From contig NZ_CP044543.1 in the NCBI RefSeq assembly GCF_008932115.1, positions 248,001-312,000 on the forward strand: a stretch of 64,000 nucleotides of DNA. The letters run 5' to 3'. Position numbers and translations under genes: made by a program. The stretch comes from Bradyrhizobium betae (GTDB lineage Bacteria > Pseudomonadota > Alphaproteobacteria > Rhizobiales > Xanthobacteraceae). Below are positions 1 to 64,000 of the stretch, in pieces; within the stretch, counting starts at the first letter, position 1, and every line of letters starts with the position of its first letter. The notes below the pieces were generated by a model, which was given only the letters and a program-made list of their open reading frames with translations, ran no database searches and was not told where the DNA came from.

Positions 1-25
1 AGAACGTGGCTTGGCCTAGAGCGTT

Positions 26-679
26 TCATTTTTTGATGGAAGCGTATCCGGCGTTCGCGAAGTAGTTGCTGCATTCGCCGGGTAGAAGGCTTCTGACGAG
101 ATGGCCGATGTGGTCGCAGGCGTCGTCGATCGTGCGTTTCTGTGAGACGCGCATCCAATGCTTGATCTTGGCGAAGACTTGCTCGATCGGGTTGAGGTCC
201 GGGGAGTACGGCGGCAGGTACCACAACCTTGCGCCGGCTTTCCGGATCATCTGCCGGACGGTCGGCGACTTGTGGCTACCGAGATTATCCATGACGACGA
301 TGTCGCCCGGTTTGAGCACTTTGACGAGTTGCTGTTCAACATAGGCGCGGAAGCTTTCGCCGTTGATCGGTCCGTCGAACACGCAAGGCGCAGTAAGCTG
401 GTCAGAGCGTAGGGCACCCAGGAAGGTCAGGGTTCGCCAGTGACCGTGCGGCGCAAAGCCGCGTAACCGCTCGCCCTTGGATCCCCAGCCGCGCAGCGGG
501 GCCATGTTGGTCTTGATCCAGGTCTCGTCGATGAACACCAGGCGGTTTGGATCGAGGCGATCCTGCAAGCTGCGCCAGCGCTGCCTGCGCCTCGCGACGT
601 CAGCGCGGCCCTGCTCAAGGGCGAACAGTGTTTTTTTTGAAGCTGAGACCTTCGCGTCGCAGGAAGGTCCATACCGCAT
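26..679 (-). CDS. IS630-family transposase, C-terminal DDE catalytic frame
   Basis: This frame encodes the DDE nuclease domain. The first Asp is in FIDETW, the second in [10 protein letters not shown], and the acidic third residue in [13 protein letters not shown], spaced as in IS630 enzymes. The ATG-initiated frame is 217 residues, but the biologically relevant product is probably a frameshift fusion with the preceding HTH frame through the A8 slippery run at 631-638, continuing as [15 protein letters not shown]. All three catalytic residues are intact, so the element may still be mobile. Confidence 0.85.
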
Positions 680-1013
680 GGTGTGAGACCTTCACGCCTC
701 GCGCGGCAAGTTCGTCCTTCAGCCCGTGCAGCGTTAGATGTGGCGTCTGCCTGATCCGCTCCACGATGAACGCTCGATGCGGCTCCAGAACCCGCTTACG
801 GTGACCGCCCATCTTGCCCGGCGCCACCGAACCCGTCGCACGATAGCGCTGCCGCCACTTCACGACGGAAGACACTGCAACATCGAACCGGGCCGCCACA
901 GCATGGCAACTCTCGCCGGATTCCACCGCCTTCACGGCTCGTTCACGAAGATCATTCGAAAGAGGTCGGACCATTCGATGCTGGCCTCCGATCCAGCCAA
1001 CATCTTGAATCAC
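615..1013 (-). CDS. IS630-family transposase, N-terminal (DNA-binding) frame
   Basis: This 132-residue frame carries the helix-turn-helix part of an IS630-type transposase: residues about 15-60 include [12 protein letters not shown] and the [19 protein letters not shown] segment, a typical HTH. It ends just after the A8 run at 631-638 (minus-strand TTC AAA AAA AAC), where the catalytic frame can be entered by a +1 ribosomal shift or by a transcript with one A fewer. The start is ATG at 1013; the in-frame [11 protein letters not shown] at residue 13 is an equally good start. It presumably works only as a fusion with the downstream frame. Confidence 0.85.
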
Positions 1014-1064
1014 AAACCGTCGCCCGACGGAATCCCTCCCGATTCAATTAATCGATGAACCGCT

Positions 1065-2075
1065 CTAGCGCGAAATCGGCGGCGCGGGTGGTCCCGACGA
1101 CTCCGCCGGAGGCGAGGCTGCAGCAGTTGCCGGCGGCGCCGGTTCCGGCAGCTTGGCCGCCGGCTCGGGGGGCGCGACAGACGCGGCCGGCTTGGGAGCA
1201 GCCTCTTCCGCCGGCTTGGGCTCGGCGGGCTTGGGCTCGGCGGGCTTGGCGGCGGCCGGAGCTGCGGGCGTCACCTGCGGGACCGGATCGGGCCGCAGCG
1301 CGGGAGCTTCGCCGCTGCGCGGCTCGACCTTGGCGCTGTCCGGCTTGGTCTCAGCAGGCTTGGACTCGGAAGGCTTGGACTCAGCGGGCTTCTCGGCCGC
1401 CTTGGCGGTGTCGGGCTTGGCTTCGTCGCGTCCGGGCTCGACCTTCGCGGTCTCGGGTTTGGCCTCCGCCTTCGGCTCGCTCTTCTTGTCCTGAATGGCC
1501 GGCGCGGCGGCGTCGACCTTCGGCGCCTCCTCGGTCCCGGATTTGCCGCGGCGCTTGGCCTTGCGGCCTTCGGGCGCGGCCTCGGGCTTCGCGCCGTCCT
1601 TCAATCCTTCCTCGGCCGGCTGTGCAGCACGCTTCTGGCGCGCGCCCTCGGCGGCGGGAGCCGTGCCCTCGCCCTCCGGCTTGGCGGCGTCCTGCGATCG
1701 CTGGCGGCGGCCCTGATGCTCAGGCGCCTGCGCGGGATTGGTATTGGCTTCCTTGGCCCCGTCCTTCTTGTCCTTGCCGTCCTTGGCCTGGTAGCGGGTG
1801 TCGGTGGCGCCGTTGGAGACGAGGTAGGACGCCAGCACGCCGGCCATGTCGGAGCTGGTCGTGTAGTGCTGACGCAGGAAACCCGGCAGCGACCCAGGCG
1901 CGACTGTCTTCAGCAGCCCCCTCGGGCTCTTGTGGCAAACGTTGCAGGTCTGCGCGAACAGCTGGGATGGGGCCTTGCCGGCCTCGAGGTTCGTCGCTTG
2001 CGCAAGAGCGGAGTCGGTCGCGCCGAAGCCGATCAGAAGCACTACCGTCGCGAAGCTGAGCGCTCGGCTCGACAT
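1065..2075 (-). CDS. c-type cytochrome with long Pro/Ala/Lys/Glu-rich tail
   Basis: The protein opens with a signal peptide (MSSRALSFATVVLLIGFGA, cleaved near SALAQA), followed by a single haem-binding CNVCH motif and a short cytochrome-like region up to about residue 95. The remaining two thirds are low-complexity repeats rich in KPAE, PAES and PKPA, as in periplasm-spanning or cell-wall linkers. I chose the ATG at 2075 (336 residues) because GGAG lies nine bases upstream; in-frame starts reach back to 2135. The IS630 element sits at its TAG stop: TA is the target and the following G is supplied by either the IS end or the original flank, so the coding sequence is unchanged. Confidence 0.75.
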   Translation of the reverse strand: MSSRALSFATVVLLIGFGATDSALAQATNLEAGKAPSQLFAQTCNVCHKSPRGLLKTVAPGSLPGFLRQHYTTSSDMAGVLASYLVSNGATDTRYQAKDGKDKKDGAKEANTNPAQAPEHQGRRQRSQDAAKPEGEGTAPAAEGARQKRAAQPAEEGLKDGAKPEAAPEGRKAKRRGKSGTEEAPKVDAAAPAIQDKKSEPKAEAKPETAKVEPGRDEAKPDTAKAAEKPAESKPSESKPAETKPDSAKVEPRSGEAPALRPDPVPQVTPAAPAAAKPAEPKPAEPKPAEEAAPKPAASVAPPEPAAKLPEPAPPATAAASPPAESSGPPAPPISR

Positions 2076-2379
2076 TCCCATCATCTCCATTGAACTTACG
2101 CGAATGCAGCCGGCATCCGGCGCGGCGGCGGTCACCTTTTAGCGGATTGAGCCGCGAATGGAAGCAGCCTCCATGCGCAAGGATGTGATTAAGCGGTTCT
2201 GGAATATCGGCTGTGAACACAGCGCAATAGCGCGGCAAATCGTTCGAGCGGCGGAAGCCTTACCCGACGGCGCGGCCTCGCCGGAAAGCGGCTCATCGTC
2301 GCTAGCCACGGTGCGGCGGCTGCCCAGCCGCGCCCGTTCGACGGCGGCTCCAAGCCGACGTGGGAAGGTAAATAAATCC

Positions 2380-2577
2380 CTAGTGACGTAGGGTGGAAAG
2401 CGGAAAAGACGCCGTCAGGGCCAAGTGCGCCCGCAACCGAACGAGGGTTTCGGCTCCAATCGGCTCGCGGCGGATCTCGGGCTGCTCGGCATATTGCATG
2501 GCAGCGATCAGCCCCGACAGCCAAAGCCGGCTGCCGGCCTCGCTTCGCCATATCTGGTGCTGCCGTTCTGGCCGCAT
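2380..2577 (-). CDS. small hypothetical protein (65 aa)
   Basis: A 65-residue frame starting MRPERQHQIWRSEAGSRLW, with GAGG six bases before the ATG. It contains a moderately hydrophobic stretch (LWLSGLIAAMQYA) and a regular amphipathic C-terminal half. No family is recognised. The ribosome binding site and the non-repetitive residue mix suggest a real gene, but the frame is short and sits in a high-GC stretch where chance frames are common. No other convincing gene lies between 2090 and 2717. Confidence 0.4.
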   Translation of the reverse strand: MRPERQHQIWRSEAGSRLWLSGLIAAMQYAEQPEIRREPIGAETLVRLRAHLALTASFPLSTLRH

Positions 2578-2717
2578 TGCTTGCCTCGTCTCCCCGGTGG
2601 CGGGCCCTTTGGGTAATCCCCTGCCCACCTACCTGTTCCGACCGTACCCCCGAAAGAATCCGGGGAGATGTGATCTGTTTCACACAAGTCTTGTCGGGCC
2701 TGGCTTAGACCGTCGCC

Positions 2718-2837
2718 ATGAGCAAGCAGAGCCAAACCTCATTCGACGTGCAGGACGACCTCCGCACCGATTACGCCCTGATCGCCACCGGCGTCGGAGC
2801 GGCCTTGGTCGCGCTGGTCTACCTCCTGCTGGTCTGA
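2718..2837 (+). CDS. small single-span membrane protein (39 aa)
   Basis: A 39-residue frame with a polar N-terminus (MSKQSQTSFDVQDDLRTDY) and one clear C-terminal transmembrane helix (ALIATGVGAALVALVYLLLV), giving a tail-anchored layout. No strong ribosome binding site is visible. It is too short to assign to a family; the abrupt switch from charged to purely hydrophobic residues is what supports it. The region from here to the next gene at 3127 shows nothing further. Confidence 0.45.
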   Translation: MSKQSQTSFDVQDDLRTDYALIATGVGAALVALVYLLLV

Positions 2838-3126
2838 ACCCGAGCCGAGAGCTCCCCGCGTGCGGCACTTCGCGCGCTTATCGATACGTCTGCGCGCCAA
2901 TCCACCAGGTTCATGTCATCCGGATTTTTCCGCGGCGCGGTCGCGGCGCCTTGCGGCCGCGCGCGAGTTCCGTGAAAATCCGTCAAGCGTGGCGCGTGCT
3001 GCGGCTGCCAATCATCCACCATTTTAATGATCGGTTGATAGCGACCAGCTTTCACTTCCGCTTCGGCGTCAGTCGGCGCTTTATCCCGGCCCCGCATCCG
3101 CCCCAGAAAATTGCTATCGCTCGACC

Positions 3127-4635
3127 ATGGCCCTCACTGATTCGAACGTCCTCAAGCTCGCGCCCGAGCCCGGAACTCCTGCCTACCGGAGTGCGCCGCA
3201 TAATATCGAGGCGGAGCAGAGCCTTCTGGGCGCGATCCTGGTCAACAACGACGCCTTCTATCGCGTCTCCGACTTCCTGGAGCCGAAGCATTATTTCGAG
3301 CCATTGCATCAGACCATCTACGAGACCGCCGGCAGCCTGATCCGGATGGGCAAGATCGCCACGCCTGTCACGCTGAAGACGTTCCTCCCCGCCGACACCG
3401 ACGTCGGCGGTATGACCATCGGGCAATATCTGGCGCGCCTCGCCGCCGAAGCGACCACCATCATCAACGCCCAGGACTACGGCCGCACCGTCTACGATCT
3501 GGCATTGCGCCGCGACCTGATCGGCATCGGCGAGGACATGGTCAATGTCGCCTATGACGCGCCGGTCGACTTCGCGCCGCGGGCGCAGATCGAGGACGCC
3601 GAGCGCCGGCTGTACGAGCTCGCCGAATCCGGCCGCTATGACGGCGGCTTCCAGAAGTTCTCGCAAGCGCTGGCGGTTGCCGTCGATCTCGCCGCAAAGG
3701 CGTTCCAGCGCGACGGCAAGCTGTCGGGCATCTCGACGGGTATGCGCGACCTCGACACCAAGATGGGCGGCCTGCAGCACTCCGATCTCATCATCGTGGC
3801 CGGACGCCCGGGCATGGGCAAGACGTCGCTGGCGACCAACATCGCCTACAACGTCGCGCAAGCCTATGTTCCCGAGATCCAGGCGGATGGCACCACGAAG
3901 GCCGCCAATGGCGGCGTGATCGGCTTCTTCTCCTGCGAAATGTCGGCCGACCAGCTCGCCACGCGTATCGTGGCCGAGCGCACCGGCATTCCCTCCTCCC
4001 ACATCCGCCGTGGCGGCATCACGGAAGGCGATTTCGAGAAGATCCGCAACGTTTCGATCGAGCTGCAATCGCTGCCTTTCTATGTCGACGCGACCGGCGG
4101 CCTGTCGATCGCGCAGCTGATGGCGCGAGCCCGCCGGCTCAAGCGCCAGAAGGGCCTCGATCTCCTCGTGATCGACTACATCCAGCTGTTGTCGGGCTCG
4201 GGCAAGCGGAGCGACAACCGCGTCCAGGAAATCACGGAGATCACGACCAGCCTGAAAGCGCTGGCCAAGGAGCTCAACGTCCCTGTGATCGCGCTGTCGC
4301 AGCTCTCGCGTCAGGTGGAATCGCGCGACGACAAGCGGCCGCAGCTCTCCGACTTGCGTGAATCGGGCTCGATCGAGCAGGACGCCGACGTCGTGCTGTT
4401 CGTTTACCGCGAGGAATATTACCTCGCCATGAAGGAGCCGCGCCCGGGCACGCCTGAACACGAGAAGTGGCAGCTTGACATGAGTCTTGCGCACGGAAAG
4501 GCCGAAGTCATCATCGGCAAGCAGCGCCACGGCCCGACCGGCACCGTCGATCTGGCCTTCGAAGCCTCGGTCACGCGGTTCGGCGACCTCGCATCTGACG
4601 CTCAATTGCCGGATCGTAGCGGCAACGACTACTGA
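3127..4635 (+). CDS. dnaB: replicative DNA helicase DnaB
   Basis: This is the hexameric 5'-3' helicase that unwinds DNA at the replication fork and recruits primase. The 502-residue protein has the usual N-terminal domain (PHNIEAEQSLLGAILVNN) followed by a RecA-like motor: Walker A GRPGMGKTS at about residue 228, the FFSCEMSADQLATR motif, Walker B LLVIDYIQLL, and the conserved SQLSRQVE and LRESGSIEQDAD segments. Length is normal for the family. It is followed 40 bases later by alr in the same direction, an order common in Rhizobiales. Confidence 0.97.
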   Translation: MALTDSNVLKLAPEPGTPAYRSAPHNIEAEQSLLGAILVNNDAFYRVSDFLEPKHYFEPLHQTIYETAGSLIRMGKIATPVTLKTFLPADTDVGGMTIGQYLARLAAEATTIINAQDYGRTVYDLALRRDLIGIGEDMVNVAYDAPVDFAPRAQIEDAERRLYELAESGRYDGGFQKFSQALAVAVDLAAKAFQRDGKLSGISTGMRDLDTKMGGLQHSDLIIVAGRPGMGKTSLATNIAYNVAQAYVPEIQADGTTKAANGGVIGFFSCEMSADQLATRIVAERTGIPSSHIRRGGITEGDFEKIRNVSIELQSLPFYVDATGGLSIAQLMARARRLKRQKGLDLLVIDYIQLLSGSGKRSDNRVQEITEITTSLKALAKELNVPVIALSQLSRQVESRDDKRPQLSDLRESGSIEQDADVVLFVYREEYYLAMKEPRPGTPEHEKWQLDMSLAHGKAEVIIGKQRHGPTGTVDLAFEASVTRFGDLASDAQLPDRSGNDY

Positions 4636-4675
4636 GTTCCTTGAACCAGGCCTGCCTCTTGCGTAAAACGGCGCC

Positions 4676-5959
4676 ATGACAATGGCGTCCGACCCGAAAA
4701 TGATCCCGCAATCCGGCCTCCTCTCCGCGGAGGCCAATCAGGCCGCCGCGCTCGCAGCCTATGGCGGCGTGCTCACCGTCGATCTCGACGCCATCATCGC
4801 CAACTGGCGCAAGCTCGAGAAGACGGCGGTGCCGGCCGAATGCTCGGCGGTGATAAAGGCCGACGCCTATGGCTGCGGCGCTGAGCAGGTCTCGCGGGCC
4901 CTCAGCAAGGCCGGCTGCAAGACCTTCTTCGTCGCCACCATCGAGGAAGCCCGCAAGGTGCGCGGGGCCGTGCCGGAAGCCGCAATCTATGTGCTCGGAG
5001 GCTATTTCCAGAACACCGGCGAACACTACGCCAGCATCAATTGCCGGCCGGTGATCGGCGATCTCAACGAACTCGCCGAATGGGACGTTTTCTGCCGCCG
5101 CACCGGCTGGAGCGGGGGCGCAGCGATCCACATCGACACCGGCATGAACCGGCTGGGGCTGACGCTTGCCGAAGCGCAGGCGATCATTCCCCGCATCAAT
5201 GCCGGCGACCACGGCATCACGCTGGTCATGAGCCATCTGGTCTCGGCAGAACAGCTCAACAATCCCGTCAATGCCAAGCAGCTCGCAGCCTTCCGCAGCA
5301 TCGCCAGCGAATTCTCCGGCGTGCCGGCAGCGCTTGCCAATTCGTCAGGCGTTTTCCTCGGCGCTCCGTTCCAGTTCGACCTGGTGCGGCCGGGCGCAGC
5401 GCTCTACGGCATCAATCCGACGCCGGAGGCTGACAACCCGATGCAGCCGGTCGTGGACCTCAAGGCGCGCATCGTGCAGATCCGCAACGTCGAGCGCGGC
5501 GAGACCGTCGGCTATGGCGGCACCTGGACGGCACGCAGGCCAACCAAGCTCGCGATCATCGCGGTTGGCTATGCCGACGGCTATTTCCGCGCCGCCAGCT
5601 CCAATGACGGCACCCGCGGCGCCGAAGTGATCGTCGCGGGCAAGCGCTGCCCGGTCGCGGGCCGCGTGTCCATGGATCTGATCGCGATCGACATCACCGA
5701 CCTGCCGCCCAATGCGGCGCGGCGCGGCCATTTGGTGACGCTGATCGGAGAAGGCATCACCGTCGACGAGCTCGCGCATCATTTCGGCACCATCGGCTAC
5801 GAGGTGCTGACCAGCCTCGGCCACCGCTACGCCCGAATCTACAAGGGCGGCAACGTGGTGGAGCCACTCGCAAAACCGGAGCCCGCGCAAGCCGCCGAGC
5901 AGCCGCCCGCCCCGCCGCCGATCGAGCAACCCGCGAACCCGCCGCCGCTGCCGTCCTGA
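4676..5959 (+). CDS. alr: alanine racemase
   Basis: A PLP-dependent enzyme that interconverts L- and D-alanine for peptidoglycan. The PLP-binding lysine is K61 in AVIKADAYGCG, and the second catalytic residue, Tyr, lies in the VGYGGTW segment. The 427-residue length exceeds the usual 360-380 because of an N-terminal extension of about 30 residues and a Pro/Ala/Glu-rich C-terminal tail of about 35 residues. Some of the N-terminal extension may be untranslated: a later start is possible. Confidence 0.95.
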   Translation: MTMASDPKMIPQSGLLSAEANQAAALAAYGGVLTVDLDAIIANWRKLEKTAVPAECSAVIKADAYGCGAEQVSRALSKAGCKTFFVATIEEARKVRGAVPEAAIYVLGGYFQNTGEHYASINCRPVIGDLNELAEWDVFCRRTGWSGGAAIHIDTGMNRLGLTLAEAQAIIPRINAGDHGITLVMSHLVSAEQLNNPVNAKQLAAFRSIASEFSGVPAALANSSGVFLGAPFQFDLVRPGAALYGINPTPEADNPMQPVVDLKARIVQIRNVERGETVGYGGTWTARRPTKLAIIAVGYADGYFRAASSNDGTRGAEVIVAGKRCPVAGRVSMDLIAIDITDLPPNAARRGHLVTLIGEGITVDELAHHFGTIGYEVLTSLGHRYARIYKGGNVVEPLAKPEPAQAAEQPPAPPPIEQPANPPPLPS

Positions 5960-5970
5960 CGGAAGCGCGC

Positions 5971-6090
5971 GTGCCCCGGACGCAGCGCAGCGCTCCTTCA
6001 GCGGTGCGCTGCAGAGCCGGGGCCCATCTCTCAACAGTGTACAGTGTCGCCTTCTAGGTCCCGGCTCGCGCTACGCGCGTCCGGGACACG
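5971..6090. repeat. dispersed palindromic intergenic repeat, family A, copy 1
   Basis: Begins GTGCCCCGGACGCAGCGCAG and ends GCGTCCGGGACAC-like, so the outer ends are inverted repeats, with an inner CAGAGCCGGGGCCCAT segment. The first half is nearly identical to the copy at 13381-13514, and an inverted relative occurs at 45400-45588. This copy lies just behind alr and before a convergent gene. Confidence 0.8.
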
Positions 6091-6101
6091 AGAGGGAAAG
6101 C

Positions 6102-6323
6102 CTACTTCTTCTTCCGGCCGTCGAGCGCCGTCTTGCAGGACTCGCTGAGCTGGTCGCGCTTGGCGTTGAGGCAGGCGATAATCTTGCCGCCGCCCGGCGC
6201 GATGCCGGCGCAGAATTTGTCATAGTCTGTCTTGCACGCACCGCGCGGATCGGACGATTGTGCCGAAGCCGCTCCGGAGATCGCGACAACGACGATGAAA
6301 GCCGCAAAGTTCAACTTGGACAT
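6102..6323 (-). CDS. small secreted Cys-rich repeat protein
   Basis: A 73-residue protein with a signal peptide (MSKLNFAAFIVVVAISGAASA) and one Cys-rich unit of the pattern ACKTDYDKFC...GKIIACLNAKRDQLSESC, ending in basic KKK. The four-cysteine spacing resembles the Cys-rich GLG1-type repeat found in many small rhizobial secreted proteins. GGAG five to six bases upstream fixes the ATG at 6323. Function is unknown; location is probably the periplasm. It is divergent from the exonuclease gene that starts at 6363. Confidence 0.75.
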   Translation of the reverse strand: MSKLNFAAFIVVVAISGAASAQSSDPRGACKTDYDKFCAGIAPGGGKIIACLNAKRDQLSESCKTALDGRKKK

Positions 6324-6362
6324 TGGATCTCCGGTGACGGAAGGCAGAAGCGCTAGCTCTAC

Positions 6363-7133
6363 ATGAAGATTGCGACATTCAACATCAACAACATCAATCG
6401 CCGCCTGCCCAATCTGTTGGCATGGCTGCGCGCGGCAAAGCCGGATGTCGTCGCGCTTCAGGAACTGAAGGCAAGTGATGGCGAATTTCCGGCGGCCGCG
6501 ATCGAAAAGGCCGGCTATGGCGCGGTCTGGTGTGGACAGAAAACCTGGAACGGCGTCGCCATCCTCGCCCGCAATGCGGAACCTGTGCTGACTCGCGATC
6601 GCCTGCCCGGAAAGCCTGACGATCACGAGGCGCGCTACATCGAGGCCGCGGTACGCGGAATCATCGTCACCAGCATCTATCTGCCGAACGGCAATCCGCA
6701 GCCAGGTCCGAAATTCGACTACAAGCTCGACTGGTTCGCGCGCCTCAAGCGCCACGCCAGGAGCTTCATCAAGCAGGACCTGCCCGTCGTGCTCGCCGGC
6801 GACTACAACGTCGCGCCTGATACGATCGACATCTATCCGACGCGCTCATGGGACAAGGATGCCCTGATCCAGCCCAAGAGCCGTGCGGCGTTCACCTCGC
6901 TCATCGAACAAGGCTGGTGCGATGCGATCCGCGAGCTGCATCCTCAGAAACGCATCTACACGTTCTGGGACTACAAGCGAAACCGCTGGCCGCGTGATGC
7001 GGGCCTGCGGCTAGACCATCTCCTGCTCAGCCCTGCCCTCGTCTCACGGCTGGCGAAAGCCGGAGTCGACAAGAAGGTTCGCGGCGAGGATGGCGCCAGC
7101 GATCACGCGCCGGCGTGGGTGGTGCTGAAGTAG
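6363..7133 (+). CDS. xthA: exodeoxyribonuclease III / AP endonuclease family
   Basis: A 256-residue endonuclease/exonuclease/phosphatase-fold protein. The N-terminus MKIATFNINNINRRLPN, the metal-binding Glu in VVALQELKASD, the catalytic region LAGDYNVAPD and the closing GASDHAPAWVVLK are the expected ExoIII motifs. Such enzymes incise abasic sites and degrade 3' ends during base-excision repair. A paralogue may exist elsewhere in the genome, so the symbol is by family. Confidence 0.92.
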   Translation: MKIATFNINNINRRLPNLLAWLRAAKPDVVALQELKASDGEFPAAAIEKAGYGAVWCGQKTWNGVAILARNAEPVLTRDRLPGKPDDHEARYIEAAVRGIIVTSIYLPNGNPQPGPKFDYKLDWFARLKRHARSFIKQDLPVVLAGDYNVAPDTIDIYPTRSWDKDALIQPKSRAAFTSLIEQGWCDAIRELHPQKRIYTFWDYKRNRWPRDAGLRLDHLLLSPALVSRLAKAGVDKKVRGEDGASDHAPAWVVLK

Positions 7134-7185
7134 CGTTGATCCTGCAGGGCTATCCCACCTCTTCTGTTTCTGCGGATACGACCGC

Positions 7186-7211
7186 GGTGGATTAAGCTCC
7201 GCTAATCCACC
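7186..7211. repeat. GGTGGATTA hairpin repeat, copy 1
   Basis: Nine-base perfect arms GGTGGATTA and TAATCCACC around an eight-base loop. A related but less perfect copy lies at 55568-55596. It sits between two convergent genes, so it may also terminate transcription. Confidence 0.65.
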
Positions 7212-7260
7212 CTGCAAAATCTCGTACGGTCAACGCCCGCAATAGTCCTGCCCTACATGC

Positions 7261-7629
7261 TCACCACAAATTCCTGCCGTCGATCATGTTCACCGGCACG
7301 GCGTCGAGGTCGAAATCGTCGAACAGACGCGCGTTCACCGCGACCTTGGGATTGTCGAAATCGGGCTTGCCGCTCGACCAGTCCGGCGACTCCGAATAAG
7401 TGCCGCAGCCGCAGCTTGCGCAGAAATGATGTTTGACCGTGCGGCTGCCCCAGAGATAGGTCGCGACGTTGTCCGGCGGTGACAGCAGACGAAACTGCGC
7501 CGGGGTGTAATAAGCCCACAGCACGCCGCGCTTGGCGCAGAGCGAGCAGGTGCAGCGCGTCACGTTCGAAGGCGCCTCTGTCACCTCGAACACCGTCTCA
7601 CCGCAATGACAGCTTGCCTCGATCGGCAT
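7261..7629 (-). CDS. GFA family (glutathione-dependent formaldehyde-activating enzyme-like) protein
   Basis: A 122-residue protein with the GFA zinc-binding cysteine layout: CHCG near residue 8, CTCSLC near residue 27, and FCASCGCGTY near residue 90. Members bind zinc, and the founding enzyme speeds the addition of formaldehyde to glutathione, but most members, including this one, have no proven substrate. It is followed downstream by the repeat at 7186-7211. Confidence 0.85.
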   Translation of the reverse strand: MPIEASCHCGETVFEVTEAPSNVTRCTCSLCAKRGVLWAYYTPAQFRLLSPPDNVATYLWGSRTVKHHFCASCGCGTYSESPDWSSGKPDFDNPKVAVNARLFDDFDLDAVPVNMIDGRNLW

Positions 7630-7705
7630 GATCCGCTCTCCGTTTTGTCAGGAGATGGTCGTAGCCGGCCCCTGCTGCCAACATGCTGTCAGCAGCGACG
7701 GCTCG

Positions 7706-8023
7706 TCAGGAGGCCTCGTTCGCGGACAGCCGCTTGGCGTTCGCGGCGACATGCTCACGATAGCGCTGCACGACGGCCGCGGGCGTTGCGCCGGCAAGCA
7801 GGCTGGCGGTCGCCTCGAACGCCGCGGCGATCTTCTCGCTGACCATCAGCACGGCTTCGTGCCCGGCCGCCTCGTCGCCATGGCTGAGCTTCTCGCAGCG
7901 CAGCCGCACCACTTCGCCCGCCTCGAAAGCGAGCATCGCGCCGGCGTACCAGGGGAAACCGTTGTCTGATCCGCTCAGCACCGCATGGCGGTCGAGCGCG
8001 GAGAAGAACGAGTGATCGGGCAT
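7706..8023 (-). CDS. conserved hypothetical protein
   Basis: A 105-residue protein starting MPDHSFFSALDRHAVLSG, predicted mostly helical, with many Ala, Glu and His and no signal peptide or membrane span. Its helical C-terminal half (KIAAAFEATASLLAG) resembles polyhydroxyalkanoate-associated or phasin-like helices only in composition. I do not recognise a family. It is transcribed away from the FadR-type regulator gene. Confidence 0.6.
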   Translation of the reverse strand: MPDHSFFSALDRHAVLSGSDNGFPWYAGAMLAFEAGEVVRLRCEKLSHGDEAAGHEAVLMVSEKIAAAFEATASLLAGATPAAVVQRYREHVAANAKRLSANEAS

Positions 8024-8164
8024 CGCAAGCTCACATTCTGACGGGCGCTCCGATCAATACGCTTCAAACTTGAAAGATCCGGCCGGGGAACCGGTCGGAT
8101 TGGGCTCGCCTGCGACATCGGGCGTTAACCAAGGCCCTTGACGCGCCCGCTCTGGTTATCTTAC

Positions 8165-8186
8165 TGGTCTGACCACGATCAGACCA
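8165..8186. promoter_or_regulatory. FadR/GntR-type operator before the regulator gene
   Basis: An inverted repeat with perfect eight-base arms TGGTCTGA and TCAGACCA separated by six bases. Its left half contains TGGTCTGACCA, close to the TGGTCNGACCA-type core bound by FadR-subfamily GntR proteins. It lies 13 bases upstream of the ATG at 8199, so autoregulation is likely. A possible -35 TTGACG lies at 8138-8143. Confidence 0.65.
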
Positions 8187-8198
8187 AAAGAGACCGGG

Positions 8199-8939
8199 AT
8201 GGAGCTCAAGCGAGCCGCTGAAGGCGAAAAGGGGTTCGAGAAGGTGTTCGCCTTCCTGCGCGAGCGCCTGCTTGCGGGCTCGCTGAAACCCGGCGACCGC
8301 CTGATCTCCGAGCGCGAGCTGGCAACGTTGCTCGGCGTCAGCCGGCCGATCGTCCGCGAGGCGCTGCGCGCCCTCACCGTGCTCGGCATCGTCGAGATCC
8401 GCGACCGCATCGGCACCGTGGTGACGCGGCCGGACGTCTCGGTGCTGAACGACTTCTTCACCTTCGCGCTCGCCCAGCAGGCGGACATGCTCGACGACGT
8501 CATGCAGGCGCGCGTCGCGATCGAATGCCAGGCGATCCGGCTTGCCTGCGAGCGCGCCAACATTGCCGATTTCGAACGGCTGCAGCGCGCGCTGGCCAAG
8601 ATCGGCGACACCATCGACGAGGCCGACGCCGGCGGCATGGCCGACTTCGAATTCCACCGCGCCATCGTCGTGGCCTCGCATTCGGAGACCTTGACGGTCC
8701 TGCATGGTTCGCTGGCGGGTCTGCTGACGCATTCGCATCGCAGGCGCCGCGAACTGGTGCAGGCCTTCCCGTCGATGAAGACGTACCTGATCGACGACCA
8801 CCGGCGCATCTTCGACGCGATCATCGCGCGCGACCCTGAGCGAGCGGATGCGACTCTGCGCAAGCATTTTGCCATCGGCGACGAATTCCGCAGGCGCGCC
8901 GTCGTCGGCGACATCGACAAGACCAGCGCTTCAGGCTGA
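8199..8939 (+). CDS. FadR-subfamily GntR transcriptional regulator
   Basis: A 246-residue regulator with an N-terminal winged helix (SERELATLLGVSRPIVREALRALTVLGIVEIRDRIGTVV) and a C-terminal helical FCD effector domain containing the metal-binding His/Asp pattern (DFEFHRAIVVASHS). Such proteins usually repress the adjacent catabolic operon until a carboxylic acid or sugar-acid ligand binds. The following dehydrogenase, ABC transporter and isomerase genes are the likely targets, and the dyad at 8165-8186 its operator. Confidence 0.92.
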   Translation: MELKRAAEGEKGFEKVFAFLRERLLAGSLKPGDRLISERELATLLGVSRPIVREALRALTVLGIVEIRDRIGTVVTRPDVSVLNDFFTFALAQQADMLDDVMQARVAIECQAIRLACERANIADFERLQRALAKIGDTIDEADAGGMADFEFHRAIVVASHSETLTVLHGSLAGLLTHSHRRRRELVQAFPSMKTYLIDDHRRIFDAIIARDPERADATLRKHFAIGDEFRRRAVVGDIDKTSASG

Positions 8940-8972
8940 TCGCGGACTAACCAAAAAAAGTGGACGAACAAC

Positions 8973-9872
8973 ATGGGACGGAATGACAAGGGCAGCGTCG
9001 GCTTCATCGGCATCGGCACGATGGGCCGCGAGATGGTGCGCAACCTCCTGATGGCCGGCCACGCGGTTCGCGTTTTCGATCTGAACGAAGCCGCCCTGGC
9101 CGACAGCGTCAAGGAAGGCGCGGTTCGCGCCAACAGCCCGGCCGATGCCGCGCAAGGCGCCGACATCGTCATCACCATGCTGCCCGACACGCCTCATGTC
9201 GAGGCGACCGTTTACGGCGAGCACGGGCTGCTGAAGTCGCCGCCATCAGGCAAGCTCATCGTCGACATGAGCACGATCTCGCCGGTCGCGGTCCGCCGCA
9301 TCCATGCCGACCTGCAAAAAATCGGAGTCAACTTCATCGACGCGCCGGTCTCCGGCGGCCCCGTGGGCGCCAAGAATGCCGCGCTCTCCATCATGGCCGG
9401 CGGCGATGGGAACGCCTTCGCGCAGGCCGAGCCGTTCTTCCGCGCGATGGGCACCACCATCACCCATGTCGGCGCGTCCGGCGCCGGGCAGACCGTCAAG
9501 CTCTGCAATCAGCTGATCTGCGGTATCAACATCCAGGCGATCTGCGAGGCGCTGGCGCTCGGGCGCGCGTCGGGCCTCGATCTCAATCTGCTGCGCCGGG
9601 TTCTGCTCGGCGGCTCCGCCGCCTCCTGGATGCTCGACAAGCTCGGCCCCGCGATGATCGCGGGCGACGTCTCCGCCGGCTTCCGGATCGATCTGCAGCT
9701 CAAGGACCTTCGCCTGGTGCAGGAGCATGCGCAGGCGCTGAGCGTGCCGCTGCCCGGCACGGCGCTCGTCACCAGCCAATATGTCGATGCCCGCGCGCAT
9801 GGCGAGGGCAACAACGGCAACCAGGCGCTGTTCCGCGTGTACGACCGCATGACCAACCAGACCACCGGCTGA
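8973..9872 (+). CDS. NAD(P)-dependent beta-hydroxyacid dehydrogenase (3-hydroxyisobutyrate dehydrogenase family)
   Basis: A 299-residue enzyme with the N-terminal Rossmann motif GFIGIGTMGREMVRNLL, the substrate-binding DAPVSGGPVGAKNAALSIMAGG signature and the catalytic Lys in GAGQTVKLCNQL. The family includes 3-hydroxyisobutyrate dehydrogenase, tartronate-semialdehyde reductase and L-threonate dehydrogenase; the sequence alone does not decide which. Its place between a GntR regulator and an ABC importer plus RpiB-type isomerase suggests a four- or five-carbon hydroxyacid pathway. Confidence 0.9.
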   Translation: MGRNDKGSVGFIGIGTMGREMVRNLLMAGHAVRVFDLNEAALADSVKEGAVRANSPADAAQGADIVITMLPDTPHVEATVYGEHGLLKSPPSGKLIVDMSTISPVAVRRIHADLQKIGVNFIDAPVSGGPVGAKNAALSIMAGGDGNAFAQAEPFFRAMGTTITHVGASGAGQTVKLCNQLICGINIQAICEALALGRASGLDLNLLRRVLLGGSAASWMLDKLGPAMIAGDVSAGFRIDLQLKDLRLVQEHAQALSVPLPGTALVTSQYVDARAHGEGNNGNQALFRVYDRMTNQTTG

Positions 9873-9882
9873 CCCCGATACG

Positions 9883-10566
9883 ATGAACCTCCAACTCGAC
9901 TTCCCCGCAGTGCTGGAGCGTTGGCCGAATTTTCTCGGCGGCGCGGCGCTGACGCTGGAGTTGGCGGCTTTTGCGACCGTGCTCGGCGCCCTGTTCGGCA
10001 CGCTCGCGGCCGTCGGCCGCGGCTCGCACAACGCACTGATCGCGGGCGCCTGCAAGGTCTACGTCGAAACGATCCGCAACACTCCGCTGCTGGTACAGAT
10101 CTTCCTGGTCTATTTCGGCCTCGCCAGCCTGGGCCTGAAACTCTCGGCCTTCACCGTGGCGGTGGCCGCGCTGACAATCAATGTCGGCGCCTACACCGCC
10201 GAGATCATGCGCGCCGGCTTCGAGGCGATCCCGCGCGGACAGATCGAGGCCGCCGAAGGGCTGGCGCTGTCGCGCCTGCAGATCTACTGGCACATCATTT
10301 TGCTGCCGGCGATCGAGAAGGTCTATCCGGCGCTGACCAGCCAGTTCGTGCTGTTGATGCTGGCCTCCTCGGTCTGCTCGCAGATCTCGGCCGAGGAGCT
10401 CACGGCGGTCGCCAACTACATCCAGTCGGACACCTATCGCGCGTTCGAGACCTACATCATCGTCGCCGTGCTCTACATCATCCTGTCGCTGGTGATGCGC
10501 GCCGGCTTCTGGGGCCTCGGCCTCGTGCTGTTCCCGCGCCGTCGCCGGCTCGGCACGCCGTTGTGA
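9883..10566 (+). CDS. polar amino-acid-type ABC transporter permease 1
   Basis: A 227-residue inner-membrane permease of the His/Glu/Gln/Arg opine class (HisMQ-like), with several transmembrane helices. The EAA loop that contacts the ATPase is visible as [30 protein letters not shown]. It starts 10 bases after the dehydrogenase stop and is followed by a second permease one base after its own stop, as expected for a heterodimeric pore. Confidence 0.92.
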   Translation: MNLQLDFPAVLERWPNFLGGAALTLELAAFATVLGALFGTLAAVGRGSHNALIAGACKVYVETIRNTPLLVQIFLVYFGLASLGLKLSAFTVAVAALTINVGAYTAEIMRAGFEAIPRGQIEAAEGLALSRLQIYWHIILLPAIEKVYPALTSQFVLLMLASSVCSQISAEELTAVANYIQSDTYRAFETYIIVAVLYIILSLVMRAGFWGLGLVLFPRRRRLGTPL

Positions 10567-10567
10567 G

Positions 10568-11242
10568 ATGACCATGGGCGGACATCTCAACATCAATCAT
10601 CTGATGTTCCTCGGCCAGGGCGCGCTGTGGACGATCGGGCTATCCGTGATCGCGCTGATCGGCGGCGGCATCGTCGGCTTCGGGATTGCGCTGGCCCGCA
10701 TCTCGCCGCTCAAATCGGTGCGGATCGCCAGTGCCGTCTATGTCCAGCTCATCCAGGGCACGCCGCTGCTGGTCATCCTGTTTCTCGGCTATTTCGGCCT
10801 CGCCGCGATCGGCCTCAAGGTCTCCTCGCTCACGGCCGCTGGCGCCTCGCTCACGCTCTACGTCGCCGCCTATCTCGGCGAGATCTGGCGCGGCTGCATC
10901 CAGTCCGTGCCAAAGCCGCAATGGGAGGCCGCCGAAGGCCTCGCCCTGAGCCGGACCCAGCGCATGATGAAGGTGATCCTGCCGCAGGCCATCCGCATCG
11001 CGACGCCGCCCACCGTCGGCTTCATGGTGCAGATCATCAAGAACACCTCGCTCGCTTCCGTCGTCGGCTTCGTCGAGCTGATGCGCTCGGGCCAGATCGT
11101 CAACAACTCGCTGTTCGAGCCGTTCGCCATCTACGCCATCATCGCCGTCACCTATTTCGCCATGTGCTATCCCCTCTCCCTGTTCAGCCAGAAACTGGAA
11201 CGGCGGATGGGGCGTGGCAGGTCCAACCTCGCACCAGCCTGA
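10568..11242 (+). CDS. polar amino-acid-type ABC transporter permease 2
   Basis: The second membrane subunit, 224 residues, with the paired EAA motif [29 protein letters not shown] and the usual [18 protein letters not shown] segment after it. It begins one base after the first permease stop and its own stop is one base before the best ATG of the ATPase gene, so the three are translated from one message. Confidence 0.92.
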
Positions 11243-11243
11243 T

Positions 11244-11999
11244 ATGCAGCAAAACCCCTCCTCCGAACCGATCGTGTCGCTTCGCGACGTGCAGAAGAGC
11301 TTTGGCCCGCTCCTTGTGCTCGACGGCGTCTCCTTTGCCGTCGAACGCGGCGAGGTGCTGGCGCTGATCGGCCGCTCCGGGTCCGGCAAGAGCACGGCGC
11401 TGCGCTGCATCGACCGCTTCGAGAAGGTCGACGGCGGCGAGATCGTCGTTTGCGGACATCGCGTCGACCGCCCTGACGTCGACCTGCGCGCGCTCCGCCA
11501 GGACGTCGGCATCGTATTCCAGAGCTACAATCTGTTTCCGCATCTCACCATCGAGCAGAACATCACGCTGGCGCCCTGCGCCGTGAAGGGCATGGCGACG
11601 TCGCAAGCGAAAGATCTCGCGCGAAAAGTGCTGGCGCAGGTCGGGCTCGAGGAGAAGCTGCACGCCTACCCGGAGCAACTTTCCGGCGGCCAGCAGCAGC
11701 GCGCCGCGATCGCCCGATCGCTCGCCATGCAGCCGAAGGTCATGCTGTTTGACGAGGTCACCTCCGCACTCGATCCGGAACTCACCGGCGAAGTGCTCAA
11801 GGTGATCGAGCAGCTCGCCGCCGACGGCATGACCATGGTGATGGTGACCCACGAGATGGGCTTTGCCAAGGGCATCGCCGACCGGATCGTCTTCATGCAT
11901 CGCGGCAAGGTTCACGAGACCGGGCCTGCCTCGATCCTGACGTCGCCGACGACCCCCGAACTCACGCAATTCGTGGGTACGGGAAACTTAAAATCATAA
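11244..11999 (+). CDS. polar amino-acid-type ABC transporter ATP-binding protein
   Basis: A 251-residue ATPase of the GlnQ/HisP class: Walker [11 protein letters not shown]-loop [13 protein letters not shown], signature [35 protein letters not shown], and H-loop [11 protein letters not shown] prefer the ATG at 11244, one base after the permease stop; a frame-equivalent ATG at 11214 would overlap the permease by 29 bases. Confidence 0.93.
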
Positions 12000-12019
12000 C
12001 AGGGAGAGGAGAACCAAGG

Positions 12020-12814
12020 ATGACAAAGAAGACATTGCTGGGAGCTGCCGCCGCGCTGTGCGGCCTCGTCATGATGGCCGCGACGCCGGCATCGGCCGAT
12101 CTGCTCGACGATATCACGCAGGCCAAGAAGATCCGTATCTCGACGGACCTCGCCATCCCGCCCTCGGGCATGATGGACTCCAGCATGAAGCCGACCGGCT
12201 CCGACGTCGAGGTCGCACAGCTGCTCGCCAAGGACTGGGGGTTCGAGCTCGAATTCATCCAGACCACCGGCGCAACCCGCATCCCGAACGTCTTGACCGG
12301 CAAGGCCGACATCATCATCTCGACCCTGTCGGTGACGCCCGACCGCGCCAAGGTGATCGACTTCACCAAGCGCTATGCCACGCTGCAATCCGACGTCGGC
12401 TGCCTGAAATCCTCGACGGTCAAGGACTGGCCCGACCTCAAGGACAAGTCGATCGGCGTCTCGCGCGGCACCACCCAGGACACCACCCTGTCCAACATGA
12501 AGGACAAGGACCTCAAGATCTCCCGCTACGATGACGACGCCACCATGGTGACGGCGGCCGTGTCCGGCCAGGTCGACTGCGTCGCCTCGTCCGCGACGAT
12601 CATCAACCAGATCGGCGTGAAGAATCCCTCGCGCGTGTTCGAGTCCCGGATTCCGCTGGCGACCTTCGACCTCGCCATCGGCCTGAAGAAGGGCGAGCAG
12701 CGCCTGATGGACAAGCTCAACGCCTGGATCACCGAGAACGTCAAGAACGGCAAGCTCAACGCGATCTACAAGAAATTCCACGGCGTCGAGCTGCCGCCCG
12801 ACATGCGCAGCTGA
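12020..12814 (+). CDS. polar amino-acid-type ABC transporter substrate-binding protein
   Basis: A 264-residue periplasmic family-3 solute-binding protein. The signal peptide is MTKKTLLGAAAALCGLVMMAATPASAD, followed by the bilobal fold (ITQAKKIRISTDLAIPPSG, DVEVAQLLAKDWGFELEF, GKADIIISTLSVTPDRAKVIDF). The ligand is not deducible; the neighbouring catabolic enzymes suggest a hydroxy- or sugar acid rather than a classical amino acid. AGGGAGAGGAG lies upstream as ribosome binding site. Confidence 0.92.
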   Translation: MTKKTLLGAAAALCGLVMMAATPASADLLDDITQAKKIRISTDLAIPPSGMMDSSMKPTGSDVEVAQLLAKDWGFELEFIQTTGATRIPNVLTGKADIIISTLSVTPDRAKVIDFTKRYATLQSDVGCLKSSTVKDWPDLKDKSIGVSRGTTQDTTLSNMKDKDLKISRYDDDATMVTAAVSGQVDCVASSATIINQIGVKNPSRVFESRIPLATFDLAIGLKKGEQRLMDKLNAWITENVKNGKLNAIYKKFHGVELPPDMRS

Positions 12815-12827
12815 AACCACCAAACAT

Positions 12828-12853
12828 CGTGACAGCCGCACGCGGCTGTCACG
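12828..12853 (+). terminator. strong hairpin between binding-protein gene and rpiB-like gene
   Basis: Perfect 11-base arms CGTGACAGCCG and CGGCTGTCACG around a four-base loop, 14 bases after the binding-protein stop. There is no T-run behind it, so it more likely protects or attenuates the upstream message, giving more binding protein than downstream enzyme. Confidence 0.6.
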
Positions 12854-12880
12854 ACCCTGCAAAATCAAGAAGGAACTCAC

Positions 12881-13327
12881 ATGCGTCTCGTCATCGGATC
12901 CGACCACGCCGGCTGGCCGCTCAAGCAGACCGTCATCGACCATATCCGCAAGCTTGGCCATGACGTCGTCGACGTCGGCTCCTATGACGACAAGCCGGTG
13001 GACTTCCCCGACATCGCGCGCGCCGTGGCGCAGAAGGTGACCTCGGGCGAAGCCGCCCGCGGCATCATGGTCTGCGGCACCGGCGTCGGCGCCTCGATCG
13101 CCGCCAACAAGATGAAGGGCATCCGCGCCGCGGTCTGCCACGACATCCACTCCGCCCATCAGTGCGTCGAGCATGACGACGTCAACGTCATGTGCATCGG
13201 CGCGCAGATCGTCGGCGCGTGGCTTGCCGTCGATCTCGTCTCCTCCTATCTCTCCGCCGAATTTTCGACCGATGAGGATTTCCGCCGCCGCGTCGAGAAG
13301 CTGCGCGTGATGGACGAGCAAGGCTGA
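12881..13327 (+). CDS. rpiB: RpiB/LacA/LacB family sugar-phosphate isomerase
   Basis: A 148-residue isomerase of the ribose-5-phosphate isomerase B family: MRLVIGSDHAGWPLKQ at the N-terminus, the catalytic Cys in VCGTGVGASIAANKMKGIRAA, and His/Arg residues of the phosphate site downstream. RpiB-fold enzymes act on C4-C6 aldose/ketose phosphates. Being in the GntR-ABC operon rather than a pentose-phosphate locus suggests a catabolic role, as with the erythritol-pathway RpiB of related bacteria. Confidence 0.9.
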   Translation: MRLVIGSDHAGWPLKQTVIDHIRKLGHDVVDVGSYDDKPVDFPDIARAVAQKVTSGEAARGIMVCGTGVGASIAANKMKGIRAAVCHDIHSAHQCVEHDDVNVMCIGAQIVGAWLAVDLVSSYLSAEFSTDEDFRRRVEKLRVMDEQG

Positions 13328-13380
13328 TGGCCTGCCGAATAGCAGCCTGGAAATAGTTGTGCGCCTGAAGCCGCGGTCTC

Positions 13381-13514
13381 GTGCCCCGGACGCAGCGCAG
13401 CGCTCCTTCAGCGGTGCGCTGCAGAGCCGGGGCCCATGCTGCAACGGAACACGCGGCCTGCTGGCTCCCGGCTCTGCGCAGCAACGCTACGCGCTGCAGC
13501 GCGTCCGGGACACG
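13381..13514. repeat. dispersed palindromic intergenic repeat, family A, copy 2
   Basis: Starts with the same GTGCCCCGGACGCAGCGCAG as copy 1 and ends GCGTCCGGGACACG, so the ends are inverted. The middle contains CAGAGCCGGGGCCCATGCTG and CTCCCGGCTCTGCGCAGCAA, forming a second nested palindrome. It lies in the gap between the rpiB-like gene and the TauE-like exporter gene. Confidence 0.8.
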
Positions 13515-13598
13515 GAGAGCGACCGTGGAACAAGGATACCGCCATTCACGCACGCCCCCTGCTCCGGCTAGACTGCTCCGATTCCCGGAGCCCCGCGC

Positions 13599-14324
13599 TT
13601 GGCCTTTCTGTTCGTCCTCACCGTCGGCCTGCTCGCCGGCACCATCTCAGGCATCGTCGGCACCGGATCGTCGATCATGCTGATGCCGGTGCTTGTCTAT
13701 GCCTATGGGCCGAAAGAGGCCGTGCCGATCATGGCGGTCGCCTCCGTCATGGCGAATTTTTCGCGCATCCTGGCCTGGTGGCGCGAGGTCGACTGGCGGG
13801 CCTGCGCGGCCTATTCGGTGACGGGCATTCCAGCGGCGGCACTCGGCGCCCGCACCTTGCTCGCCCTGCCCTCGCATGCCGTCGATCTCGCCATCGGCAG
13901 CTTCCTGATTGCAATGGTGCCGGTACGGCACTGGCTGGCGCGGCACGATCTCAAGGCCAACCTCTGGCACCTCGCCATCGGCGGCGCGATCATCGGCTAT
14001 CTCACCGGCATCGTGGTCTCGACCGGCCCGCTAAGCGTGCCGCTGTTCCTGTTTTACGGGCTCAGCAAGGGCGCATTCCTCGCCACTGAAGCTGCCTCTT
14101 CGCTCGGGCTCTACTTCGCGAAATCCGTGACCTTCGAGCGCTTCGGCGCGCTGACCGGCGACGTCTTCGTCAAGGGCCTGGTTGCAGGCTCCTCCCTGAT
14201 GTCGGGCGCCTTCATCGCCAAACGCTTCGTGCTGCACCTGAAGCCGGAGATGTTCCGCCTGGTGATGGACGCGATCATGATCGCGGCCGGGCTGTCCATG
14301 CTCTGGAATGCGGCGCAGACGTAA
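13599..14324 (+). CDS. TauE/SafE (DUF81) family membrane exporter
   Basis: A 241-residue protein with about seven to eight hydrophobic helices and the two internally repeated halves of the TauE/SafE family, beginning FLFVLTVGLLAGTISGIVGTGSSIML. Members are proposed to export sulfite, sulfonates or other small organic anions. The start is a TTG at 13599 supported by GGAG eight bases upstream; no ATG gives a better N-terminus. It may belong with the preceding catabolic cluster. Confidence 0.85.
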   Translation: MAFLFVLTVGLLAGTISGIVGTGSSIMLMPVLVYAYGPKEAVPIMAVASVMANFSRILAWWREVDWRACAAYSVTGIPAAALGARTLLALPSHAVDLAIGSFLIAMVPVRHWLARHDLKANLWHLAIGGAIIGYLTGIVVSTGPLSVPLFLFYGLSKGAFLATEAASSLGLYFAKSVTFERFGALTGDVFVKGLVAGSSLMSGAFIAKRFVLHLKPEMFRLVMDAIMIAAGLSMLWNAAQT

Positions 14325-14335
14325 TCGCGGCGTGC

Positions 14336-16405
14336 TCAGGCGGCAAATTCAGGCGCGATCGGCGGGCTCTCCGCAAGGATGCGGCTTTCGGGCACCGCCT
14401 GTCCCTCGAGCCATTGCAGCACGGCCTCGAGCGGCTGCGGCCGCTGATAGAGAAAGCCCTGCCCGAGCGTCACGCCCATCTCGCGCATGGCCTGCGCCTG
14501 CTCGGCCCGCTCGATGCCTTCGGCGACCAGTGTCAGCCCCAAAGTGCCGGCGAGCGATGCTATGACAGCGACGATCGCCTGGTCTTCCGCGCTGCCTGGA
14601 ATCTCGCTGATGAAGGCCTTGTCGATCTTGACCCTGTCCAGCGGGAAGCGCCTGAGATGGGCGAGCGAGCTGTAGCCGGTGCCGAAATCGTCGAGCGCGA
14701 TGGTCGCGCCGAGGCGCCGCAGGCGGTGCAGCGTCTCGGAAGCGCTGGCGATGTTGTTTATCAGCGAGCCCTCGGTGATCTCGAGCTCCAGTGACGAGGG
14801 CGCAACATCGAAGCGCGCACAGGTCTCGCGCAGCTCGGTGGCGAGCGAATGATCGGCGAGCTCGGACGGCGGCAGGTTGATCGCGATCCGGATCTGCGGC
14901 CTGCCCGCGGACGCGAGGCGCTGCAGCGCGCGGCAGGCATCGGTCAGCACATAGCGCGTCAGCCGCGCATTGTTGCCGCTGCGCTCGATCAGCGGCAGGA
15001 ATTCGCCGGGGCCGATCACGCCATGCTCGGGATGACGCCAGCGAATGAGCGCCTCGAGGCCGACGACGGCCTGGCTCTCCAGATCGACCAGGCTCTGATA
15101 CCAGACCTCGAATTGCCCCTCGGCGAAACCCGTTGGAATGGCGAGTTCGAGATCGCGGCGACGGCGGTAGTCGCGCTGCAGCGCTTCGTCGAGCACCGCG
15201 ACGGTGCCGGGCGCCTTGCTCTTGGCATGATAGAGCGCGATGTCGGCGAGCGCCGGCAGGTGCGAGAGCTCGGGATCGCCGGCGCGGCGCACCGCAAGGC
15301 CGATGCTGGCGCGCGGAATGACCTGCTTGTCGTGCAGCCGGATCGGCTCGGAGATGGCATCCAGCAACTGGCGCGCAAACGCCTGCGCGGTCGCTGCGTT
15401 GCTGACCTCGGGACGGATGACGACGAATTCGTCGCCGCCGAGCCGCGCGACCCAGTCCTGCGGCTCGACCGCCTCACGCAGGCGTTCGGAGATGTGCACC
15501 AGGAACTTGTCGCCGGCATCATGGCCGAAAGTGTCGTTGATGCCCTTGAAGTCGTCGAGATCGATGAAGCAGAACGCGATCAGGGAATCCGGCGAGCCGG
15601 CATCGTTGCTCAAGGTCACGAGCCGCTCGGACAGCGAGCGGCGATTGGGCAGCCCCGTGAGCGGATCGTGCGAGGCCATGTGACCGAGCCGGTCGAGCGC
15701 ACCCGACGTGGTGTGCTGCATGGAATTGAAGGCACGCGCGAGCTGGCCGAATTCGTTCGAGGATTTGATGTCGGCCGGATAGGCGCGGCCGTCCTGCTTG
15801 CTGCGCTGGATCGCGGACATGATCGCGGCGAGCGGCTTGCCGATGAAGATGTCGGCCGAAATCCGCAAAGCGACCACGGTTGCGAGCGTTGCGAGCAGGC
15901 CGACGACGATCAGCAGCATCAGCTGGCTGCTGGTGTCCGTATAAACGGTCGCATAGGAATAGGCGATCGCGATGCGGCCGGCCTGAACGGCGATGTTGCC
16001 GTTGCGGTAGTTGATCGGACGCGACACTTCCGCGACGGACTGATCCGACGGACGCGCCACCACGCGAGCGATCGCGACGCCGGTGTCGTCGTAGACCGCA
16101 GCCGCGGCAATGGTCTCGTCGTGCATGATCTCGTTGAGCACGCTCGTGACCTGGTCGTAACGCATTTTCCAGAGCGGCTCGGCGATCAGCTCGGCGCGGC
16201 TCTCGGTGACGCGGGCAATGCGGGCGTCCAGCTGCCTGATCTGCGACCAGAAGCTCGAGACCTCGACGCCGGCGGAGGCGAGCAGCTGCACCACCAGCAG
16301 CACCGGCACCGTGGCCCAGATCATCGACCGGACCACCGAGCGGGGGCGCGAGGGCGCCGGCGGCTCGTTGCGACCCGGATCGGTCATGTCGTTATCGTTT
16401 CGCAT
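14336..16405 (-). CDS. membrane-bound GGDEF-EAL cyclic-di-GMP enzyme with periplasmic sensor and HAMP
   Basis: A 689-residue protein: transmembrane helix at about residues 27-48, a periplasmic sensor region of about 110 residues, a second helix near 162-182, a HAMP-like linker, then GGDEF (RLGGDEFVV, intact) and EAL (GLEALIRWRHPEHG, intact). The EAL metal and catalytic residues NLPPSEL, ELEITEG, LDDFGTGYSS, KIDKAF and VAEGIE are all present, so phosphodiesterase activity is likely and cyclase activity possible. Its ATG overlaps the TGA of the upstream periplasmic binding protein (TGATG), so the two are translationally coupled. Confidence 0.93.
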   Translation of the reverse strand: MRNDNDMTDPGRNEPPAPSRPRSVVRSMIWATVPVLLVVQLLASAGVEVSSFWSQIRQLDARIARVTESRAELIAEPLWKMRYDQVTSVLNEIMHDETIAAAAVYDDTGVAIARVVARPSDQSVAEVSRPINYRNGNIAVQAGRIAIAYSYATVYTDTSSQLMLLIVVGLLATLATVVALRISADIFIGKPLAAIMSAIQRSKQDGRAYPADIKSSNEFGQLARAFNSMQHTTSGALDRLGHMASHDPLTGLPNRRSLSERLVTLSNDAGSPDSLIAFCFIDLDDFKGINDTFGHDAGDKFLVHISERLREAVEPQDWVARLGGDEFVVIRPEVSNAATAQAFARQLLDAISEPIRLHDKQVIPRASIGLAVRRAGDPELSHLPALADIALYHAKSKAPGTVAVLDEALQRDYRRRRDLELAIPTGFAEGQFEVWYQSLVDLESQAVVGLEALIRWRHPEHGVIGPGEFLPLIERSGNNARLTRYVLTDACRALQRLASAGRPQIRIAINLPPSELADHSLATELRETCARFDVAPSSLELEITEGSLINNIASASETLHRLRRLGATIALDDFGTGYSSLAHLRRFPLDRVKIDKAFISEIPGSAEDQAIVAVIASLAGTLGLTLVAEGIERAEQAQAMREMGVTLGQGFLYQRPQPLEAVLQWLEGQAVPESRILAESPPIAPEFAA

Positions 16406-17574
16406 CAGTCAGCCACACCTTCCAGGGGCGCCAACGACGAGATCAGCGCATCGCTGGAGAAATCGTAATGGCCGCAGCGTCCTGCCTTCGACCTGAACCG
16501 CGTGAAGTCGATCCGGTCGAAGGCACGGGTCTTGATGAGGTCGCCAACCGCGACAAGGTTGGCGCGGGTGACCGCAGACGTCTTGACCTCGATATAAGGA
16601 GAAGCCTCCGCGAAATCGCAGCCATCGGCATAGTCGCGCAAGAGCACGACCGACCAGCCGCCGAGCAGGAAGTGGCCGCCGTCGGTCGAGAGCAAACGGC
16701 CCGCCCTGATCGCGCGCAGCGCGTCCTCCGACCAGTTGAGGCCGACCACCTGGATGTCCTGACCGGGCGCAAGGCCCGCCGTCGTCGAGGCCTTGATCGC
16801 TCCCAATGCCATCGGGTCGTTTCCGGCCCAGATGCCGGCGGGCCGAATTCCCTTGCGCGAGGCCCAGCTCAGGTAATTCGCCGTGACCTCCTCGGCCTCG
16901 GATTGCGTCCAGTTGGCGAACAGCATCCGGTCCACCACCACATCGGGCGCGGCGGCGACCGCAAGCTGGAGGCCGGCATTGCGGGCGATCGATGCCGGCG
17001 TGATCTCGTCGCCACCGATGGCGAGGAGGTGGATCTTGCCGTCGGAACTCTGCCATTTCTCGGCACGCGCCGCGCGGATCAGGGCATTGGCCATTCGCGC
17101 GCCCGCGGTCTGAAGATCAGTCGTGATATCGCCGAGCCAGGTCTTGAGCGTCCGGCGTGGCGGTCCGAGACGCGCCGCATCATCGCCGATCAGCGTGCTC
17201 GACAGCAGCAGCGTCTTGACGCCGGCAGCCTCGGCCGCCTCCAGGATTTTGACGGCGGCGGATTCCTCGTTCACGAGAATGAGGAAGTCGGGCTTGTCGG
17301 CCCGTGCGATCACGCCGAGCCCCAGCTCCCGCATGTTGCGGTAATTGCGCTCGCTGGTAAGTACCTCGACATGCGCATTCAGCTTGCGGCCGGCCGCCTG
17401 CATGGTCTGCGCGACCATGTCCCAATGGACCTCGCCGGTCTTGCCGGGATTGACGAAGACGATATTGAGAGGCTTGGCATCGGCGGCAACGGCACGGCTG
17501 GCCGGCGCGAAAACGCCGCAGGCCATGCCCGCAGCGAGCAATATGCGCAAGAATGCCGTCATCGTCTTAGCCAC
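16405..17574 (-). CDS. periplasmic sugar-binding-type (LacI/PBP1-like) ligand-binding protein
   Basis: A 389-residue exported protein: signal peptide MAKTMTAFLRILLAAGMACG with cleavage near AVAADA, then a bilobal periplasmic-binding fold (LNIVFVNPGKTGEVHWDMVAQTMQAAGRK, GIWAGNDPMALGAIKASTTAGL, GQDIQVVGLNWSEDALRAI). There is no permease or ATPase beside it; instead its stop codon overlaps the start of a sensor-containing GGDEF-EAL gene. This arrangement resembles LuxP/LuxQ or TorT/TorS, where the binding protein reports ligand to a membrane sensor. Confidence 0.88.
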   Translation of the reverse strand: MAKTMTAFLRILLAAGMACGVFAPASRAVAADAKPLNIVFVNPGKTGEVHWDMVAQTMQAAGRKLNAHVEVLTSERNYRNMRELGLGVIARADKPDFLILVNEESAAVKILEAAEAAGVKTLLLSSTLIGDDAARLGPPRRTLKTWLGDITTDLQTAGARMANALIRAARAEKWQSSDGKIHLLAIGGDEITPASIARNAGLQLAVAAAPDVVVDRMLFANWTQSEAEEVTANYLSWASRKGIRPAGIWAGNDPMALGAIKASTTAGLAPGQDIQVVGLNWSEDALRAIRAGRLLSTDGGHFLLGGWSVVLLRDYADGCDFAEASPYIEVKTSAVTRANLVAVGDLIKTRAFDRIDFTRFRSKAGRCGHYDFSSDALISSLAPLEGVAD

Positions 17575-17764
17575 CCTGTATTGGTTCCGAAACTGGACCC
17601 GCGTCCGCTAACATTTGGCAAAGTCCGGCGCGGCGCGGTGACGTAGACCTAACAAAAGGTGTATCTGCCGCACCGAATTGCGTTCATTGGGGCACCGTCG
17701 GATGCCCTCGCTGCCCGTCATTCCGTGCTATCAGCAACCCCGAGATTCCCGACTCGTTGTCCCC

Positions 17765-19213
17765 ATGGCCAAGAACACGCTGTCTTTCGTCTGCCAGAAC
17801 TGCGGCGCGGCCTATAACCGCTGGCAGGGCAAGTGCGAGTCCTGCGGCGAGTGGAATACACTCGCCGAGGAAGACACGACCGGCAGCGTGCCGGTCTCGA
17901 TCCGCTCCAAGCGCAAGGGCCGGACGTTTGCACTGGAGAGCCTGTCGGGAAAGACTCAGGACGCGCCGCGCCTGTCCTCGGGGATGACCGAACTCGACCG
18001 CGTCACCGGCGGCGGCTTCGTCCGCGGTTCGGTGCTGCTCGTCGGCGGCGATCCCGGCATCGGCAAATCGACGCTGCTGACGCAGGCAACGAGCCTGATG
18101 GCGCGCGCCGGCCACCGCATCGTCTACATCTCCGGCGAAGAAGCCATTGCCCAGGTGCGGCTCCGTGCCGAGCGGCTCGGCCTGTCGGATGCACCGGTGC
18201 AGCTCGCGGCCGAGACCTCGGTCGAGGATATCGTCTCGACGCTCTCTGAAGGCGCGGTGCCGCGGCTGATCGTGATCGACTCGATCCAGACCATGTGGAC
18301 CGACACGGTGGAATCAGCGCCCGGCACCGTCACGCAGGTGCGCGCCTCGGCGCAGGCACTGATCCGGTTTGCCAAGAAGACCGGCGCCGCCATCATCCTG
18401 GTCGGGCATGTCACCAAGGACGGGCAGATCGCCGGCCCCCGCGTCGTCGAGCATATGGTCGACGCGGTCATGTCCTTCGAGGGCGAAGGCTCGCAGCAAT
18501 TCCGCATCCTCCGCTCGGTCAAGAACCGTTTCGGCCCGACCGACGAGATCGGTGTGTTCGAGATGACCGGCCTTGGCCTGCGCGAAGTCACCAATCCTTC
18601 CGAGCTATTCCTGTCCGAGCGCGATCTCGGCACGCCCGGCACCGCGGTCTTTGCAGGCATCGAGGGCACGCGGCCCGTTCTGGTCGAATTGCAAGCATTG
18701 GTGGCCCCGACCTCACTTGGTACACCGCGGCGTGCGGTGGTCGGCTGGGATCAGAGCCGGCTCTCCATGGTGCTGGCGGTGCTGGAGGCCCATTGCGGGG
18801 TCAAGCTGTCCGGCCACGACGTCTATCTGAACGTCGCGGGCGGCTTGCGTATCCACGAGCCAGCGGCCGATATGGCCGCCGCCGCCGCGCTGGTTTCCTC
18901 GCTGGTTAATGCGCAGTTACCCAGCGACGCGGTCTATTTCGGCGAGATTTCGCTCTCCGGTGTCATTCGTCCGGTTGCGCAGACCCCGGCTCGGCTGAAA
19001 GAAGCGGCCAAGCTCGGCTTCAAGCGCGCCGTGCTGCCCGAATCGGCCCGGGGCGGCGATGCCGGCGGCGACGCCGGACTGTCCCTGAACGCGGTCAACA
19101 GCCTGACGACCCTGGTCGCCGAGATCGCCGCCCGCGGCTCCCGCCGCGGCGAACAGAACCCGCCGGCAGAGAAAAATGCCACACCGGCAAGATTCCGCCG
19201 CGGAGAGGGTTAG
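17765..19213 (+). CDS. radA: DNA repair protein RadA
   Basis: RadA (Sms) is a RecA-related branch-migration helicase used in recombination repair. The 482-residue product starts MAKNTLSFVCQNCGAAYNRW, with the C10-C13 and C24-C27 zinc finger, Walker A GDPGIGKSTL, the RadA-specific KNRFG motif (VKNRFGPTDEIGVF) and a C-terminal Lon-like domain. Upstream in-frame starts at 17678 would put 29 non-conserved residues before the zinc finger, so 17765 is preferred. Confidence 0.95.
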   Translation: MAKNTLSFVCQNCGAAYNRWQGKCESCGEWNTLAEEDTTGSVPVSIRSKRKGRTFALESLSGKTQDAPRLSSGMTELDRVTGGGFVRGSVLLVGGDPGIGKSTLLTQATSLMARAGHRIVYISGEEAIAQVRLRAERLGLSDAPVQLAAETSVEDIVSTLSEGAVPRLIVIDSIQTMWTDTVESAPGTVTQVRASAQALIRFAKKTGAAIILVGHVTKDGQIAGPRVVEHMVDAVMSFEGEGSQQFRILRSVKNRFGPTDEIGVFEMTGLGLREVTNPSELFLSERDLGTPGTAVFAGIEGTRPVLVELQALVAPTSLGTPRRAVVGWDQSRLSMVLAVLEAHCGVKLSGHDVYLNVAGGLRIHEPAADMAAAAALVSSLVNAQLPSDAVYFGEISLSGVIRPVAQTPARLKEAAKLGFKRAVLPESARGGDAGGDAGLSLNAVNSLTTLVAEIAARGSRRGEQNPPAEKNATPARFRRGEG

Positions 19214-19380
19214 CTGGAGGTGACGTCCCCCGTCCCCGCCGCTATACAGCCGTCACAAAAGCAGCATGGGATTGCGTGGTTGCGGCCTTGCCGGGAACGC
19301 CGTCTGGCCCTCAGTTAGGGCGGCGGCCAAGCACCGATTCGCTGAGCACCTTTGAGAGTACGAGCGGACCAGACCAGCCG

Positions 19381-20010
19381 ATGCCAGTAACCATCCTCGA
19401 CCTGATCCTGCTCGGTGTGATGCTGATCTCGGGCCTGCTCGCGATGGTCCGCGGCTTCATGCGCGAAATCCTGTCGATCGCGGCCTGGGGCGCGGCGGCG
19501 ATCGTAACGCTCTACTCGTTCTCGAAGCTGCTGCCGACCGCAAAGACCTATTTCAACAACGACACGGTCGCCAGTGTGGTCGTGGTCGCCGGCGTGTTCG
19601 TCGGTACCCTGGTCGTGGTCTCCGTGATCACGGTCCGGATCTCCGACATGATCCTGGATTCGCGCATCGGCGCGCTGGACCGCACCCTCGGCTTCCTGTT
19701 TGGCCTCGCTCGCGGGCTTTTGATCGTCGTGGTCGCCTTCCTGTTCTTCACCTGGCTTGTTCCGGACAAGCAGCGCCCGGACTGGGTCACGGGGGCCAAA
19801 TCCCGCGTGGTGCTGCAGGGAACCGGGGATTGGCTGCTGGCCCTCTTGCCGGATGACCCCGAGAACACCATCTTGAAGAGATTCAAGAAAAACAAACCAG
19901 ATGATGATCAAGCTGATTCCGAGCAGCAGCCTTCGGGCACTGCCGACGGATACAGCAAACCTGCTCGTGACAGCCTGAAGAAGCTGATCGAGAAACCTGC
20001 GGCGCGTTGA
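19381..20010 (+). CDS. cvpA: CvpA family membrane protein
   Basis: A 209-residue inner-membrane protein with four hydrophobic segments, beginning MPVTILDLILLGVMLISGLLAMVRGF, then a charged C-terminal tail rich in Lys, Asp and Gln. CvpA homologues affect envelope homeostasis and colicin V production and commonly precede purF, as here. The ATG at 19381 is chosen because it opens directly on the conserved first helix; the frame stays open back to 19276. Confidence 0.9.
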   Translation: MPVTILDLILLGVMLISGLLAMVRGFMREILSIAAWGAAAIVTLYSFSKLLPTAKTYFNNDTVASVVVVAGVFVGTLVVVSVITVRISDMILDSRIGALDRTLGFLFGLARGLLIVVVAFLFFTWLVPDKQRPDWVTGAKSRVVLQGTGDWLLALLPDDPENTILKRFKKNKPDDDQADSEQQPSGTADGYSKPARDSLKKLIEKPAAR

Positions 20011-20038
20011 TTAGGCCCTAAAGAGAGGCGCGGACGAG

Positions 20039-21562
20039 ATGCGACACCCTGACCAGGACGCCCAGCTTGATCTCGACTTGAACCGGCCCTCTGGCCCAGC
20101 CGCGATCGAGCTACAGGACGACCTGGAGGGGGATACGCTGCGCGAGGAATGCGGCGTCTTCGGCATCTACGGCCACCCCGACGCAGCCGCCATCACCGCC
20201 CTCGGCCTCCACGCTCTTCAGCACCGCGGCCAGGAAGCGGCCGGCATCGTCTCCTACGACGGCTCCCGCTTTCATTCCGAACGTCGCCTCGGCCTCGTCG
20301 GCGACACCTTTTCCCGCCGCGAGGTGATCGACCGCTTGCCCGGCACCATGGCGGTCGGCCATGTCCGCTATTCCACCACCGGCGCGACCATCCTGCGCAA
20401 CGTGCAGCCGCTGTTCGCCGAGCTCAATGCCGGCGGCCTCGCGGTCGCCCACAACGGCAACCTCACCAACGGCCTGACGCTGCGCCGCGAGCTCGTGAAG
20501 AGCGGCGCGATGATGCAGTCGACCACCGACACCGAGGTGATCCTGCACCTGGTCGCGCGCTCCAGGCGCAGCCGCTTCATCGAGCGCTACATCGACGCCC
20601 TGCGCGAGATCGAAGGCGCCTACGCGCTGGTTTCACTCACCAACAAGAAGCTGGTCGGCGCGCGCGATCCGCGCGGCATCCGTCCGCTGGTGCTCGGCGA
20701 CCTCGACGGCTGCCCGATCCTGACCTCCGAGACCTGCGCGCTCGACATCATCGGCGCGCGCTTCGTCCGCGACATCGAGCCCGGCGAGGTCATCGTGTTC
20801 GACGACAACGGCCAGGACATCCACAAGCCGTTCCCGCCGATGGCGCCGCGTCCCTGCATCTTCGAATACATCTATTTCTCGCGGCCGGATTCCATCGTTC
20901 ACGGCCGCTCGGTCTACGAGGTGCGCAAGGCCTTCGGCGCGCAGCTCGCCCGCGAGAGCCATGTCCCGGTCGACGTCGTGGTGCCGGTGCCGGATTCCGG
21001 CGTGCCCGCCGCGGTCGGCTACAGCCAGCATTCCGGCGTGCCGTTCGAACTCGGCATCATCCGCAACCACTATGTCGGCCGCACCTTCATCCAGCCGACG
21101 CAGGCGATCCGCGAATCCGGCGTGCGCATGAAGCATTCGGCGAACCGCGCAGCGATCGAAGGCAAGCGCATCATCCTGATCGACGACTCGCTGGTGCGCG
21201 GCACCACCTCGAAGAAGATCGTGCGCATGATGCGCGATGCGGGCGCCAAGGAAGTGCATTTCCGTCTCGCCTCGCCGCCGATCCTCTATCCCGACTATTA
21301 CGGCATCGACCTGCCCGATCGCGGCGGTCTTCTCGCGGCCACGCACTCGCTGGAAGAGATGCGCGAGATCATCGGCGCCGACTCGCTCGCCTTCCTGTCG
21401 ATCGACGGTATGTACCGCGCCATGGGCGAACCCGGCCGCGACCCCGCCAATCCGAAGTTCTCGGACCACTGCTTCACCGGGGCGTATCCGACCCACCTCA
21501 CCGACCAGACCCAGACTGAGCAGCAACCGCGGCAGCTGTCGCTGCTGGCGGAGGCGAGCTGA
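20039..21562 (+). CDS. purF: amidophosphoribosyltransferase
   Basis: PurF performs the first committed step of purine synthesis, transferring the glutamine amide to PRPP. The 507-residue protein carries a 37-residue propeptide-like leader before the nucleophile Cys38 in REECGVFGIYG. The glutaminase motifs (HALQHRGQEAAGI, GHVRYSTTG, HNGNLTN) and the PRPP loop (IILIDDSLVRGTT) follow. It is 28 bases downstream of cvpA in a likely operon. Confidence 0.97.
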   Translation: MRHPDQDAQLDLDLNRPSGPAAIELQDDLEGDTLREECGVFGIYGHPDAAAITALGLHALQHRGQEAAGIVSYDGSRFHSERRLGLVGDTFSRREVIDRLPGTMAVGHVRYSTTGATILRNVQPLFAELNAGGLAVAHNGNLTNGLTLRRELVKSGAMMQSTTDTEVILHLVARSRRSRFIERYIDALREIEGAYALVSLTNKKLVGARDPRGIRPLVLGDLDGCPILTSETCALDIIGARFVRDIEPGEVIVFDDNGQDIHKPFPPMAPRPCIFEYIYFSRPDSIVHGRSVYEVRKAFGAQLARESHVPVDVVVPVPDSGVPAAVGYSQHSGVPFELGIIRNHYVGRTFIQPTQAIRESGVRMKHSANRAAIEGKRIILIDDSLVRGTTSKKIVRMMRDAGAKEVHFRLASPPILYPDYYGIDLPDRGGLLAATHSLEEMREIIGADSLAFLSIDGMYRAMGEPGRDPANPKFSDHCFTGAYPTHLTDQTQTEQQPRQLSLLAEAS

Positions 21563-21577
21563 CGCGGGGCCGCGACG

Positions 21578-21706
21578 ATGCAGCTGATCATCGCCATTCT
21601 CTGCGGAATGATTTTGATCGGCTTCATCGTCTTCGCCTTCAGGCAGGGCATGAAGGTGACGCCCGATAGCTCGGGAAACGGACCCAATAGCAATAACATT
21701 CAATAG
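21578..21706 (+). CDS. small single-span membrane protein after purF (42 aa)
   Basis: A 42-residue frame beginning MQLIIAILCGMILIGFIVFA, a clean N-terminal transmembrane helix, then a short polar tail rich in Asn, Ser and Gly. It starts 15 bases after the purF stop. No family is recognised, but the sharp hydrophobic/polar split and operon-like spacing support expression. Confidence 0.5.
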   Translation: MQLIIAILCGMILIGFIVFAFRQGMKVTPDSSGNGPNSNNIQ

Positions 21707-21739
21707 GGCGGCGGTAGCTGAAGCCCAGGGCAAAATTCC

Positions 21740-21772
21740 GTCACGGCCGGGCTTGTCCCGGCCATCCACGCC
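21740..21772. repeat. short REP-like palindrome
   Basis: Contains GGCCGGGCTTGTCCCGGCC, a seven-base-arm hairpin (GGCCGGG/CCCGGCC) of the type widely scattered between genes in Bradyrhizobium. It lies behind purF and its small companion, and may double as a terminator. Confidence 0.5.
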
Positions 21773-21787
21773 TGTAAAACCCCCGCC

Positions 21788-22528
21788 ATGACAAAACCCC
21801 TCGCCGACCGCATCGCTCTCGTCACCGGCGCCTCGCGCGGCATCGGCTATGCCACCGCCATCGCCTTGGCGAAGGCGGGCGCGCATATCGTTGCGACGGC
21901 ACGCACGCAGGGCGGGCTGGAAGAGCTCGACGACGAGATCCGCAAGGAAGGCGGCAGCGCCACGCTGGTGCCGCTGAACCTCACCGATTCCGACGGCATC
22001 GCCCGACTCGGTGCCGGCCTGCATGAGCGCTACGGCAAGCTCGACATCCTCGTCGGCAACGCCGGCGTGCTCGGCCCCTCCTCGCCGATCGGTCATATCG
22101 AGCTGAAAGCCTTCACCGACGTGATGGCGGTGAACGTCACCGCGAACTTCCAGCTGATCCGCTGCATGGAGCCGCTGCTCAGGCAATCCGACGCCGGCCG
22201 CGCCGTCTTCATCACCTCCGGCGCCGCCAACAAGGCCACCGCCTATGTCAGCCCCTACGCCGCCTCCAAGGCCGCGCTGGAAACGCTGGCGCGCGCCTGG
22301 GCGCAGGAAACCGCGAACACGCCTCTCCGCGTCAACCTGTTCAACCCCGGCCCGATCCGCACCCGCATGCGCGCAACCCTGATGCCGGGCGAAGATCCCG
22401 CGACGCTGGAGACGCCCGAGCAGGTCGCCGAGTTCATCGTCCCGATGTGCGCGCCCGAGTGGACCGAGACCGGCAAGTTCTACGACTACAAGACCCGCAG
22501 CCTGATGAGCTTCCGCTCCCCGGCCTGA
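21788..22528 (+). CDS. short-chain dehydrogenase/reductase
   Basis: A 246-residue classical SDR: NAD(P)-binding TGASRGIGYA near residue 14, NAG motif (VGNAGVLG), catalytic Ser in ITSGAANK and the YAASK catalytic pair. The end is slightly unusual (EWTETGKFYDYKTRSLMSF) compared with common fatty-acid reductases. The substrate cannot be deduced. Confidence 0.9.
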   Translation: MTKPLADRIALVTGASRGIGYATAIALAKAGAHIVATARTQGGLEELDDEIRKEGGSATLVPLNLTDSDGIARLGAGLHERYGKLDILVGNAGVLGPSSPIGHIELKAFTDVMAVNVTANFQLIRCMEPLLRQSDAGRAVFITSGAANKATAYVSPYAASKAALETLARAWAQETANTPLRVNLFNPGPIRTRMRATLMPGEDPATLETPEQVAEFIVPMCAPEWTETGKFYDYKTRSLMSFRSPA

Positions 22529-22604
22529 TTGACTTGAGGGCCTCCCCGCGTTTGACTGCCCGCGCTCAAGCGGCAGCAAGCCGCAAGCCAAAAGGGAGGT
22601 TGCC

Positions 22605-23753
22605 ATGGCACCGTGGCATGATCGCGCCGGCCTCAACCGTACGCTCGCAAATGTCTCTCGCGCTTTCTCCATCCTGATTGCGGCCATCGCCTTCGCACTT
22701 CCGGGCGCAGCGACCGCCGGCGATGTCCCGGCCTTCGCGGTCGATTCCTCCTGGCCAAAGCAGCTGCCGAACAACTGGATCCTCGGCCAGGTCGGCGGCA
22801 TCACCGTCGACTGGCAGGGCCATATCTGGGTGATCCATCGCCCGCGCTCGCTCACCGATGACGAGAAGGGCGCGAGCCTCAATCCGCCTCGTTCAAAATG
22901 CTGCGTGTCGGCGCCGCCCGTGCTCGAATTCGACGCCGAGGGTAATCTGCTGCGATCCTGGGGCGGCCCGGGCGAAGGCTATGAATGGGTCGGCCGCGAG
23001 CACGGCATCGAGGTCGACGAGCGCGGCTTCGTCTGGGTCGGCGGCAATGCGGACAACGACAACGCGATTTTAAAGTTCACGCTCGACGGCAAGTTCGTGG
23101 CCCAGATCGGCAAGATCGCACCGAGCCTCGGCAGCAACGACACGACGCAGCTCGGCAAGCCCGCCGAGACCGCGATCGACAAGGAGGCTAGCGAGATCTA
23201 CGTCGCCGATGGCTATGGCAACCGCCGCGTCATCGTGTTCGATGCGACAACGCTTGCCTACAAGCGGCACTGGGGCGCCTATGGTAACAAGCCTGACGAC
23301 GCCAAGCAGGCGGCCTATGATCCGAAGGCGCCGGTGTCGCAGCAATTCGGCAATCCCGTCCACTGCGTGAAGCTCGCCAATGACGGTCTCGTTTACGTCT
23401 GCGACCGCATCAACAACCGCATCCAGGTGTTCAGGAAGGACGGCACCTTCGTGAAGGAGTTCTTCTTCGAGAAGAACACGCTCGGCAACGGCGCGGTTTG
23501 GGACATCGCGATCTGGCCAGATCCGAAGCAGACTTATCTGCTGAGCGCCGACGGCGAGAACAACGAGATCCGGGTGATCAAGCGCGAGGACGGCAGCGTG
23601 GTCGGCAGCTTCGGGCACAGCGGCCGCAATGCCGGGCAATTCCATTGGGTGCATGCCATGGCAATCGACGCCAAGGGTAACGTCTATACCGCCGAGGTCG
23701 ATACCGGAAAGCGCATCCAGAAATTCAGGCTGACGTCGGACGCCCTGAAATAA
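22605..23753 (+). CDS. secreted NHL-repeat six-bladed beta-propeller protein
   Basis: A 382-residue exported protein: signal region RAFSILIAAIAFALPGAATAGD, then NHL/6-bladed propeller repeats (GGITVDWQGHIWVIHRP, HGIEVDERGFVWVGGN, DGLVYVCDRINNRIQVFRKDG, HAMAIDAKGNVYTAEVDTGKRIQKF). Related proteins are often annotated as peptidylamidoglycolate-lyase-like, but enzymatic activity is unproven. The first ATG lies some 18 residues before the hydrophobic signal core, so the true start may be internal. Confidence 0.82.
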   Translation: MAPWHDRAGLNRTLANVSRAFSILIAAIAFALPGAATAGDVPAFAVDSSWPKQLPNNWILGQVGGITVDWQGHIWVIHRPRSLTDDEKGASLNPPRSKCCVSAPPVLEFDAEGNLLRSWGGPGEGYEWVGREHGIEVDERGFVWVGGNADNDNAILKFTLDGKFVAQIGKIAPSLGSNDTTQLGKPAETAIDKEASEIYVADGYGNRRVIVFDATTLAYKRHWGAYGNKPDDAKQAAYDPKAPVSQQFGNPVHCVKLANDGLVYVCDRINNRIQVFRKDGTFVKEFFFEKNTLGNGAVWDIAIWPDPKQTYLLSADGENNEIRVIKREDGSVVGSFGHSGRNAGQFHWVHAMAIDAKGNVYTAEVDTGKRIQKFRLTSDALK

Positions 23754-23931
23754 CGTGCCAATAGCGCCTTGGCGCATTTTGCCCAAAAGTTAACCGACGG
23801 ATGACGCTTCGACGCAGCGCCATCCGGCTTTAGGCGCATTGCCGCAGACCGCGGGACACGGTAGAGCCATCAGCCGGACCAGGGCTTCGCAAGAGAGCCG
23901 TCCGCATATTTGACAATGGAGGAAACCTTAT

Positions 23932-25158
23932 ATGACGACGACGTTCGCGCGCCGCTCTGCGGCCCTTCTGGCCTGTGCCGCTTTCGGTTTTGCCACATCC
24001 GCCTACGCTCAGGACAAGACCGTCACGATCGGCGTGCTCAATGACATGTCCAGCCTCTACGCCGACATCGGCGGTCCCGGCGCCGTTGTGGCGGTCAAGA
24101 TGGCGGTTGAGGATTCCGGCCTCCTCGCCAAGGGCTGGAAAATCGACGTCATCAGCGGCGACCACCAGAACAAGCCTGACGTCGGCGTCAACATCGCGCG
24201 GCAATGGATCGACACCCAGAAAGTCGATGTGATCGCCGACACGCCGAACTCCGGTGTCGCGCTCGCCGTCAGCAACGTCGTCAAGGAAAAGAACGCGGTC
24301 CTGCTCAACAATGGCGGCGCCAGCGCCGACCTCACCGGCAAGGCCTGCAACGCCAACACCATCTCTTTCACCTACGACACCTACATGCTCGCCAACGGCA
24401 CCGGCAAGGCGCTGACCAAGGCCGGCGGCGACAGTTGGTTCTTCCTGACCGCTGACTATGCCTTCGGTGCCGCGCTCGAGCGCGACACCAGCGCGGTCGT
24501 TACCGCGAACGGCGGCAAGGTGCTCGGCGGCGTCAAGCATCCGCTCAACACGTCGGACTTCTCGTCCTTCCTGCTGCAGGCACAGAACTCGAAGGCGAAG
24601 ATCATCGGGCTTGCCAATGCCGGCGGCGACACCACCAACTCGATCAAGCAGGCGGCCGAGTTCGGCATCGTCGAGGGCGGCCAGAAGCTCGCCGCGCTTC
24701 TGCTGTTCATCAACGACGTCCACTCGCTCGGGCTGAAGACCGCACACGGCCTGACCTTCACCGAATCCTTCTACTGGGACCTCAACGAGGGCACGCGTGC
24801 ATTCTCGAAGCGCTTCCAGGAAAAAGTGGCTAACAAGGCGATGCCGTCAATGACGCAGGCCGGTAACTATGCAGCCATTCTGCATTACCTGAAGGCACTC
24901 GATGCCCTCGGCGGCAATCCGCATGACGGCGCCAAGGTCGTCGCCAAGATGAAGGAGCTTCCGACCGACGATCCGCTGTTCGGAAAGGGCCCGCTGCGTG
25001 AGGACGGCCGCCGTATCATTCCGGCCTATCTGTTCGAGGTGAAGAAGCCTGAGGAATCGAAGGGCCCGTGGGACTATTACAAGCTGGTCGCGACCATCTC
25101 GGCGGAAGATGCGGCCAAGCCGCTCAAGGACAGCGAGTGCCCGCTGGTGAAGAAATAA
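23932..25158 (+). CDS. branched-chain amino-acid-type ABC substrate-binding protein (orphan)
   Basis: A 408-residue periplasmic binding protein of the LivJ/amide class. The signal peptide ends near SAYAQDKTV, followed by TIGVLNDMSSLYADIGGPG and ADTPNSGVALAVSNVVKEK. It is closely related to the binding protein at 36945-38165, sharing long identical blocks such as SGDHQNKPD and TANGGKV. No permease or ATPase gene lies beside it, so it may deliver its ligand to the Liv-type permease encoded at 35-39.7 kb. GGAGG precedes the ATG. Confidence 0.92.
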   Translation: MTTTFARRSAALLACAAFGFATSAYAQDKTVTIGVLNDMSSLYADIGGPGAVVAVKMAVEDSGLLAKGWKIDVISGDHQNKPDVGVNIARQWIDTQKVDVIADTPNSGVALAVSNVVKEKNAVLLNNGGASADLTGKACNANTISFTYDTYMLANGTGKALTKAGGDSWFFLTADYAFGAALERDTSAVVTANGGKVLGGVKHPLNTSDFSSFLLQAQNSKAKIIGLANAGGDTTNSIKQAAEFGIVEGGQKLAALLLFINDVHSLGLKTAHGLTFTESFYWDLNEGTRAFSKRFQEKVANKAMPSMTQAGNYAAILHYLKALDALGGNPHDGAKVVAKMKELPTDDPLFGKGPLREDGRRIIPAYLFEVKKPEESKGPWDYYKLVATISAEDAAKPLKDSECPLVKK

Positions 25159-25183
25159 GCCAGTTGACGCTGCCGTAGCTACA

Positions 25184-25300
25184 TGGTGGGCAAAGGCGCG
25201 AGAGCGCATTGCCCACCATCTCTCCGCGGCCTGAGAATATCGGTGGGCACACTTCCGCCTACGCTCTTCGAGCTACGGCGGACAAGTCGCTTGCCCTGCC
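25184..25300. repeat. GTGGGCAA-type intergenic repeat with hairpin
   Basis: The first part forms a near-perfect hairpin: TGGTGGGCAAAGGCGC and GCGCATTGCCCACCA around GAGA (25184-25218). It is followed by GGTGGGCACA and a CTTCGAGCTACGGCGGACAA segment, both common pieces of dispersed rhizobial intergenic repeats. It separates the binding-protein gene from convergent der and could terminate either. Confidence 0.6.
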
Positions 25301-25301
25301 C

Positions 25302-26684
25302 CTACGACGGCCGCTTGCGCTTGTGGGCGAAGGGGTTGGCCTTCTCGCGCAAGGTGATCCGCAGCGGCGTGCCCGGCAGCTCGAACGCCTCCCGCATCGA
25401 ATTGGTGAGATAGCGCAAGTACGATTGCGGCACCGCGTCCGCGCGCGAGCAGAACAGCACAAAGCTCGGCGGGCGTGCCTTGGTCTGCGTGATGTAGTTC
25501 AGCTTCAGGCGGCGGCCGGACACCGCGGGCGGCGGATTGGCCTGGACCGCTTCCTCGAACCAGCGGTTCAATGCCGCGGTCGAGACGCGCCGGTTCCAAA
25601 CCGCGTAGGCATCCTGGATTGCCTGCATCAGGCGGTCGATGCCCTCGCCCATCAGGCCCGAGACCGCGACGATCGGCACACCCTTGACCTGCGGCAGCAA
25701 GTGATCGGCATCCCGGCGCAAATTGGAGATGGCGCCGCCGCCCTTGCTTTCCATCAGGTCCCATTTGTTGACGGCGAGCACGACCGCCCGGCCCTCACGC
25801 TCGATCAGATCGGCGATGCGCAGATCCTGCTCCTCGAAGCGGTTCTGTGCGTCCATCATCATCACGACGACTTCGGCAAAACGCACCGCACGTAGCGCGT
25901 CCGCGACCGAGAGCTTTTCCAGCTTCTCCTCGATGCGCGAGCGCCGGCGCAGGCCTGCGGTATCGAACACGCGAAATTCGCGGCCCTTCCAGTTGATCTC
26001 GACCGCGATGGAATCGCGCGTCGTGCCAGCCTCCGGGCTCGTCAGCAGGCGCTCTTCGCCGAGCAGATGATTGATGAATGTCGACTTGCCGGCATTGGGC
26101 CGGCCGACGATGGCGACCCGGATCGGACGCGTCGCCGCCTCTTCCTCGGTGAGCGGTTCGTCGTCCTCGGCTTCGTCTTCCTCGACGGGCTCCGGCATCA
26201 GCTCGCGGAGCGCATCGTAGAGCTCGCCCATGCCCTCGCCATGCTCGGCCGAGATCTGGATGGGATCGCCAAGGCCAAGCGCGAAGGCCTCCATCGCACC
26301 GGCATCGCCGTGCTTGCCTTCGCTCTTGTTTGCGACCAGCAGCACCGGCTTGTTGGCCTTGCGGGCGAAATCGGCGAAGGCGCGATCGGTGGGCGTCAGG
26401 CCGATGCGGGCATCGATCACGAAGAACAGCGCGTCGGCCTGCGCGATCGCGGCCTCCGTCTGCTCCTGCATGCGCGCGGTCAGCGAGCCCTTGGCGCCCT
26501 CGTCGAGGCCGGCGGTGTCGATGATGGTGAATTCGAGGTCGCCGAGCCTGGCCTCGCCCTCGCGGCGATCGCGGGTGACGCCGGGCAGGTCATCGACAAG
26601 CGCGAGCTTCTGCCCAACCAGGCGGTTGAACAGCGTCGACTTGCCGACGTTGGGTCGGCCGATAATGGCAATCGTGAAGGACAT
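25302..26684 (-). CDS. der: ribosome-assembly GTPase Der (EngA)
   Basis: A 460-residue double GTPase needed for 50S subunit maturation. Two G domains are visible: GRPNVGKST with DTAG, and GRPNAGKST with DTAGLRR, plus NKxD motifs (VNKWD). An acidic linker ([18 protein letters not shown]) separates them, and a KH-like C-terminal domain ends in basic HKRKRPS. Length is typical. Confidence 0.96.
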
Positions 26685-26733
26685 CGGTCATTCGTGCGCT
26701 GCGAAGGCCGCGCCTGTCAATGCAATGAAGTGA

Positions 26734-27279
26734 TCAGCGCGAAAAGCTGCCGCTCGGCATCGGCGCCGGGAAAGCTCCCTGCGATTGCTGCTGCGTGGTC
26801 TGGGTCGGTTGCGCCTGCTGGGCGGGCTGATCCGGCGGCGGCGCGGTGGTGCGCCTGCGGACGATCTTCTGCTTGGGCGGCGGAGCGGCTGCGGCCGGTG
26901 CGGCCTCCGGCTGGGCCTCGCCATCGACTTCGCCCGCCGGGGCCTCAGCAGGAGCTGCCGCGGCGGCTGGCTGCCTGGCCTTCTTCGCCTTGGCACCCTT
27001 CGCCGGCTTGGCCTCGGGCGGCGGCTCCGCCGGCAAAGCCGCGACGGCAGGCGCGTTCGGATCCGGCTGCTGCTGAGCACCCTTATACATGTCGCGCGGC
27101 ACGCCCTGCTCGAGGCCCGGCACACCCTCGGGGAAGACCGGCTTGCGGTCTCCCGGCAGCTTCTTCTTGGTGTCGAGGAAGTCGAGCATGTCGCTGGGAT
27201 CGAAGCTGGAGCAGCCGCCCAGGACGCCTGTGAAGGCGATCAGGACGGCGGCTGCGATCAAGCGTGGCGTGCGGCGCAT
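26734..27279 (-). CDS. Pro/Ala-rich lipoprotein between YfgM-like gene and der
   Basis: A 181-residue lipoprotein: signal peptide MRRTPRLIAAAVLIAFTGV and lipobox LGGC, then a short ordered part (SSFDPSDMLDFLDTKKKLPG, KPVFPEGVPGLEQGVP) and a long disordered region rich in Pro, Ala and Gln. It sits exactly where many bacteria keep bamB (yfgM-bamB-der order), but shows no beta-propeller repeats. A role in the outer membrane or at the envelope is inferred from the lipobox only. Confidence 0.75.
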   Translation of the reverse strand: MRRTPRLIAAAVLIAFTGVLGGCSSFDPSDMLDFLDTKKKLPGDRKPVFPEGVPGLEQGVPRDMYKGAQQQPDPNAPAVAALPAEPPPEAKPAKGAKAKKARQPAAAAAPAEAPAGEVDGEAQPEAAPAAAAPPPKQKIVRRRTTAPPPDQPAQQAQPTQTTQQQSQGAFPAPMPSGSFSR

Positions 27280-27309
27280 ATTGGTGTCTCGTCTCAGCTC
27301 TCGGGACCG

Positions 27310-27963
27310 TCAGCTCTTGGCGACGGGCGGCAGCAGGGCCTGGAGCGCCTCGGCACGCGAGCGCAGGCCCGGCGGCGTTTCGCCGTCATCGGCGATCGCG
27401 TCGAGCCACTTACGGGCCGCGGTGGAGTCGTTGTTGCGCCAGGCCGACAGCGCCAGCATCTCGCGCGCGGTGTGGCGGAACGTCGATTTGGGCGCGGCGG
27501 AGGCCTCCAGCCGCTGCTGCATGTCGGCATAGGACGCGCTGTCGACCAGCAAGCCGGCGGCACGGATCCTCGCCAGATCCTGCCACTCACCGCCGACGCC
27601 GCGGTCGGCGGCAATGTCGTCATACATCTTGGCCGCGGCCTTGGGATCGCGAGCCGCCGCCTCGGCCGCAGCACGCAGCCGCGCCAGAGTGCGATAGCCC
27701 GAGGGCGCCTTGGTGGCGAGCTCGGCAAAGGCGGCCTCGGCCTCCGCATGCTTGTCCTGGTCGGACAGCTCGGCGGCCTTCTCGAAGGCGGCGCCGGCCT
27801 CGGCGGCCTTCTTGCCCTCCAGATATTGGTAGCCGCGCCAGCCGCCGACGGCGGCCACGACCAGCACCATCAGGGCGATGAACAAGAGGGAATACTTATC
27901 CCACAGCTTCTTGAGCTGTTCGCGACGTACTTCCTCGTCGACTTCGTCAAATAATTCAGACAC
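27310..27963 (-). CDS. YfgM-like tetratricopeptide membrane protein
   Basis: A 217-residue protein with a cytoplasmic N-terminus (MSELFDEVDEEVRREQLKKLWDKY), one transmembrane helix (SLLFIALMVLVVAAVGGW) and a periplasmic helical-repeat domain. This is the layout of YfgM, an ancillary factor of the Sec translocon linked to periplasmic chaperones. It is the first gene of a probable operon with the lipoprotein and der. Confidence 0.85.
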   Translation of the reverse strand: MSELFDEVDEEVRREQLKKLWDKYSLLFIALMVLVVAAVGGWRGYQYLEGKKAAEAGAAFEKAAELSDQDKHAEAEAAFAELATKAPSGYRTLARLRAAAEAAARDPKAAAKMYDDIAADRGVGGEWQDLARIRAAGLLVDSASYADMQQRLEASAAPKSTFRHTAREMLALSAWRNNDSTAARKWLDAIADDGETPPGLRSRAEALQALLPPVAKS

Positions 27964-28130
27964 TTATGCTAATCCCATACCCGTCCGGGTGCGCGCGCCA
28001 AAGCGTTCGCGTCAGGAATCCCGTCCCCCGTGTGGCGGCGAGGTACCCTAACGATATGGCGGTGGCAAGGCAAAGTGAGCCCAATCAAGGCGTTAACCAC
28101 CCGAGAGCGCCCGGAACCGGCGCGCCCGGT

Positions 28131-29723
28131 TCAGGCTCCCAGCAGCTCCCGCAACTGCCGCTTCAGCACCTTGCCATTGGCGTTGCGCGGCAATGGATCG
28201 GCCGTGATCGTCATCGTTTCGGGGACCTTGTAGTCGGACAGCCGCTCGGCGCACCAGGCCCGCAGGGCTTCGCCGGCCACCGGCCCGCGCGTCACCACCA
28301 CGGCATGGACGCGCTCGCCCAGCACCGGACAGGCCTTGGCGACGATCGCGCTCTCGATCACGGCGGGATGGCCGGCGAGCACGGATTCGACCTCGGCGGA
28401 ATAGATCTTCAGGCCGCCGCGGTTGATCATGTCCTTCTGCCGGTCGAACACGCGGACGAATCCCTCGGCATCGACCGAGCCGAGATCGCCGGAGCGCCAG
28501 AATCCGCCGGTGAAGCTCTCGGCCGTGGCCTTCGGGTTGTTCCAATAGCCCTTGATGACGGAGGCGCTCTGGATCCAGAGCTCGCCGATCTCGCCGTGGG
28601 GCAGCTCGCGCCCGTCCGTCCCCATCGCGACGATGCGCGCGCCCGGACACGGCAGACCGACGCTGTCGATGTGGCTCGCCGTCAATTCGCCCGGCATGAT
28701 CGTCGAGGGCGATGTCGTCTCGGTCGAGCCGTAGCAATTCGCGAGCTTCAGACCGGGAATCGTGGCCTTGAGCTTCTCGATGGTCGCGACCGGCATCGGC
28801 GCGCCGCCGAAGCCGCCGATGCGCCAACTCGACAGATCGTAGTTGTCGAAGTCGGGCTGGAGCAGGCAGAGATTGTACATCGCCGGAACCATCACCGTGT
28901 AGGTCACGCGTTCACGCGCGGCGAGCTTGAGATATTCGGCGGCCTTGAACTCCGGCATGATGATCAGCGCACCGCCGCAGCGGACCATCGTCGTGATGTT
29001 GGCGACGACGCCGGTGACATGACCGAGCGGCACCGCCGCGATCGACCGATCGGCTTGCGTCAGTTGCAGGCAGGACACGAACACCATCGAGGAATGCACG
29101 ATGTTGCAATGGGCGAGCATCGCGCCCTTCGGCCTCCCGGTCGTACCCGAGGTGTAGAGGATCATCGCAGTGTCCTCTTCGCCGACCTCGACCGGCGCCG
29201 GTGCCGGTGGATTGTCAGCGAAGGCGGCAAAGCGCGAGAGAGCCGGATCATCGTCGATGGCGATGCGGTGGGTCACATCGGGCACATCCAGCGCGTCGGG
29301 CAGGCGTTCCGCGAGCGCGGCCTCGTGGATCAGGATCCTGGCGCCGCAATCGGCGAGCACATAGGCGATCTCCGGCTTCTGCTGGCGCGTGCCGAGCAGC
29401 ACCGTGACCAACCCTTCATGCGCGGCGGCGAACAACAGCAGCGGAAATTCGATGCGGTTGCCGAGCAGGATCGCGACACGGTCGCCGCGCTGGAGTCCCA
29501 GCTTGCGAAAGCCCGCAGCGATCCGCGTGGCCTGCTCCACCGCCTGTCGCCAGCTCAGGCGAACATTGCCTGCGATCAACGCCTCGCCGTCAACATTGCG
29601 GGCGCACGCGTCCGCAATCATTGCCCACAAGCTTATCGGCCGGTCGCAGAAGGCCGGCACCACCCGATCGCCAAAGCGCGCCTCGAGTCGCATCGGCGGA
29701 ATCGGAGAGTGCGACCAGTCCAT
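28131..29723 (-). CDS. acyl-CoA synthetase (AMP-forming)
   Basis: A 530-residue adenylate-forming enzyme that would activate a carboxylic acid to its CoA thioester. Key motifs are MILYTSGTTGRPKGAMLAH (P-loop-like AMP motif), the YGSTET motif and RSGDLGSVDAEGFVRVFDR, with the C-terminal Lys in NANGKVLKRQLRE. The acid is not predictable; long- or medium-chain fatty acids are most likely. The start may be MRLEARFGDR ten residues in. Confidence 0.9.
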   Translation of the reverse strand: MDWSHSPIPPMRLEARFGDRVVPAFCDRPISLWAMIADACARNVDGEALIAGNVRLSWRQAVEQATRIAAGFRKLGLQRGDRVAILLGNRIEFPLLLFAAAHEGLVTVLLGTRQQKPEIAYVLADCGARILIHEAALAERLPDALDVPDVTHRIAIDDDPALSRFAAFADNPPAPAPVEVGEEDTAMILYTSGTTGRPKGAMLAHCNIVHSSMVFVSCLQLTQADRSIAAVPLGHVTGVVANITTMVRCGGALIIMPEFKAAEYLKLAARERVTYTVMVPAMYNLCLLQPDFDNYDLSSWRIGGFGGAPMPVATIEKLKATIPGLKLANCYGSTETTSPSTIMPGELTASHIDSVGLPCPGARIVAMGTDGRELPHGEIGELWIQSASVIKGYWNNPKATAESFTGGFWRSGDLGSVDAEGFVRVFDRQKDMINRGGLKIYSAEVESVLAGHPAVIESAIVAKACPVLGERVHAVVVTRGPVAGEALRAWCAERLSDYKVPETMTITADPLPRNANGKVLKRQLRELLGA

Positions 29724-29794
29724 CGGAATGCCTCGGCTCGTTGCTATTGCTATCTTCCGCGCACGGGCATGCGGTCCTGTCTTGCGCCGATCGG

Positions 29795-30379
29795 CTAGCC
29801 ACCCATCACGGGAACACCGATCACGACCGGATGGAACGCGAACGCCAGCGCCAGATAGGCGACGACGCCGACCGCGACCGCGATCAGGTCGTTGGTGACG
29901 CCACCCACGGGGATCGGCGGGCCGCCGCCGTCGGTGCGATGCTTTAGCGAGATGCGGTCATAGACCGCCCAGCCCAGGAAGGATCCGAACAGGATGATGG
30001 AGCCGAGATCGCCGTTGGCGAGCAGATGCGCGGCAGCCCACAGCTTGATGCCGGCCAGCATCGGATGCTTCAACGTCGCGTAGATACGGCCACGCAGATA
30101 GGAGGCGACCACCAGGATGACGGCGGGGAGCATCAGCGCGACCGTGATGTGCTTCATCGCCTTCGGCGGATACCAGACGTCGATCCAGCCGGTCGCGCGA
30201 TAATTGGCAAAGCCCCAGATAATGAGTGCCAGACCGGCGAGCGACACCACCGCATAGAGGATCTTGTAAGTCCCCTCACCCAGCCGCGCGATGGCCTGAG
30301 CTCGCGCGTCACGTTTCGTCGTGAAAATATGGGGCGCAAAAAACAGCACCAGCCCCAGGATCATGATCAGCAGACCCAC
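29795..30379 (-). CDS. NnrU family membrane protein
   Basis: A 194-residue protein with about five to six transmembrane helices, beginning MGLLIMILGLVLFFAPHIFTT, with the conserved KHPMLAGIKLWAAAHLLANGD segment of the NnrU family. Family members are associated with nitric oxide reduction and denitrification or with isoprenoid and carotenoid chemistry (15-cis-zeta-carotene isomerase relatives). No denitrification genes are nearby, so the role here is open. Confidence 0.88.
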   Translation of the reverse strand: MGLLIMILGLVLFFAPHIFTTKRDARAQAIARLGEGTYKILYAVVSLAGLALIIWGFANYRATGWIDVWYPPKAMKHITVALMLPAVILVVASYLRGRIYATLKHPMLAGIKLWAAAHLLANGDLGSIILFGSFLGWAVYDRISLKHRTDGGGPPIPVGGVTNDLIAVAVGVVAYLALAFAFHPVVIGVPVMGG

Positions 30380-30445
30380 GACATCCTCCCCTCAACCAGC
30401 ACCCCGCCAATGGCGTATCATTGATTGGCAGATACCCGCAATGCG

Positions 30446-31024
30446 CTACTTGCCCAGCTCCCGATTGTCGACATAGCGGATCGCGATCGGCCGCCCGGCC
30501 AGCGCGCCGCCGAGTCCGCCAGTGAATTTGAGCGGCAGGCAGGCGTTCAGCGACGCATTGATCGCGTTGAGATAGGTGGTTCGGGTATCGGCGGGGACAC
30601 CCGCGGTCGCAAAGGTCAGGCGCGGCGGACCAATCAGGCCGCCTGCCTTGTTGAAGCTGAAGCGCACCGACATCTGCATGCCCGCGCTGGCATGGTCTGA
30701 TGGTGGCGACCAGCAGGTGCGTAGCTCGGCGAAGAGATCGCCGATCGTATCGAGATCGTGATCGGGCTTCTGGTATTTGGCGCGGTCGGAGTCCTTCGGC
30801 ACACTCTCGATCGTAAGCTGGAGGTTCTCCCCATAGGGATAGTCGATCTCGGGAATGCAGGGGCCGGGCTCGAGCGGACTGCAATAGGACGGTGTGCAGG
30901 GCCGGTTATCGAGCACGCTGCATGGCTCGTGCGCAAACGGGATCGGGTTGATCTGCCGAGGGCGCGCCTCGGCAGCGACCGACGGGATCGACAGCAAGAG
31001 AAAGACGAGGATGCCGCGCCACAT
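30446..31024 (-). CDS. secreted TonB-C-like hypothetical protein
   Basis: A 192-residue exported protein with signal peptide MWRGILVFLLLSIPSVAAEA, a cysteine-rich stretch (EPCSVLDNRPCTPSYC, GPCIPE), and a C-terminal part (MSVRFSFNKAGGLIGPPRLTF, LNACLPLKFTGG) resembling TonB C-terminal/TolA-like domains. Function is unknown; the periplasm is the likely location. Confidence 0.65.
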   Translation of the reverse strand: MWRGILVFLLLSIPSVAAEARPRQINPIPFAHEPCSVLDNRPCTPSYCSPLEPGPCIPEIDYPYGENLQLTIESVPKDSDRAKYQKPDHDLDTIGDLFAELRTCWSPPSDHASAGMQMSVRFSFNKAGGLIGPPRLTFATAGVPADTRTTYLNAINASLNACLPLKFTGGLGGALAGRPIAIRYVDNRELGK

Positions 31025-31130
31025 GATGCGAGCTCACGATGCCACAGGGCTGAAACGTGACATCGCCCAGGAGCGCGTCAAGCCCGCGGGCGTTCACATG
31101 CTCGCGCTCGACCGCAGGATGGAGCGTGCC

Positions 31131-32753
<1,623 letters not shown>

Positions 32754-32839
32754 GGCGGCAGCGTTTGGCAGGGAAAATGGGCTGGATCAAGCCTCATATG
32801 GTGATTGCGGAGCCTTCCGGCCAGCCCCATATCGGCTTT

Positions 32840-32908
32840 GGGAAGGACGACCCGCCCGCTCATCAGCATATCAGCCGCGGGGACGACCCTGCCTTGAATG
32901 GAGGGTCG
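32840..32908 (+). promoter_or_regulatory. candidate guanidine-II (mini-ykkC) riboswitch before the SMR exporter
   Basis: Two hairpins with ACGA loops lie in tandem. P1 is at 32840-32857 (GGGAAGG-ACGA-CCCGCCC, loop 32847-32850) and P2 at 32877-32892 (GCGGGG-ACGA-CCCTGC, six base pairs with one G-U). They are 19 bases apart. Paired ACGR-loop hairpins define the guanidine-II class, which controls SugE/Gdx exporters. The sequence CGACCCT (32884-32890) can instead pair with AGGGTCG (32902-32908), which overlaps the GGAGG ribosome binding site at 32900-32904. Ligand-stabilised P2 would then free translation. Confidence 0.75.
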
Positions 32909-32910
32909 CC

Positions 32911-33225
32911 ATGGCCTGGAGCATCCTGTTCGTCGCCGGTCTACTGGAAATCGCCTGGGCGATCGGCCTCAAATACACCGAGGGCTTTACCAGGCTTGTT
33001 CCTTCGGTTCTCACGCTCGCAGCTATGGCCGGCAGCGTCATCCTGCTCGGCCTCGCCCTCAAATCGCTGCCGATTGGAACCGCCTATGCGGTCTGGACCG
33101 GGATCGGCGCGGTCGGCACCGCGGCGCTCGGCATCGTCCTGTTCGGCGAGCCTGCCACGGCGCTCCGCCTCGCCAGCATCGGATTGATCGTCGCCGGCAT
33201 TGTCGGACTGAAGCTCGTCACCTGA
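32911..33225 (+). CDS. gdx: SMR-family guanidinium exporter (Gdx/SugE type)
   Basis: A 104-residue, four-helix small multidrug resistance protein with the essential Glu13 in [17 protein letters not shown], the SugE/Gdx signature that distinguishes it from EmrE-type pumps. Gdx proteins export guanidinium in exchange for protons. The ATG at 32911 has GGAGG six bases upstream and sits behind a two-hairpin guanidine-II riboswitch candidate, which strengthens the assignment. Its stop overlaps the end of convergent pit by eight bases. Confidence 0.9.
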
Positions 33226-34225
33226 CGAAGATCTTGACCGCCCACCAGGTCAGAGCCGCGACGATCGCCGAGGCCGGCATCGTGATCACCCAGGCATAGA
33301 CGATCGAGCTGGCGACGTTCCAGCGCACCGCCGAGAGGCGGCGGGCCGCGCCGACACCGACGATGGCGCCGGTGATGGTATGGGTGGTCGAGACGGGAAC
33401 CCCGAGGAAGGTCGCCATGAACAGCGTGGCGGCGCCGCCGGTTTCGGCGCAAAAGCCCTGCATCGGCGTCAGCTTGGTAATGCGCAATCCCATCGTGCGC
33501 ACGATGCGCCAACCGCCCATCAGCGTCCCCATCGCCATCGCCGCCTGGCACGACAGCACGACCCAGAATGGCACGAAGAATTCGCCGCCGAGTTGGCCCT
33601 GCGAATAGAGCAGTACGGCAATGATGCCCATGGTCTTCTGCGCATCATTGCCGCCATGGCCGAGCGAATAGAGCGAGGCAGAGGCGAACTGCAGGATGCG
33701 GAAGGCACGGTCGACCGCGAACGGCGTCGACCGTACCGACGCCCAGGACACGATCGCCACCAGCACCATCGCGAGCAGGAATCCGACCAACGGAGACAGC
33801 ACGATCGCGATCACCGTCTTGGACAATCCGCTCCAGACCGCCGCCGAAACCCCGGCCTTGGCGACGCCAGCACCGAACAAGCCGCCGATCAGCGCGTGCG
33901 ACGATGATGACGGGATGCCGAGCGCCCAGGTCACGAGGTTCCAGACGATGGCGCCGACGAGGGCTGCGAAGATCACCTGCGCATCGACGATCGCGGGATC
34001 GATGATGCCGGTGCCGATGGTCTGGGCGACGTGCAGCCCGAACACCATGAAGGCAACGAAATTGAAGAAAGCAGCCCAGAACACCGCAAATTGCGGCCGC
34101 AGCACCCGGGTGGAAACGATGGTCGCGATCGAATTGGCGGCATCGTGCAGGCCGTTCAGGAAATCGAACAGCAGCGCGACGGCAATCAATCCGACCAGGA
34201 CGGGAAGACCCAACGCAGCATCCAC
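33218..34225 (-). CDS. pit: inorganic phosphate transporter, PiT family
   Basis: A 335-residue membrane protein with the duplicated PiT domain; signatures are [18 protein letters not shown] near the N-terminus and [19 protein letters not shown] in the second half. PiT carriers take up metal-phosphate complexes by proton or sodium symport. It follows a DUF47 gene by 15 bases, the standard pairing in Rhizobiales. Confidence 0.93.
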
Positions 34226-34240
34226 GGCGCGGCCCCTGCC

Positions 34241-34885
34241 CTACACTTGCTCGATGACGATGCTGTTGATCTCGTTCGCGACGTCGTCGAAACGGTCGGC
34301 CACCTTTTCGAGGTGATCGTAGATCTCGACGCCGACGATGAAATCCATCGCGCTGCCGTCGCGATGCTTCAGGAACAGCTCCTTCATCCCGATGTCGTGG
34401 AGGTCGTCGACCCGGCCCTCAAGCTTGGTCAGTTCTTCCGTAATCGCGGTCAGCATGGCGACGTTCTTGCCGATCTCCTGCATCAGCGGCAGCGCGCGGC
34501 CGACCAGATTGGCGCATTCGATCAGGAGCCCGCCGATCTCGCGCATCGGCGGCTCGAAAGTGCGGACCTCGAACAGCATCACGGCCTTGGCGGTCTGCTG
34601 CATCTGGTCGATCGCATCGTCCATCGACGTGATGAGGTTCTTGATGTCGCCGCGATCGAACGGGGTGATGAAGGTGCGGCGCACCGCCGTCAGCACTTCA
34701 CGGGTGATGTTGTCGGCGTCGTTCTCGAACTGGTTGACGCGCTGACAGTAGACCGGCGTCTCCTCACCCCCGTTGAGCATGCCCTGAAGCGCGATCGAAC
34801 CCTGGATCACGGTCTTGGCGTGGCGGTCGAACAGGTCGAAGAACCGTTCTTCCTTGGGCAGGAAAGCGCGAAACCATCGCATCAT
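34241..34885 (-). CDS. DUF47 (PhoU-like) protein paired with phosphate transporter
   Basis: A 214-residue, all-helical cytoplasmic protein with PhoU-like repeats: FENDADNITREV and YDHLEKVADRFDDVANEINSIV carry the acidic metal-binding ExxxD patterns. DUF47 proteins regulate the neighbouring PiT transporter. It begins with two candidate ATG codons (MM). Confidence 0.9.
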   Translation of the reverse strand: MMRWFRAFLPKEERFFDLFDRHAKTVIQGSIALQGMLNGGEETPVYCQRVNQFENDADNITREVLTAVRRTFITPFDRGDIKNLITSMDDAIDQMQQTAKAVMLFEVRTFEPPMREIGGLLIECANLVGRALPLMQEIGKNVAMLTAITEELTKLEGRVDDLHDIGMKELFLKHRDGSAMDFIVGVEIYDHLEKVADRFDDVANEINSIVIEQV

Positions 34886-35008
34886 GGAATAGTCTACCGG
34901 TTGGAAATGGCCCGGCCCGAATAGGCCGCCACAAAACTGTCATAGGCCATTTTCATTCCGCGCGCGTGCCACCTCACGCCCGCGGAGCCGGATCATCCAC
35001 CGCTTTCA

Positions 35009-35029
35009 CGCACCAATTAAATTGGTGCG
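35009..35029. promoter_or_regulatory. perfect 10-base-arm palindrome upstream of the DUF47-pit genes
   Basis: CGCACCAATT and AATTGGTGCG flank a single central A. It lies 123 bases before the DUF47 start and 12 bases after the livM stop, in an AT-richer patch. The GCACC/GGTGC halves recall NtrC sites, but the nine-base spacing is too long for the usual five. A protein-binding site is likely; the regulator is unknown. Confidence 0.4.
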
Positions 35030-35040
35030 ATATCAAAGAT

Positions 35041-36009
35041 TTAGAGCGAGCGCCGGAAGTAATGCGCGATTTCACCGATGACGCCACGGCGGAAGGTGAG
35101 CACGCAGACCACGAAGATCGAGCCCTGGATCACCGTCACCCACTGGCCGAACCCCGCCAGATATTGCTGCATGGCGATGATCGCGAAGGCGCCGACCACG
35201 GGACCGAAGATGGTGCCGAGACCGCCGACCAGCGTCATCAGCACGACCTCGCCCGACATCGACCAGTGCACGTCGGTGAGCGAGGCGTTCTGCGCCACGA
35301 ACACTTTCAGCGAACCGGCAAAGCCGGCGAGCGTGCCCGACAGGACGAACGCCAGGAACTTGTACTGGTCGGTCCGGTAGCCGAGCGAGATCGCGCGCGG
35401 CTCGTTCTCGCGGATCGCCTTCAGCACCTCGCCGAACGGCGAGTTGATGATGCGGTAGATCAGAAGGAAGCCGGCGAGGAAGCCGACCAGTACGACGTAG
35501 TACAGGGTCGTCGGCTTGGAGAGATCGAACACGCCGAACATGTGCCCTTGCGGGATGCCCTGGATGCCGTCTTCACCATGGGTGAACGGTGCCTGGAGAT
35601 AGATAAAGTAAAGGAGTTGCGACAGCGCCAGCGTGATCATCGAGAAGTAGATGCCCTGGCGGCGGATCGAGATGTAGCCGGTGATGAGCGAGAGCACGAA
35701 GGCACCAGCGACGCCGACGAGGATGCCGAGCTCCGGCGGCAGCGCCCACACTTTCAGCGCATGCGCGCTGCAATAGCCGGCCGTGCCCAAGAACATCGCA
35801 TGCCCAAACGACAGCAGGCCGCCATAGCCGATCAGAAGATTGAACGCGCAGGCGAGCAGCGCGAAGCACAGCGCCTGCATCACGAAGAACGGGTAGATGC
35901 CGCTAAATGGCACCGCGGCCAGCAACAGGGCCATCAGCACGAACGCGATCATCTCATCGCGAATGGCGCGCGGGGGCACCGGCAGCGTGTCGTCCGTCAA
36001 GGCTGTCAT
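35041..36009 (-). CDS. livM: branched-chain amino-acid ABC transporter permease LivM
   Basis: A 322-residue inner-membrane permease with eight to ten helices. Recognisable family segments are CAFNLLIGYGGLLSFGHAMFLGTAGYC, the EAA-like loop region SPFGEVLKAIRENEPRAISLGY, and MTLVGGLGTIFGPVVGAFAI. It begins one base after the livH stop and is the last gene of the operon. Confidence 0.93.
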   Translation of the reverse strand: MTALTDDTLPVPPRAIRDEMIAFVLMALLLAAVPFSGIYPFFVMQALCFALLACAFNLLIGYGGLLSFGHAMFLGTAGYCSAHALKVWALPPELGILVGVAGAFVLSLITGYISIRRQGIYFSMITLALSQLLYFIYLQAPFTHGEDGIQGIPQGHMFGVFDLSKPTTLYYVVLVGFLAGFLLIYRIINSPFGEVLKAIRENEPRAISLGYRTDQYKFLAFVLSGTLAGFAGSLKVFVAQNASLTDVHWSMSGEVVLMTLVGGLGTIFGPVVGAFAIIAMQQYLAGFGQWVTVIQGSIFVVCVLTFRRGVIGEIAHYFRRSL

Positions 36010-36010
36010 A

Positions 36011-36874
36011 TCAGGCCGCCCTTCCCGTCAATCCCGTTGGCTTCACCAAGAGCACCAGCACCATCAGCACGAACACGACGGTGTTGGAGGCCTCGGGGTA
36101 GAAATACTTGGTCAGGCCCTCGATCACACCGAGCGCGAAGCCGGTGATGATGGAGCCCATGATCGATCCCATGCCGCCGATCACGACCACCGCGAACACC
36201 ACGATGATGAGGTCTGCGCCCATCAGGGGCCGCACCTGGTTGATCGGCGCCGAGAGCACGCCGGCGAGCGCGGCAAGGCCGACGCCCAGACCGTAGGTCA
36301 GCGTGATCATGCGCGGCACGTTGACGCCGAAGGCCCGCACCAGCGTCGGATTTTCAGTGGCGGCGCGCAGGTATGCGCCGAGCCGCGTCTTCTCGATCAG
36401 GAACCAGGTGGCGATACACACCACCAGCGAGAATATGACGACCCAGCCGCGATAGACGGGCAGGAACATGAAGCCGAGATTCATGCCGCCCTTGAGCTGG
36501 TCCGGAATGGCGTAAGGCAGGCCGGAGGAGCCGAAGTAGTTCTGGAACACGCCCTGCACGATCAAGGCGATGCCGAAGGTCAGCAGCAGGCCGTAGAGAT
36601 GATCGAGCCCGGTCAGCCATTGCAGCATGGTCCGTTCCAGGATCATGCCGAAGATACCGACGATGATCGGCGCGATCAGCAGCGCCCACCAGTAATTGAT
36701 GCCGCCGAGGTTCAACAGAAAATAGGCGACGAAGGCGCCCATCATGTAGACCGCGCCATGGGCGAAATTGATGATGTTGAGCATGCCGAAGATCACGGCG
36801 AGCCCGAGACTGAGCAGCGCGTAAAACGAGCCGTTGATCAGTCCCACCAGTAGCTGAGCGTAAAGAGCCTGCAT
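36011..36874 (-). CDS. livH: branched-chain amino-acid ABC transporter permease LivH
   Basis: A 287-residue permease with the LivH start LLVGLINGSFYALLSLGLAVIFGMLNIINFAHGA and the loop LRAATENPTLVRAFGVNVPRM. It partners LivM to form the translocation pore. It is separated from the upstream binding-protein gene by a strong hairpin, which probably lowers its expression relative to the binding protein. Confidence 0.94.
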   Translation of the reverse strand: MQALYAQLLVGLINGSFYALLSLGLAVIFGMLNIINFAHGAVYMMGAFVAYFLLNLGGINYWWALLIAPIIVGIFGMILERTMLQWLTGLDHLYGLLLTFGIALIVQGVFQNYFGSSGLPYAIPDQLKGGMNLGFMFLPVYRGWVVIFSLVVCIATWFLIEKTRLGAYLRAATENPTLVRAFGVNVPRMITLTYGLGVGLAALAGVLSAPINQVRPLMGADLIIVVFAVVVIGGMGSIMGSIITGFALGVIEGLTKYFYPEASNTVVFVLMVLVLLVKPTGLTGRAA

Positions 36875-36911
36875 CGATCCCGCACCCGGTCCCTTCGGCG
36901 TTCCCTAGAAC

Positions 36912-36936
36912 GCCCGCCGGCTCCGAGCCGGCGGGC
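36912..36936 (-). terminator. attenuating hairpin between binding-protein gene and livH
   Basis: Perfect 11-base arms GCCCGCCGGCT and AGCCGGCGGGC with a three-base loop, nine bases after the binding-protein stop in the direction of transcription. No T-run follows, so partial termination or 3'-end protection of the binding-protein message is more likely than full termination. Confidence 0.65.
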
Positions 36937-36944
36937 TGTTGGTC

Positions 36945-38165
36945 TTACTTCTTAAGCAGCGCGCACTTGCTCTCGGAGAGCGGCGTGAAGGCCTGGTCGC
37001 CCGACACCGTGCCAACCAGCTTGTAGAAGTCCCACGGTCCCTTGGACTCGGAGGGCTTCTTCACCTCGAACAGATAGGCGCTGTGGATGGTGCGGCCGTT
37101 CGGCTGGATCTCGCCCTTGCCGAACAAATCGTCTTCGGTCGGCATCGACTTCATCTTCTCGACCACCTTGACGCCGTCATGAGGATTGCCGCCGAGCGCC
37201 TCCAGCGCCTTGAGATAGTGGCGCACGCCGGCATAGACGCCCGCCTGCACCATGGTCGGCATCGCGCCGTTCTTCATCTTCTCCGAGAATTTCTTGGAGA
37301 AGGCGCGGGTCTGGTCGTTCATGTCCCAGTAGAACGTCTCGGTGAAGTTGAGGCCCTGCGCGGTCTCAAGGCCGATCGCCTTGACGTCGGTGAGGAACAG
37401 CAGCAGCGCCGCCAGCTTCTGCCCGCCCTTGACGATGCCGAACTCGGCCGCCTGCTTGATCGAATTGGTGGTGTCGCCGCCCGCGTTGGCAAGGCCGATG
37501 ATCTTGGCCTTGGACGCCTGCGCCTGGAGCAGGAACGAGGAGAAGTCCGGCGTATTGAGCGGATGCTTGACGCCGCCGATCACCTTGCCGCCATTGGCGG
37601 TGACCACGGCTGTGGTGTCGCGCTCGAGCGCCGCGCCGAAGGCGTAGTCCGCGGTCAGGAAGAACCAGGTGTCGCCGCCGGCCTTCACCAGTGCCTGGCC
37701 CGTGGTGTGGGCCAGCATGTAGGTATCGTAGGTCCAGTGCACGGTGTTGGGCGAGCACTGCGCGTTGGTGAGATCCGAGGTCGCCGCACCGGAATTGATG
37801 TAGACGCCGTTCTTTTCCTTGATGACGTTGTTGACGGCGAGCGCCACGCCCGAGTTCGGCACGTCGACGATGATATCGACCTTGTCGACGTCGAACCACT
37901 GCCGCGCGATCGCGGTGCCGATGTCGGGCTTGTTCTGGTGATCGCCCGAGATGATGTCGATCTTCCAGCCCTTCCCCACCAGGCCGGAATCTTCGACGGC
38001 CATCTGGGCGGCGAGCGTCGAGCCGGGACCGCCGAGGTCGGCATAGAGGCCGGACTGATCGGACAGCGCACCGATCTTGACGGTCTTGTCCTGCGCGAAG
38101 GCTACGCCGGCCGTGGTGACGGCCAACGCCGTGCCGAGCAGAAGCGACGCAATCGACTTTGTCAT
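36945..38165 (-). CDS. branched-chain amino-acid-type ABC substrate-binding protein
   Basis: A 406-residue periplasmic binding protein: signal peptide MTKSIASLLLGTALAVTTAG with cleavage near GVAFAQDK, then KTVKIGALSDQSGLYADLGGPG. It is a close paralogue of the orphan protein at 23932-25158. Placement between livF and livH makes it the cognate receptor of this transporter. Ligand class (branched-chain amino acid, amide or other) is not decidable from sequence. Confidence 0.94.
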   Translation of the reverse strand: MTKSIASLLLGTALAVTTAGVAFAQDKTVKIGALSDQSGLYADLGGPGSTLAAQMAVEDSGLVGKGWKIDIISGDHQNKPDIGTAIARQWFDVDKVDIIVDVPNSGVALAVNNVIKEKNGVYINSGAATSDLTNAQCSPNTVHWTYDTYMLAHTTGQALVKAGGDTWFFLTADYAFGAALERDTTAVVTANGGKVIGGVKHPLNTPDFSSFLLQAQASKAKIIGLANAGGDTTNSIKQAAEFGIVKGGQKLAALLLFLTDVKAIGLETAQGLNFTETFYWDMNDQTRAFSKKFSEKMKNGAMPTMVQAGVYAGVRHYLKALEALGGNPHDGVKVVEKMKSMPTEDDLFGKGEIQPNGRTIHSAYLFEVKKPSESKGPWDFYKLVGTVSGDQAFTPLSESKCALLKK

Positions 38166-38214
38166 GCTACTTTCCTCTTAAACATTCTCGTGGTCGTTCA
38201 GCGCTTGGACGCCC

Positions 38215-38961
38215 TTAGACGCCGAGATAGGTGTGGAGCTTGTCCATGTTGGCGGCAAGCTCCGAATTGGAGAATCCGTCAATGATCTTGCCATGCTCGA
38301 CCACGTAGTAGCGGTCGGCGACGGTCGATGCGAAGCGGAAGTTCTGCTCGACCAGGAGGATCGTAAAGCCCTCCTTCTTGAGCCGCGCAATCGTGTGGCC
38401 GATCTGCTGGATGATGACAGGCGCAAGACCTTCGGTCGGCTCGTCCAGCATCAGGAAGCTCGCGCCGGTGCGCAGGATGCGCGCGATCGCGAGCATCTGC
38501 TGCTCACCGCCGGACAGCTTCGTGCCCTGGCTGTTGAGACGTTCCTTCAGATTGGGAAACAGGTCGAAGATCTGCTCGAGCGGCAATCCGCCCGGGCGGA
38601 CCACCGGCGGAAGCAACAAATTCTCCCGCACATCGAGACTGGAGAAAATCCCACGCTCTTCCGGGCAGAACGCGATGCCCATCCGCGCGATCTTGTCGGA
38701 AGTCGCGCGAATGATGTCCTGGTTGTTGAACTTCACCGAGCCGGTGCGCTTGCCGATGATGCCCATGATCGACTTCAGCGTGGTGGTCTTGCCGGCGCCG
38801 TTGCGCCCGAGCAGGGTGACGACCTCGCCGGCGTTCACGTCGAAATTGATCCCGTGCAGGATGTGGGACTCGCCGTACCAGGCTTCCAGGTTGCGCACCT
38901 GGAGGATGTTGCCTCCGGTCGAGGCCTTTGCCGGGGCGTCCGCAATCACAGTCTCAACCAT
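38215..38961 (-). CDS. livF: branched-chain amino-acid ABC transporter ATP-binding protein LivF
   Basis: A 248-residue ATPase: Walker A GRNGAGKTT, signature LSGGEQQMLAIARILRTGASFLMLDEPTEGLAP, H-loop LVEQNFRF. The N-terminus has about 20 extra residues (MVETVIADAPAKASTGGNI). Its start overlaps the livG stop by eight bases. Confidence 0.94.
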   Translation of the reverse strand: MVETVIADAPAKASTGGNILQVRNLEAWYGESHILHGINFDVNAGEVVTLLGRNGAGKTTTLKSIMGIIGKRTGSVKFNNQDIIRATSDKIARMGIAFCPEERGIFSSLDVRENLLLPPVVRPGGLPLEQIFDLFPNLKERLNSQGTKLSGGEQQMLAIARILRTGASFLMLDEPTEGLAPVIIQQIGHTIARLKKEGFTILLVEQNFRFASTVADRYYVVEHGKIIDGFSNSELAANMDKLHTYLGV

Positions 38962-39709
38962 GACCAGCTCCCAGATAGGCTTCCTTGACGCGCTCGTCCT
39001 TGGTGAGCTCGGCGTAATTGCCCTGCGCGAGCACCTGCCCGCGCGTCAGCACGGTGATGATGTCGGAGAGATTGGCGACGACGCTCAAATTATGCTCGAC
39101 CATCAGGATTGTATATTTCGCCGAGATCCGCTTGATCAGCGCGGCGATCTTGTCGATGTCCTCGTGGCCCATGCCGGCCATCGGCTCGTCCAGCAGCATC
39201 ATCTCAGGGTCGAGCGCCAGCGTGGTTGCGATCTCCAGTGCGCGTTTGCGCCCGTAGGGCATCTCGACGGCCGGCGTATTGGCAAATTCGCTGAGGCCGA
39301 CGTCGTTCAACAGCTCCTGCGCGCGGTTGTTGAAACGGTTGAGCGAGGATTTGGAACGCCAGAAATCGAAGGAGCTGCCTTGCTGACGCTGAAGCGCGAC
39401 ACGAACGTTCTCCAGCGCGGTGAGATGCGGAAACACCGCGGAGATCTGGAATGAACGGACCAGCCCCATCCGGGCCACGTCTGCCGGCGCCATCGCGGTA
39501 ATATCCTGTCCCTTGTACAGGATTTTTCCGGCAGACGGTTTGAGGAACTTGGTCAGAAGATTGAAGCACGTCGTCTTGCCGGCCCCGTTCGGGCCGATCA
39601 ACGCGTGAATGCTCCCACGGCGAACCTTGAGCGCAACGTCGCGGACGGCGAAGAAGCCCGCGAACTCCTTGGTCAAGCCTTCCGTTTCGAGAATGAACTC
39701 ATCGGCCAA
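38954..39709 (-). CDS. livG: branched-chain amino-acid ABC transporter ATP-binding protein LivG
   Basis: A 251-residue ATPase and first gene of the liv operon: Walker A GPNGAGKTT, Q-loop RSFQISAVFPHLTALENV, and a Walker B region MMLLDEPMAGMG, with the LivG-type signature shortened around PYGRKRALEIATTLAL. It is followed by livF with an eight-base overlap. Confidence 0.94.
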   Translation of the reverse strand: MADEFILETEGLTKEFAGFFAVRDVALKVRRGSIHALIGPNGAGKTTCFNLLTKFLKPSAGKILYKGQDITAMAPADVARMGLVRSFQISAVFPHLTALENVRVALQRQQGSSFDFWRSKSSLNRFNNRAQELLNDVGLSEFANTPAVEMPYGRKRALEIATTLALDPEMMLLDEPMAGMGHEDIDKIAALIKRISAKYTILMVEHNLSVVANLSDIITVLTRGQVLAQGNYAELTKDERVKEAYLGAGHG

Positions 39710-40051
39710 ACAGATTTCCCCCTGCTCGCGCTATACGCGTGGCTGTCCTTGGTTGCTTCGGCATTCCGGAGGCCCTGGAGCCCACCCGGAACCGCCGCCT
39801 CCGGGCGCGGAATATGCCGGAGGTGACGGGGGTTAGGCAAGGCGGAAAGCTGAGCAGATCAGGCCTCCGGCCGGGAGACGAATGCTCCCTTAGTCGGAGG
39901 TGTTTTGATGTCGCGCCTGCCCGGCCTCCCGGTTCGCAGGGCACCGGTCATCAAGCTGTCGTTAACGGTCTTTCGTCCCCCGCGCCAGCCTTCATCAAAA
40001 ATTTTCCCGCAGCGAGGATGATGTGCGCGTTTTATCGCCGGGAATATTGTC
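39710..40051. other. gene-poor intergenic stretch between divergent livG and PAS-type gene
   Basis: This 342-base gap carries the promoters of the divergent livG operon and the PAS-type gene, but I see no convincing small gene, hairpin or repeat in it. Short frames on both strands lack ribosome binding sites and have shadow-like Arg/Pro-rich composition. Confidence 0.5.
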
Positions 40052-40699
40052 TTGGATTTTGCAAGCGCCGCTCCATCCGTCGTCAAGTCGATCAGACAGC
40101 GTGATCTTCTGAACACATGGCTGCGACTTTTTGCGCGCGCGCAGACCGCGCCAGCGGTCTGGGAATATCAGCCCGCGCGACTCGAGGAAGAGCTGTCCGA
40201 TCTCATCTATTATACTGTGGACATTTCGACACCGACGCCGCGCCTCACCATCCAGAGCGAAGGCACGCGCATCTCGCGCGCCTATGGACATACCGGCAAG
40301 GGCGTTCTGCTCGACGACTATATCGGGCCAAAGCTCGCGCCGTTCGTGATGCCGTTCTATTACGAATGCGTGGCGCGCGGGCTTCCGGTCTACAGCGTTG
40401 CCGACGTCGATGACGTCTACGGCCGCGTGGTTGCCTATGAACGGCTGCTGCTGCCGTTCCAGACCGACGGCAAGGTCTGTCACATCATCGCCTCGCTCAA
40501 GACGTTCTGCGAGGACGGCGGCTTCGAGATCAAGAATCTGATGCGCGGAAATGACGCGCTGCCTCGGCCGAAACTGCGCGCGGTGATCGATCACGACCTC
40601 TTCCATCGCGCGCCCGGCCGCATCGCGGCCGCGGACGTCGTCGAATTCTCCGATCAGTCCGGTCCGAGCGTCACCCCCGAGACCATCGAGCTGAACTAA
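40052..40699 (+). CDS. PAS_5-like sensor domain protein, single domain
   Basis: A 215-residue soluble protein resembling the PAS_5 family common in alphaproteobacteria: LLNTWLRLFARAQTAPAVWEY opens the domain, and LTIQSEGTRISRAYG, YYECVARGLPVYSVADVDD and YERLLLPFQTDG match its core strands. No output domain is attached, so it may act through a partner. The start is a TTG at 40052 because no in-frame ATG precedes the conserved region; GGGA lies about nine bases upstream. Confidence 0.65.
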   Translation: MDFASAAPSVVKSIRQRDLLNTWLRLFARAQTAPAVWEYQPARLEEELSDLIYYTVDISTPTPRLTIQSEGTRISRAYGHTGKGVLLDDYIGPKLAPFVMPFYYECVARGLPVYSVADVDDVYGRVVAYERLLLPFQTDGKVCHIIASLKTFCEDGGFEIKNLMRGNDALPRPKLRAVIDHDLFHRAPGRIAAADVVEFSDQSGPSVTPETIELN

Positions 40700-40723
40700 A
40701 CGTCAGCGCGTTCTGATGCCGAC

Positions 40724-41077
40724 CTATCTGGTCCCGACATCCTTGGCATAGACGTCCGGCTTGAAGCCGACCAGGAGCTTGCCGCCGATTTCCAGCACCG
40801 GCCGCTTGATCATCGATGGTTGCGCTAGCATCAACGCCAGCGCCTTTTTCTCGGTAAGGCCCTCCTTGTCGGCGTCGGGCAGTTTCTTGAAGGTCGTTCC
40901 GGCGCGATTGAGCAGCGTCTCCCAGCCGACCTTGTCGCTCCACTGCTTGAGCTTGTCCTTCTCGATGCCCGCCGTCTTGTAGTCGTGGAATTGATACGCG
41001 ACGCCGGCCGTGTCGAGCCAGGCGCGTGCCTTCTTCATGGTGTCGCAGTTCTTGATGCCGTAGATGATGTTGGGCAA
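40724..41077 (-). CDS. ArsC/Spx-like reductase family protein (YffB type)
   Basis: A 117-residue thioredoxin-fold protein of the ArsC family: IIYGIKNCDTMKKARAWL contains the single redox Cys of the YffB/Spx group, and the C-terminal PSMIKRPVLEIGGKLLVGF is the family signature. Arsenate reduction is unlikely with this subgroup; a glutathione-linked reductase role is more probable. No ATG is available, and TTG at 41077 has GAGGA six bases upstream, so the translation start is there. Confidence 0.85.
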   Translation of the reverse strand: MPNIIYGIKNCDTMKKARAWLDTAGVAYQFHDYKTAGIEKDKLKQWSDKVGWETLLNRAGTTFKKLPDADKEGLTEKKALALMLAQPSMIKRPVLEIGGKLLVGFKPDVYAKDVGTR

Positions 41078-41180
41078 GAGGTTCCTCGTGCATGCGTCGT
41101 ATCGTGACCGCAGCGTTGTACGAAACTCCGGTTCGCGCGACAATATTGCGGACCAAGCCAGCTCTCCGAACGGACATTCC

Positions 41181-41552
41181 ATGCACGTCACCCACGATCC
41201 CGCCGCGGCCGCGTCGCCGACCATCGACTTCAACACTTTCCTCGCGGTCGATATCCGCGTCGGCACCATCGTCGATGCGAAGCCGTTCCCGGAGGCACGC
41301 AAGCCGGCGTGGCGGCTGTGGATCGACTTCGGTCCCGCGATCGGGGTGCGCAAGAGCTCGGCGCAGATCACCGAGAATCATCCGCTGGAGACGCTGGTGG
41401 GACAACAGGTCGCGGCGGTCGTCAATTTCCCGCCGCGCCAGATCGGCCCTGTCGTCTCGGAGGTGCTGACGCTCGGCTTTCCCGATGCCGACGGAAAGGT
41501 GGTGCTGGTGCAGCCGAGCAAACCGGTGCCGAACGGCGGACGGCTGTTCTAG
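41181..41552 (+). CDS. csaA: CsaA-type tRNA-binding domain chaperone
   Basis: A 123-residue protein consisting of one EMAP/Trbp111-like OB-fold domain: FLAVDIRVGTIVDAKPFPEARKPAWRLWIDFG and GLRKSSAQIT-like VRKSSAQITENH are the CsaA signatures. CsaA dimers act as secretion-related chaperones or bind tRNA. The ATG at 41181 opens just before the domain; the frame is open further upstream but without conserved sequence. Confidence 0.88.
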   Translation: MHVTHDPAAAASPTIDFNTFLAVDIRVGTIVDAKPFPEARKPAWRLWIDFGPAIGVRKSSAQITENHPLETLVGQQVAAVVNFPPRQIGPVVSEVLTLGFPDADGKVVLVQPSKPVPNGGRLF

Positions 41553-41553
41553 T

Positions 41554-42258
41554 TCACGGGCGCTTTGGAATGTTCAGCCCGCGCTGCACGGCCGGCCGCG
41601 CGAGGCCCCTCTCCAGCCAGGCGGCCACCGATTTGAACTGGCCGAATTCGACGAGATCCCCGGCACCATAGAAGCCGATGAGATTGCGCACCCAGCCGAG
41701 CATGGAAATGTCGGCGATGGTGTAGTCGTCATCCATGAACCATTGCCGGCCCGCAAGATGCGTCTCCATCACGCCGAGCAGGCGCCTGGACTCGCCCACG
41801 TAGCGTTCGAGCGGCCGCTTGTCCTCGAAATCCTTGCCGGCGAATTTGTGGAAGAAGCCGACCTGGCCGAACATCGGCCCGACGCCGCCCATCTGGAAAT
41901 GCACCCACTGGATAGCCTGGTAGCGGCGCGCGGCATCTTCGGGCAGAAGCTTGCCGGTCTTCTCCGCGAGGTATTGCAGGATCGCGCCGGACTCGAACAA
42001 CGGCAGCGGCCGGCCGCCGGGACCGTTGGGATCGAGGATCGCCGGGATCTTGCCGTTCGGATTGAGCGAGAGGAATTCCGGCGTCTTCTGGTCGTCCTTG
42101 CCGAAATCGACGAGATGGACTTCGTAAGGCAATCCGATCTCCTCCAGCATGATCGAAACCTTGACGCCGTTCGGTGTCGGCAGCGAATAGAGCTGAAGCA
42201 GCTCGGGATGCGCGGCCGGCCAGCGTCTGGTGATGGGAAACGCGGAGAGATCAGACAT
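41554..42258 (-). CDS. glutathione S-transferase family protein (YfcG/Ure2-like)
   Basis: A 234-residue GST with an N-terminal thioredoxin-like domain (LQLYSLPTPNGVKVSIMLEEIGLPYEVHLVDF, then LNPNGKIPAILDPNG) and the helical C-terminal domain. The SLPTPNGVK motif is that of YfcG/YghU disulfide-bond reductases. Its stop is one base from the CsaA stop on the other strand. Either ATG at 42264 or 42258 may start it. Confidence 0.88.
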   Translation of the reverse strand: MSDLSAFPITRRWPAAHPELLQLYSLPTPNGVKVSIMLEEIGLPYEVHLVDFGKDDQKTPEFLSLNPNGKIPAILDPNGPGGRPLPLFESGAILQYLAEKTGKLLPEDAARRYQAIQWVHFQMGGVGPMFGQVGFFHKFAGKDFEDKRPLERYVGESRRLLGVMETHLAGRQWFMDDDYTIADISMLGWVRNLIGFYGAGDLVEFGQFKSVAAWLERGLARPAVQRGLNIPKRP

Positions 42259-42322
42259 TGGCAACCCTCGATTTGCAGTTGAGGCGCATCTAATCTAGGC
42301 GAGGCGCGCCATGACACAAGCT

Positions 42323-42988
42323 TCAGTAGTTGATTTCCATCCGCAGTCCGCGCGGATCGATCTCATCCCCACCAACACGTTGCGTGCTGTCGCGAGCCGC
42401 GACCGCACAGGCACAGGCATCGATGAGATCGTCGCGGCCGATGCCGGTGCCGTGACGCCTTGTCAGCCATTTCCGCACGCGGGTGAATTCGCGCTGCTCC
42501 AGCAGTGCGATGCGCTGCTCGCGACCGTGCGGCGATGTCTTCGGCGCGAGCCGGATCTGACCGGCGAGATTCCAGAAAATCAATTCCGGATGCGCTTCGC
42601 CGACAATCGCTTGTCGCGCCGGCGTCATGATCGCGTCGACGTCTCTGATCTTCTCCCTGATGTTCCAGAGCTGCGCGGACACGCCCATGCCCTTGCCTTC
42701 ATGCTCCCAGTAGTGGCGATTGGCTGCCGCCATGTCCGAGAACTTCCAGAGGTCGCGCCTCGCGCCGAGGAACACGGCAGGACCGACCAATTTCCGGGCC
42801 TCCTTGTCGCAGCAACGATAGCCGCTCGGCTTCAACCCGATCGGCATGTCGATCATCGCGCGCGCATGCGGCAACGCGAGCAAGCGCGTCAGGCCAGGCG
42901 AATAGTCGAAGCCGTGATCGCCGCGATCATCGATCCACGCGGCGACCCAGCCGAAGCGAAATCCATCAAGGCCGAGATAATTGGGCAC
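42323..42988 (-). CDS. DUF429 domain protein
   Basis: A 221-residue protein with the DUF429 features: YLGLDGFRFGWVAAWID at the N-terminus (RNase H-like first strand with Asp), MIDMPIGLKPSGYRCCDKEARK, and a C-terminal DLIDACACAVAARDS. The family has an RNase H-like fold predicted to be a nuclease, but no member's function is firmly known. Confidence 0.82.
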   Translation of the reverse strand: MPNYLGLDGFRFGWVAAWIDDRGDHGFDYSPGLTRLLALPHARAMIDMPIGLKPSGYRCCDKEARKLVGPAVFLGARRDLWKFSDMAAANRHYWEHEGKGMGVSAQLWNIREKIRDVDAIMTPARQAIVGEAHPELIFWNLAGQIRLAPKTSPHGREQRIALLEQREFTRVRKWLTRRHGTGIGRDDLIDACACAVAARDSTQRVGGDEIDPRGLRMEINY

Positions 42989-43019
42989 GCGTTCGATCCT
43001 GACGTGCCCGCTTCGCGGA

Positions 43020-44204
43020 TCAGGCGCCGACCGCCTGGTAGGCGAGGCGCTTGAACTCGAAGAAGAACGGATTCCAGAAGCCCATATGGCGCTGGGCCAT
43101 CAGCACGCCGGCCGTGTTGGCCTGCGGGCAGATCCACCAATGGGTGCCGGCAAGGCCGCCCCACTGGAACTCGCCGGTCGAATTCGGCGGATCGAACGGC
43201 GTCGGGGCGAAGGTGACGGCGCCGCCGAGACCAAAGCCCTTGCCGGGGATCGGCCCGAGATTGGCAAAACGGATGGTCTGCCCGGCGGCCAGCTGGTTCG
43301 TCATCATCTGCCGCAGCGTCTCGGGCTTGAGCAGGGCATCCGAGCCGGGCAGCAGCGCACGCACCAGTGCGAGCATGTCAGGCAAGGTCGAGACGAGACC
43401 ACCGCCGCCCGACAACCGCGGGAATGGACGGCGATAGGCTTGCGGATAAGGCAGATTGTCGGCCCGCGTCAGGCCGGGCTTCATCGGATCGAGCACTTCG
43501 GCGCCGGTGTAGAGCGCGACCAGCCTGCCCTGCTCTGCCTCAGGCACGTGGAAGCCGGTGTCGCTCATCCCGAGCCGATCGAAAATGCGCTCCTTGAAAA
43601 AGGCGTCGAGCGACTTGCCGGAGACGATTTCGACGATACGACCGAGCACATCGGTCGCCACCGAATATTCCCAGCCTGTGCCGGGTTGATAGGACAGCGG
43701 CAGGTCGGCGAGCTGGTCGATCATGTCGGTCAGCGGCGTCAGCGGATTGAGCACGCGCGCTTCGTTGTAACCCTTGAACAGCACCGAGCCGGGGTCGAAG
43801 ATGCCGTAGCTGAGACCCGACGTGTGGGTCAGGAGCTGGCGGATCGTGATCGGGCCCTTCGCCGGCTCGACGTCGGCAAGGCTCGCAGCGCCCGGCTTGA
43901 GCACCTTGCGATTGCCGAGCTGCGGCAGGACTTTTTCGACCGGGTCATCGAGCCCGATGCGCCCCTCCTCGACCAGCAGCATGATCGAGCAGGTGACGAA
44001 GATCTTGGTGTTGGAATAGGCGCGGAAAATGTGGTCGGGCCGGAGCGCGCTCTTCGCCTCGCGATCGGCGAAACCGACGCATTGCTGATCGACGACATCG
44101 CGGCCCTTCAGCACGGCCCAGGACGCGCCCGGAATGATCTCCTGGTCGACATAGCGCTGCATCGCCGTCCGTGCGGCGGAAAAATCCGGTGTTCTGGCGT
44201 CCAT
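43020..44204 (-). CDS. beta-lactamase-fold serine hydrolase (class C/esterase type)
   Basis: A 394-residue member of the serine beta-lactamase-like/EstB family: SxxK nucleophile motif in YSNTKIFVTC, the second-motif Tyr in WEYSVATDV, and a C-terminal region GGLAGTHWWICPQ. There is no signal peptide, so a cytoplasmic esterase or amidase is more likely than a beta-lactamase. ATG 44204 (MDARTPDF) fits the family start. Confidence 0.88.
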   Translation of the reverse strand: MDARTPDFSAARTAMQRYVDQEIIPGASWAVLKGRDVVDQQCVGFADREAKSALRPDHIFRAYSNTKIFVTCSIMLLVEEGRIGLDDPVEKVLPQLGNRKVLKPGAASLADVEPAKGPITIRQLLTHTSGLSYGIFDPGSVLFKGYNEARVLNPLTPLTDMIDQLADLPLSYQPGTGWEYSVATDVLGRIVEIVSGKSLDAFFKERIFDRLGMSDTGFHVPEAEQGRLVALYTGAEVLDPMKPGLTRADNLPYPQAYRRPFPRLSGGGGLVSTLPDMLALVRALLPGSDALLKPETLRQMMTNQLAAGQTIRFANLGPIPGKGFGLGGAVTFAPTPFDPPNSTGEFQWGGLAGTHWWICPQANTAGVLMAQRHMGFWNPFFFEFKRLAYQAVGA

Positions 44205-44276
44205 GTGTTTCCCCCAAATTATGGTTGGGCTCGATATAGCGTGAATTCGCCGGATATGAAGCCCGGCGGGCCGCAC

Positions 44277-44969
44277 TCATCCCTCTTTCATCAGGGCGGT
44301 GACGTGCAGGCGGCGGCGAATTGTCATCCCCTGCCGCTGATACAGCGCGATCGACGAGGCATTGCTCGAGAACACGTGCAGGAACGGAATTTCACTGCGC
44401 GCCTCGATCTGGCGCGCGATCGCCGCAAGCAGCGCCTGCGCATAGCCGCGGCCGCGGTGATCGGGATGGACACAGACCGCCGTGATCTCCACGAACTTTC
44501 CCGGCTTCATCCGTTCGCCGGCCATCGCGACAAGCTCATTGCCTGCGCGAATGCCGAGGAACGTGCCGAGCTCGTATGTCCGCGCGGCAAACGGGCCGGG
44601 CTTGGTCAGCGCGGTCAGCGCCATCATGGCGGGAACGTCGGCTGCGCCCAGTGTGACGATCTCGGCATCGCGAAGCGGGCTGTCGGCCGGCGAGCCGATC
44701 ATCTGCTCGCCGGTCTCCGAGAGCACGACCTTGAAGCCGGCGGGAACATCCACGGGGTCCAGCGTGAACAGCGCGGCAACTTGCGAAGCCGGCAGGAGAT
44801 CACCCAACGCGGCAAAGCTTGCCGCCGACATGTCCGCCATGTCGGCAAACGGCGTCATGTCCACGGGATAACGCAGCGCCCGCGGGCCGCCTTCCGCCAG
44901 ATACTTTTGGCTGGTCGTCAGCGCGCTCCAGATCGGCCGATCCAGCAGCGCCAAATCGCTGTCGGACAC
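44277..44969 (-). CDS. GNAT family N-acetyltransferase
   Basis: A 230-residue acetyltransferase with the acetyl-CoA binding motif in VCVHPDHRGRGYAQALLAAIARQI and the C-terminal SSNASSIALYQRQGMTIRRRL. I chose the GTG at 44969: AGGA lies about eight bases upstream and it begins four bases after the stop of the upstream Lin0512-type gene. An N-terminal half of about 100 residues is not the catalytic domain and may be a degenerate second GNAT fold. Confidence 0.85.
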   Translation of the reverse strand: MSDSDLALLDRPIWSALTTSQKYLAEGGPRALRYPVDMTPFADMADMSAASFAALGDLLPASQVAALFTLDPVDVPAGFKVVLSETGEQMIGSPADSPLRDAEIVTLGAADVPAMMALTALTKPGPFAARTYELGTFLGIRAGNELVAMAGERMKPGKFVEITAVCVHPDHRGRGYAQALLAAIARQIEARSEIPFLHVFSSNASSIALYQRQGMTIRRRLHVTALMKEG

Positions 44970-44973
44970 CGGC

Positions 44974-45321
44974 CTAGTCCTTCTCGAAGCTGACAATGAC
45001 GGCGGCATTGGCGATGAGGATGGGGTCGTTGGCCACTTCCGTGGCCGAGGGAATCTCGAGCCCGCCCTTGACCGCAGTCACGGTCACCGTGCCGTAAGGC
45101 AGCTCCTTGGCAACGGCGTCCTTGTCCACCGCCTCGGGGTTGGGCACGGCGATCGTGACATCCACGAACATGTCGTTGGCGGTCTTGTCGATCATCCGGA
45201 AGAAGCCGAGGCTCGAATGCCTGATGGCGTCCGACACCGCGCGCTTCGCCGCCTTGGTGGCGTCCCGGCCGTGAACGTCGACGCCCATGCCCATCTCGGT
45301 GATACAGCGAACGCGGGTCAT
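44974..45321 (-). CDS. Lin0512 family protein
   Basis: A 115-residue protein matching the small conserved Lin0512 family: TRVRCITEMGMGVDVHGRDATKAAKRAVSDAIRHSSLG and the VDVTIAVPNPEAVDKDAV segment. Its fold resembles the tetrahydrobiopterin-type T-fold proteins in size and symmetry, but its function is unknown. It is closely followed by the GNAT gene, so the two probably share a message. Confidence 0.88.
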   Translation of the reverse strand: MTRVRCITEMGMGVDVHGRDATKAAKRAVSDAIRHSSLGFFRMIDKTANDMFVDVTIAVPNPEAVDKDAVAKELPYGTVTVTAVKGGLEIPSATEVANDPILIANAAVIVSFEKD

Positions 45322-45399
45322 GTCTTATTCCTGTGGTTGGTTGGGTGATGGGGAGTGTGGGTGATTGGAGAGAGCAGCACAAGGAGGGTTGGTCCTCTC

Positions 45400-45588
45400 G
45401 TGTCCCGGACGCGCTGCAACGCCCATAGCGCGCTGAAGACGCGCGTAAACGCGCTGACGGCGTTGCTGCGCAGAGCCGGGACCCAGCAGCCACGGCAATC
45501 GCTGATGCATGGGCCCCGGCTCTGCAGCGCACCGCTCCGGACGATGCTTCGCATCGCCGGGGGCGCTGCGCTGCGTCCGGGGCACGAG
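45400..45588. repeat. dispersed palindromic intergenic repeat, family A, copy 3 (inverted, expanded)
   Basis: Read on the minus strand it begins GTGCCCCGGACGCAGCGCAG, as copies 1 and 2, passes through CAGAGCCGGGGCCCATGC and GGTCCCGGCTCTGCGCAGCA, and ends GCGTCCGGGACACGA. Two short insertions in both arms (around 45430-45460 and 45540-45560) make it longer than the other copies. It fills most of the gap between the Lin0512-type and acetolactate-synthase-type genes. Confidence 0.75.
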
Positions 45589-45598
45589 ATCGCAGTTC

Positions 45599-47263
45599 TC
45601 ACGCCTTCGCCTTCTCGTGGGCCCGCAGCTCGTCGACCAGCACGCGCACATTCTCCGAATAGTCGATCGGGATCACGACCAGATGCACGCCGCCCTCCCT
45701 GAACGCCGTATCGAGCGTCGGAGCAAAGCTGTCGATGCTCTCGATGCGATGCCCCTTCGCGCCATAGGCCTTCGCGTACAGCACAAAGTCCGGATTGCCG
45801 AACGTCATGCCGAAATCGGCGAAATGATCGACGGCCTGCTTCCAGCGGATCATGCCGTAGGCGTGGTCCTCCAGCACCAGCACGACGAGATTGAGCTTGA
45901 GCCGGACAGCCGTTTCCATTTCCTGGCTGTTCATCATGAAGCCGCCGTCGCCGGCGACCGCGAGCACGCGTCGCTCGGGATAGAGCATCGCGGCCATCAT
46001 CGCCGACGGCAGGCCGGCGCCCATGGTCGCCAGCGCATTGTCGAGCAGCAGCGTGTTGGCGACGCGGGTGCGGTAGTTGCGCGCGAACCAGATCTTGTAC
46101 ATGCCGTTATCGAGCGCGACGATGCCGTTCTCCGGGATCACCTGCCTGATGTCGTGCACGATCCGCTGCGGCGTCGGCGGCCAGCGCGCCTCGGTGGCGC
46201 GGTCGGCGATATGCCCGAGGATAGCCTCACGCAGCGGCAACAACGCCGCCGCCTGCGGCAACTTGCCTTCGAGGCGATCGGCCAGAAGCTCCAGGCTCGG
46301 GCCGACGTCGCCGACGACCTCCGCGTCGGGAAAATAGACCAGCTCGACGCTCGCCGGCGTGTAGCTGACGTGGATGACCTTCGGCCCCGACGGCCCCATG
46401 ATGAAGGGCGGCTTCTCGATGGGATCGTGACCGATCGCGACGATCAGATCGGCGGCTTCGATGGCGTCGTGAACGTAGTCGCGTTCGGACAGCGCCGCGG
46501 TGCCCATATAGAGGTTGGTGCCACCGGGCACGGTGCCCTTGCCCATCTGCGTGGTGAAGAACGGAATGCCGGTCCGGCGCACGAAGCTTGCGATGCCGTG
46601 GGTCGAACGCGGCCGGCTGGTCGCGGCGCCCATCATCACCAGCGGACGTTTTGCGGCCAGAATCATTCCGGCGGCGCGGTCGAGCGCGGCGCGGTGGGCG
46701 ACGGGAATTTCGATGGGATGGACCGGGATCATTGGAACGGCCGGCACTTCATCGCCGGCGATATCCTCGGGCAGTTCGAGATGGACCGGCCCCGGCCGCT
46801 CCTCCATCGCCACGCGGAAGGCGTCGCGCACCACGGTCGGAATGCTGGAGGCGCTGATGATCTGCCGCGACAATTTCGTCAGCGGCTTCATGCTCGCAAC
46901 CACGTCCACGATCTGGAAGCGCGCCTGCCGGCTGCTCATGATCGGCTTCTGGCCGGTGATCAGGATCATCGGCATCGCGCCGAGATGCGCATAGGCCGCA
47001 CCGGTGGACAGGTTGAGCGCGCCGGGGCCGAGCGTCGACAGACACACACCCGGCTTGCCGGTGAGCCGGCCATGGGTGGCGGCCATGAAGGCGGCGGCCT
47101 GCTCGTGGCGGGTCAGGATCAGCTGGATCTTGGAAGTGCGCAGCGATTCGACGAGATCGAGGTTCTCCTCGCCGGGAACACCGAAGATGCGATCGACGCC
47201 TTCGTTCTCCAGCGCGGCGACAAACAGGTCCGATCCCTTGACTTTGTGGTGCTGCCCGCTCAT
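45599..47263 (-). CDS. thiamine-diphosphate-dependent acetolactate synthase-type large subunit
   Basis: A 554-residue ThDP enzyme: catalytic Glu in RIFGVPGEENLDL region and TRHEQAAAFMAATHGRLTGK, PYR-domain GPGALNLSTGAAYAH, and the metal/ThDP motif GDGGFMMNSQEMETAVRLKLNLVVL. No small regulatory subunit is adjacent, and the dedicated ilvB is usually next to ilvH, so this may be a catabolic acetolactate synthase or a related decarboxylase. ATG 47263 (MSGQHHKV) is preferred to the upstream ATG at 47302. Confidence 0.88.
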   Translation of the reverse strand: MSGQHHKVKGSDLFVAALENEGVDRIFGVPGEENLDLVESLRTSKIQLILTRHEQAAAFMAATHGRLTGKPGVCLSTLGPGALNLSTGAAYAHLGAMPMILITGQKPIMSSRQARFQIVDVVASMKPLTKLSRQIISASSIPTVVRDAFRVAMEERPGPVHLELPEDIAGDEVPAVPMIPVHPIEIPVAHRAALDRAAGMILAAKRPLVMMGAATSRPRSTHGIASFVRRTGIPFFTTQMGKGTVPGGTNLYMGTAALSERDYVHDAIEAADLIVAIGHDPIEKPPFIMGPSGPKVIHVSYTPASVELVYFPDAEVVGDVGPSLELLADRLEGKLPQAAALLPLREAILGHIADRATEARWPPTPQRIVHDIRQVIPENGIVALDNGMYKIWFARNYRTRVANTLLLDNALATMGAGLPSAMMAAMLYPERRVLAVAGDGGFMMNSQEMETAVRLKLNLVVLVLEDHAYGMIRWKQAVDHFADFGMTFGNPDFVLYAKAYGAKGHRIESIDSFAPTLDTAFREGGVHLVVIPIDYSENVRVLVDELRAHEKAKA

Positions 47264-47431
47264 GTCGCCTCCGCGCGTTGTGCTCCCACAAACTGGGAGC
47301 AATCACATGGTAGCCGCCCGCAGCGACAGCACAACTCACAATGCGGCGCGCAACTGCTTCAACACCGTTATCGCGCGCAGCGAAGCGATCCGGAATCTTT
47401 CAGCGGACGCATGTCTGGATTGCGCTGGCTC

Positions 47432-48352
47432 TCACGGCTTGGCTTCGGCGAAAATGCCGGCGATCCAATCCAGGAACACACGGAGGCGCAACGCGAGCTG
47501 GCGGTTCTGCGGATAAAGCGCGCAGAGTGGCGTCGGCGACGGCGGATGGTCCGCCAGCACCTCGACCAGCGTGCCGCTGGCGAGATCGTCCGTAAAGCGA
47601 TAGCGGGGCGCCTGCGCAAGGCCAAAGCCGAGCCGCGCGAGGTTGGCCATCGTGTCGGAATTGTTGACGCGAACCCGGCTCGGCAGCAAGACATGGCGAA
47701 GCGTGCCAGCGCCGGAAAATTCCAGCGGCAGCACATCGCCGGTGCGCGAGGAGAGGAAGGCCACCATCTGATGGCCGTCGAGGGCGTCCGGCGTCGCCGG
47801 CGTGCCGCGCCTCGCCAGATAGGCGGGGCTTGCCACCGTGACCTCGGCGATGGTGCCGAGGCGACGCTGGATCATGCCGCTGTCCTCGGGCTCGCCGGAG
47901 CGGATCACACAGTCGATGCCTTCGCGCACGAGATCGACGAGGCGGTCGCCCTGCCCGATCTGCAAGTCGAGCTGCGGATAGCGCGTCAGGAACGCGGGCA
48001 GATGCGGCAGGATGAAGGTGCGCGTCAGCAAGGGATGCGCGTCGATCCGCAGCAGACCGCGCGGCTGTGCATCGCGCATCGCAGCTTCGGCTTCCTCGAC
48101 CTCCGCCAGGATAGCGACGCAGCGGCGATAATAGTCCTCGCCGTCGAGCGTCGGCGTGACATGCCGCGTCGTCCGTTCGAGCAGACGCGCTCCCAGACGT
48201 GCTTCGAGGCCGCGCAGCACCTCGCTCGCCGTCGAGCGGGGAATGCCAAGATCGGCGGCTGCGGCCGTAAAGCTCTGCCGCTCGACCAAGCGGACGAACA
48301 GGCGCATGGCATCGAAACGGTCCATGGGGTGATTGTTCACCACAGCCGACAA
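47432..48352 (-). CDS. LysR-family transcriptional regulator
   Basis: A 306-residue regulator with an N-terminal winged HTH (MRLFVRLVERQSFTAAAADLGIPRSTASEVLRGLEARLG) and a LysR substrate domain. It is divergent from the SDR gene at 48430, with 77 bases between the starts, the standard layout for a LysR protein and its target operon. Confidence 0.92.
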   Translation of the reverse strand: MSAVVNNHPMDRFDAMRLFVRLVERQSFTAAAADLGIPRSTASEVLRGLEARLGARLLERTTRHVTPTLDGEDYYRRCVAILAEVEEAEAAMRDAQPRGLLRIDAHPLLTRTFILPHLPAFLTRYPQLDLQIGQGDRLVDLVREGIDCVIRSGEPEDSGMIQRRLGTIAEVTVASPAYLARRGTPATPDALDGHQMVAFLSSRTGDVLPLEFSGAGTLRHVLLPSRVRVNNSDTMANLARLGFGLAQAPRYRFTDDLASGTLVEVLADHPPSPTPLCALYPQNRQLALRLRVFLDWIAGIFAEAKP

Positions 48353-48429
48353 GTGATGGCAAGTCTTGGGCGATTATCCGGCCATGGCGATCGCGTATCT
48401 CCCGGTCAGACCTGTCGAGGAGACCCACC

Positions 48430-49170
48430 ATGACCACCCCATCCCAGCGCGCCGCCATCGTCACCGGCGGCTCCCGCGGCATCGGCGCGGCGATCGCCCG
48501 CCGGCTGGCGCGGGACGGAATTGCAGTTGCCATCAACTATGCCAGTGGCCGCGACGCCGCCGACGCTCTCGTTGCCGAGATCGAAGCCGCGGGCGGACAC
48601 GCCATCGCCGTACAGGCCGATCTTGCCGATCCGGCGACCCCGTCGCTGCTGTTCGATGCGGCCGAGCGCGCTTTCGGCAGCGTCGACATCCTCGTCAACA
48701 ATGCCGGGGTCATGGGGCTCGGGCCGCTCGCCGAGATGACGGACGCCGCGTTCGCGCGGCAGGTGTCGATCAACTTCGAAAGCGTGTTCCGGTCCTTGCG
48801 CGAAGCGGCGCGGCGGCTCCGCGACGGCGGCCGCATCGTCAACTTCTCGTCCAGCGTCGTCGGTCTCTATCAGCCCGGCTACGGCGTCTACGCCGCGACC
48901 AAGGCAGCGGTCGAAGCCATGACGCATATCCTCGCCAAGGAGCTCGGCGGCCGGCGCGTCACGGTCAACGCCGTGGCGCCCGGTCCAGTCGAGACCCGGC
49001 TGTTCATGGACGGCAAGAGCGAGCAGCAGGTGCGCGCCATCGCCGCCATGAACCCGTTCGGCCGCCTTGGCCAGCCCGACGACATCGCCGGGGTCGTCGC
49101 CTTTCTCGCGGGCCCCGACAGCGGCTGGATCAACGGCCAGATCATCCGCGCCAACGGCGGCGTGATCTGA
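48430..49170 (+). CDS. SDR family oxidoreductase
   Basis: A 246-residue classical SDR: TGGSRGIGAAIARRLARDG, NNAG (VNNAGVMGLG), catalytic Ser in VNFSSSVVG and YAATK at about residue 155. It resembles 3-ketoacyl reductase-type dehydrogenases. The divergent LysR gene is its probable regulator and a tautomerase gene follows 35 bases later. Confidence 0.92.
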   Translation: MTTPSQRAAIVTGGSRGIGAAIARRLARDGIAVAINYASGRDAADALVAEIEAAGGHAIAVQADLADPATPSLLFDAAERAFGSVDILVNNAGVMGLGPLAEMTDAAFARQVSINFESVFRSLREAARRLRDGGRIVNFSSSVVGLYQPGYGVYAATKAAVEAMTHILAKELGGRRVTVNAVAPGPVETRLFMDGKSEQQVRAIAAMNPFGRLGQPDDIAGVVAFLAGPDSGWINGQIIRANGGVI

Positions 49171-49205
49171 CACGCAGCACGACACCTGACACGGAGACGA
49201 CAATC

Positions 49206-49439
49206 ATGCCTTTCGCCAACATCAAGATCCCGCAGGCCGCGCTGTCGCGCGCCCAGAAGGCGGAGATCGTGCATCGCCTCACCGCGCAGTTCGTCGACTA
49301 TTTCGGTGAAGCGGCGCGGCCGCACACGATGATCCTGATCGAGGAAGTCCCCGACGGTGGCTATGGCCGCGCCGACGAGATATTCATCGTTCCCGACGCT
49401 TATCGCACCCGCGATTCCGTCACGGAAGCTTCAGGATGA
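49206..49439 (+). CDS. 4-oxalocrotonate tautomerase family protein
   Basis: A 77-residue tautomerase-superfamily protein. The Met is followed by Pro (MPFANIKIPQAALSRAQK), which would be the catalytic N-terminal Pro1 after Met removal. MILIEEVPDGGYGRADEI carries the later conserved strand. Its link to the SDR suggests a small catabolic step on a keto acid. Confidence 0.88.
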   Translation: MPFANIKIPQAALSRAQKAEIVHRLTAQFVDYFGEAARPHTMILIEEVPDGGYGRADEIFIVPDAYRTRDSVTEASG

Positions 49440-49458
49440 GCGCGCGGGCGACCTCCGC

Positions 49459-50016
49459 CTACTCGGCGGCCTCGCTGTGGGGAACGCCCTGCTCGACCTC
49501 GAGCTGAAGGATGTCGTTGAAGCGGTTGAAGGCACCGCACAGCGCGATGCGCCAGGTTAGCTCGACGATCTGGGCTTCCGAGAAATGCGCGCGAAGGCGA
49601 GCAAAGATCTCGTCGCGGGTCGTGCTCCAGTTGTTTGTGACGGCGATGGAATATTCGACGACGAGCTTGTCGAGCTGATCGAGCTCGGGATGATCCTTGA
49701 AGTCGAGGAGGCGCGCGGCGCCCTGCTCCGAAACGCCTTGCACCGCCAATTTTGGCGCGTGATGGGAGACGCAATAGTCGCACTTGTTGAGCAGCGAGAC
49801 CGTGACCAGCGCAAGCTCGAGATGGCGCTTCGACACCTGGCCTTCGCTGGCGAGATCGACCAGCAGCGACCACATATGCTTGAAGATTGGCAGCCGATGC
49901 GCCATGACACCGGCCTGGTTCTCGAACGCGCCGTAAGTCGCCATCTTGTCCCACAGCGGCCTCAGCGCCTCCGGCAAATCGTCCCTGGTCTTGATCGAAA
50001 CTCGCGACATGGCCAT
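49459..50016 (-). CDS. carboxymuconolactone decarboxylase/AhpD-like protein
   Basis: A 185-residue helical protein with the AhpD-type CxxC-xxH redox motif (NKCDYCVSHHAPKLA) and a second family half (ELTWRIALCGAFNRFNDILQLE). Such proteins act as alkylhydroperoxidases or decarboxylases. It is convergent with the tautomerase gene. Confidence 0.88.
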   Translation of the reverse strand: MAMSRVSIKTRDDLPEALRPLWDKMATYGAFENQAGVMAHRLPIFKHMWSLLVDLASEGQVSKRHLELALVTVSLLNKCDYCVSHHAPKLAVQGVSEQGAARLLDFKDHPELDQLDKLVVEYSIAVTNNWSTTRDEIFARLRAHFSEAQIVELTWRIALCGAFNRFNDILQLEVEQGVPHSEAAE

Positions 50017-50078
50017 TCATCCCTGGTTGGAGGATCATGTTGCCATAACGGCAACCCCTCCGCCTCGATTGCGATCGC

Positions 50079-50432
50079 ATGACACCCAAGACATTTGAAA
50101 CACGCTGCCTGCGCCTGCCTGGCGTCACCAGGGTGGTGCATTGGGAAGGCACCTCCGTGTTCAAGGTCGGCGGCAAGATGTTCGCGCTCTGCGGTGGCTT
50201 TGCCTCGGGTTCCGGCGGCTACATGTTCAAGGTCTCGGACATGGCCTACGCGATCCTGATCGAACATGGCATGGCACGGCCAGCGCCGTATCTCGCGCGC
50301 GCCAAATGGGTGCAACTCGCCGGCAACAACGCGCTGCCGGATGCCGAGCTCACGGCCTATCTAGCGCAGGCTCATGCCCTGATCGTCGCAAAGCTCACCC
50401 GCAAATCGCGCAAGTCCCTCGGGCTGGACTGA
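50079..50432 (+). CDS. MmcQ/YjbR family DNA-binding-like protein
   Basis: A 117-residue protein of the CyaY-like-fold MmcQ/YjbR family: CLRLPGVTRVVHWEGTSVFKVGGKMFALCG and the C-terminal AQAHALIVAKLTRKSRKSLG. Members are proposed to bind DNA but their role is not known. Confidence 0.85.
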   Translation: MTPKTFETRCLRLPGVTRVVHWEGTSVFKVGGKMFALCGGFASGSGGYMFKVSDMAYAILIEHGMARPAPYLARAKWVQLAGNNALPDAELTAYLAQAHALIVAKLTRKSRKSLGLD

Positions 50433-50533
50433 CCGCTCCCCAGAACGTGATGGGATGATCACCGTCCTCCCATTGGACTTTTGCTGCACTGCACCTAACT
50501 GAGCCGCAGAGCCCATTCGAGATGGAGTGTTCC

Positions 50534-50689
50534 ATGAGCAATCCCAACACCACCGTATCCTCCAAAGCTCATCGCTATGAATTCGTGCACGGCGACGACG
50601 CCGACTTCGTCGCCTACCAGCGCCGCCGCGAGGACGGACTTTGGCAGACCTTTGCGACCTGGATGATTCCGCGCGCGATCTGCACCTAG
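50534..50689 (+). CDS. small hypothetical protein (51 aa)
   Basis: A 51-residue frame beginning MSNPNTTVSSKAHRYEFVHG and ending with a Trp-rich segment (GLWQTFATWMIPRAICT). GGAG is eight bases upstream of the ATG. Composition is protein-like, with acidic patch GDDADFVAYQRRREDG. No family is recognised. Confidence 0.5.
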   Translation: MSNPNTTVSSKAHRYEFVHGDDADFVAYQRRREDGLWQTFATWMIPRAICT

Positions 50690-50721
50690 ACGGGCCGCAA
50701 CCGCGCCCGCCGTTGACCAAG

Positions 50722-50753
50722 GCATGATATCTGACTAAAGTCAGATATCATGC
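50722..50753. promoter_or_regulatory. perfect 14-base-arm operator palindrome covering the MarR-GNAT start codon
   Basis: The arms GCATGATATCTGAC and GTCAGATATCATGC flank TAAA. The ATG of the regulator gene (50750) lies inside the right arm. A -35-like TTGACC (50713-50718) and a -10-like TAAAGT (50736-50741) with 17-base spacing overlap the dyad, so repressor binding would block the promoter directly. Confidence 0.75.
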
Positions 50754-51628
50754 TCGAACCCGTTTCCCGCGTCCGCCGCTTCAACCGCGCCGTCACCTCC
50801 GCCGTCGGCGCGCTCGATACTTCGTTCCTCGGACGCGGCCGGCCGCTTGGGGCGGCGCGCGTGCTCAACGCGATCGGCCATGGCCGCTCGGATGTGGCGG
50901 AAATCCGCGACTATCTCGGCCTCGATTCCGGGTTGATGAGCCGGCTGTTGCGCGGCCTCGAGGACGAAGGGATGGTCGAGACCACTCCACACGACGGCGA
51001 CGCCCGCCGCCGCGTGGCGAAGCTGACGCGCACGGGCCGTCGCGAATTCGCGGCGTATGAGGCGCTGTCGAACACACAGGCCGAGAGCTTCCTTGCGCAG
51101 CATCCGCAGCGCGAGGCGCTGCTGGCAGCGATGGACTTGATCGCCTCGGCGCTGACGCGCGAGCGTGTCGCGCTCGCCGAGATGGACCCGCAGAGCGATG
51201 AAGCCCGCTATTGCCTCGGCGAGTACTATGCCGAGCTCGGCCGCCGCTTCAAGCAGGGCTTCGACGTCTCGCTGTCGCGCGACCCTGACGCCATGGACAC
51301 GCGCCGGCCGCGCGGCACGTTCATCGTGGCGATGTCGGACACGCTGCCGATCGGCTGTGTCGGGCTGAAGGGTACGGATCACGGCTACGCCGAGATCAAG
51401 CGCCTGTGGGTCGCGCCCGCCGCACGCGGATTGCGGCTCGGCCGGCGCCTGATGGACGCGACCGAGGATGCCGCGCGCGAGCTCGGCATCGAGCTGCTGC
51501 GGCTCGACACCAATAGCGCGCTGGCGGAAGCCGGCCAGCTCTACCGCAGCACGGGCTGGCGCGAGATTCCGCGCTTCAACGACGATCCGTATCCGGATCT
51601 GTTCTTCGAGAAGCGCATCGCGTCATAG
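50750..51628 (+). CDS. MarR-type regulator fused to GNAT acetyltransferase
   Basis: A 292-residue fusion. Residues about 1-140 are a MarR winged helix (DVAEIRDYLGLDSGLMSRLLRGLEDEGMVETTPHDGDARRR), and residues about 155-292 are a GNAT domain (IKRLWVAPAARGLRLGRRLMDATEDAARELG). Such fusions may acetylate a ligand or protein while controlling their own gene. No ribosome binding site precedes the ATG, and the predicted transcription start falls at or next to it, so translation may be leaderless. The palindrome at 50722-50753 is its likely operator. Confidence 0.9.
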   Translation: MLEPVSRVRRFNRAVTSAVGALDTSFLGRGRPLGAARVLNAIGHGRSDVAEIRDYLGLDSGLMSRLLRGLEDEGMVETTPHDGDARRRVAKLTRTGRREFAAYEALSNTQAESFLAQHPQREALLAAMDLIASALTRERVALAEMDPQSDEARYCLGEYYAELGRRFKQGFDVSLSRDPDAMDTRRPRGTFIVAMSDTLPIGCVGLKGTDHGYAEIKRLWVAPAARGLRLGRRLMDATEDAARELGIELLRLDTNSALAEAGQLYRSTGWREIPRFNDDPYPDLFFEKRIAS

Positions 51629-51634
51629 GCCTCG

Positions 51635-52855
51635 TCACGCCACGGCCGGCGCCGACTCCGCCTGCAGCTTCGGGAAAGGGCGGAAATTCATCGCCATCAG
51701 GAAGGCGCAGAGGCCCATTGCCCAGGAGGCGACGTAGAGCCAGGCGTAGCTGGCGAACGCGTCGTAGATCAGGCCGCCGGCGAGCGGGCCGGTCGCCATG
51801 CCGAGGCTGCCGGCCATCGCCGTGCCGCCGATCACCGTGCCCATCATGCGCAGCGGGAAATTTTCGCGGATCAGCACGGCATAGAGCGGCATGGTGCCCG
51901 CATAGATGAAGCCGAAGACGGCGCCGACCACGTAGAAGGTCGCGAGCTGATGCGCGACCACATAGGCCAGCGCACCGAACGCCTGCAGCAGCAGGCCCGA
52001 GACCAGCACGCGCTTGGCGCCAAAGCGATCGCCCATCAGGCCGAAGGCGATGCGCCCGCCGAGGCCGGCAAAGCCCTCGATGCTGTAGATCGTCACCGCC
52101 GCGACCAGCGGAATGCCGCAACTAACGGCATAGCTGACGGTGTGGATGATCGGACCGGAATGGGTGGCGCAGCAGAAGAAATTGGTCGCGAGCAGGACCA
52201 GGAATTGCGGCGAGCGCAGCGCCTCGCCCATCGACATCTCGGCCTGCGCGGCGCCATCGCCCGCCGGCGCAGCCACGGCGTGGGCGAGCGCGGGCGGACG
52301 GCGCACCAGCAGCGCCACCGGGATCATGATGGCGCCGACCACCAGCGCCACGATCTGCATCGCGGTGCGCCAGTCGTGATTGGACACGAGCCATGCTGCG
52401 AGCGGCGCCATCGTCATCGGCGCCACGCCCATGCCGGCCGACACCAGCGACACCGCGAGGCTGCGATGGGTGTCGAACCAGCCGGTGACGGTCGCCATCA
52501 TCGGCGCGAAGATCGCCGCGCAGGAGGCGCCGGTCAGGAGGCCGAAAACGATCTGGAACGCCAGCAGCGAGGTCGCATGGCTCGCGGCGAACAGGCTCAG
52601 CGACAGCACGATCGATCCCGTCAGCACCACCGGCAGCGGGCCGAACCTGTCGCTCAGCGTGCCCCATAGCATGCTGGTGAAGGCCATCGCCAGAAAGCCG
52701 ATCGTCATCGCGCTGGAAATACCGGTGACCGACCAGCCCGTGTCCTTTGCGATCGGCTGCAGGAATACCGGCAGCGAAAACATGCCGCCGATGGCGACGC
52801 AGCCAAGCAAGCCGCCGGCGGCGACGATCACCCAGCGATAGGAGGAAGCGTTCAT
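51635..52855 (-). CDS. MFS transporter (oxalate/monocarboxylate type)
   Basis: A 406-residue, 12-helix major facilitator: MNASSYRWVIVAAGGLLGCVAIGGMFSLPVFLQP, loop 2-3 motif GTLSDRFGPLPVVL, and a second half GRIAFGLMGDRFGAKRVLV. The order and sequence resemble the oxalate/formate and monocarboxylate porters. The natural substrate is unknown; the gene is convergent with the MarR-GNAT gene. Confidence 0.9.
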   Translation of the reverse strand: MNASSYRWVIVAAGGLLGCVAIGGMFSLPVFLQPIAKDTGWSVTGISSAMTIGFLAMAFTSMLWGTLSDRFGPLPVVLTGSIVLSLSLFAASHATSLLAFQIVFGLLTGASCAAIFAPMMATVTGWFDTHRSLAVSLVSAGMGVAPMTMAPLAAWLVSNHDWRTAMQIVALVVGAIMIPVALLVRRPPALAHAVAAPAGDGAAQAEMSMGEALRSPQFLVLLATNFFCCATHSGPIIHTVSYAVSCGIPLVAAVTIYSIEGFAGLGGRIAFGLMGDRFGAKRVLVSGLLLQAFGALAYVVAHQLATFYVVGAVFGFIYAGTMPLYAVLIRENFPLRMMGTVIGGTAMAGSLGMATGPLAGGLIYDAFASYAWLYVASWAMGLCAFLMAMNFRPFPKLQAESAPAVA

Positions 52856-52996
52856 GTTGGTCTCCCGTCAGGTCTGTCTGGGTGGAAGACGAATGGGAAC
52901 CGCGCGGGCCGACATCGTCGCCGCGGATTTTTGCACGCCTTGACCTTCGCTGCCAAATTCCGGATGTGGAGCCCGATCAGTTCTCCTGCAACGCCG

Positions 52997-53560
52997 ATGG
53001 TCATGACATTGACGACATCCTCCAAACAGACGACCGGTCACGTCTTCATCGCCGCCAGCGTCGATGGCTACATTGCCCGGCCCGATGGCGACATCGACTG
53101 GCTGGGCAAATATGCGGCGTCCGGCGAGAACACCGGCTACGACGCGTTCATGGACACGATCGACGGGCTGGTGATGGGCCGCGTCACCTTCGAGAAGGTG
53201 CTGTCGTTCGACAGCTGGCCTTTCAAGAAGCTCGTCGTCGTCCTGAGCCAAACCCTGTTGCAAGCCGACCTGCGCGCCGACCTCGACGGCAAGGTCCGGA
53301 TCTCGTCGCTGGCGCCCCAGCCTCTTATGCAGGCACTGGCGAGCGCGGGATGGCGACGCGCTTATGTCGATGGCGGGCGGGTGATCCAGTCGTTCCTGCG
53401 CGAGAATCTGATCAGCGACATCGTGCTGACGCGCATTCCCGTGCTGCTCGGCGACGGCATTCCGCTGTTCGGGCGTCTTGCAGCCGATCTGCCGCTCCGG
53501 CATGTGGAAACGACGACGTTCGCGTCCGGGATGGTGCAGAGCCGATACGAGATCGACTGA
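52997..53560 (+). CDS. dihydrofolate reductase/RibD C-terminal-like protein
   Basis: A 187-residue member of the RibD_C/DHFR-like family: VFIAASVDGYIARPDGDIDWL, VMGRVTFEKVLSF, YVDGGRVIQSFLRENLISDIVLTRIPVLLGDGIPLFG. It probably reduces a pterin- or riboflavin-like substrate with NADPH, but is not true DHFR. Start choice is uncertain: ATG codons at 52931, 52964, 52997 and 53003 are all in frame and none has a clear ribosome binding site. The conserved domain begins shortly after 53003. Confidence 0.82.
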   Translation: MVMTLTTSSKQTTGHVFIAASVDGYIARPDGDIDWLGKYAASGENTGYDAFMDTIDGLVMGRVTFEKVLSFDSWPFKKLVVVLSQTLLQADLRADLDGKVRISSLAPQPLMQALASAGWRRAYVDGGRVIQSFLRENLISDIVLTRIPVLLGDGIPLFGRLAADLPLRHVETTTFASGMVQSRYEID

Positions 53561-53671
53561 CGCCCCAAGACAAAACGCGCGAAAACAACCCCATGCACAG
53601 TAGCCGGCGCTTGCAGGATCAATGACTTAGGATGTCGGTCCTGCAAGGCCCGGATTTCGGACGCGGTGGCC

Positions 53672-54250
53672 TCAGATCGCGGCGCGACGGCGCCAGTCGC
53701 CGACGGTGAGCCATAGTGCCGAGACCAGGAAGTAGAGCGCGCCGACCGCGGCATAGCCTGTGACGGTCGCGATCGACGGCACCGTGGGCGTGGAGGCCTG
53801 GAAGATGAAGAAGCCGCCGGCCAGCGCCGACTGGGCGCCGCTCAGCACCATGGCCCATTGCGCGCCAAAACTCCTCCAGCGCCGGATCGCCGTCCCCAGT
53901 TGGAGCAGACCAGCCAGGATCGCCCAGACCCCGAACACCGCGAGCACAAGGTTCATGCTCATCGGCAAGGCAATGAGGACCGCGACGGTGGTCGCCAGGC
54001 TGACCAGAACGTTGAGCAGCTGCGTGCGGTTTTGACCGAACCCGCCGCTGCGCAACGCGTCGACAAAATTGGCCGCGGCGTCCCATACCGGATAGAGCAC
54101 GAGCAAGGCGCCCGCGATCAGCACCGACGACGATCCTGCGGCAAACGCGGCCCCGACCCAGGCGATGGAGAACGCCGCGCGCATGAAATAGTATTGTTTC
54201 AGCCACCGCTCACGATCAGCACGAACGAGATCCAGTTGATGATGCATCAT
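53672..54250 (-). CDS. DUF308-like integral membrane protein
   Basis: A 192-residue protein with five to six hydrophobic helices (RAAFSIAWVGAAFAAG, ALLVLYPVWDAAANFVDAL, LVLAVFGVWAILAGLLQLGTAI, and others), resembling DUF308/HdeD-type membrane proteins. It is likely repressed by the adjacent TetR protein, since the same operator-like sequence precedes both genes. Confidence 0.75.
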   Translation of the reverse strand: MMHHQLDLVRADRERWLKQYYFMRAAFSIAWVGAAFAAGSSSVLIAGALLVLYPVWDAAANFVDALRSGGFGQNRTQLLNVLVSLATTVAVLIALPMSMNLVLAVFGVWAILAGLLQLGTAIRRWRSFGAQWAMVLSGAQSALAGGFFIFQASTPTVPSIATVTGYAAVGALYFLVSALWLTVGDWRRRAAI

Positions 54251-54263
54251 TTCAGCCTCTCCT

Positions 54264-54280
54264 TTACCTACTAGTTGGTA
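54264..54280. promoter_or_regulatory. TetR operator candidate before the membrane protein gene
   Basis: TACCTACTAGTTGGTAG, with 14 of 16 positions palindromic, 14 bases upstream of the membrane protein start. It matches 14 of 17 bases of the site before the TetR gene (54947-54963). Confidence 0.65.
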
Positions 54281-54351
54281 GCCATTGCGCGCAGCGAGAT
54301 CCCTTCACCCCAAGTGCTCGCGGGGTGTCGTTGTCGTCTCGCCGATGTCTC

Positions 54352-54936
54352 TCAGTGCTTGCCGGACAGCCGCTCCAGCAGCGGGGCGGTGATCACCCCG
54401 AACATCCTGGGATCGCCATAGGCGCGCGCCGACAGCATCGCGCCGTGGATGGTCGCCATGAATCCTTCGGCCTCGACCCGGGCCGTGCCGGAGATTTTCA
54501 ATCGGCCCTTCCGCTTGCCGCGCTCCATCACCGAGGTCAGCCACGACGCGAGGAAGCGGAAATGCGCGCGGACTTCGAGCGCCACCTCCTCCGGCAGGAT
54601 CGGAAGCTCACTGGCCAGCAGAGCGCAGACGCAGAAGGGAGCCGTCGCATCGGTGATGCACGCCTCCCAATACGCCACATAGTTTTCGAGCTGCTCGCGC
54701 GTGTCAGGAATGTTGCGCTCGAGCGCCGCGAGCCCGGCCTGGGCCTCCTCGCGATAGCGCGACACCAGGGTGCGGACCAGATCGACCTTGCTGGCGAAAT
54801 GATGGTGGATGCTCGGCTTGCGGATGCCGACCACCTCGGCGACATCAGCGTAGCTGAAGCCGTTGTAGCCGCCCGCGATGATCAGCGAGCGGGCGCAGGC
54901 CAGAATGTCGTCGGCGGTGGAGGATACGTTGGTCAT
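54352..54936 (-). CDS. TetR/AcrR-family transcriptional regulator
   Basis: A 194-residue repressor with the TetR N-terminal HTH (ILACARSLIIAGGYNGFSYADVAEVVGIRKPSIHHHFASKVDLVRTLV) and a helical ligand domain. It is followed by the membrane protein gene in the same direction, and matching operator-like sequences lie before both genes, pointing to autoregulation plus control of the membrane protein. Confidence 0.92.
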   Translation of the reverse strand: MTNVSSTADDILACARSLIIAGGYNGFSYADVAEVVGIRKPSIHHHFASKVDLVRTLVSRYREEAQAGLAALERNIPDTREQLENYVAYWEACITDATAPFCVCALLASELPILPEEVALEVRAHFRFLASWLTSVMERGKRKGRLKISGTARVEAEGFMATIHGAMLSARAYGDPRMFGVITAPLLERLSGKH

Positions 54937-54946
54937 GGAGCCTAGC

Positions 54947-54963
54947 TATCTTCCAGTTGGTAG
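54947..54963. promoter_or_regulatory. TetR operator candidate before the TetR gene
   Basis: TATCTTCCAGTTGGTAG, 11 bases upstream of the TetR start, sharing the CAGTTGGTAG/TAGTTGGTAG half site and 14 of 17 bases with the site at 54264-54280. Confidence 0.6.
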
Positions 54964-55013
54964 GCCGTCAAGAATGGGATGCTTCAACCATCCGTGAGTG
55001 GTAGGAGCCTCGA

Positions 55014-55514
55014 ATGACCATTCGCCCCCTCGTTCGCTACCCCGACCGCCGCCTCGCGATGCCGGCCCGTCCCGTCACCGCGTTCGACGAGGCCCTGCAC
55101 GAGCTGGCAGCCGATTTGCTGGAGACCATGCGCGCCGCGCCCGGCATCGGCATCACCGCGCCGCATATCGGCTTGCCCCTCCGCGTCGTCGTGCTCGAAC
55201 TCGACGCCAGGGAAGGTCCGCGAACCTATGTCAATCCGGAAATCACATGGGCTTCACCCGAGCTGATCATGCACCGCGAGGGCAGCGTCTCGATGCCCGG
55301 GGTCAACGACGAGGTGCAGCGTCATGCGCGCGTTCGGATCAGCTATTGGGATCTCGACGGCACCATGCACAGCGAGGAGTCCGATGGCTTGCGCGCCGTC
55401 TGCCACCAGCACGAGATCGACCAGCTCGACGGCATGTTCTGGATCCAGCGGCTGTCGCGGCTGAAGCGGGAGCGACTGGTGAAGAAGTTCGAGAAGATGG
55501 CGCGGGGCTTGTAG
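55014..55514 (+). CDS. peptide deformylase homologue lacking metal ligands
   Basis: A 166-residue protein with the full deformylase fold signature but altered catalytic motifs. Motif 1 is GIGITAPHIG (Gln of GxGxAAxQ replaced by His51). Motif 2 is EGSVSMPG, where Ser91 stands in place of the metal-binding Cys. Motif 3 is HEIDQLDG, where the second His of HExxH is Gln137. Two of three metal ligands are therefore missing, so ordinary deformylase activity is unlikely. The general acid/base Glu134 and His133 remain. A genuine def gene must lie elsewhere. Confidence 0.88.
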   Translation: MTIRPLVRYPDRRLAMPARPVTAFDEALHELAADLLETMRAAPGIGITAPHIGLPLRVVVLELDAREGPRTYVNPEITWASPELIMHREGSVSMPGVNDEVQRHARVRISYWDLDGTMHSEESDGLRAVCHQHEIDQLDGMFWIQRLSRLKRERLVKKFEKMARGL

Positions 55515-55567
55515 GGGGCGAGCCGAAGGCGACGCCCACCACTGTCTCTTTCCGTGGAAGCTCAAGA

Positions 55568-55596
55568 GGTGGATTACGCCTTCGGCCAATCCATCC
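55568..55596. repeat. GGTGGATTA hairpin repeat, copy 2
   Basis: GGTGGATTACGCC and GGCCAATCCATCC form an imperfect hairpin related to the repeat at 7186-7211. It lies between two convergent genes. Confidence 0.5.
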
Positions 55597-55624
55597 TCCT
55601 TGCTTCTGCGTTCGGGCAGCAGCG

Positions 55625-56506
55625 CTATTTCAACGGCAGAAAAACATCCGCGACCGTCTCTTGCTCCGGCACCTCCGGGAAGAAGCTCAGCCGCTGGCAA
55701 TAGATCGGGAAGTCGCGGACTTCCTCGCCGCTGGCCGGAAGCCAGTCGCGATAGAGATACAGCGCGGCGGGCTCCAGATTGTCGGTGTAGCCGACGACGC
55801 GCAGCACGGCGCAGCGTCCGCCGGGGATCTCGCCGGCCTTGATCGCCTCGCCATTCGTCGCGATCGGCTGGTCGGTCCCGACACAGAGGTCCACGCTGTA
55901 GTCGGCCGGTGAGGCAGGACGCCGCTCGGACCGCCAGACATTGAAGGTCGGACTTGTGCTGGGGTGCAGGTTCGATGCCCTGCGCCAGGCGATGAAGCGC
56001 TGGATGGTGGCACGAAGCGTTGCCGGATCGCCGCGATGCTCCATGATCGCGACTTTCGTGGTGGGCACATCGCGGATCGTCACGTCGTTATTGGTAAAAG
56101 TTCTCTGCATCAGCTTGCTCCTCGCATTGTCGAGAGGCCCGAAGGCCGCAAGCCACGGCTCCCAATCGGGAGATTTCCGGAACGACGACGGCGATTGCCC
56201 GAACCGTTGCCGAAAGGCGCGGGCGAAGGCATCGGGCGCGTCGTAACCGGCATCCATCGCGATGTTGGTGACATCGAGGGCGTCGCTGTAGGCCAGCTGA
56301 TGCGACGCGCGCTTCAGACGGGCGAGCTGGACATAGCGATGCACCGATAGCCCGAAGGTCGCCGTGAACTGCCGGTGGAAATGGAATTTCGAGAAGGCGG
56401 CGACGGCGCTCAACGTGTCGAGGTCCAGATCGGCGTCGAGATGACGGTCGATATGGGCCAGCACCCGCCGCATCCGGTCGTGATAGTTTTGCAGCGCCGC
56501 CTTCAT
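55625..56506 (-). CDS. AraC-family regulator with GyrI-like ligand domain
   Basis: A 293-residue regulator: paired AraC HTH motifs in residues about 10-105 (LDTLSAVAAFSKFHFHRQFTATFGLSVHRYV and VTNIAMDAGYDAPDAFARAFRQRFGQSP), then a GyrI-like small-molecule-binding domain (about residues 135-293). This is the Rob/SoxS-like architecture used in multidrug response. ATG 56506 (MKAALQNYHDRM) starts directly on the HTH; the frame stays open upstream to 56665 through a repeat element. Confidence 0.88.
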   Translation of the reverse strand: MKAALQNYHDRMRRVLAHIDRHLDADLDLDTLSAVAAFSKFHFHRQFTATFGLSVHRYVQLARLKRASHQLAYSDALDVTNIAMDAGYDAPDAFARAFRQRFGQSPSSFRKSPDWEPWLAAFGPLDNARSKLMQRTFTNNDVTIRDVPTTKVAIMEHRGDPATLRATIQRFIAWRRASNLHPSTSPTFNVWRSERRPASPADYSVDLCVGTDQPIATNGEAIKAGEIPGGRCAVLRVVGYTDNLEPAALYLYRDWLPASGEEVRDFPIYCQRLSFFPEVPEQETVADVFLPLK

Positions 56507-56611
56507 CGTCCCTGCTCCGTGGCTGATACAGTTAGACGCGGATGGCCATGATGCGCTCGACCGATCTTGCGGTTTGTCAGCGTGTTCCCCGTGGCATCCG
56601 TTGACCTCCGC

Positions 56612-56714
56612 TGTCGTCGCCCGGCTCGACCGGGCGACCCAGTACGCCGCGGCCTCCCGGCTCATTCACGATCGTCTCTGAATACCGGATCGCCCGATCA
56701 AGTCGGGCGATGAC
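56612..56714. repeat. double-hairpin palindromic repeat, family B
   Basis: Two nine-base-arm hairpins, GTCGCCCGG...CCGGGCGAC (56616-56638) and ATCGCCCGA...TCGGGCGAT (56689-56711), separated by about 50 bases. The outer part reads as one large inverted arrangement. This is a familiar form of dispersed rhizobial intergenic element. It lies between convergently oriented repeat-rich DNA and the start of the AraC-type gene. Confidence 0.65.
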
Positions 56715-56754
56715 ACCGAGTATGTTGCACCAAGAGACGATTCAGCAGTCGCCC

Positions 56755-57999
56755 CTACCCGCCCGCCATCAATTGCTTCGCCAGCGCCATGTAGGCCGGC
56801 AGCGTCACGGGATCGTTCGCCGCGTTCCCCGCCACCGGATGCGAGGCGTAGCGCGCGATCACCATCTCGGCCTTGGGATCGATGTAGAGGCCCTGGCCGT
56901 AGACGCCGCGCGCCATGTAGGCGCCGTGAGCGTTGTGCGTGACCCACCATTGATTGCGGTAGGAGGCGCCGGGCAACGTGGTGTAGCCGGCCGGCTTGAA
57001 TTTTTCGGGATCGCCGCCGCGCGCGATGTCCTCGACCACCTGTGACGGCACGATCTGGCGGCCGTTGAAGCGGCCATGGTTGCGCATGGTCTCGCCGAAA
57101 CGGGCGAGATCGCGCAACGTGGTGGAGAGGCCGCCACCACCACTTTCGGTGCCGATGCGGTCGACGTGATAATGCGCGTCCTCCTCGGCGCCCATCGGCT
57201 GCCATATCCGCTCGGAGAGACAATCGGACAGCGTCATGCCGCTGGCGCGCCTGATGATCCAGGCGAGCACGTCGGTGTTGACGGTCTTGTAGGCAAAGGC
57301 CTTGCCGTGCTCGCCCTGTTTCGTCTGCGCGACGAGGAAATCGAAGATATTGGTGGGGCCGTCATAGTCGGGCGGGATCGGCGCCATGCCGTTGGCGCGC
57401 CGCAGGCCCCAGACGTGCGAATTCTTGTCGGTGTAGACCTCGGTGTATGCGAGCCCTGTGGTCATATCCATGACCTCGTGCACGCGCGCATCGCCGAACG
57501 CGCTGGCCTTCAGTTCCGGCACATAATCCGTGACGGGTGCCTGCGGATCGATCCTGCCCTCGGTGACCAGAATTCCCGCGAGCACGCCGGTGAACGACTT
57601 CGTCACCGACATCCCGATATGCGGCTTGTGCGGCTTCAGCGCACCAGAGTAGCGCTCATAGATCAGCCTGCCCCGATGCAGCACCGCGATGCCGTCGGTG
57701 TAGGTTTCCTCCAGCATGTTTGCGAAGGTCATGGGCCGGCCGTCCATCGTGGTCGCGGCGACCGCGCCGATGTCGTGGTCCTCACGTGGCAGCACCGACG
57801 CAGGCCCTGCCCCGCGCCAGACGTTCACCGTCGGCACCAGCTGGCGGATGTTGCTCCAGGCCCAGCGCAGTTCGGGGAAGTTGCGGAACGAGCCGTCCTG
57901 GAAGGTGATGAGGCGATCCGGCGCCGGCGGGAAGCCGCGCATCCAGCCGAGGGTTTCGGGGTCGGTTTCGGTGGCGGGCGAAGTGGGGGCGGCAGACAT
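56755..57999 (-). CDS. 6-aminohexanoate-dimer-hydrolase-like (NylB-type) serine hydrolase
   Basis: A 414-residue beta-lactamase-fold hydrolase: SxxK motif in IGMSVTKSFTGVLAGIL, the second Tyr in the GLAYTEVYTDKNSHVWG region, and conserved HVDRIGTESGGGGLSTTLRDLARFGE. It resembles NylB-type carboxylesterases that hydrolyse nylon oligomers or related esters. ATG 57999 has GGAG nine bases upstream and is preferred to 58038. Confidence 0.88.
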   Translation of the reverse strand: MSAAPTSPATETDPETLGWMRGFPPAPDRLITFQDGSFRNFPELRWAWSNIRQLVPTVNVWRGAGPASVLPREDHDIGAVAATTMDGRPMTFANMLEETYTDGIAVLHRGRLIYERYSGALKPHKPHIGMSVTKSFTGVLAGILVTEGRIDPQAPVTDYVPELKASAFGDARVHEVMDMTTGLAYTEVYTDKNSHVWGLRRANGMAPIPPDYDGPTNIFDFLVAQTKQGEHGKAFAYKTVNTDVLAWIIRRASGMTLSDCLSERIWQPMGAEEDAHYHVDRIGTESGGGGLSTTLRDLARFGETMRNHGRFNGRQIVPSQVVEDIARGGDPEKFKPAGYTTLPGASYRNQWWVTHNAHGAYMARGVYGQGLYIDPKAEMVIARYASHPVAGNAANDPVTLPAYMALAKQLMAGG

Positions 58000-58091
58000 G
58001 AACGCTGGCTCCGGAAGTGCGATGCCGTGTCGTAGCATGGGAGCGTATGGTGGTGATCCCGCGTTTATGCCGGGGCGCTACGCGGCGATGC

Positions 58092-58532
58092 CTATCCCGC
58101 GCCGACTTCGGCAAACCCGCGCATGAGGTTCGGTGTCGACCAGGTCGCTACGCCGGTCCCCGCAAAGTCGCGGTCCGTCGTCCAGACGTCGGCTTCGACA
58201 CTCCAGGCCAGCGCCAGCACGTGGGCATCGCGCACCGAACCGTTGCGGCTGAGCACGGCGTCGCGAAGCACCTGCTCGCATCGGACAAACATCGGCTCCA
58301 GTGCGGCGCCGGGCACGATCGTGAGGACCGCCGCGAGATCGTCGAGAACGCCGAGCAGCTCGGGGCGCTTCAATCCGAGCTCGATACGCCGACGCGCCTC
58401 CTCGACGACACGATCGGTCGTGACCAGGATCGCATGCGCGGCGGCCACCAGGACCGCGCCGGAGCTTCGACCGCGAACCGCGGCAATCAGGATGGCCGCG
58501 TCGACGACGATCGTCGTCGACGGCGGTCTCAC
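58092..58532 (-). CDS. vapC: PIN-domain toxin (VapC-like)
   Basis: A 146-residue PIN-domain RNase. Candidate acidic active-site residues are D11 (IVVDAAIL), E44/E45 (VVEEARRR), D102 (SVRDAHVL) and D120 or D122 (WTTDRDF), spaced as in PIN nucleases. Its ATG overlaps the stop of the upstream antitoxin by four bases, the usual toxin-antitoxin coupling. Confidence 0.88.
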   Translation of the reverse strand: MRPPSTTIVVDAAILIAAVRGRSSGAVLVAAAHAILVTTDRVVEEARRRIELGLKRPELLGVLDDLAAVLTIVPGAALEPMFVRCEQVLRDAVLSRNGSVRDAHVLALAWSVEADVWTTDRDFAGTGVATWSTPNLMRGFAEVGAG

Positions 58533-58837
58533 CGCTTCGCTTTACGAGATTTGGCGGGCTTGCCCGTCAGGGCGTTCACAGCCGCGGCCGACCAATCGAC
58601 CGGATCGACATCGCCGAATGAAGCCAGCGCCGCGTCCTCCGCCCGCACATCGCGGCCCTTGGACAGCGCTTCAGCTCGCCGCAAGACGGCGGCAAGACGA
58701 GCCGGATCAGCCGCCTTGAGAGGAATGAGCAGGCCCACCGTCCGCTCGCCCGATTTCACAGGCGTCGGCCCCGGCAGCGCACCGATCGCCTCGCCGGAAA
58801 TCTTCTGGAGATCGCGGATGCTGATGTGGGTCATCAA
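58529..58837 (-). CDS. antitoxin of Phd/YefM-like type, paired with the PIN toxin
   Basis: A 102-residue protein opening HISIRDLQKISGEAIGALPGPTPVKSGERTVGLLIPL, which matches the Phd/YefM DNA-binding fold pattern. A longer, partly disordered C-terminal region would neutralise the toxin. The inverted repeat at 58839-58860 directly before its start is the likely self-regulatory operator. Confidence 0.82.
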   Translation of the reverse strand: MMTHISIRDLQKISGEAIGALPGPTPVKSGERTVGLLIPLKAADPARLAAVLRRAEALSKGRDVRAEDAALASFGDVDPVDWSAAAVNALTGKPAKSRKAKR

Positions 58838-58838
58838 G

Positions 58839-58860
58839 ATTACATACGCCTATATGTAAT
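58839..58860. promoter_or_regulatory. operator palindrome of the toxin-antitoxin pair
   Basis: Perfect eight-base arms ATTACATA and TATGTAAT around a six-base spacer, one base upstream of the antitoxin start. The position is typical for an antitoxin binding site that represses the pair. Confidence 0.7.
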
Positions 58861-58876
58861 TGATTGCAAGTTCGCT

Positions 58877-59266
58877 TCACTTCGAACGCGCCCCCGTGCC
58901 CTCAGATGGCAGCGCTACCGACCCGCCGATTTTTGTCGAGACCACGTAGACATCGACGCCGCTCATCGAGCATTCCTCGCTCGACGCCCGGCTGTTCGTG
59001 ATGACCTCGATCGTCTTGCCATCCCTGGTGTGAAAAATGATGTCGTAAACCTGCTGGTGGAGGTCTTTGCCGATCTTTTCGGACGCGAGACGAATGGCCT
59101 TGGTCTGCGCGTCGATCACGGATGGGATATCGATCAGGCCGGCGTTCTTGAGGTGCACGAGGGCCATGTTGGTGGGCCAACTCGCGCAGTCCGGAGACTT
59201 CGCCAGAGCCGCCGCAGCCGGCATCGCCAATATTGCGGCTATCACCACTTTCAACGCAGCGCGCAT
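58877..59266 (-). CDS. secreted hypothetical protein
   Basis: A 129-residue exported protein: signal peptide MRAALKVVIAAILAMPAAAALA, then SPDCASWPTNMALVHLKNAGLID and a C-terminal TNSRASSEECSMSGVDVYVVS. Two to three cysteines suggest a periplasmic disulfide. AAGGTGG is seven bases upstream. Its ATG overlaps the TGA of an upstream short frame (TGATG). No family is recognised. Confidence 0.65.
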   Translation of the reverse strand: MRAALKVVIAAILAMPAAAALAKSPDCASWPTNMALVHLKNAGLIDIPSVIDAQTKAIRLASEKIGKDLHQQVYDIIFHTRDGKTIEVITNSRASSEECSMSGVDVYVVSTKIGGSVALPSEGTGARSK

Positions 59267-59418
59267 CAATGCACCACCTTGATGGTGGGATCGCCACTTT
59301 CCCGGGACTGCTGGCGCCTCTTGATGCGCAGGACGGCAACGTCCATGCCGTCGCGACCGCCGCGCCTGTCGAGCGTCTCGCCAGGCTTGAGCTTTTGAAG
59401 TCCCGTATCGGTCAACAA
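59266..59418 (-). CDS. short basic ORF (50 aa), possible integrase N-terminal remnant
   Basis: A 50-residue frame starting at TTG 59418, with GGAG six to seven bases upstream. The sequence LTDTGLQKLKPGETLDRRGG followed by RDGMDVAV weakly resembles the Arm DNA-binding (DUF4102) start of tyrosine recombinases, then becomes very basic (LRIKRRQQSRESGD). Its stop overlaps the secreted protein start. It may be a small coupled leader gene or a recombinase relic of the guaA-linked island; the choice is unsettled. Confidence 0.3.
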   Translation of the reverse strand: MLTDTGLQKLKPGETLDRRGGRDGMDVAVLRIKRRQQSRESGDPTIKVVH

Positions 59419-59512
59419 GGCAGTCTCCGTGCGGTTCGCCGCCAGATACCATCATTGTGAGAATGTCAAAGGCCGCCCCATCAACTCCGCTCATCAAGGA
59501 TTCAAACCATGG

Positions 59513-60421
59513 TTACTTAAGCGGCCGTTTCTTGGCGGCCACCTGAACTCTCTTTGCCCGACCGTATAATGACTCCTTGTAATTGTTGGTTGCCGCCAAC
59601 TGCGCTGCATCTGCGGCCAAATCTTTCATCACGAGGAGTGCGCGCTCAAGATAATGTTTATCGATTTTGACTTTTTGGCCAAGCTGCAGCGGGCTCGAAG
59701 GGACCTCTAAGAGGTATTTGCGATCGACGCGCGCCTCATTGTGTATGATGATATTTCGTCTTGCCGTCATCTCTTGGAGTGCCTCTAGTAGCGGCACTTT
59801 GTTATTCTTGAAATGCTGCCCAAACCCAAGTGCCGCCTTATCCTTCGCGAATAAATCTATTGGATTGCCATAGAAAATCCCGCGTACTTTTTCTTCAATC
59901 AGCTTATGGAGTATCTCATAGCGGTCTTTGCTTTCCAGAATCACTTCGATTAGCTTCTGCTGGCGGCCGCTTGTCTCTACCTCGCTGTGTTGCGAAAGCC
60001 CTTTGAGCTTTCTAGGGAAGTCTAGATAGACCTTAAAAACCAAGGTCGACATAAACTGCTCGAATGAACTTATTGCATCGATGAACGCGTGCCGCCCGGA
60101 TGTGTGCTCCCTAATTCGGCTGAGGACACCGTAGACGTCGCTAGCACTTATCGCCTGCTTCCTCGGCTTACTCACAAGGCGAGGAACAACGAGACAATCT
60201 AGGGTCTTAGCTTTCACCTGCCGATGCACCTCCAGCAGGTAAAAATCTATGGCGATAAAGTCTTCCCAAATTTCGTTCAGCTCGGTGTTTAAGCTTGAGA
60301 ACAGCACGCCGATGTTGCGCGCACCGAGCTTCTGTCTTTCGGCGTCCGTTAGTTCACTTTGAAGCTTTCCCGACGTAGCGCTTTTTGTTTTTCTGGCAGG
60401 TGCATTCGAGTCGGCAGACAT
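59513..60421 (-). CDS. HEPN-motif protein in the guaA-linked low-GC block
   Basis: A 302-residue soluble, mostly helical protein. The C-terminal third contains EMTARRNIIIHNEARVDRKY, an R-N-x3-H motif (R227, H232 numbered from the upstream TTG) typical of HEPN RNase domains found in toxin-antitoxin and abortive-infection systems. The N-terminal region includes charged Lys/Arg-rich segments. I chose ATG 60421 (residue 6 of the longer frame), which has GAAGGA just upstream. It begins only 34 bases after the truncated guaA copy and has lower GC than the chromosome. Function is inferred from the motif only. Confidence 0.7.
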   Translation of the reverse strand: MSADSNAPARKTKSATSGKLQSELTDAERQKLGARNIGVLFSSLNTELNEIWEDFIAIDFYLLEVHRQVKAKTLDCLVVPRLVSKPRKQAISASDVYGVLSRIREHTSGRHAFIDAISSFEQFMSTLVFKVYLDFPRKLKGLSQHSEVETSGRQQKLIEVILESKDRYEILHKLIEEKVRGIFYGNPIDLFAKDKAALGFGQHFKNNKVPLLEALQEMTARRNIIIHNEARVDRKYLLEVPSSPLQLGQKVKIDKHYLERALLVMKDLAADAAQLAATNNYKESLYGRAKRVQVAAKKRPLK

Positions 60422-60453
60422 CACATTTTCCTTCAAATGCCTTTTTCAATGCC

Positions 60454-60487
60454 CCTACTCCCACTCAATCGTCCCAGGCGGCTTGCT
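60454..60487. repeat. 34-base direct repeat at guaA 3' end (att-like), outer copy
   Basis: Begins CCTACTCCCACTCAATCGTC and is identical over 34 bases to 62498-62531. It covers the last codons and stop of guaA in both copies. The two copies bracket about 2.0 kb. Confidence 0.8.
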
Positions 60488-60820
60488 GGTCACGTCGTAC
60501 GCCACCCGGTTCACGCCCTTCACCTCGTTGATGATGCGCGTGGCGGTCTCGCCGAGAAACTTCATGTCGAACTGGCAGAAGTCCGCAGTCTCACCGCCGG
60601 TGGATGCGACGGCGCGCAGGCCCACCACGAAGTCATAGGTGCGGCCGTCGCCCATGACGCCGACCGTCTTGACCGGGAGCAGGACGGCGAAGGCCTGCCA
60701 GATGTCGTCGTAGAGGCCGTGCTTCCTGATCTGGTCGTTGTAGAGGGCATCGGCGTCGCAGGATGCCGAGCTTGTCAGGCAGGCGCCTGGGCCTGGTTGA
60801 GGCTGGGTAGGGCATAGCAA
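60455..60820 (-). pseudogene. truncated guaA 3' fragment
   Basis: The final roughly 310-330 bases of a guaA copy (to about 60780), reading [20 protein letters not shown] to the C-terminal [13 protein letters not shown]. It stays open but has no catalytic N-terminal part. By eye roughly nine in ten bases match the resident guaA at 62499-62815, so this is a diverged copy rather than a recent duplication. Upstream of about 60780 the similarity fades into unrelated sequence, marking a recombination junction. Confidence 0.85.
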
Positions 60821-60899
60821 GTTTTACGCACGGTCACCGTACGGCGTGCCTCACTTGAGGGGTGCAGTCCAAAACTGTCACCGTATTCCCTCGCTGGAT

Positions 60900-61103
60900 T
60901 CAGAATCGGTTTCGGAGTGCCTTTTGCGTCACGTCGTCACTGCTTCTCTGAGCTTTGTTAAGGAGACGCTCGAATTCAAGCCGACTAGTATCGCGCTTAG
61001 GCGCGATTACAATGCGTCCCTTTTGAGCAGCTTCAATCTTCCGATTGGTAACACCACTCTTCTTCAAGAGATCGTCGTATTCTTTTCTATTGCTCTGGAC
61101 CAT
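60900..61103 (-). CDS. small basic protein overlapping the Ntn-hydrolase gene
   Basis: A 67-residue frame (MVQSNRKEYDDLLKKSGVTN to QKALRNRF) rich in Lys and Arg, predicted helical, without signal peptide. Its ATG lies inside the last codons of the Ntn-hydrolase gene, overlapping by 17 bases in another frame, so the two are almost certainly co-translated. No family is recognised. A regulatory or adaptor subunit of the hydrolase is the simplest guess. Confidence 0.6.
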   Translation of the reverse strand: MVQSNRKEYDDLLKKSGVTNRKIEAAQKGRIVIAPKRDTSRLEFERLLNKAQRSSDDVTQKALRNRF

Positions 61104-62385
61104 TCGCAGTCTCCACGCTTCGCCGATGGTCGGCTTGCTGCCTCAAAAAGAACCGCGAATTCAATTTAGGATCGAAATAGAGCTTCCTCTTAGCCCAAAC
61201 AAACCCTTCATGTTTGGTAATTATTGCTACATCTATTGGTCCGCCGACCGATTCGCTAGGACTGGTTACTTTTTCTTTCAATGATTCCAGCATCACGAGG
61301 GTTTCGGCCAGTTCAGCAAGTTCATCAGTGGGGAGCGATCCAATCACCCGACGCAATGGCCTGCCGTGCCTCTCGAAAACATCGGCGGTCCACTTATCGG
61401 CATGTGTACTCACAGCATCATCCACAAGATCAGCTAAGTTCTGCGGATTTGCACCCAACTTTCCTGCGAAGTCCCGCAAGACGTCCCGGAGATGCGAACG
61501 GACCAAGTTGAACACGTCAGGGCCAAATCCCATAGTGAACGTATCTGCCATGGCCGTCGTAGCGAAGGCTTTGAAGAAGCCGGAGTCTCGCTGAGTTATA
61601 GCGTGATCTCCTTTTTCCGCCGCACAAAGCCGCCCCCCAACGAAGCCCATGCAAGAGAATTCCACATAGGAAGGAAAGAAGTCGTGCGTGCCATAGCCAG
61701 CAATCACAATACCCGTCTGCGACAGAAATATTTCCGGTCTTCGGAAGAGGGCTTCAAGTCCAAGTTCGACAAGACTGATTTTATCTAGCGGAGCGCTGTT
61801 CGAAAATAGATTTAGGTTCGTCTCGGCTTCGACTTCCAATCGAGCAAGATGCTTTGCCTTAGCCGCATCGAAATCCTCCTGCGTTAGAGGCGGCACAAGC
61901 GGGAAAGTTCTGGTGATGACAAGGTAGTTTTCGAGAGCGACTCTCTTTGCTTCGATGACAGCGCCTTCGTCAGGTGCTGCAGACGTCACGGTATCATCTT
62001 CATTGATCATATTCAGGAAGCGAATCATAATCTGATCGACGTTTTCGATGAAAAGTTCATCGAGATACGCCGCAGGAAATAATCCGCGATGTTGTTCAAT
62101 GAAGCTCAAGAACTGCAGCCCGTATTCTCGAACTGACTGAAAAGACTTAGACGCAAGCTCCGACCTGAACGTCTTGACAATGATCTCCCAGGGAATCCTC
62201 TGAAGATCAGCAGAGTCGTAGATCATAATCCCGACTGGTTCGGAATTAGACAGTTGGAAGATCTTGTTCGACCCCTTGAAGTATCGCTCTTCTTTCTTTC
62301 CATTCTCCCAGCGCGAAACTGTTGCCGCACTGTCAGCGGCCAAGACCAGCGAGTGCCGGTTCATCACACAAATTTCCGAGGTCAA
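61087..62385 (-). CDS. proteasome-like Ntn-hydrolase in the guaA-flanked cassette
   Basis: A 432-residue protein starting at a TTG with GGAGG six bases upstream. After Met removal the N-terminus is Thr, and the spacing T1 (MTSEICVMNR), D17 (LVLAADSAATV) and T21 matches proteasome beta subunits and HslV. A Lys in SNKIFQLSN (about position 40) could be the K33 equivalent, followed by VGIMIYDSAD, matching the G47/GxxAD region. The roughly 250 residues after this are not proteasomal. The C-terminal segment LPTDELAELAETLVMLESL plus GGPIDVAIITKHEGFVWAKRK defines an uncharacterised bacterial family. It is lower in GC than neighbouring genes. Confidence 0.8.
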   Translation of the reverse strand: MTSEICVMNRHSLVLAADSAATVSRWENGKKEERYFKGSNKIFQLSNSEPVGIMIYDSADLQRIPWEIIVKTFRSELASKSFQSVREYGLQFLSFIEQHRGLFPAAYLDELFIENVDQIMIRFLNMINEDDTVTSAAPDEGAVIEAKRVALENYLVITRTFPLVPPLTQEDFDAAKAKHLARLEVEAETNLNLFSNSAPLDKISLVELGLEALFRRPEIFLSQTGIVIAGYGTHDFFPSYVEFSCMGFVGGRLCAAEKGDHAITQRDSGFFKAFATTAMADTFTMGFGPDVFNLVRSHLRDVLRDFAGKLGANPQNLADLVDDAVSTHADKWTADVFERHGRPLRRVIGSLPTDELAELAETLVMLESLKEKVTSPSESVGGPIDVAIITKHEGFVWAKRKLYFDPKLNSRFFLRQQADHRRSVETANGPEQ

Positions 62386-62497
62386 CTTCAGCCTCCGAGG
62401 ACAGTCGGCAATCTAAGCTCATCAAATAAGAGCAGAGCCAACCTCTCTCGTCTAGGTTGAATAAACACATCGGTATTCGACGTTAGGAGAGTGGCTC

Positions 62498-62531
62498 CCT
62501 ACTCCCACTCAATCGTCCCAGGCGGCTTGCT
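62498..62531. repeat. 34-base direct repeat at guaA 3' end (att-like), inner copy
   Basis: Identical over 34 bases to 60454-60487. It covers the 3' end of the resident guaA. Integrases of the guaA-specific class insert here in other bacteria. Confidence 0.8.
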
Positions 62532-64000
62532 CGTCACGTCGTACACCACCCGGTTCACGCCCTTCACCTCGTTGATGATGCGCGTCGCGGTCTCGCCCAG
62601 GAACTTCATGTCGAACTGGTAGAAGTCCGCGGTCATGCCGTCGGTGGAGGTAACTGCACGGAGGCCCACGACGAAGTCGTAGGTGCGGCCGTCGCCCATG
62701 ACGCCGACCGTCTTCACCGGGAGCAGCACGGCGAAGGCTTGCCAGATGTCGTCGTAGAGGCCGTGCTTGCGGATCTGGTCGATGTAGACGGCGTCGGCCT
62801 TGCGCAGGATGTCGAGCTTGTCGCGGGTGATGTCGCCGGGGCAGCGGATGGCGAGGCCGGGGCCCGGGAACGGGTGGCGGCCGACGAAGATTTCGGGGAG
62901 GCCCAGCTCGCGGCCGAGCTTGCGGACTTCGTCCTTGAACAGCTCGCGCAGGGGTTCGACTAGCTTCATGTTCATGCGCTCGGGCAGACCGCCGACATTG
63001 TGGTGCGACTTGATCGTCACCGAGGGGCCGCCGGTGAAGGAGACGCTCTCGATCACGTCGGGATAGAGCGTGCCTTGCGCGAGGAAGTCGGCGCCGCCGA
63101 TCTTCTTGGCCTCGGCCTCGAACACCTCGATGAAGAGGCGGCCGATGGTCTTGCGCTTAACTTCCGGATCGGTGACGCCTTCGAGCTCGCCGAGGAACTG
63201 CTTGGAGGCATCCACGTGCACGAGCGGGATGTTGTAGTGGTGGCGGAACAGGTCCACCACCGTCTTGGCTTCATCAAGACGCAGCATGCCGTGATCGACG
63301 AACACGCAGGTGAGCTGGTCGCCGATGGCTTCGTGGATCAGCACGGCAGCGACCGCGGAATCGACGCCGCCGGAGAGGCCGCAGAGCACTTTGCCCTTGC
63401 CGACCTGGGCTCTAATTTTGGCGATCTCCTCCTCGCGGAAGGCGCGCATGGTCCAGTCGCCGGAGAGGCCGGCGATCTTGCGGACGAAATTGCGGATCAG
63501 CTTGGCGCCGTCGGGCGTGTGCACCACTTCGGGGTGGAACATCAGGCCGTAATACTTGCGCGCCTCGTCCTGGATGATCGCGAACGGCGCGTTCGGCGAG
63601 GTGCCGGCCACCGAGAAGCCCGGCGGCATCTTGGTGATGCGGTCGCCATGGCTCATCCAGACCTGGTTCTTGCCACCGGGCGACCAGACGTCCTCGAACA
63701 GCTTGCTCGGCGCCTTGACCTCGACATCGGCGCGGCCGAATTCGCGGTGATGGCCGCCCTCGACGGTGCCGCCGAGCTGCTCCGCCATGGTCATCTGGCC
63801 GTAGCAGATGCCGAGCACCGGCACGCCGGAGGCGAAGATCAGCTGCGGCGCGCGGGGGAGCCCGCCTCATGCACCGACTCCGGCCCGCCGGAGAGGATCA
63901 CCGCTTTCGGCTTCATCTCCTTGAAGGCCTCTTCGGCCTTGTTGAACGGGACGATCTCGCAATAGACGCCGTCCTCGCGCACGCGACGCGCGATCAGCTG
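62499..64000 (-). pseudogene. guaA: guaA, GMP synthase (glutamine-hydrolysing); frame broken by one base, 5' end off the window
   Basis: GuaA makes GMP from XMP using glutamine. From 62499 to 63824 the frame reads cleanly: the glutaminase nucleophile in [16 protein letters not shown], the [10 protein letters not shown] region, the PP-loop [14 protein letters not shown], and the C-terminal [13 protein letters not shown]. The upstream part ([20 protein letters not shown] to [11 protein letters not shown]) is in a different frame. The switch occurs near 63854-63858, where the minus strand has five Cs and six would restore the usual GSPRAPQLI. Either a real frameshift or a homopolymer sequencing error. 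The start codon lies beyond the window. Confidence 0.9.

Follow-up and report, generated by a model that had tools for sequence, protein, structure and literature searches.

The two genes and their setting

The window analysed here, a stretch of 64,000 nucleotides from the 7.42-Mb genome of Bradyrhizobium betae, carries two overlapping genes on its minus strand. The first (61087..62385; TTG start) encodes a proteasome-like Ntn hydrolase of 432 amino acids with a Met-Thr N-terminus, a member of the phrog_5990 family and probably of the family PMI-4. The second (60900..61103; ATG start) encodes a small basic partner of 67 amino acids, which is predicted to be helical without a compact fold. Their frames share 17 bases (61087..61103, minus strand), which suggests that the two genes are translationally coupled; a pair on an E. 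faecium plasmid likewise overlaps by 17 bases. By eye, a GGAGG ribosome site (62392..62396, minus strand) lies 6 bases upstream of the hydrolase TTG and makes this start credible, and a GGAG site (61111..61114, minus strand) lies 7 bases upstream of the partner ATG. Reading of the open reading frames (ORFs) confirmed the coordinates and anatomy in a preliminary description of this DNA, namely the TTG start, the threonine after the methionine, a length above 430 residues, the 17-base overlap, and the basic 67-residue partner.

The pair is bounded by a repeat of the 3' end of guaA. The GMP synthase gene itself (guaA; 62499..63824, minus strand, its C-terminal 441 amino acids open in the window) is the presumed integration target, and the hydrolase gene follows it on the same strand after 113 bases. 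A partial copy of the guaA 3' end (60453..60776, minus strand) forms the other end of the segment and is 90% identical to 62499-62822 over 324 aligned bases. These include 35 identical bases in a row (62497..62531, identical to 60453-60487), a presumed attachment-site-like segment end. The G+C content is 50% in the hydrolase gene and 48% in the small gene, against 64% in the window. No integrase was seen by eye in the ORF list from guaA to 55 kb; this is thus a segment with repeat ends and no visible engine. Scans of the segment returned 1 promoter-like site (0.9 expected) and 4 terminator-like sites (2.0 expected), none of the latter directly past the small gene.

guaA is probably an integration hot spot in the genus. 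Counting the genome of the window, 30 of the 31 genomes searched have a guaA match, and four of the 31 (G012, G014, G015, and G016) have partial copies of its 3' end elsewhere. A pair 73% identical to that of the window also lies downstream of guaA in B. lablabi. Together, these 3' pieces and the B. lablabi pair make a hot spot probable. B. lablabi, a close relative, also carries a copy that is 81% identical.

Several features lie outside the repeat-bounded pair. At about 63.83-63.87 kb, guaA is split over two frames, a 441-residue ORF and an open-ended piece of 53 residues. This is an apparent frameshift in a housekeeping gene, either real or a sequencing error. Two overlapping small ORFs at 58092-58837 resemble, by eye, a VapBC-type toxin-antitoxin pair. 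The ORF at 59513-60436 (307 amino acids, 49% G+C) contains an RNxxxH motif, read by eye; it has no Pfam match above cut-off, HEPN included, and no PADLOC match. The preliminary description had placed the pair next to this ORF, read as a HEPN gene; we rejected it as a part of the system, as it lies beyond the guaA repeats and lacks a Pfam HEPN match. PADLOC models matched none of the three proteins (hydrolase, partner, and this ORF) at E up to 1.

Catalytic residues and fold of the hydrolase

The hydrolase has the N-terminal residues of a threonine amidohydrolase. Counted without the methionine, threonine is residue 1, aspartate residue 17, and a second threonine residue 21. In precursor numbering, all 88 sequences of an alignment share Thr2, Asp18, Ser19, and Lys41, and 87 of the 88 share Thr22. 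Like a later set of 20, this alignment holds only copies whose BLAST alignment starts at residue 1; similar N-termini are favored, and copies with a different N-terminus may therefore be missed. The alignment comprises the window sequence and 87 representatives at 90% identity, which were drawn from 115 intact copies among 129 loci with a match. Among the other residues identical in all 88 are Gly225, Gly230, Gly232, Gly382, Asp385, Trp397, Arg400, Lys401, Phe404, and Asn409. The T1/D17/T21 spacing proposed in the preliminary description thus stands, as does the conservation of Thr2 and Asp18 on which it had staked its reading. Its lysine at position 33 does not: the invariant lysine, assigned as catalytic from sequence and conservation rather than coordinates, is Lys41 of the precursor and is preceded by a longer loop.

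The start codons of the 87 representatives vary (69 ATG, 11 TTG, and 7 GTG), and the next codon encodes threonine in all 87. Thr2 is also present in 19 of the 20 later representatives; the exception (L259, 207-1469) has serine, also a possible N-terminal nucleophile. Judged from sequence, this pattern appears to be the one required for a nucleophile exposed by methionine removal. There is no propeptide, as the initiator methionine alone precedes the threonine. Autocatalytic processing is therefore unnecessary, and the term “self-processing”, used earlier for this enzyme, is not supported.

The structural model shows a proteasome beta fold and matches Anbu, HslV, and proteasome beta, in line with the proposal of a proteasome-like Ntn hydrolase; a fold of another kind would have spoken against that proposal. 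Two helical insertions interrupt this fold, their positions named by the order of the model's helices, from which H1/H2 and H3/H4 were inferred. The first, residues 99-222 by model secondary structure and identity (codons 61720..62091, minus strand), follows H1/H2; its helices (105-220) lie between a helical stretch at 66-98 and a strand at 224-230. The second is a helix at 317-350 between the helices at 289-310 and 353-374, which places it between H3 and H4.

None of the 32 family members examined matched the Proteasome profile PF00227, even at E values as high as 10; in the genome of the window this profile matched a single place, elsewhere than the hydrolase and HslV-like by motif. Profile alignment (hhalign) of the family with HslV (30 sequences) or with Anbu (the 4 of 10 fetched regions that passed a motif filter) was not significant, and the Anbu-HslV control failed too. 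Against solved structures, a single-sequence search with the hydrolase returned chance-level matches, and a profile search returned proteasome beta at E 0.35 across 18 residues.

A conserved core and variable insertions

Conservation is distributed very unevenly along the enzyme. Across 800 random pairs, pairwise identity averages 0.44 for the core, against 0.11 and 0.15 for the first and second insertions, respectively. The first, a helical insertion of ~120 residues, is the most variable part of the enzyme and about as variable as the partner. Among close pairs (18 of 20 are listed), this first insertion has a rate of change 3.7-fold that of the core, and it is still constrained where dN/dS is measurable. 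These identities and rates describe a nearly fixed machine with fast parts: a core that carries fast parts in cis and one, the partner, in trans. Covariation of partner and insertion beyond core identity is almost nil (partial correlations of 0.05 and 0.07), which leaves docking of the partner on the insertion unsupported.

A small gene recurs beside the hydrolase

We find that a small ORF accompanies most of the hydrolase copies examined. Of 83 non-redundant loci, 80 have an ORF of 34-85 amino acids that begins next to the stop codon of the hydrolase, compared with 181 of 467 control ORFs, and a small ORF lies beside the stop in 17 of 19 later loci. The dedicated partner envisaged in the preliminary description therefore recurs well beyond the window. 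The 83-locus set leaves out three loci that lack the C-terminus (L005, L032, and L038) and 11 that are not intact or do not start at residue 1; the partner count also leaves out four without room for the small ORF (L057, L063, L121, and L122). The window locus (L001), which is not on the plus strand, lies outside the 83 and was added from the window for the alignment, selection, grouping, and insertion analyses and for the profile comparison. The later set leaves out 6 of 96 loci, three of which (L144, L146, and L149, on the other strand) were read by eye.

Exceptions are few. By eye, the small ORF is in place in L144 and L149; neither rule nor eye finds one in L146 or L148. L097, L124, and L147 gain one under a looser, post hoc rule and stay outside the counts. 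L056 has no small ORF whatsoever. There, a frame of 360 amino acids, membrane-protein-like by eye and without a Pfam match, occupies the partner position; in its near twin, L055, the sequence stops at the hydrolase stop. Natural fusions of enzyme and partner were sought in loci with long C-termini, and two candidates were rejected: the small ORF of L097 is in another frame, and L107 has the hydrolase stop codon.

The small gene behaves as a real and rapidly diverging gene. The partner family is under purifying selection; measurements on close pairs gave no indication of positive selection. Partner loci also carry ribosome-site-like motifs. The partner is annotated as a gene in Providencia, Enterococcus, Porphyromonas, and two streptococcal satellite records. 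In two E. coli prophages (L119 and L120), an ORF of 49 amino acids lies between the hydrolase and antiterminator Q, unannotated in both RefSeq records. The 84 partner proteins fall into 48 groups with no detectable similarity between groups (shuffled copies gave 2 decoy matches at the same threshold), and no motif common to the 48 groups was found; these partners were picked mechanically, so that the pick in L024 is, by eye, probably the wrong frame and a few others may be.

The partner in the window gave four matches in a similarity search, one of them to itself, and no match above the Pfam cut-off. AF2 predicts three helices (pLDDT 73.7, pTM 0.40).

The pair is sporadic and mobile

The hydrolase is sporadically distributed. 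It is present in 13 of 50,697 phage records, nine of which are streptococcal phages or satellites, and in 10 of 72,556 plasmid records. A further 152 viral stretches gave a match, of which 80 were kept. With one relative as the query, 9 of 5426 E. coli genomes gave a DNA match that was partial and distant, and a near DNA search of E. coli genomes with another relative gave no match. Counting the genome of the window, 10 of 398 genomes of the phylum matched, some only partially, as did 6 of 197 genomes of relatives, two of these six over about 60 residues alone.

The settings of the pairs are prophages, satellite phages, plasmids, and, here, guaA, which agrees with the mobile setting first proposed from the window. 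In the records examined, the hydrolase lies near antiterminator Q, a DNA methyltransferase, or holin or lysis genes; in some records it lies amid structural genes, satellite copies occupy the far end or lie towards it, and other copies are on plasmids. Its orientation is opposite to that of the adjoining phage genes in the E. coli prophages and Stenotrophomonas phage examined.

Neighboring genes do not form a clear defence island. Among the 138 of 168 neighbors that are 100 amino acids or longer, antiterminator Q (10), HTH_3 (7), and a holin family (4) occur. Each of the 25 of 81 PADLOC families listed matches at most 3 of the 138. The 25 of 71 Pfam families listed include no AAA+ family, and no defence neighbor recurs among these listed PADLOC and Pfam families.

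Ubiquitin-like operons near the hydrolase in rhizobia are a second lead. In five rhizobial loci (L003 and L124-L127), the hydrolase gene lies near a multi-ubiquitin gene, accompanied in four by E1 (ThiF-type) and 6E genes and in three by a ClpP-like gene; L125-L127 are close relatives of one another, the hydrolase of L127 is broken, and L003 ends with the available stretch. Elsewhere, L036 shows a weak ThiF-like match (31%).

A proposed gated threonine amidohydrolase as mobile cargo

We propose, with about even confidence, that the pair is mobile two-gene cargo in which an active threonine amidohydrolase is controlled by a small partner that binds it, to the benefit of host protection or the exclusion of rival phages. 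The proposal builds on the modeled fold, the catalytic residues, the recurrence of and selection on the second gene, and the mobile settings. The first gene would encode an active member of the proteasome superfamily made without a propeptide, its two helical insertions placed close to the helices that serve in the packing of proteasome subunits. The second would encode a small helical protein whose translation is coupled to that of the enzyme and which binds and controls it. This protein would most likely act in trans as a propeptide or assembly chaperone, a reading suggested by the enzyme's lack of a propeptide and by the partner's adjacency, small size, lack of a compact predicted fold, and divergence. 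The partner might keep the enzyme latent or bring it its one substrate. A trigger that removes or satisfies the partner would then release a limited, specific cut, and the element's host would be protected or rival phages excluded.

The cargo setting would favor such protection or exclusion, then addiction, and then a job internal to the phage; a defence role for the pair is plausible. In a more specific version, which we regard as doubtful, phages and satellites would carry a proteasome-derived enzyme for immunity or exclusion, with a near-invariant core and a hypervariable insertion and partner. The partner would serve as trans propeptide or bait, and its loss or capture by an incoming phage would trigger one cut.

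Among the alternatives, an addiction module is possible, if improbable. In such a module, the hydrolase would be a toxin that cuts a host protein and the small protein its antitoxin, so that the pair retains the element. Two adjoining genes, one of them small, on plasmids, prophages, and satellites would suit this, as would a small, mostly basic, diverging partner and a sporadic distribution. However, a toxin gene followed by the small gene is the less usual order in toxin-antitoxin pairs, and it is the order found here. Moreover, no Pfam profile matches the window partner above cut-off, so that it lacks any known DNA-binding antitoxin domain.

It is less probable that the enzyme is a phage life-cycle factor, which would process a phage protein during lysogeny or late in infection and would have the small protein as its chaperone. 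Copies beside antiterminator Q, holin, or lysis genes are consistent with this role. The pair is also found, however, on satellites without an annotated structural gene, on plasmids, and at guaA without visible phage genes, and the opposite orientation in the E. coli prophages and the Stenotrophomonas phage examined argues against it as well.

We consider it quite unlikely that the hydrolase is a proteasome-derived ligase or modifier that joins the small protein to targets, as in connectase or pupylation. The proteasome superfamily does include a ligase, connectase, whose typical insertion lies between S3 and S4 (PMC8665760), and a multi-ubiquitin gene lies nearby in the five rhizobial loci, joined by E1 and 6E genes in four. 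Nevertheless, the insertions of the model are elsewhere than that S3-S4 site (PMC8665760), and the partner groups yielded no common motif. Finally, it is very improbable that the enzyme acts alone and that the small ORF in its 3' flank is no more than a chance or decaying frame. Partners cannot be aligned between groups, and some small frame also accompanies 181 of 467 control ORFs, but the ORF recurs in 80 of 83 and 17 of 19 loci, under purifying selection, with ribosome-site-like motifs and as an annotated gene in the Providencia, Enterococcus, Porphyromonas, and streptococcal satellite records named above.

A partner that recurs beside most copies of one proteasome-like family, from Alphaproteobacteria to streptococcal satellite phages, is a clue to function, and with two short genes that function becomes directly testable. 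If the partner gates the enzyme, the pair would be a simple case of a proteasome relative held latent and then switched on. If the immune or exclusion reading is true, a proteasome relative would act as a trigger, not a shredder.

Relation to known proteasome-like families

The enzyme family is probably already known. A survey of proteasome-like families (Fuchs, Alva and Lupas 2021) lists 22 and reports no function-telling gene context for the new ones (PMC8665760). One of these is PMI-4 (“proteasome homolog with multiple insertions”), in which one insertion follows H1/H2 and another separates H3 from H4; it comprises 501 sequences at 90% identity, has HDY66466.1 as representative, and is recorded from Proteobacteria, Firmicutes, Bacteroidetes, and other phyla as well as from phages (PMC8665760). 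Going by that description of the insertions and by our model, the hydrolase family is probably PMI-4, so that “undescribed” is not supported for the enzyme (PMC8665760). The two share a proteasome-like character, the lack of a propeptide, the same two insertion sites, and occurrence in phages and several phyla. They differ in that the survey gives no telling gene context (PMC8665760), whereas a recurrent small partner gene is present here. Connectase would be similar in kind, as another proteasome-like enzyme devoted to a narrow and specific task, although its hallmark S3-S4 insertion (PMC8665760) is not seen in the hydrolase model.

The phage family phrog_5990 (PHROGs v4, function not annotated) matches residues 1-415 of the hydrolase at E 9.9e-80; unlike the two-gene module, the record shown is silent on a partner. 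Anbu, HslV, and proteasome beta share the modeled fold and the Thr/Asp/Lys residues. By contrast, the present family is about twice as long and has no PF00227 match in the 32 members examined, and the neighboring Pfam families listed (25 of 71) include none of AAA+ type.

We found no paper on the hydrolase-partner pair in the open-access literature, a body of work outside which most subscription journals and bioRxiv preprints fall. As far as that literature shows, the partner and the two-gene module are probably the new part, added to a known enzyme family. For the partner, the closest working analogy may be Ump1/POMP and the trans-acting proteasome propeptides; the beta5 propeptide in trans is among the PDB titles matched. 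These proteins are small, poorly conserved, and flexible, and they govern the activation of a proteasome subunit. The short, divergent partner described here could resemble them in each of the first three respects.
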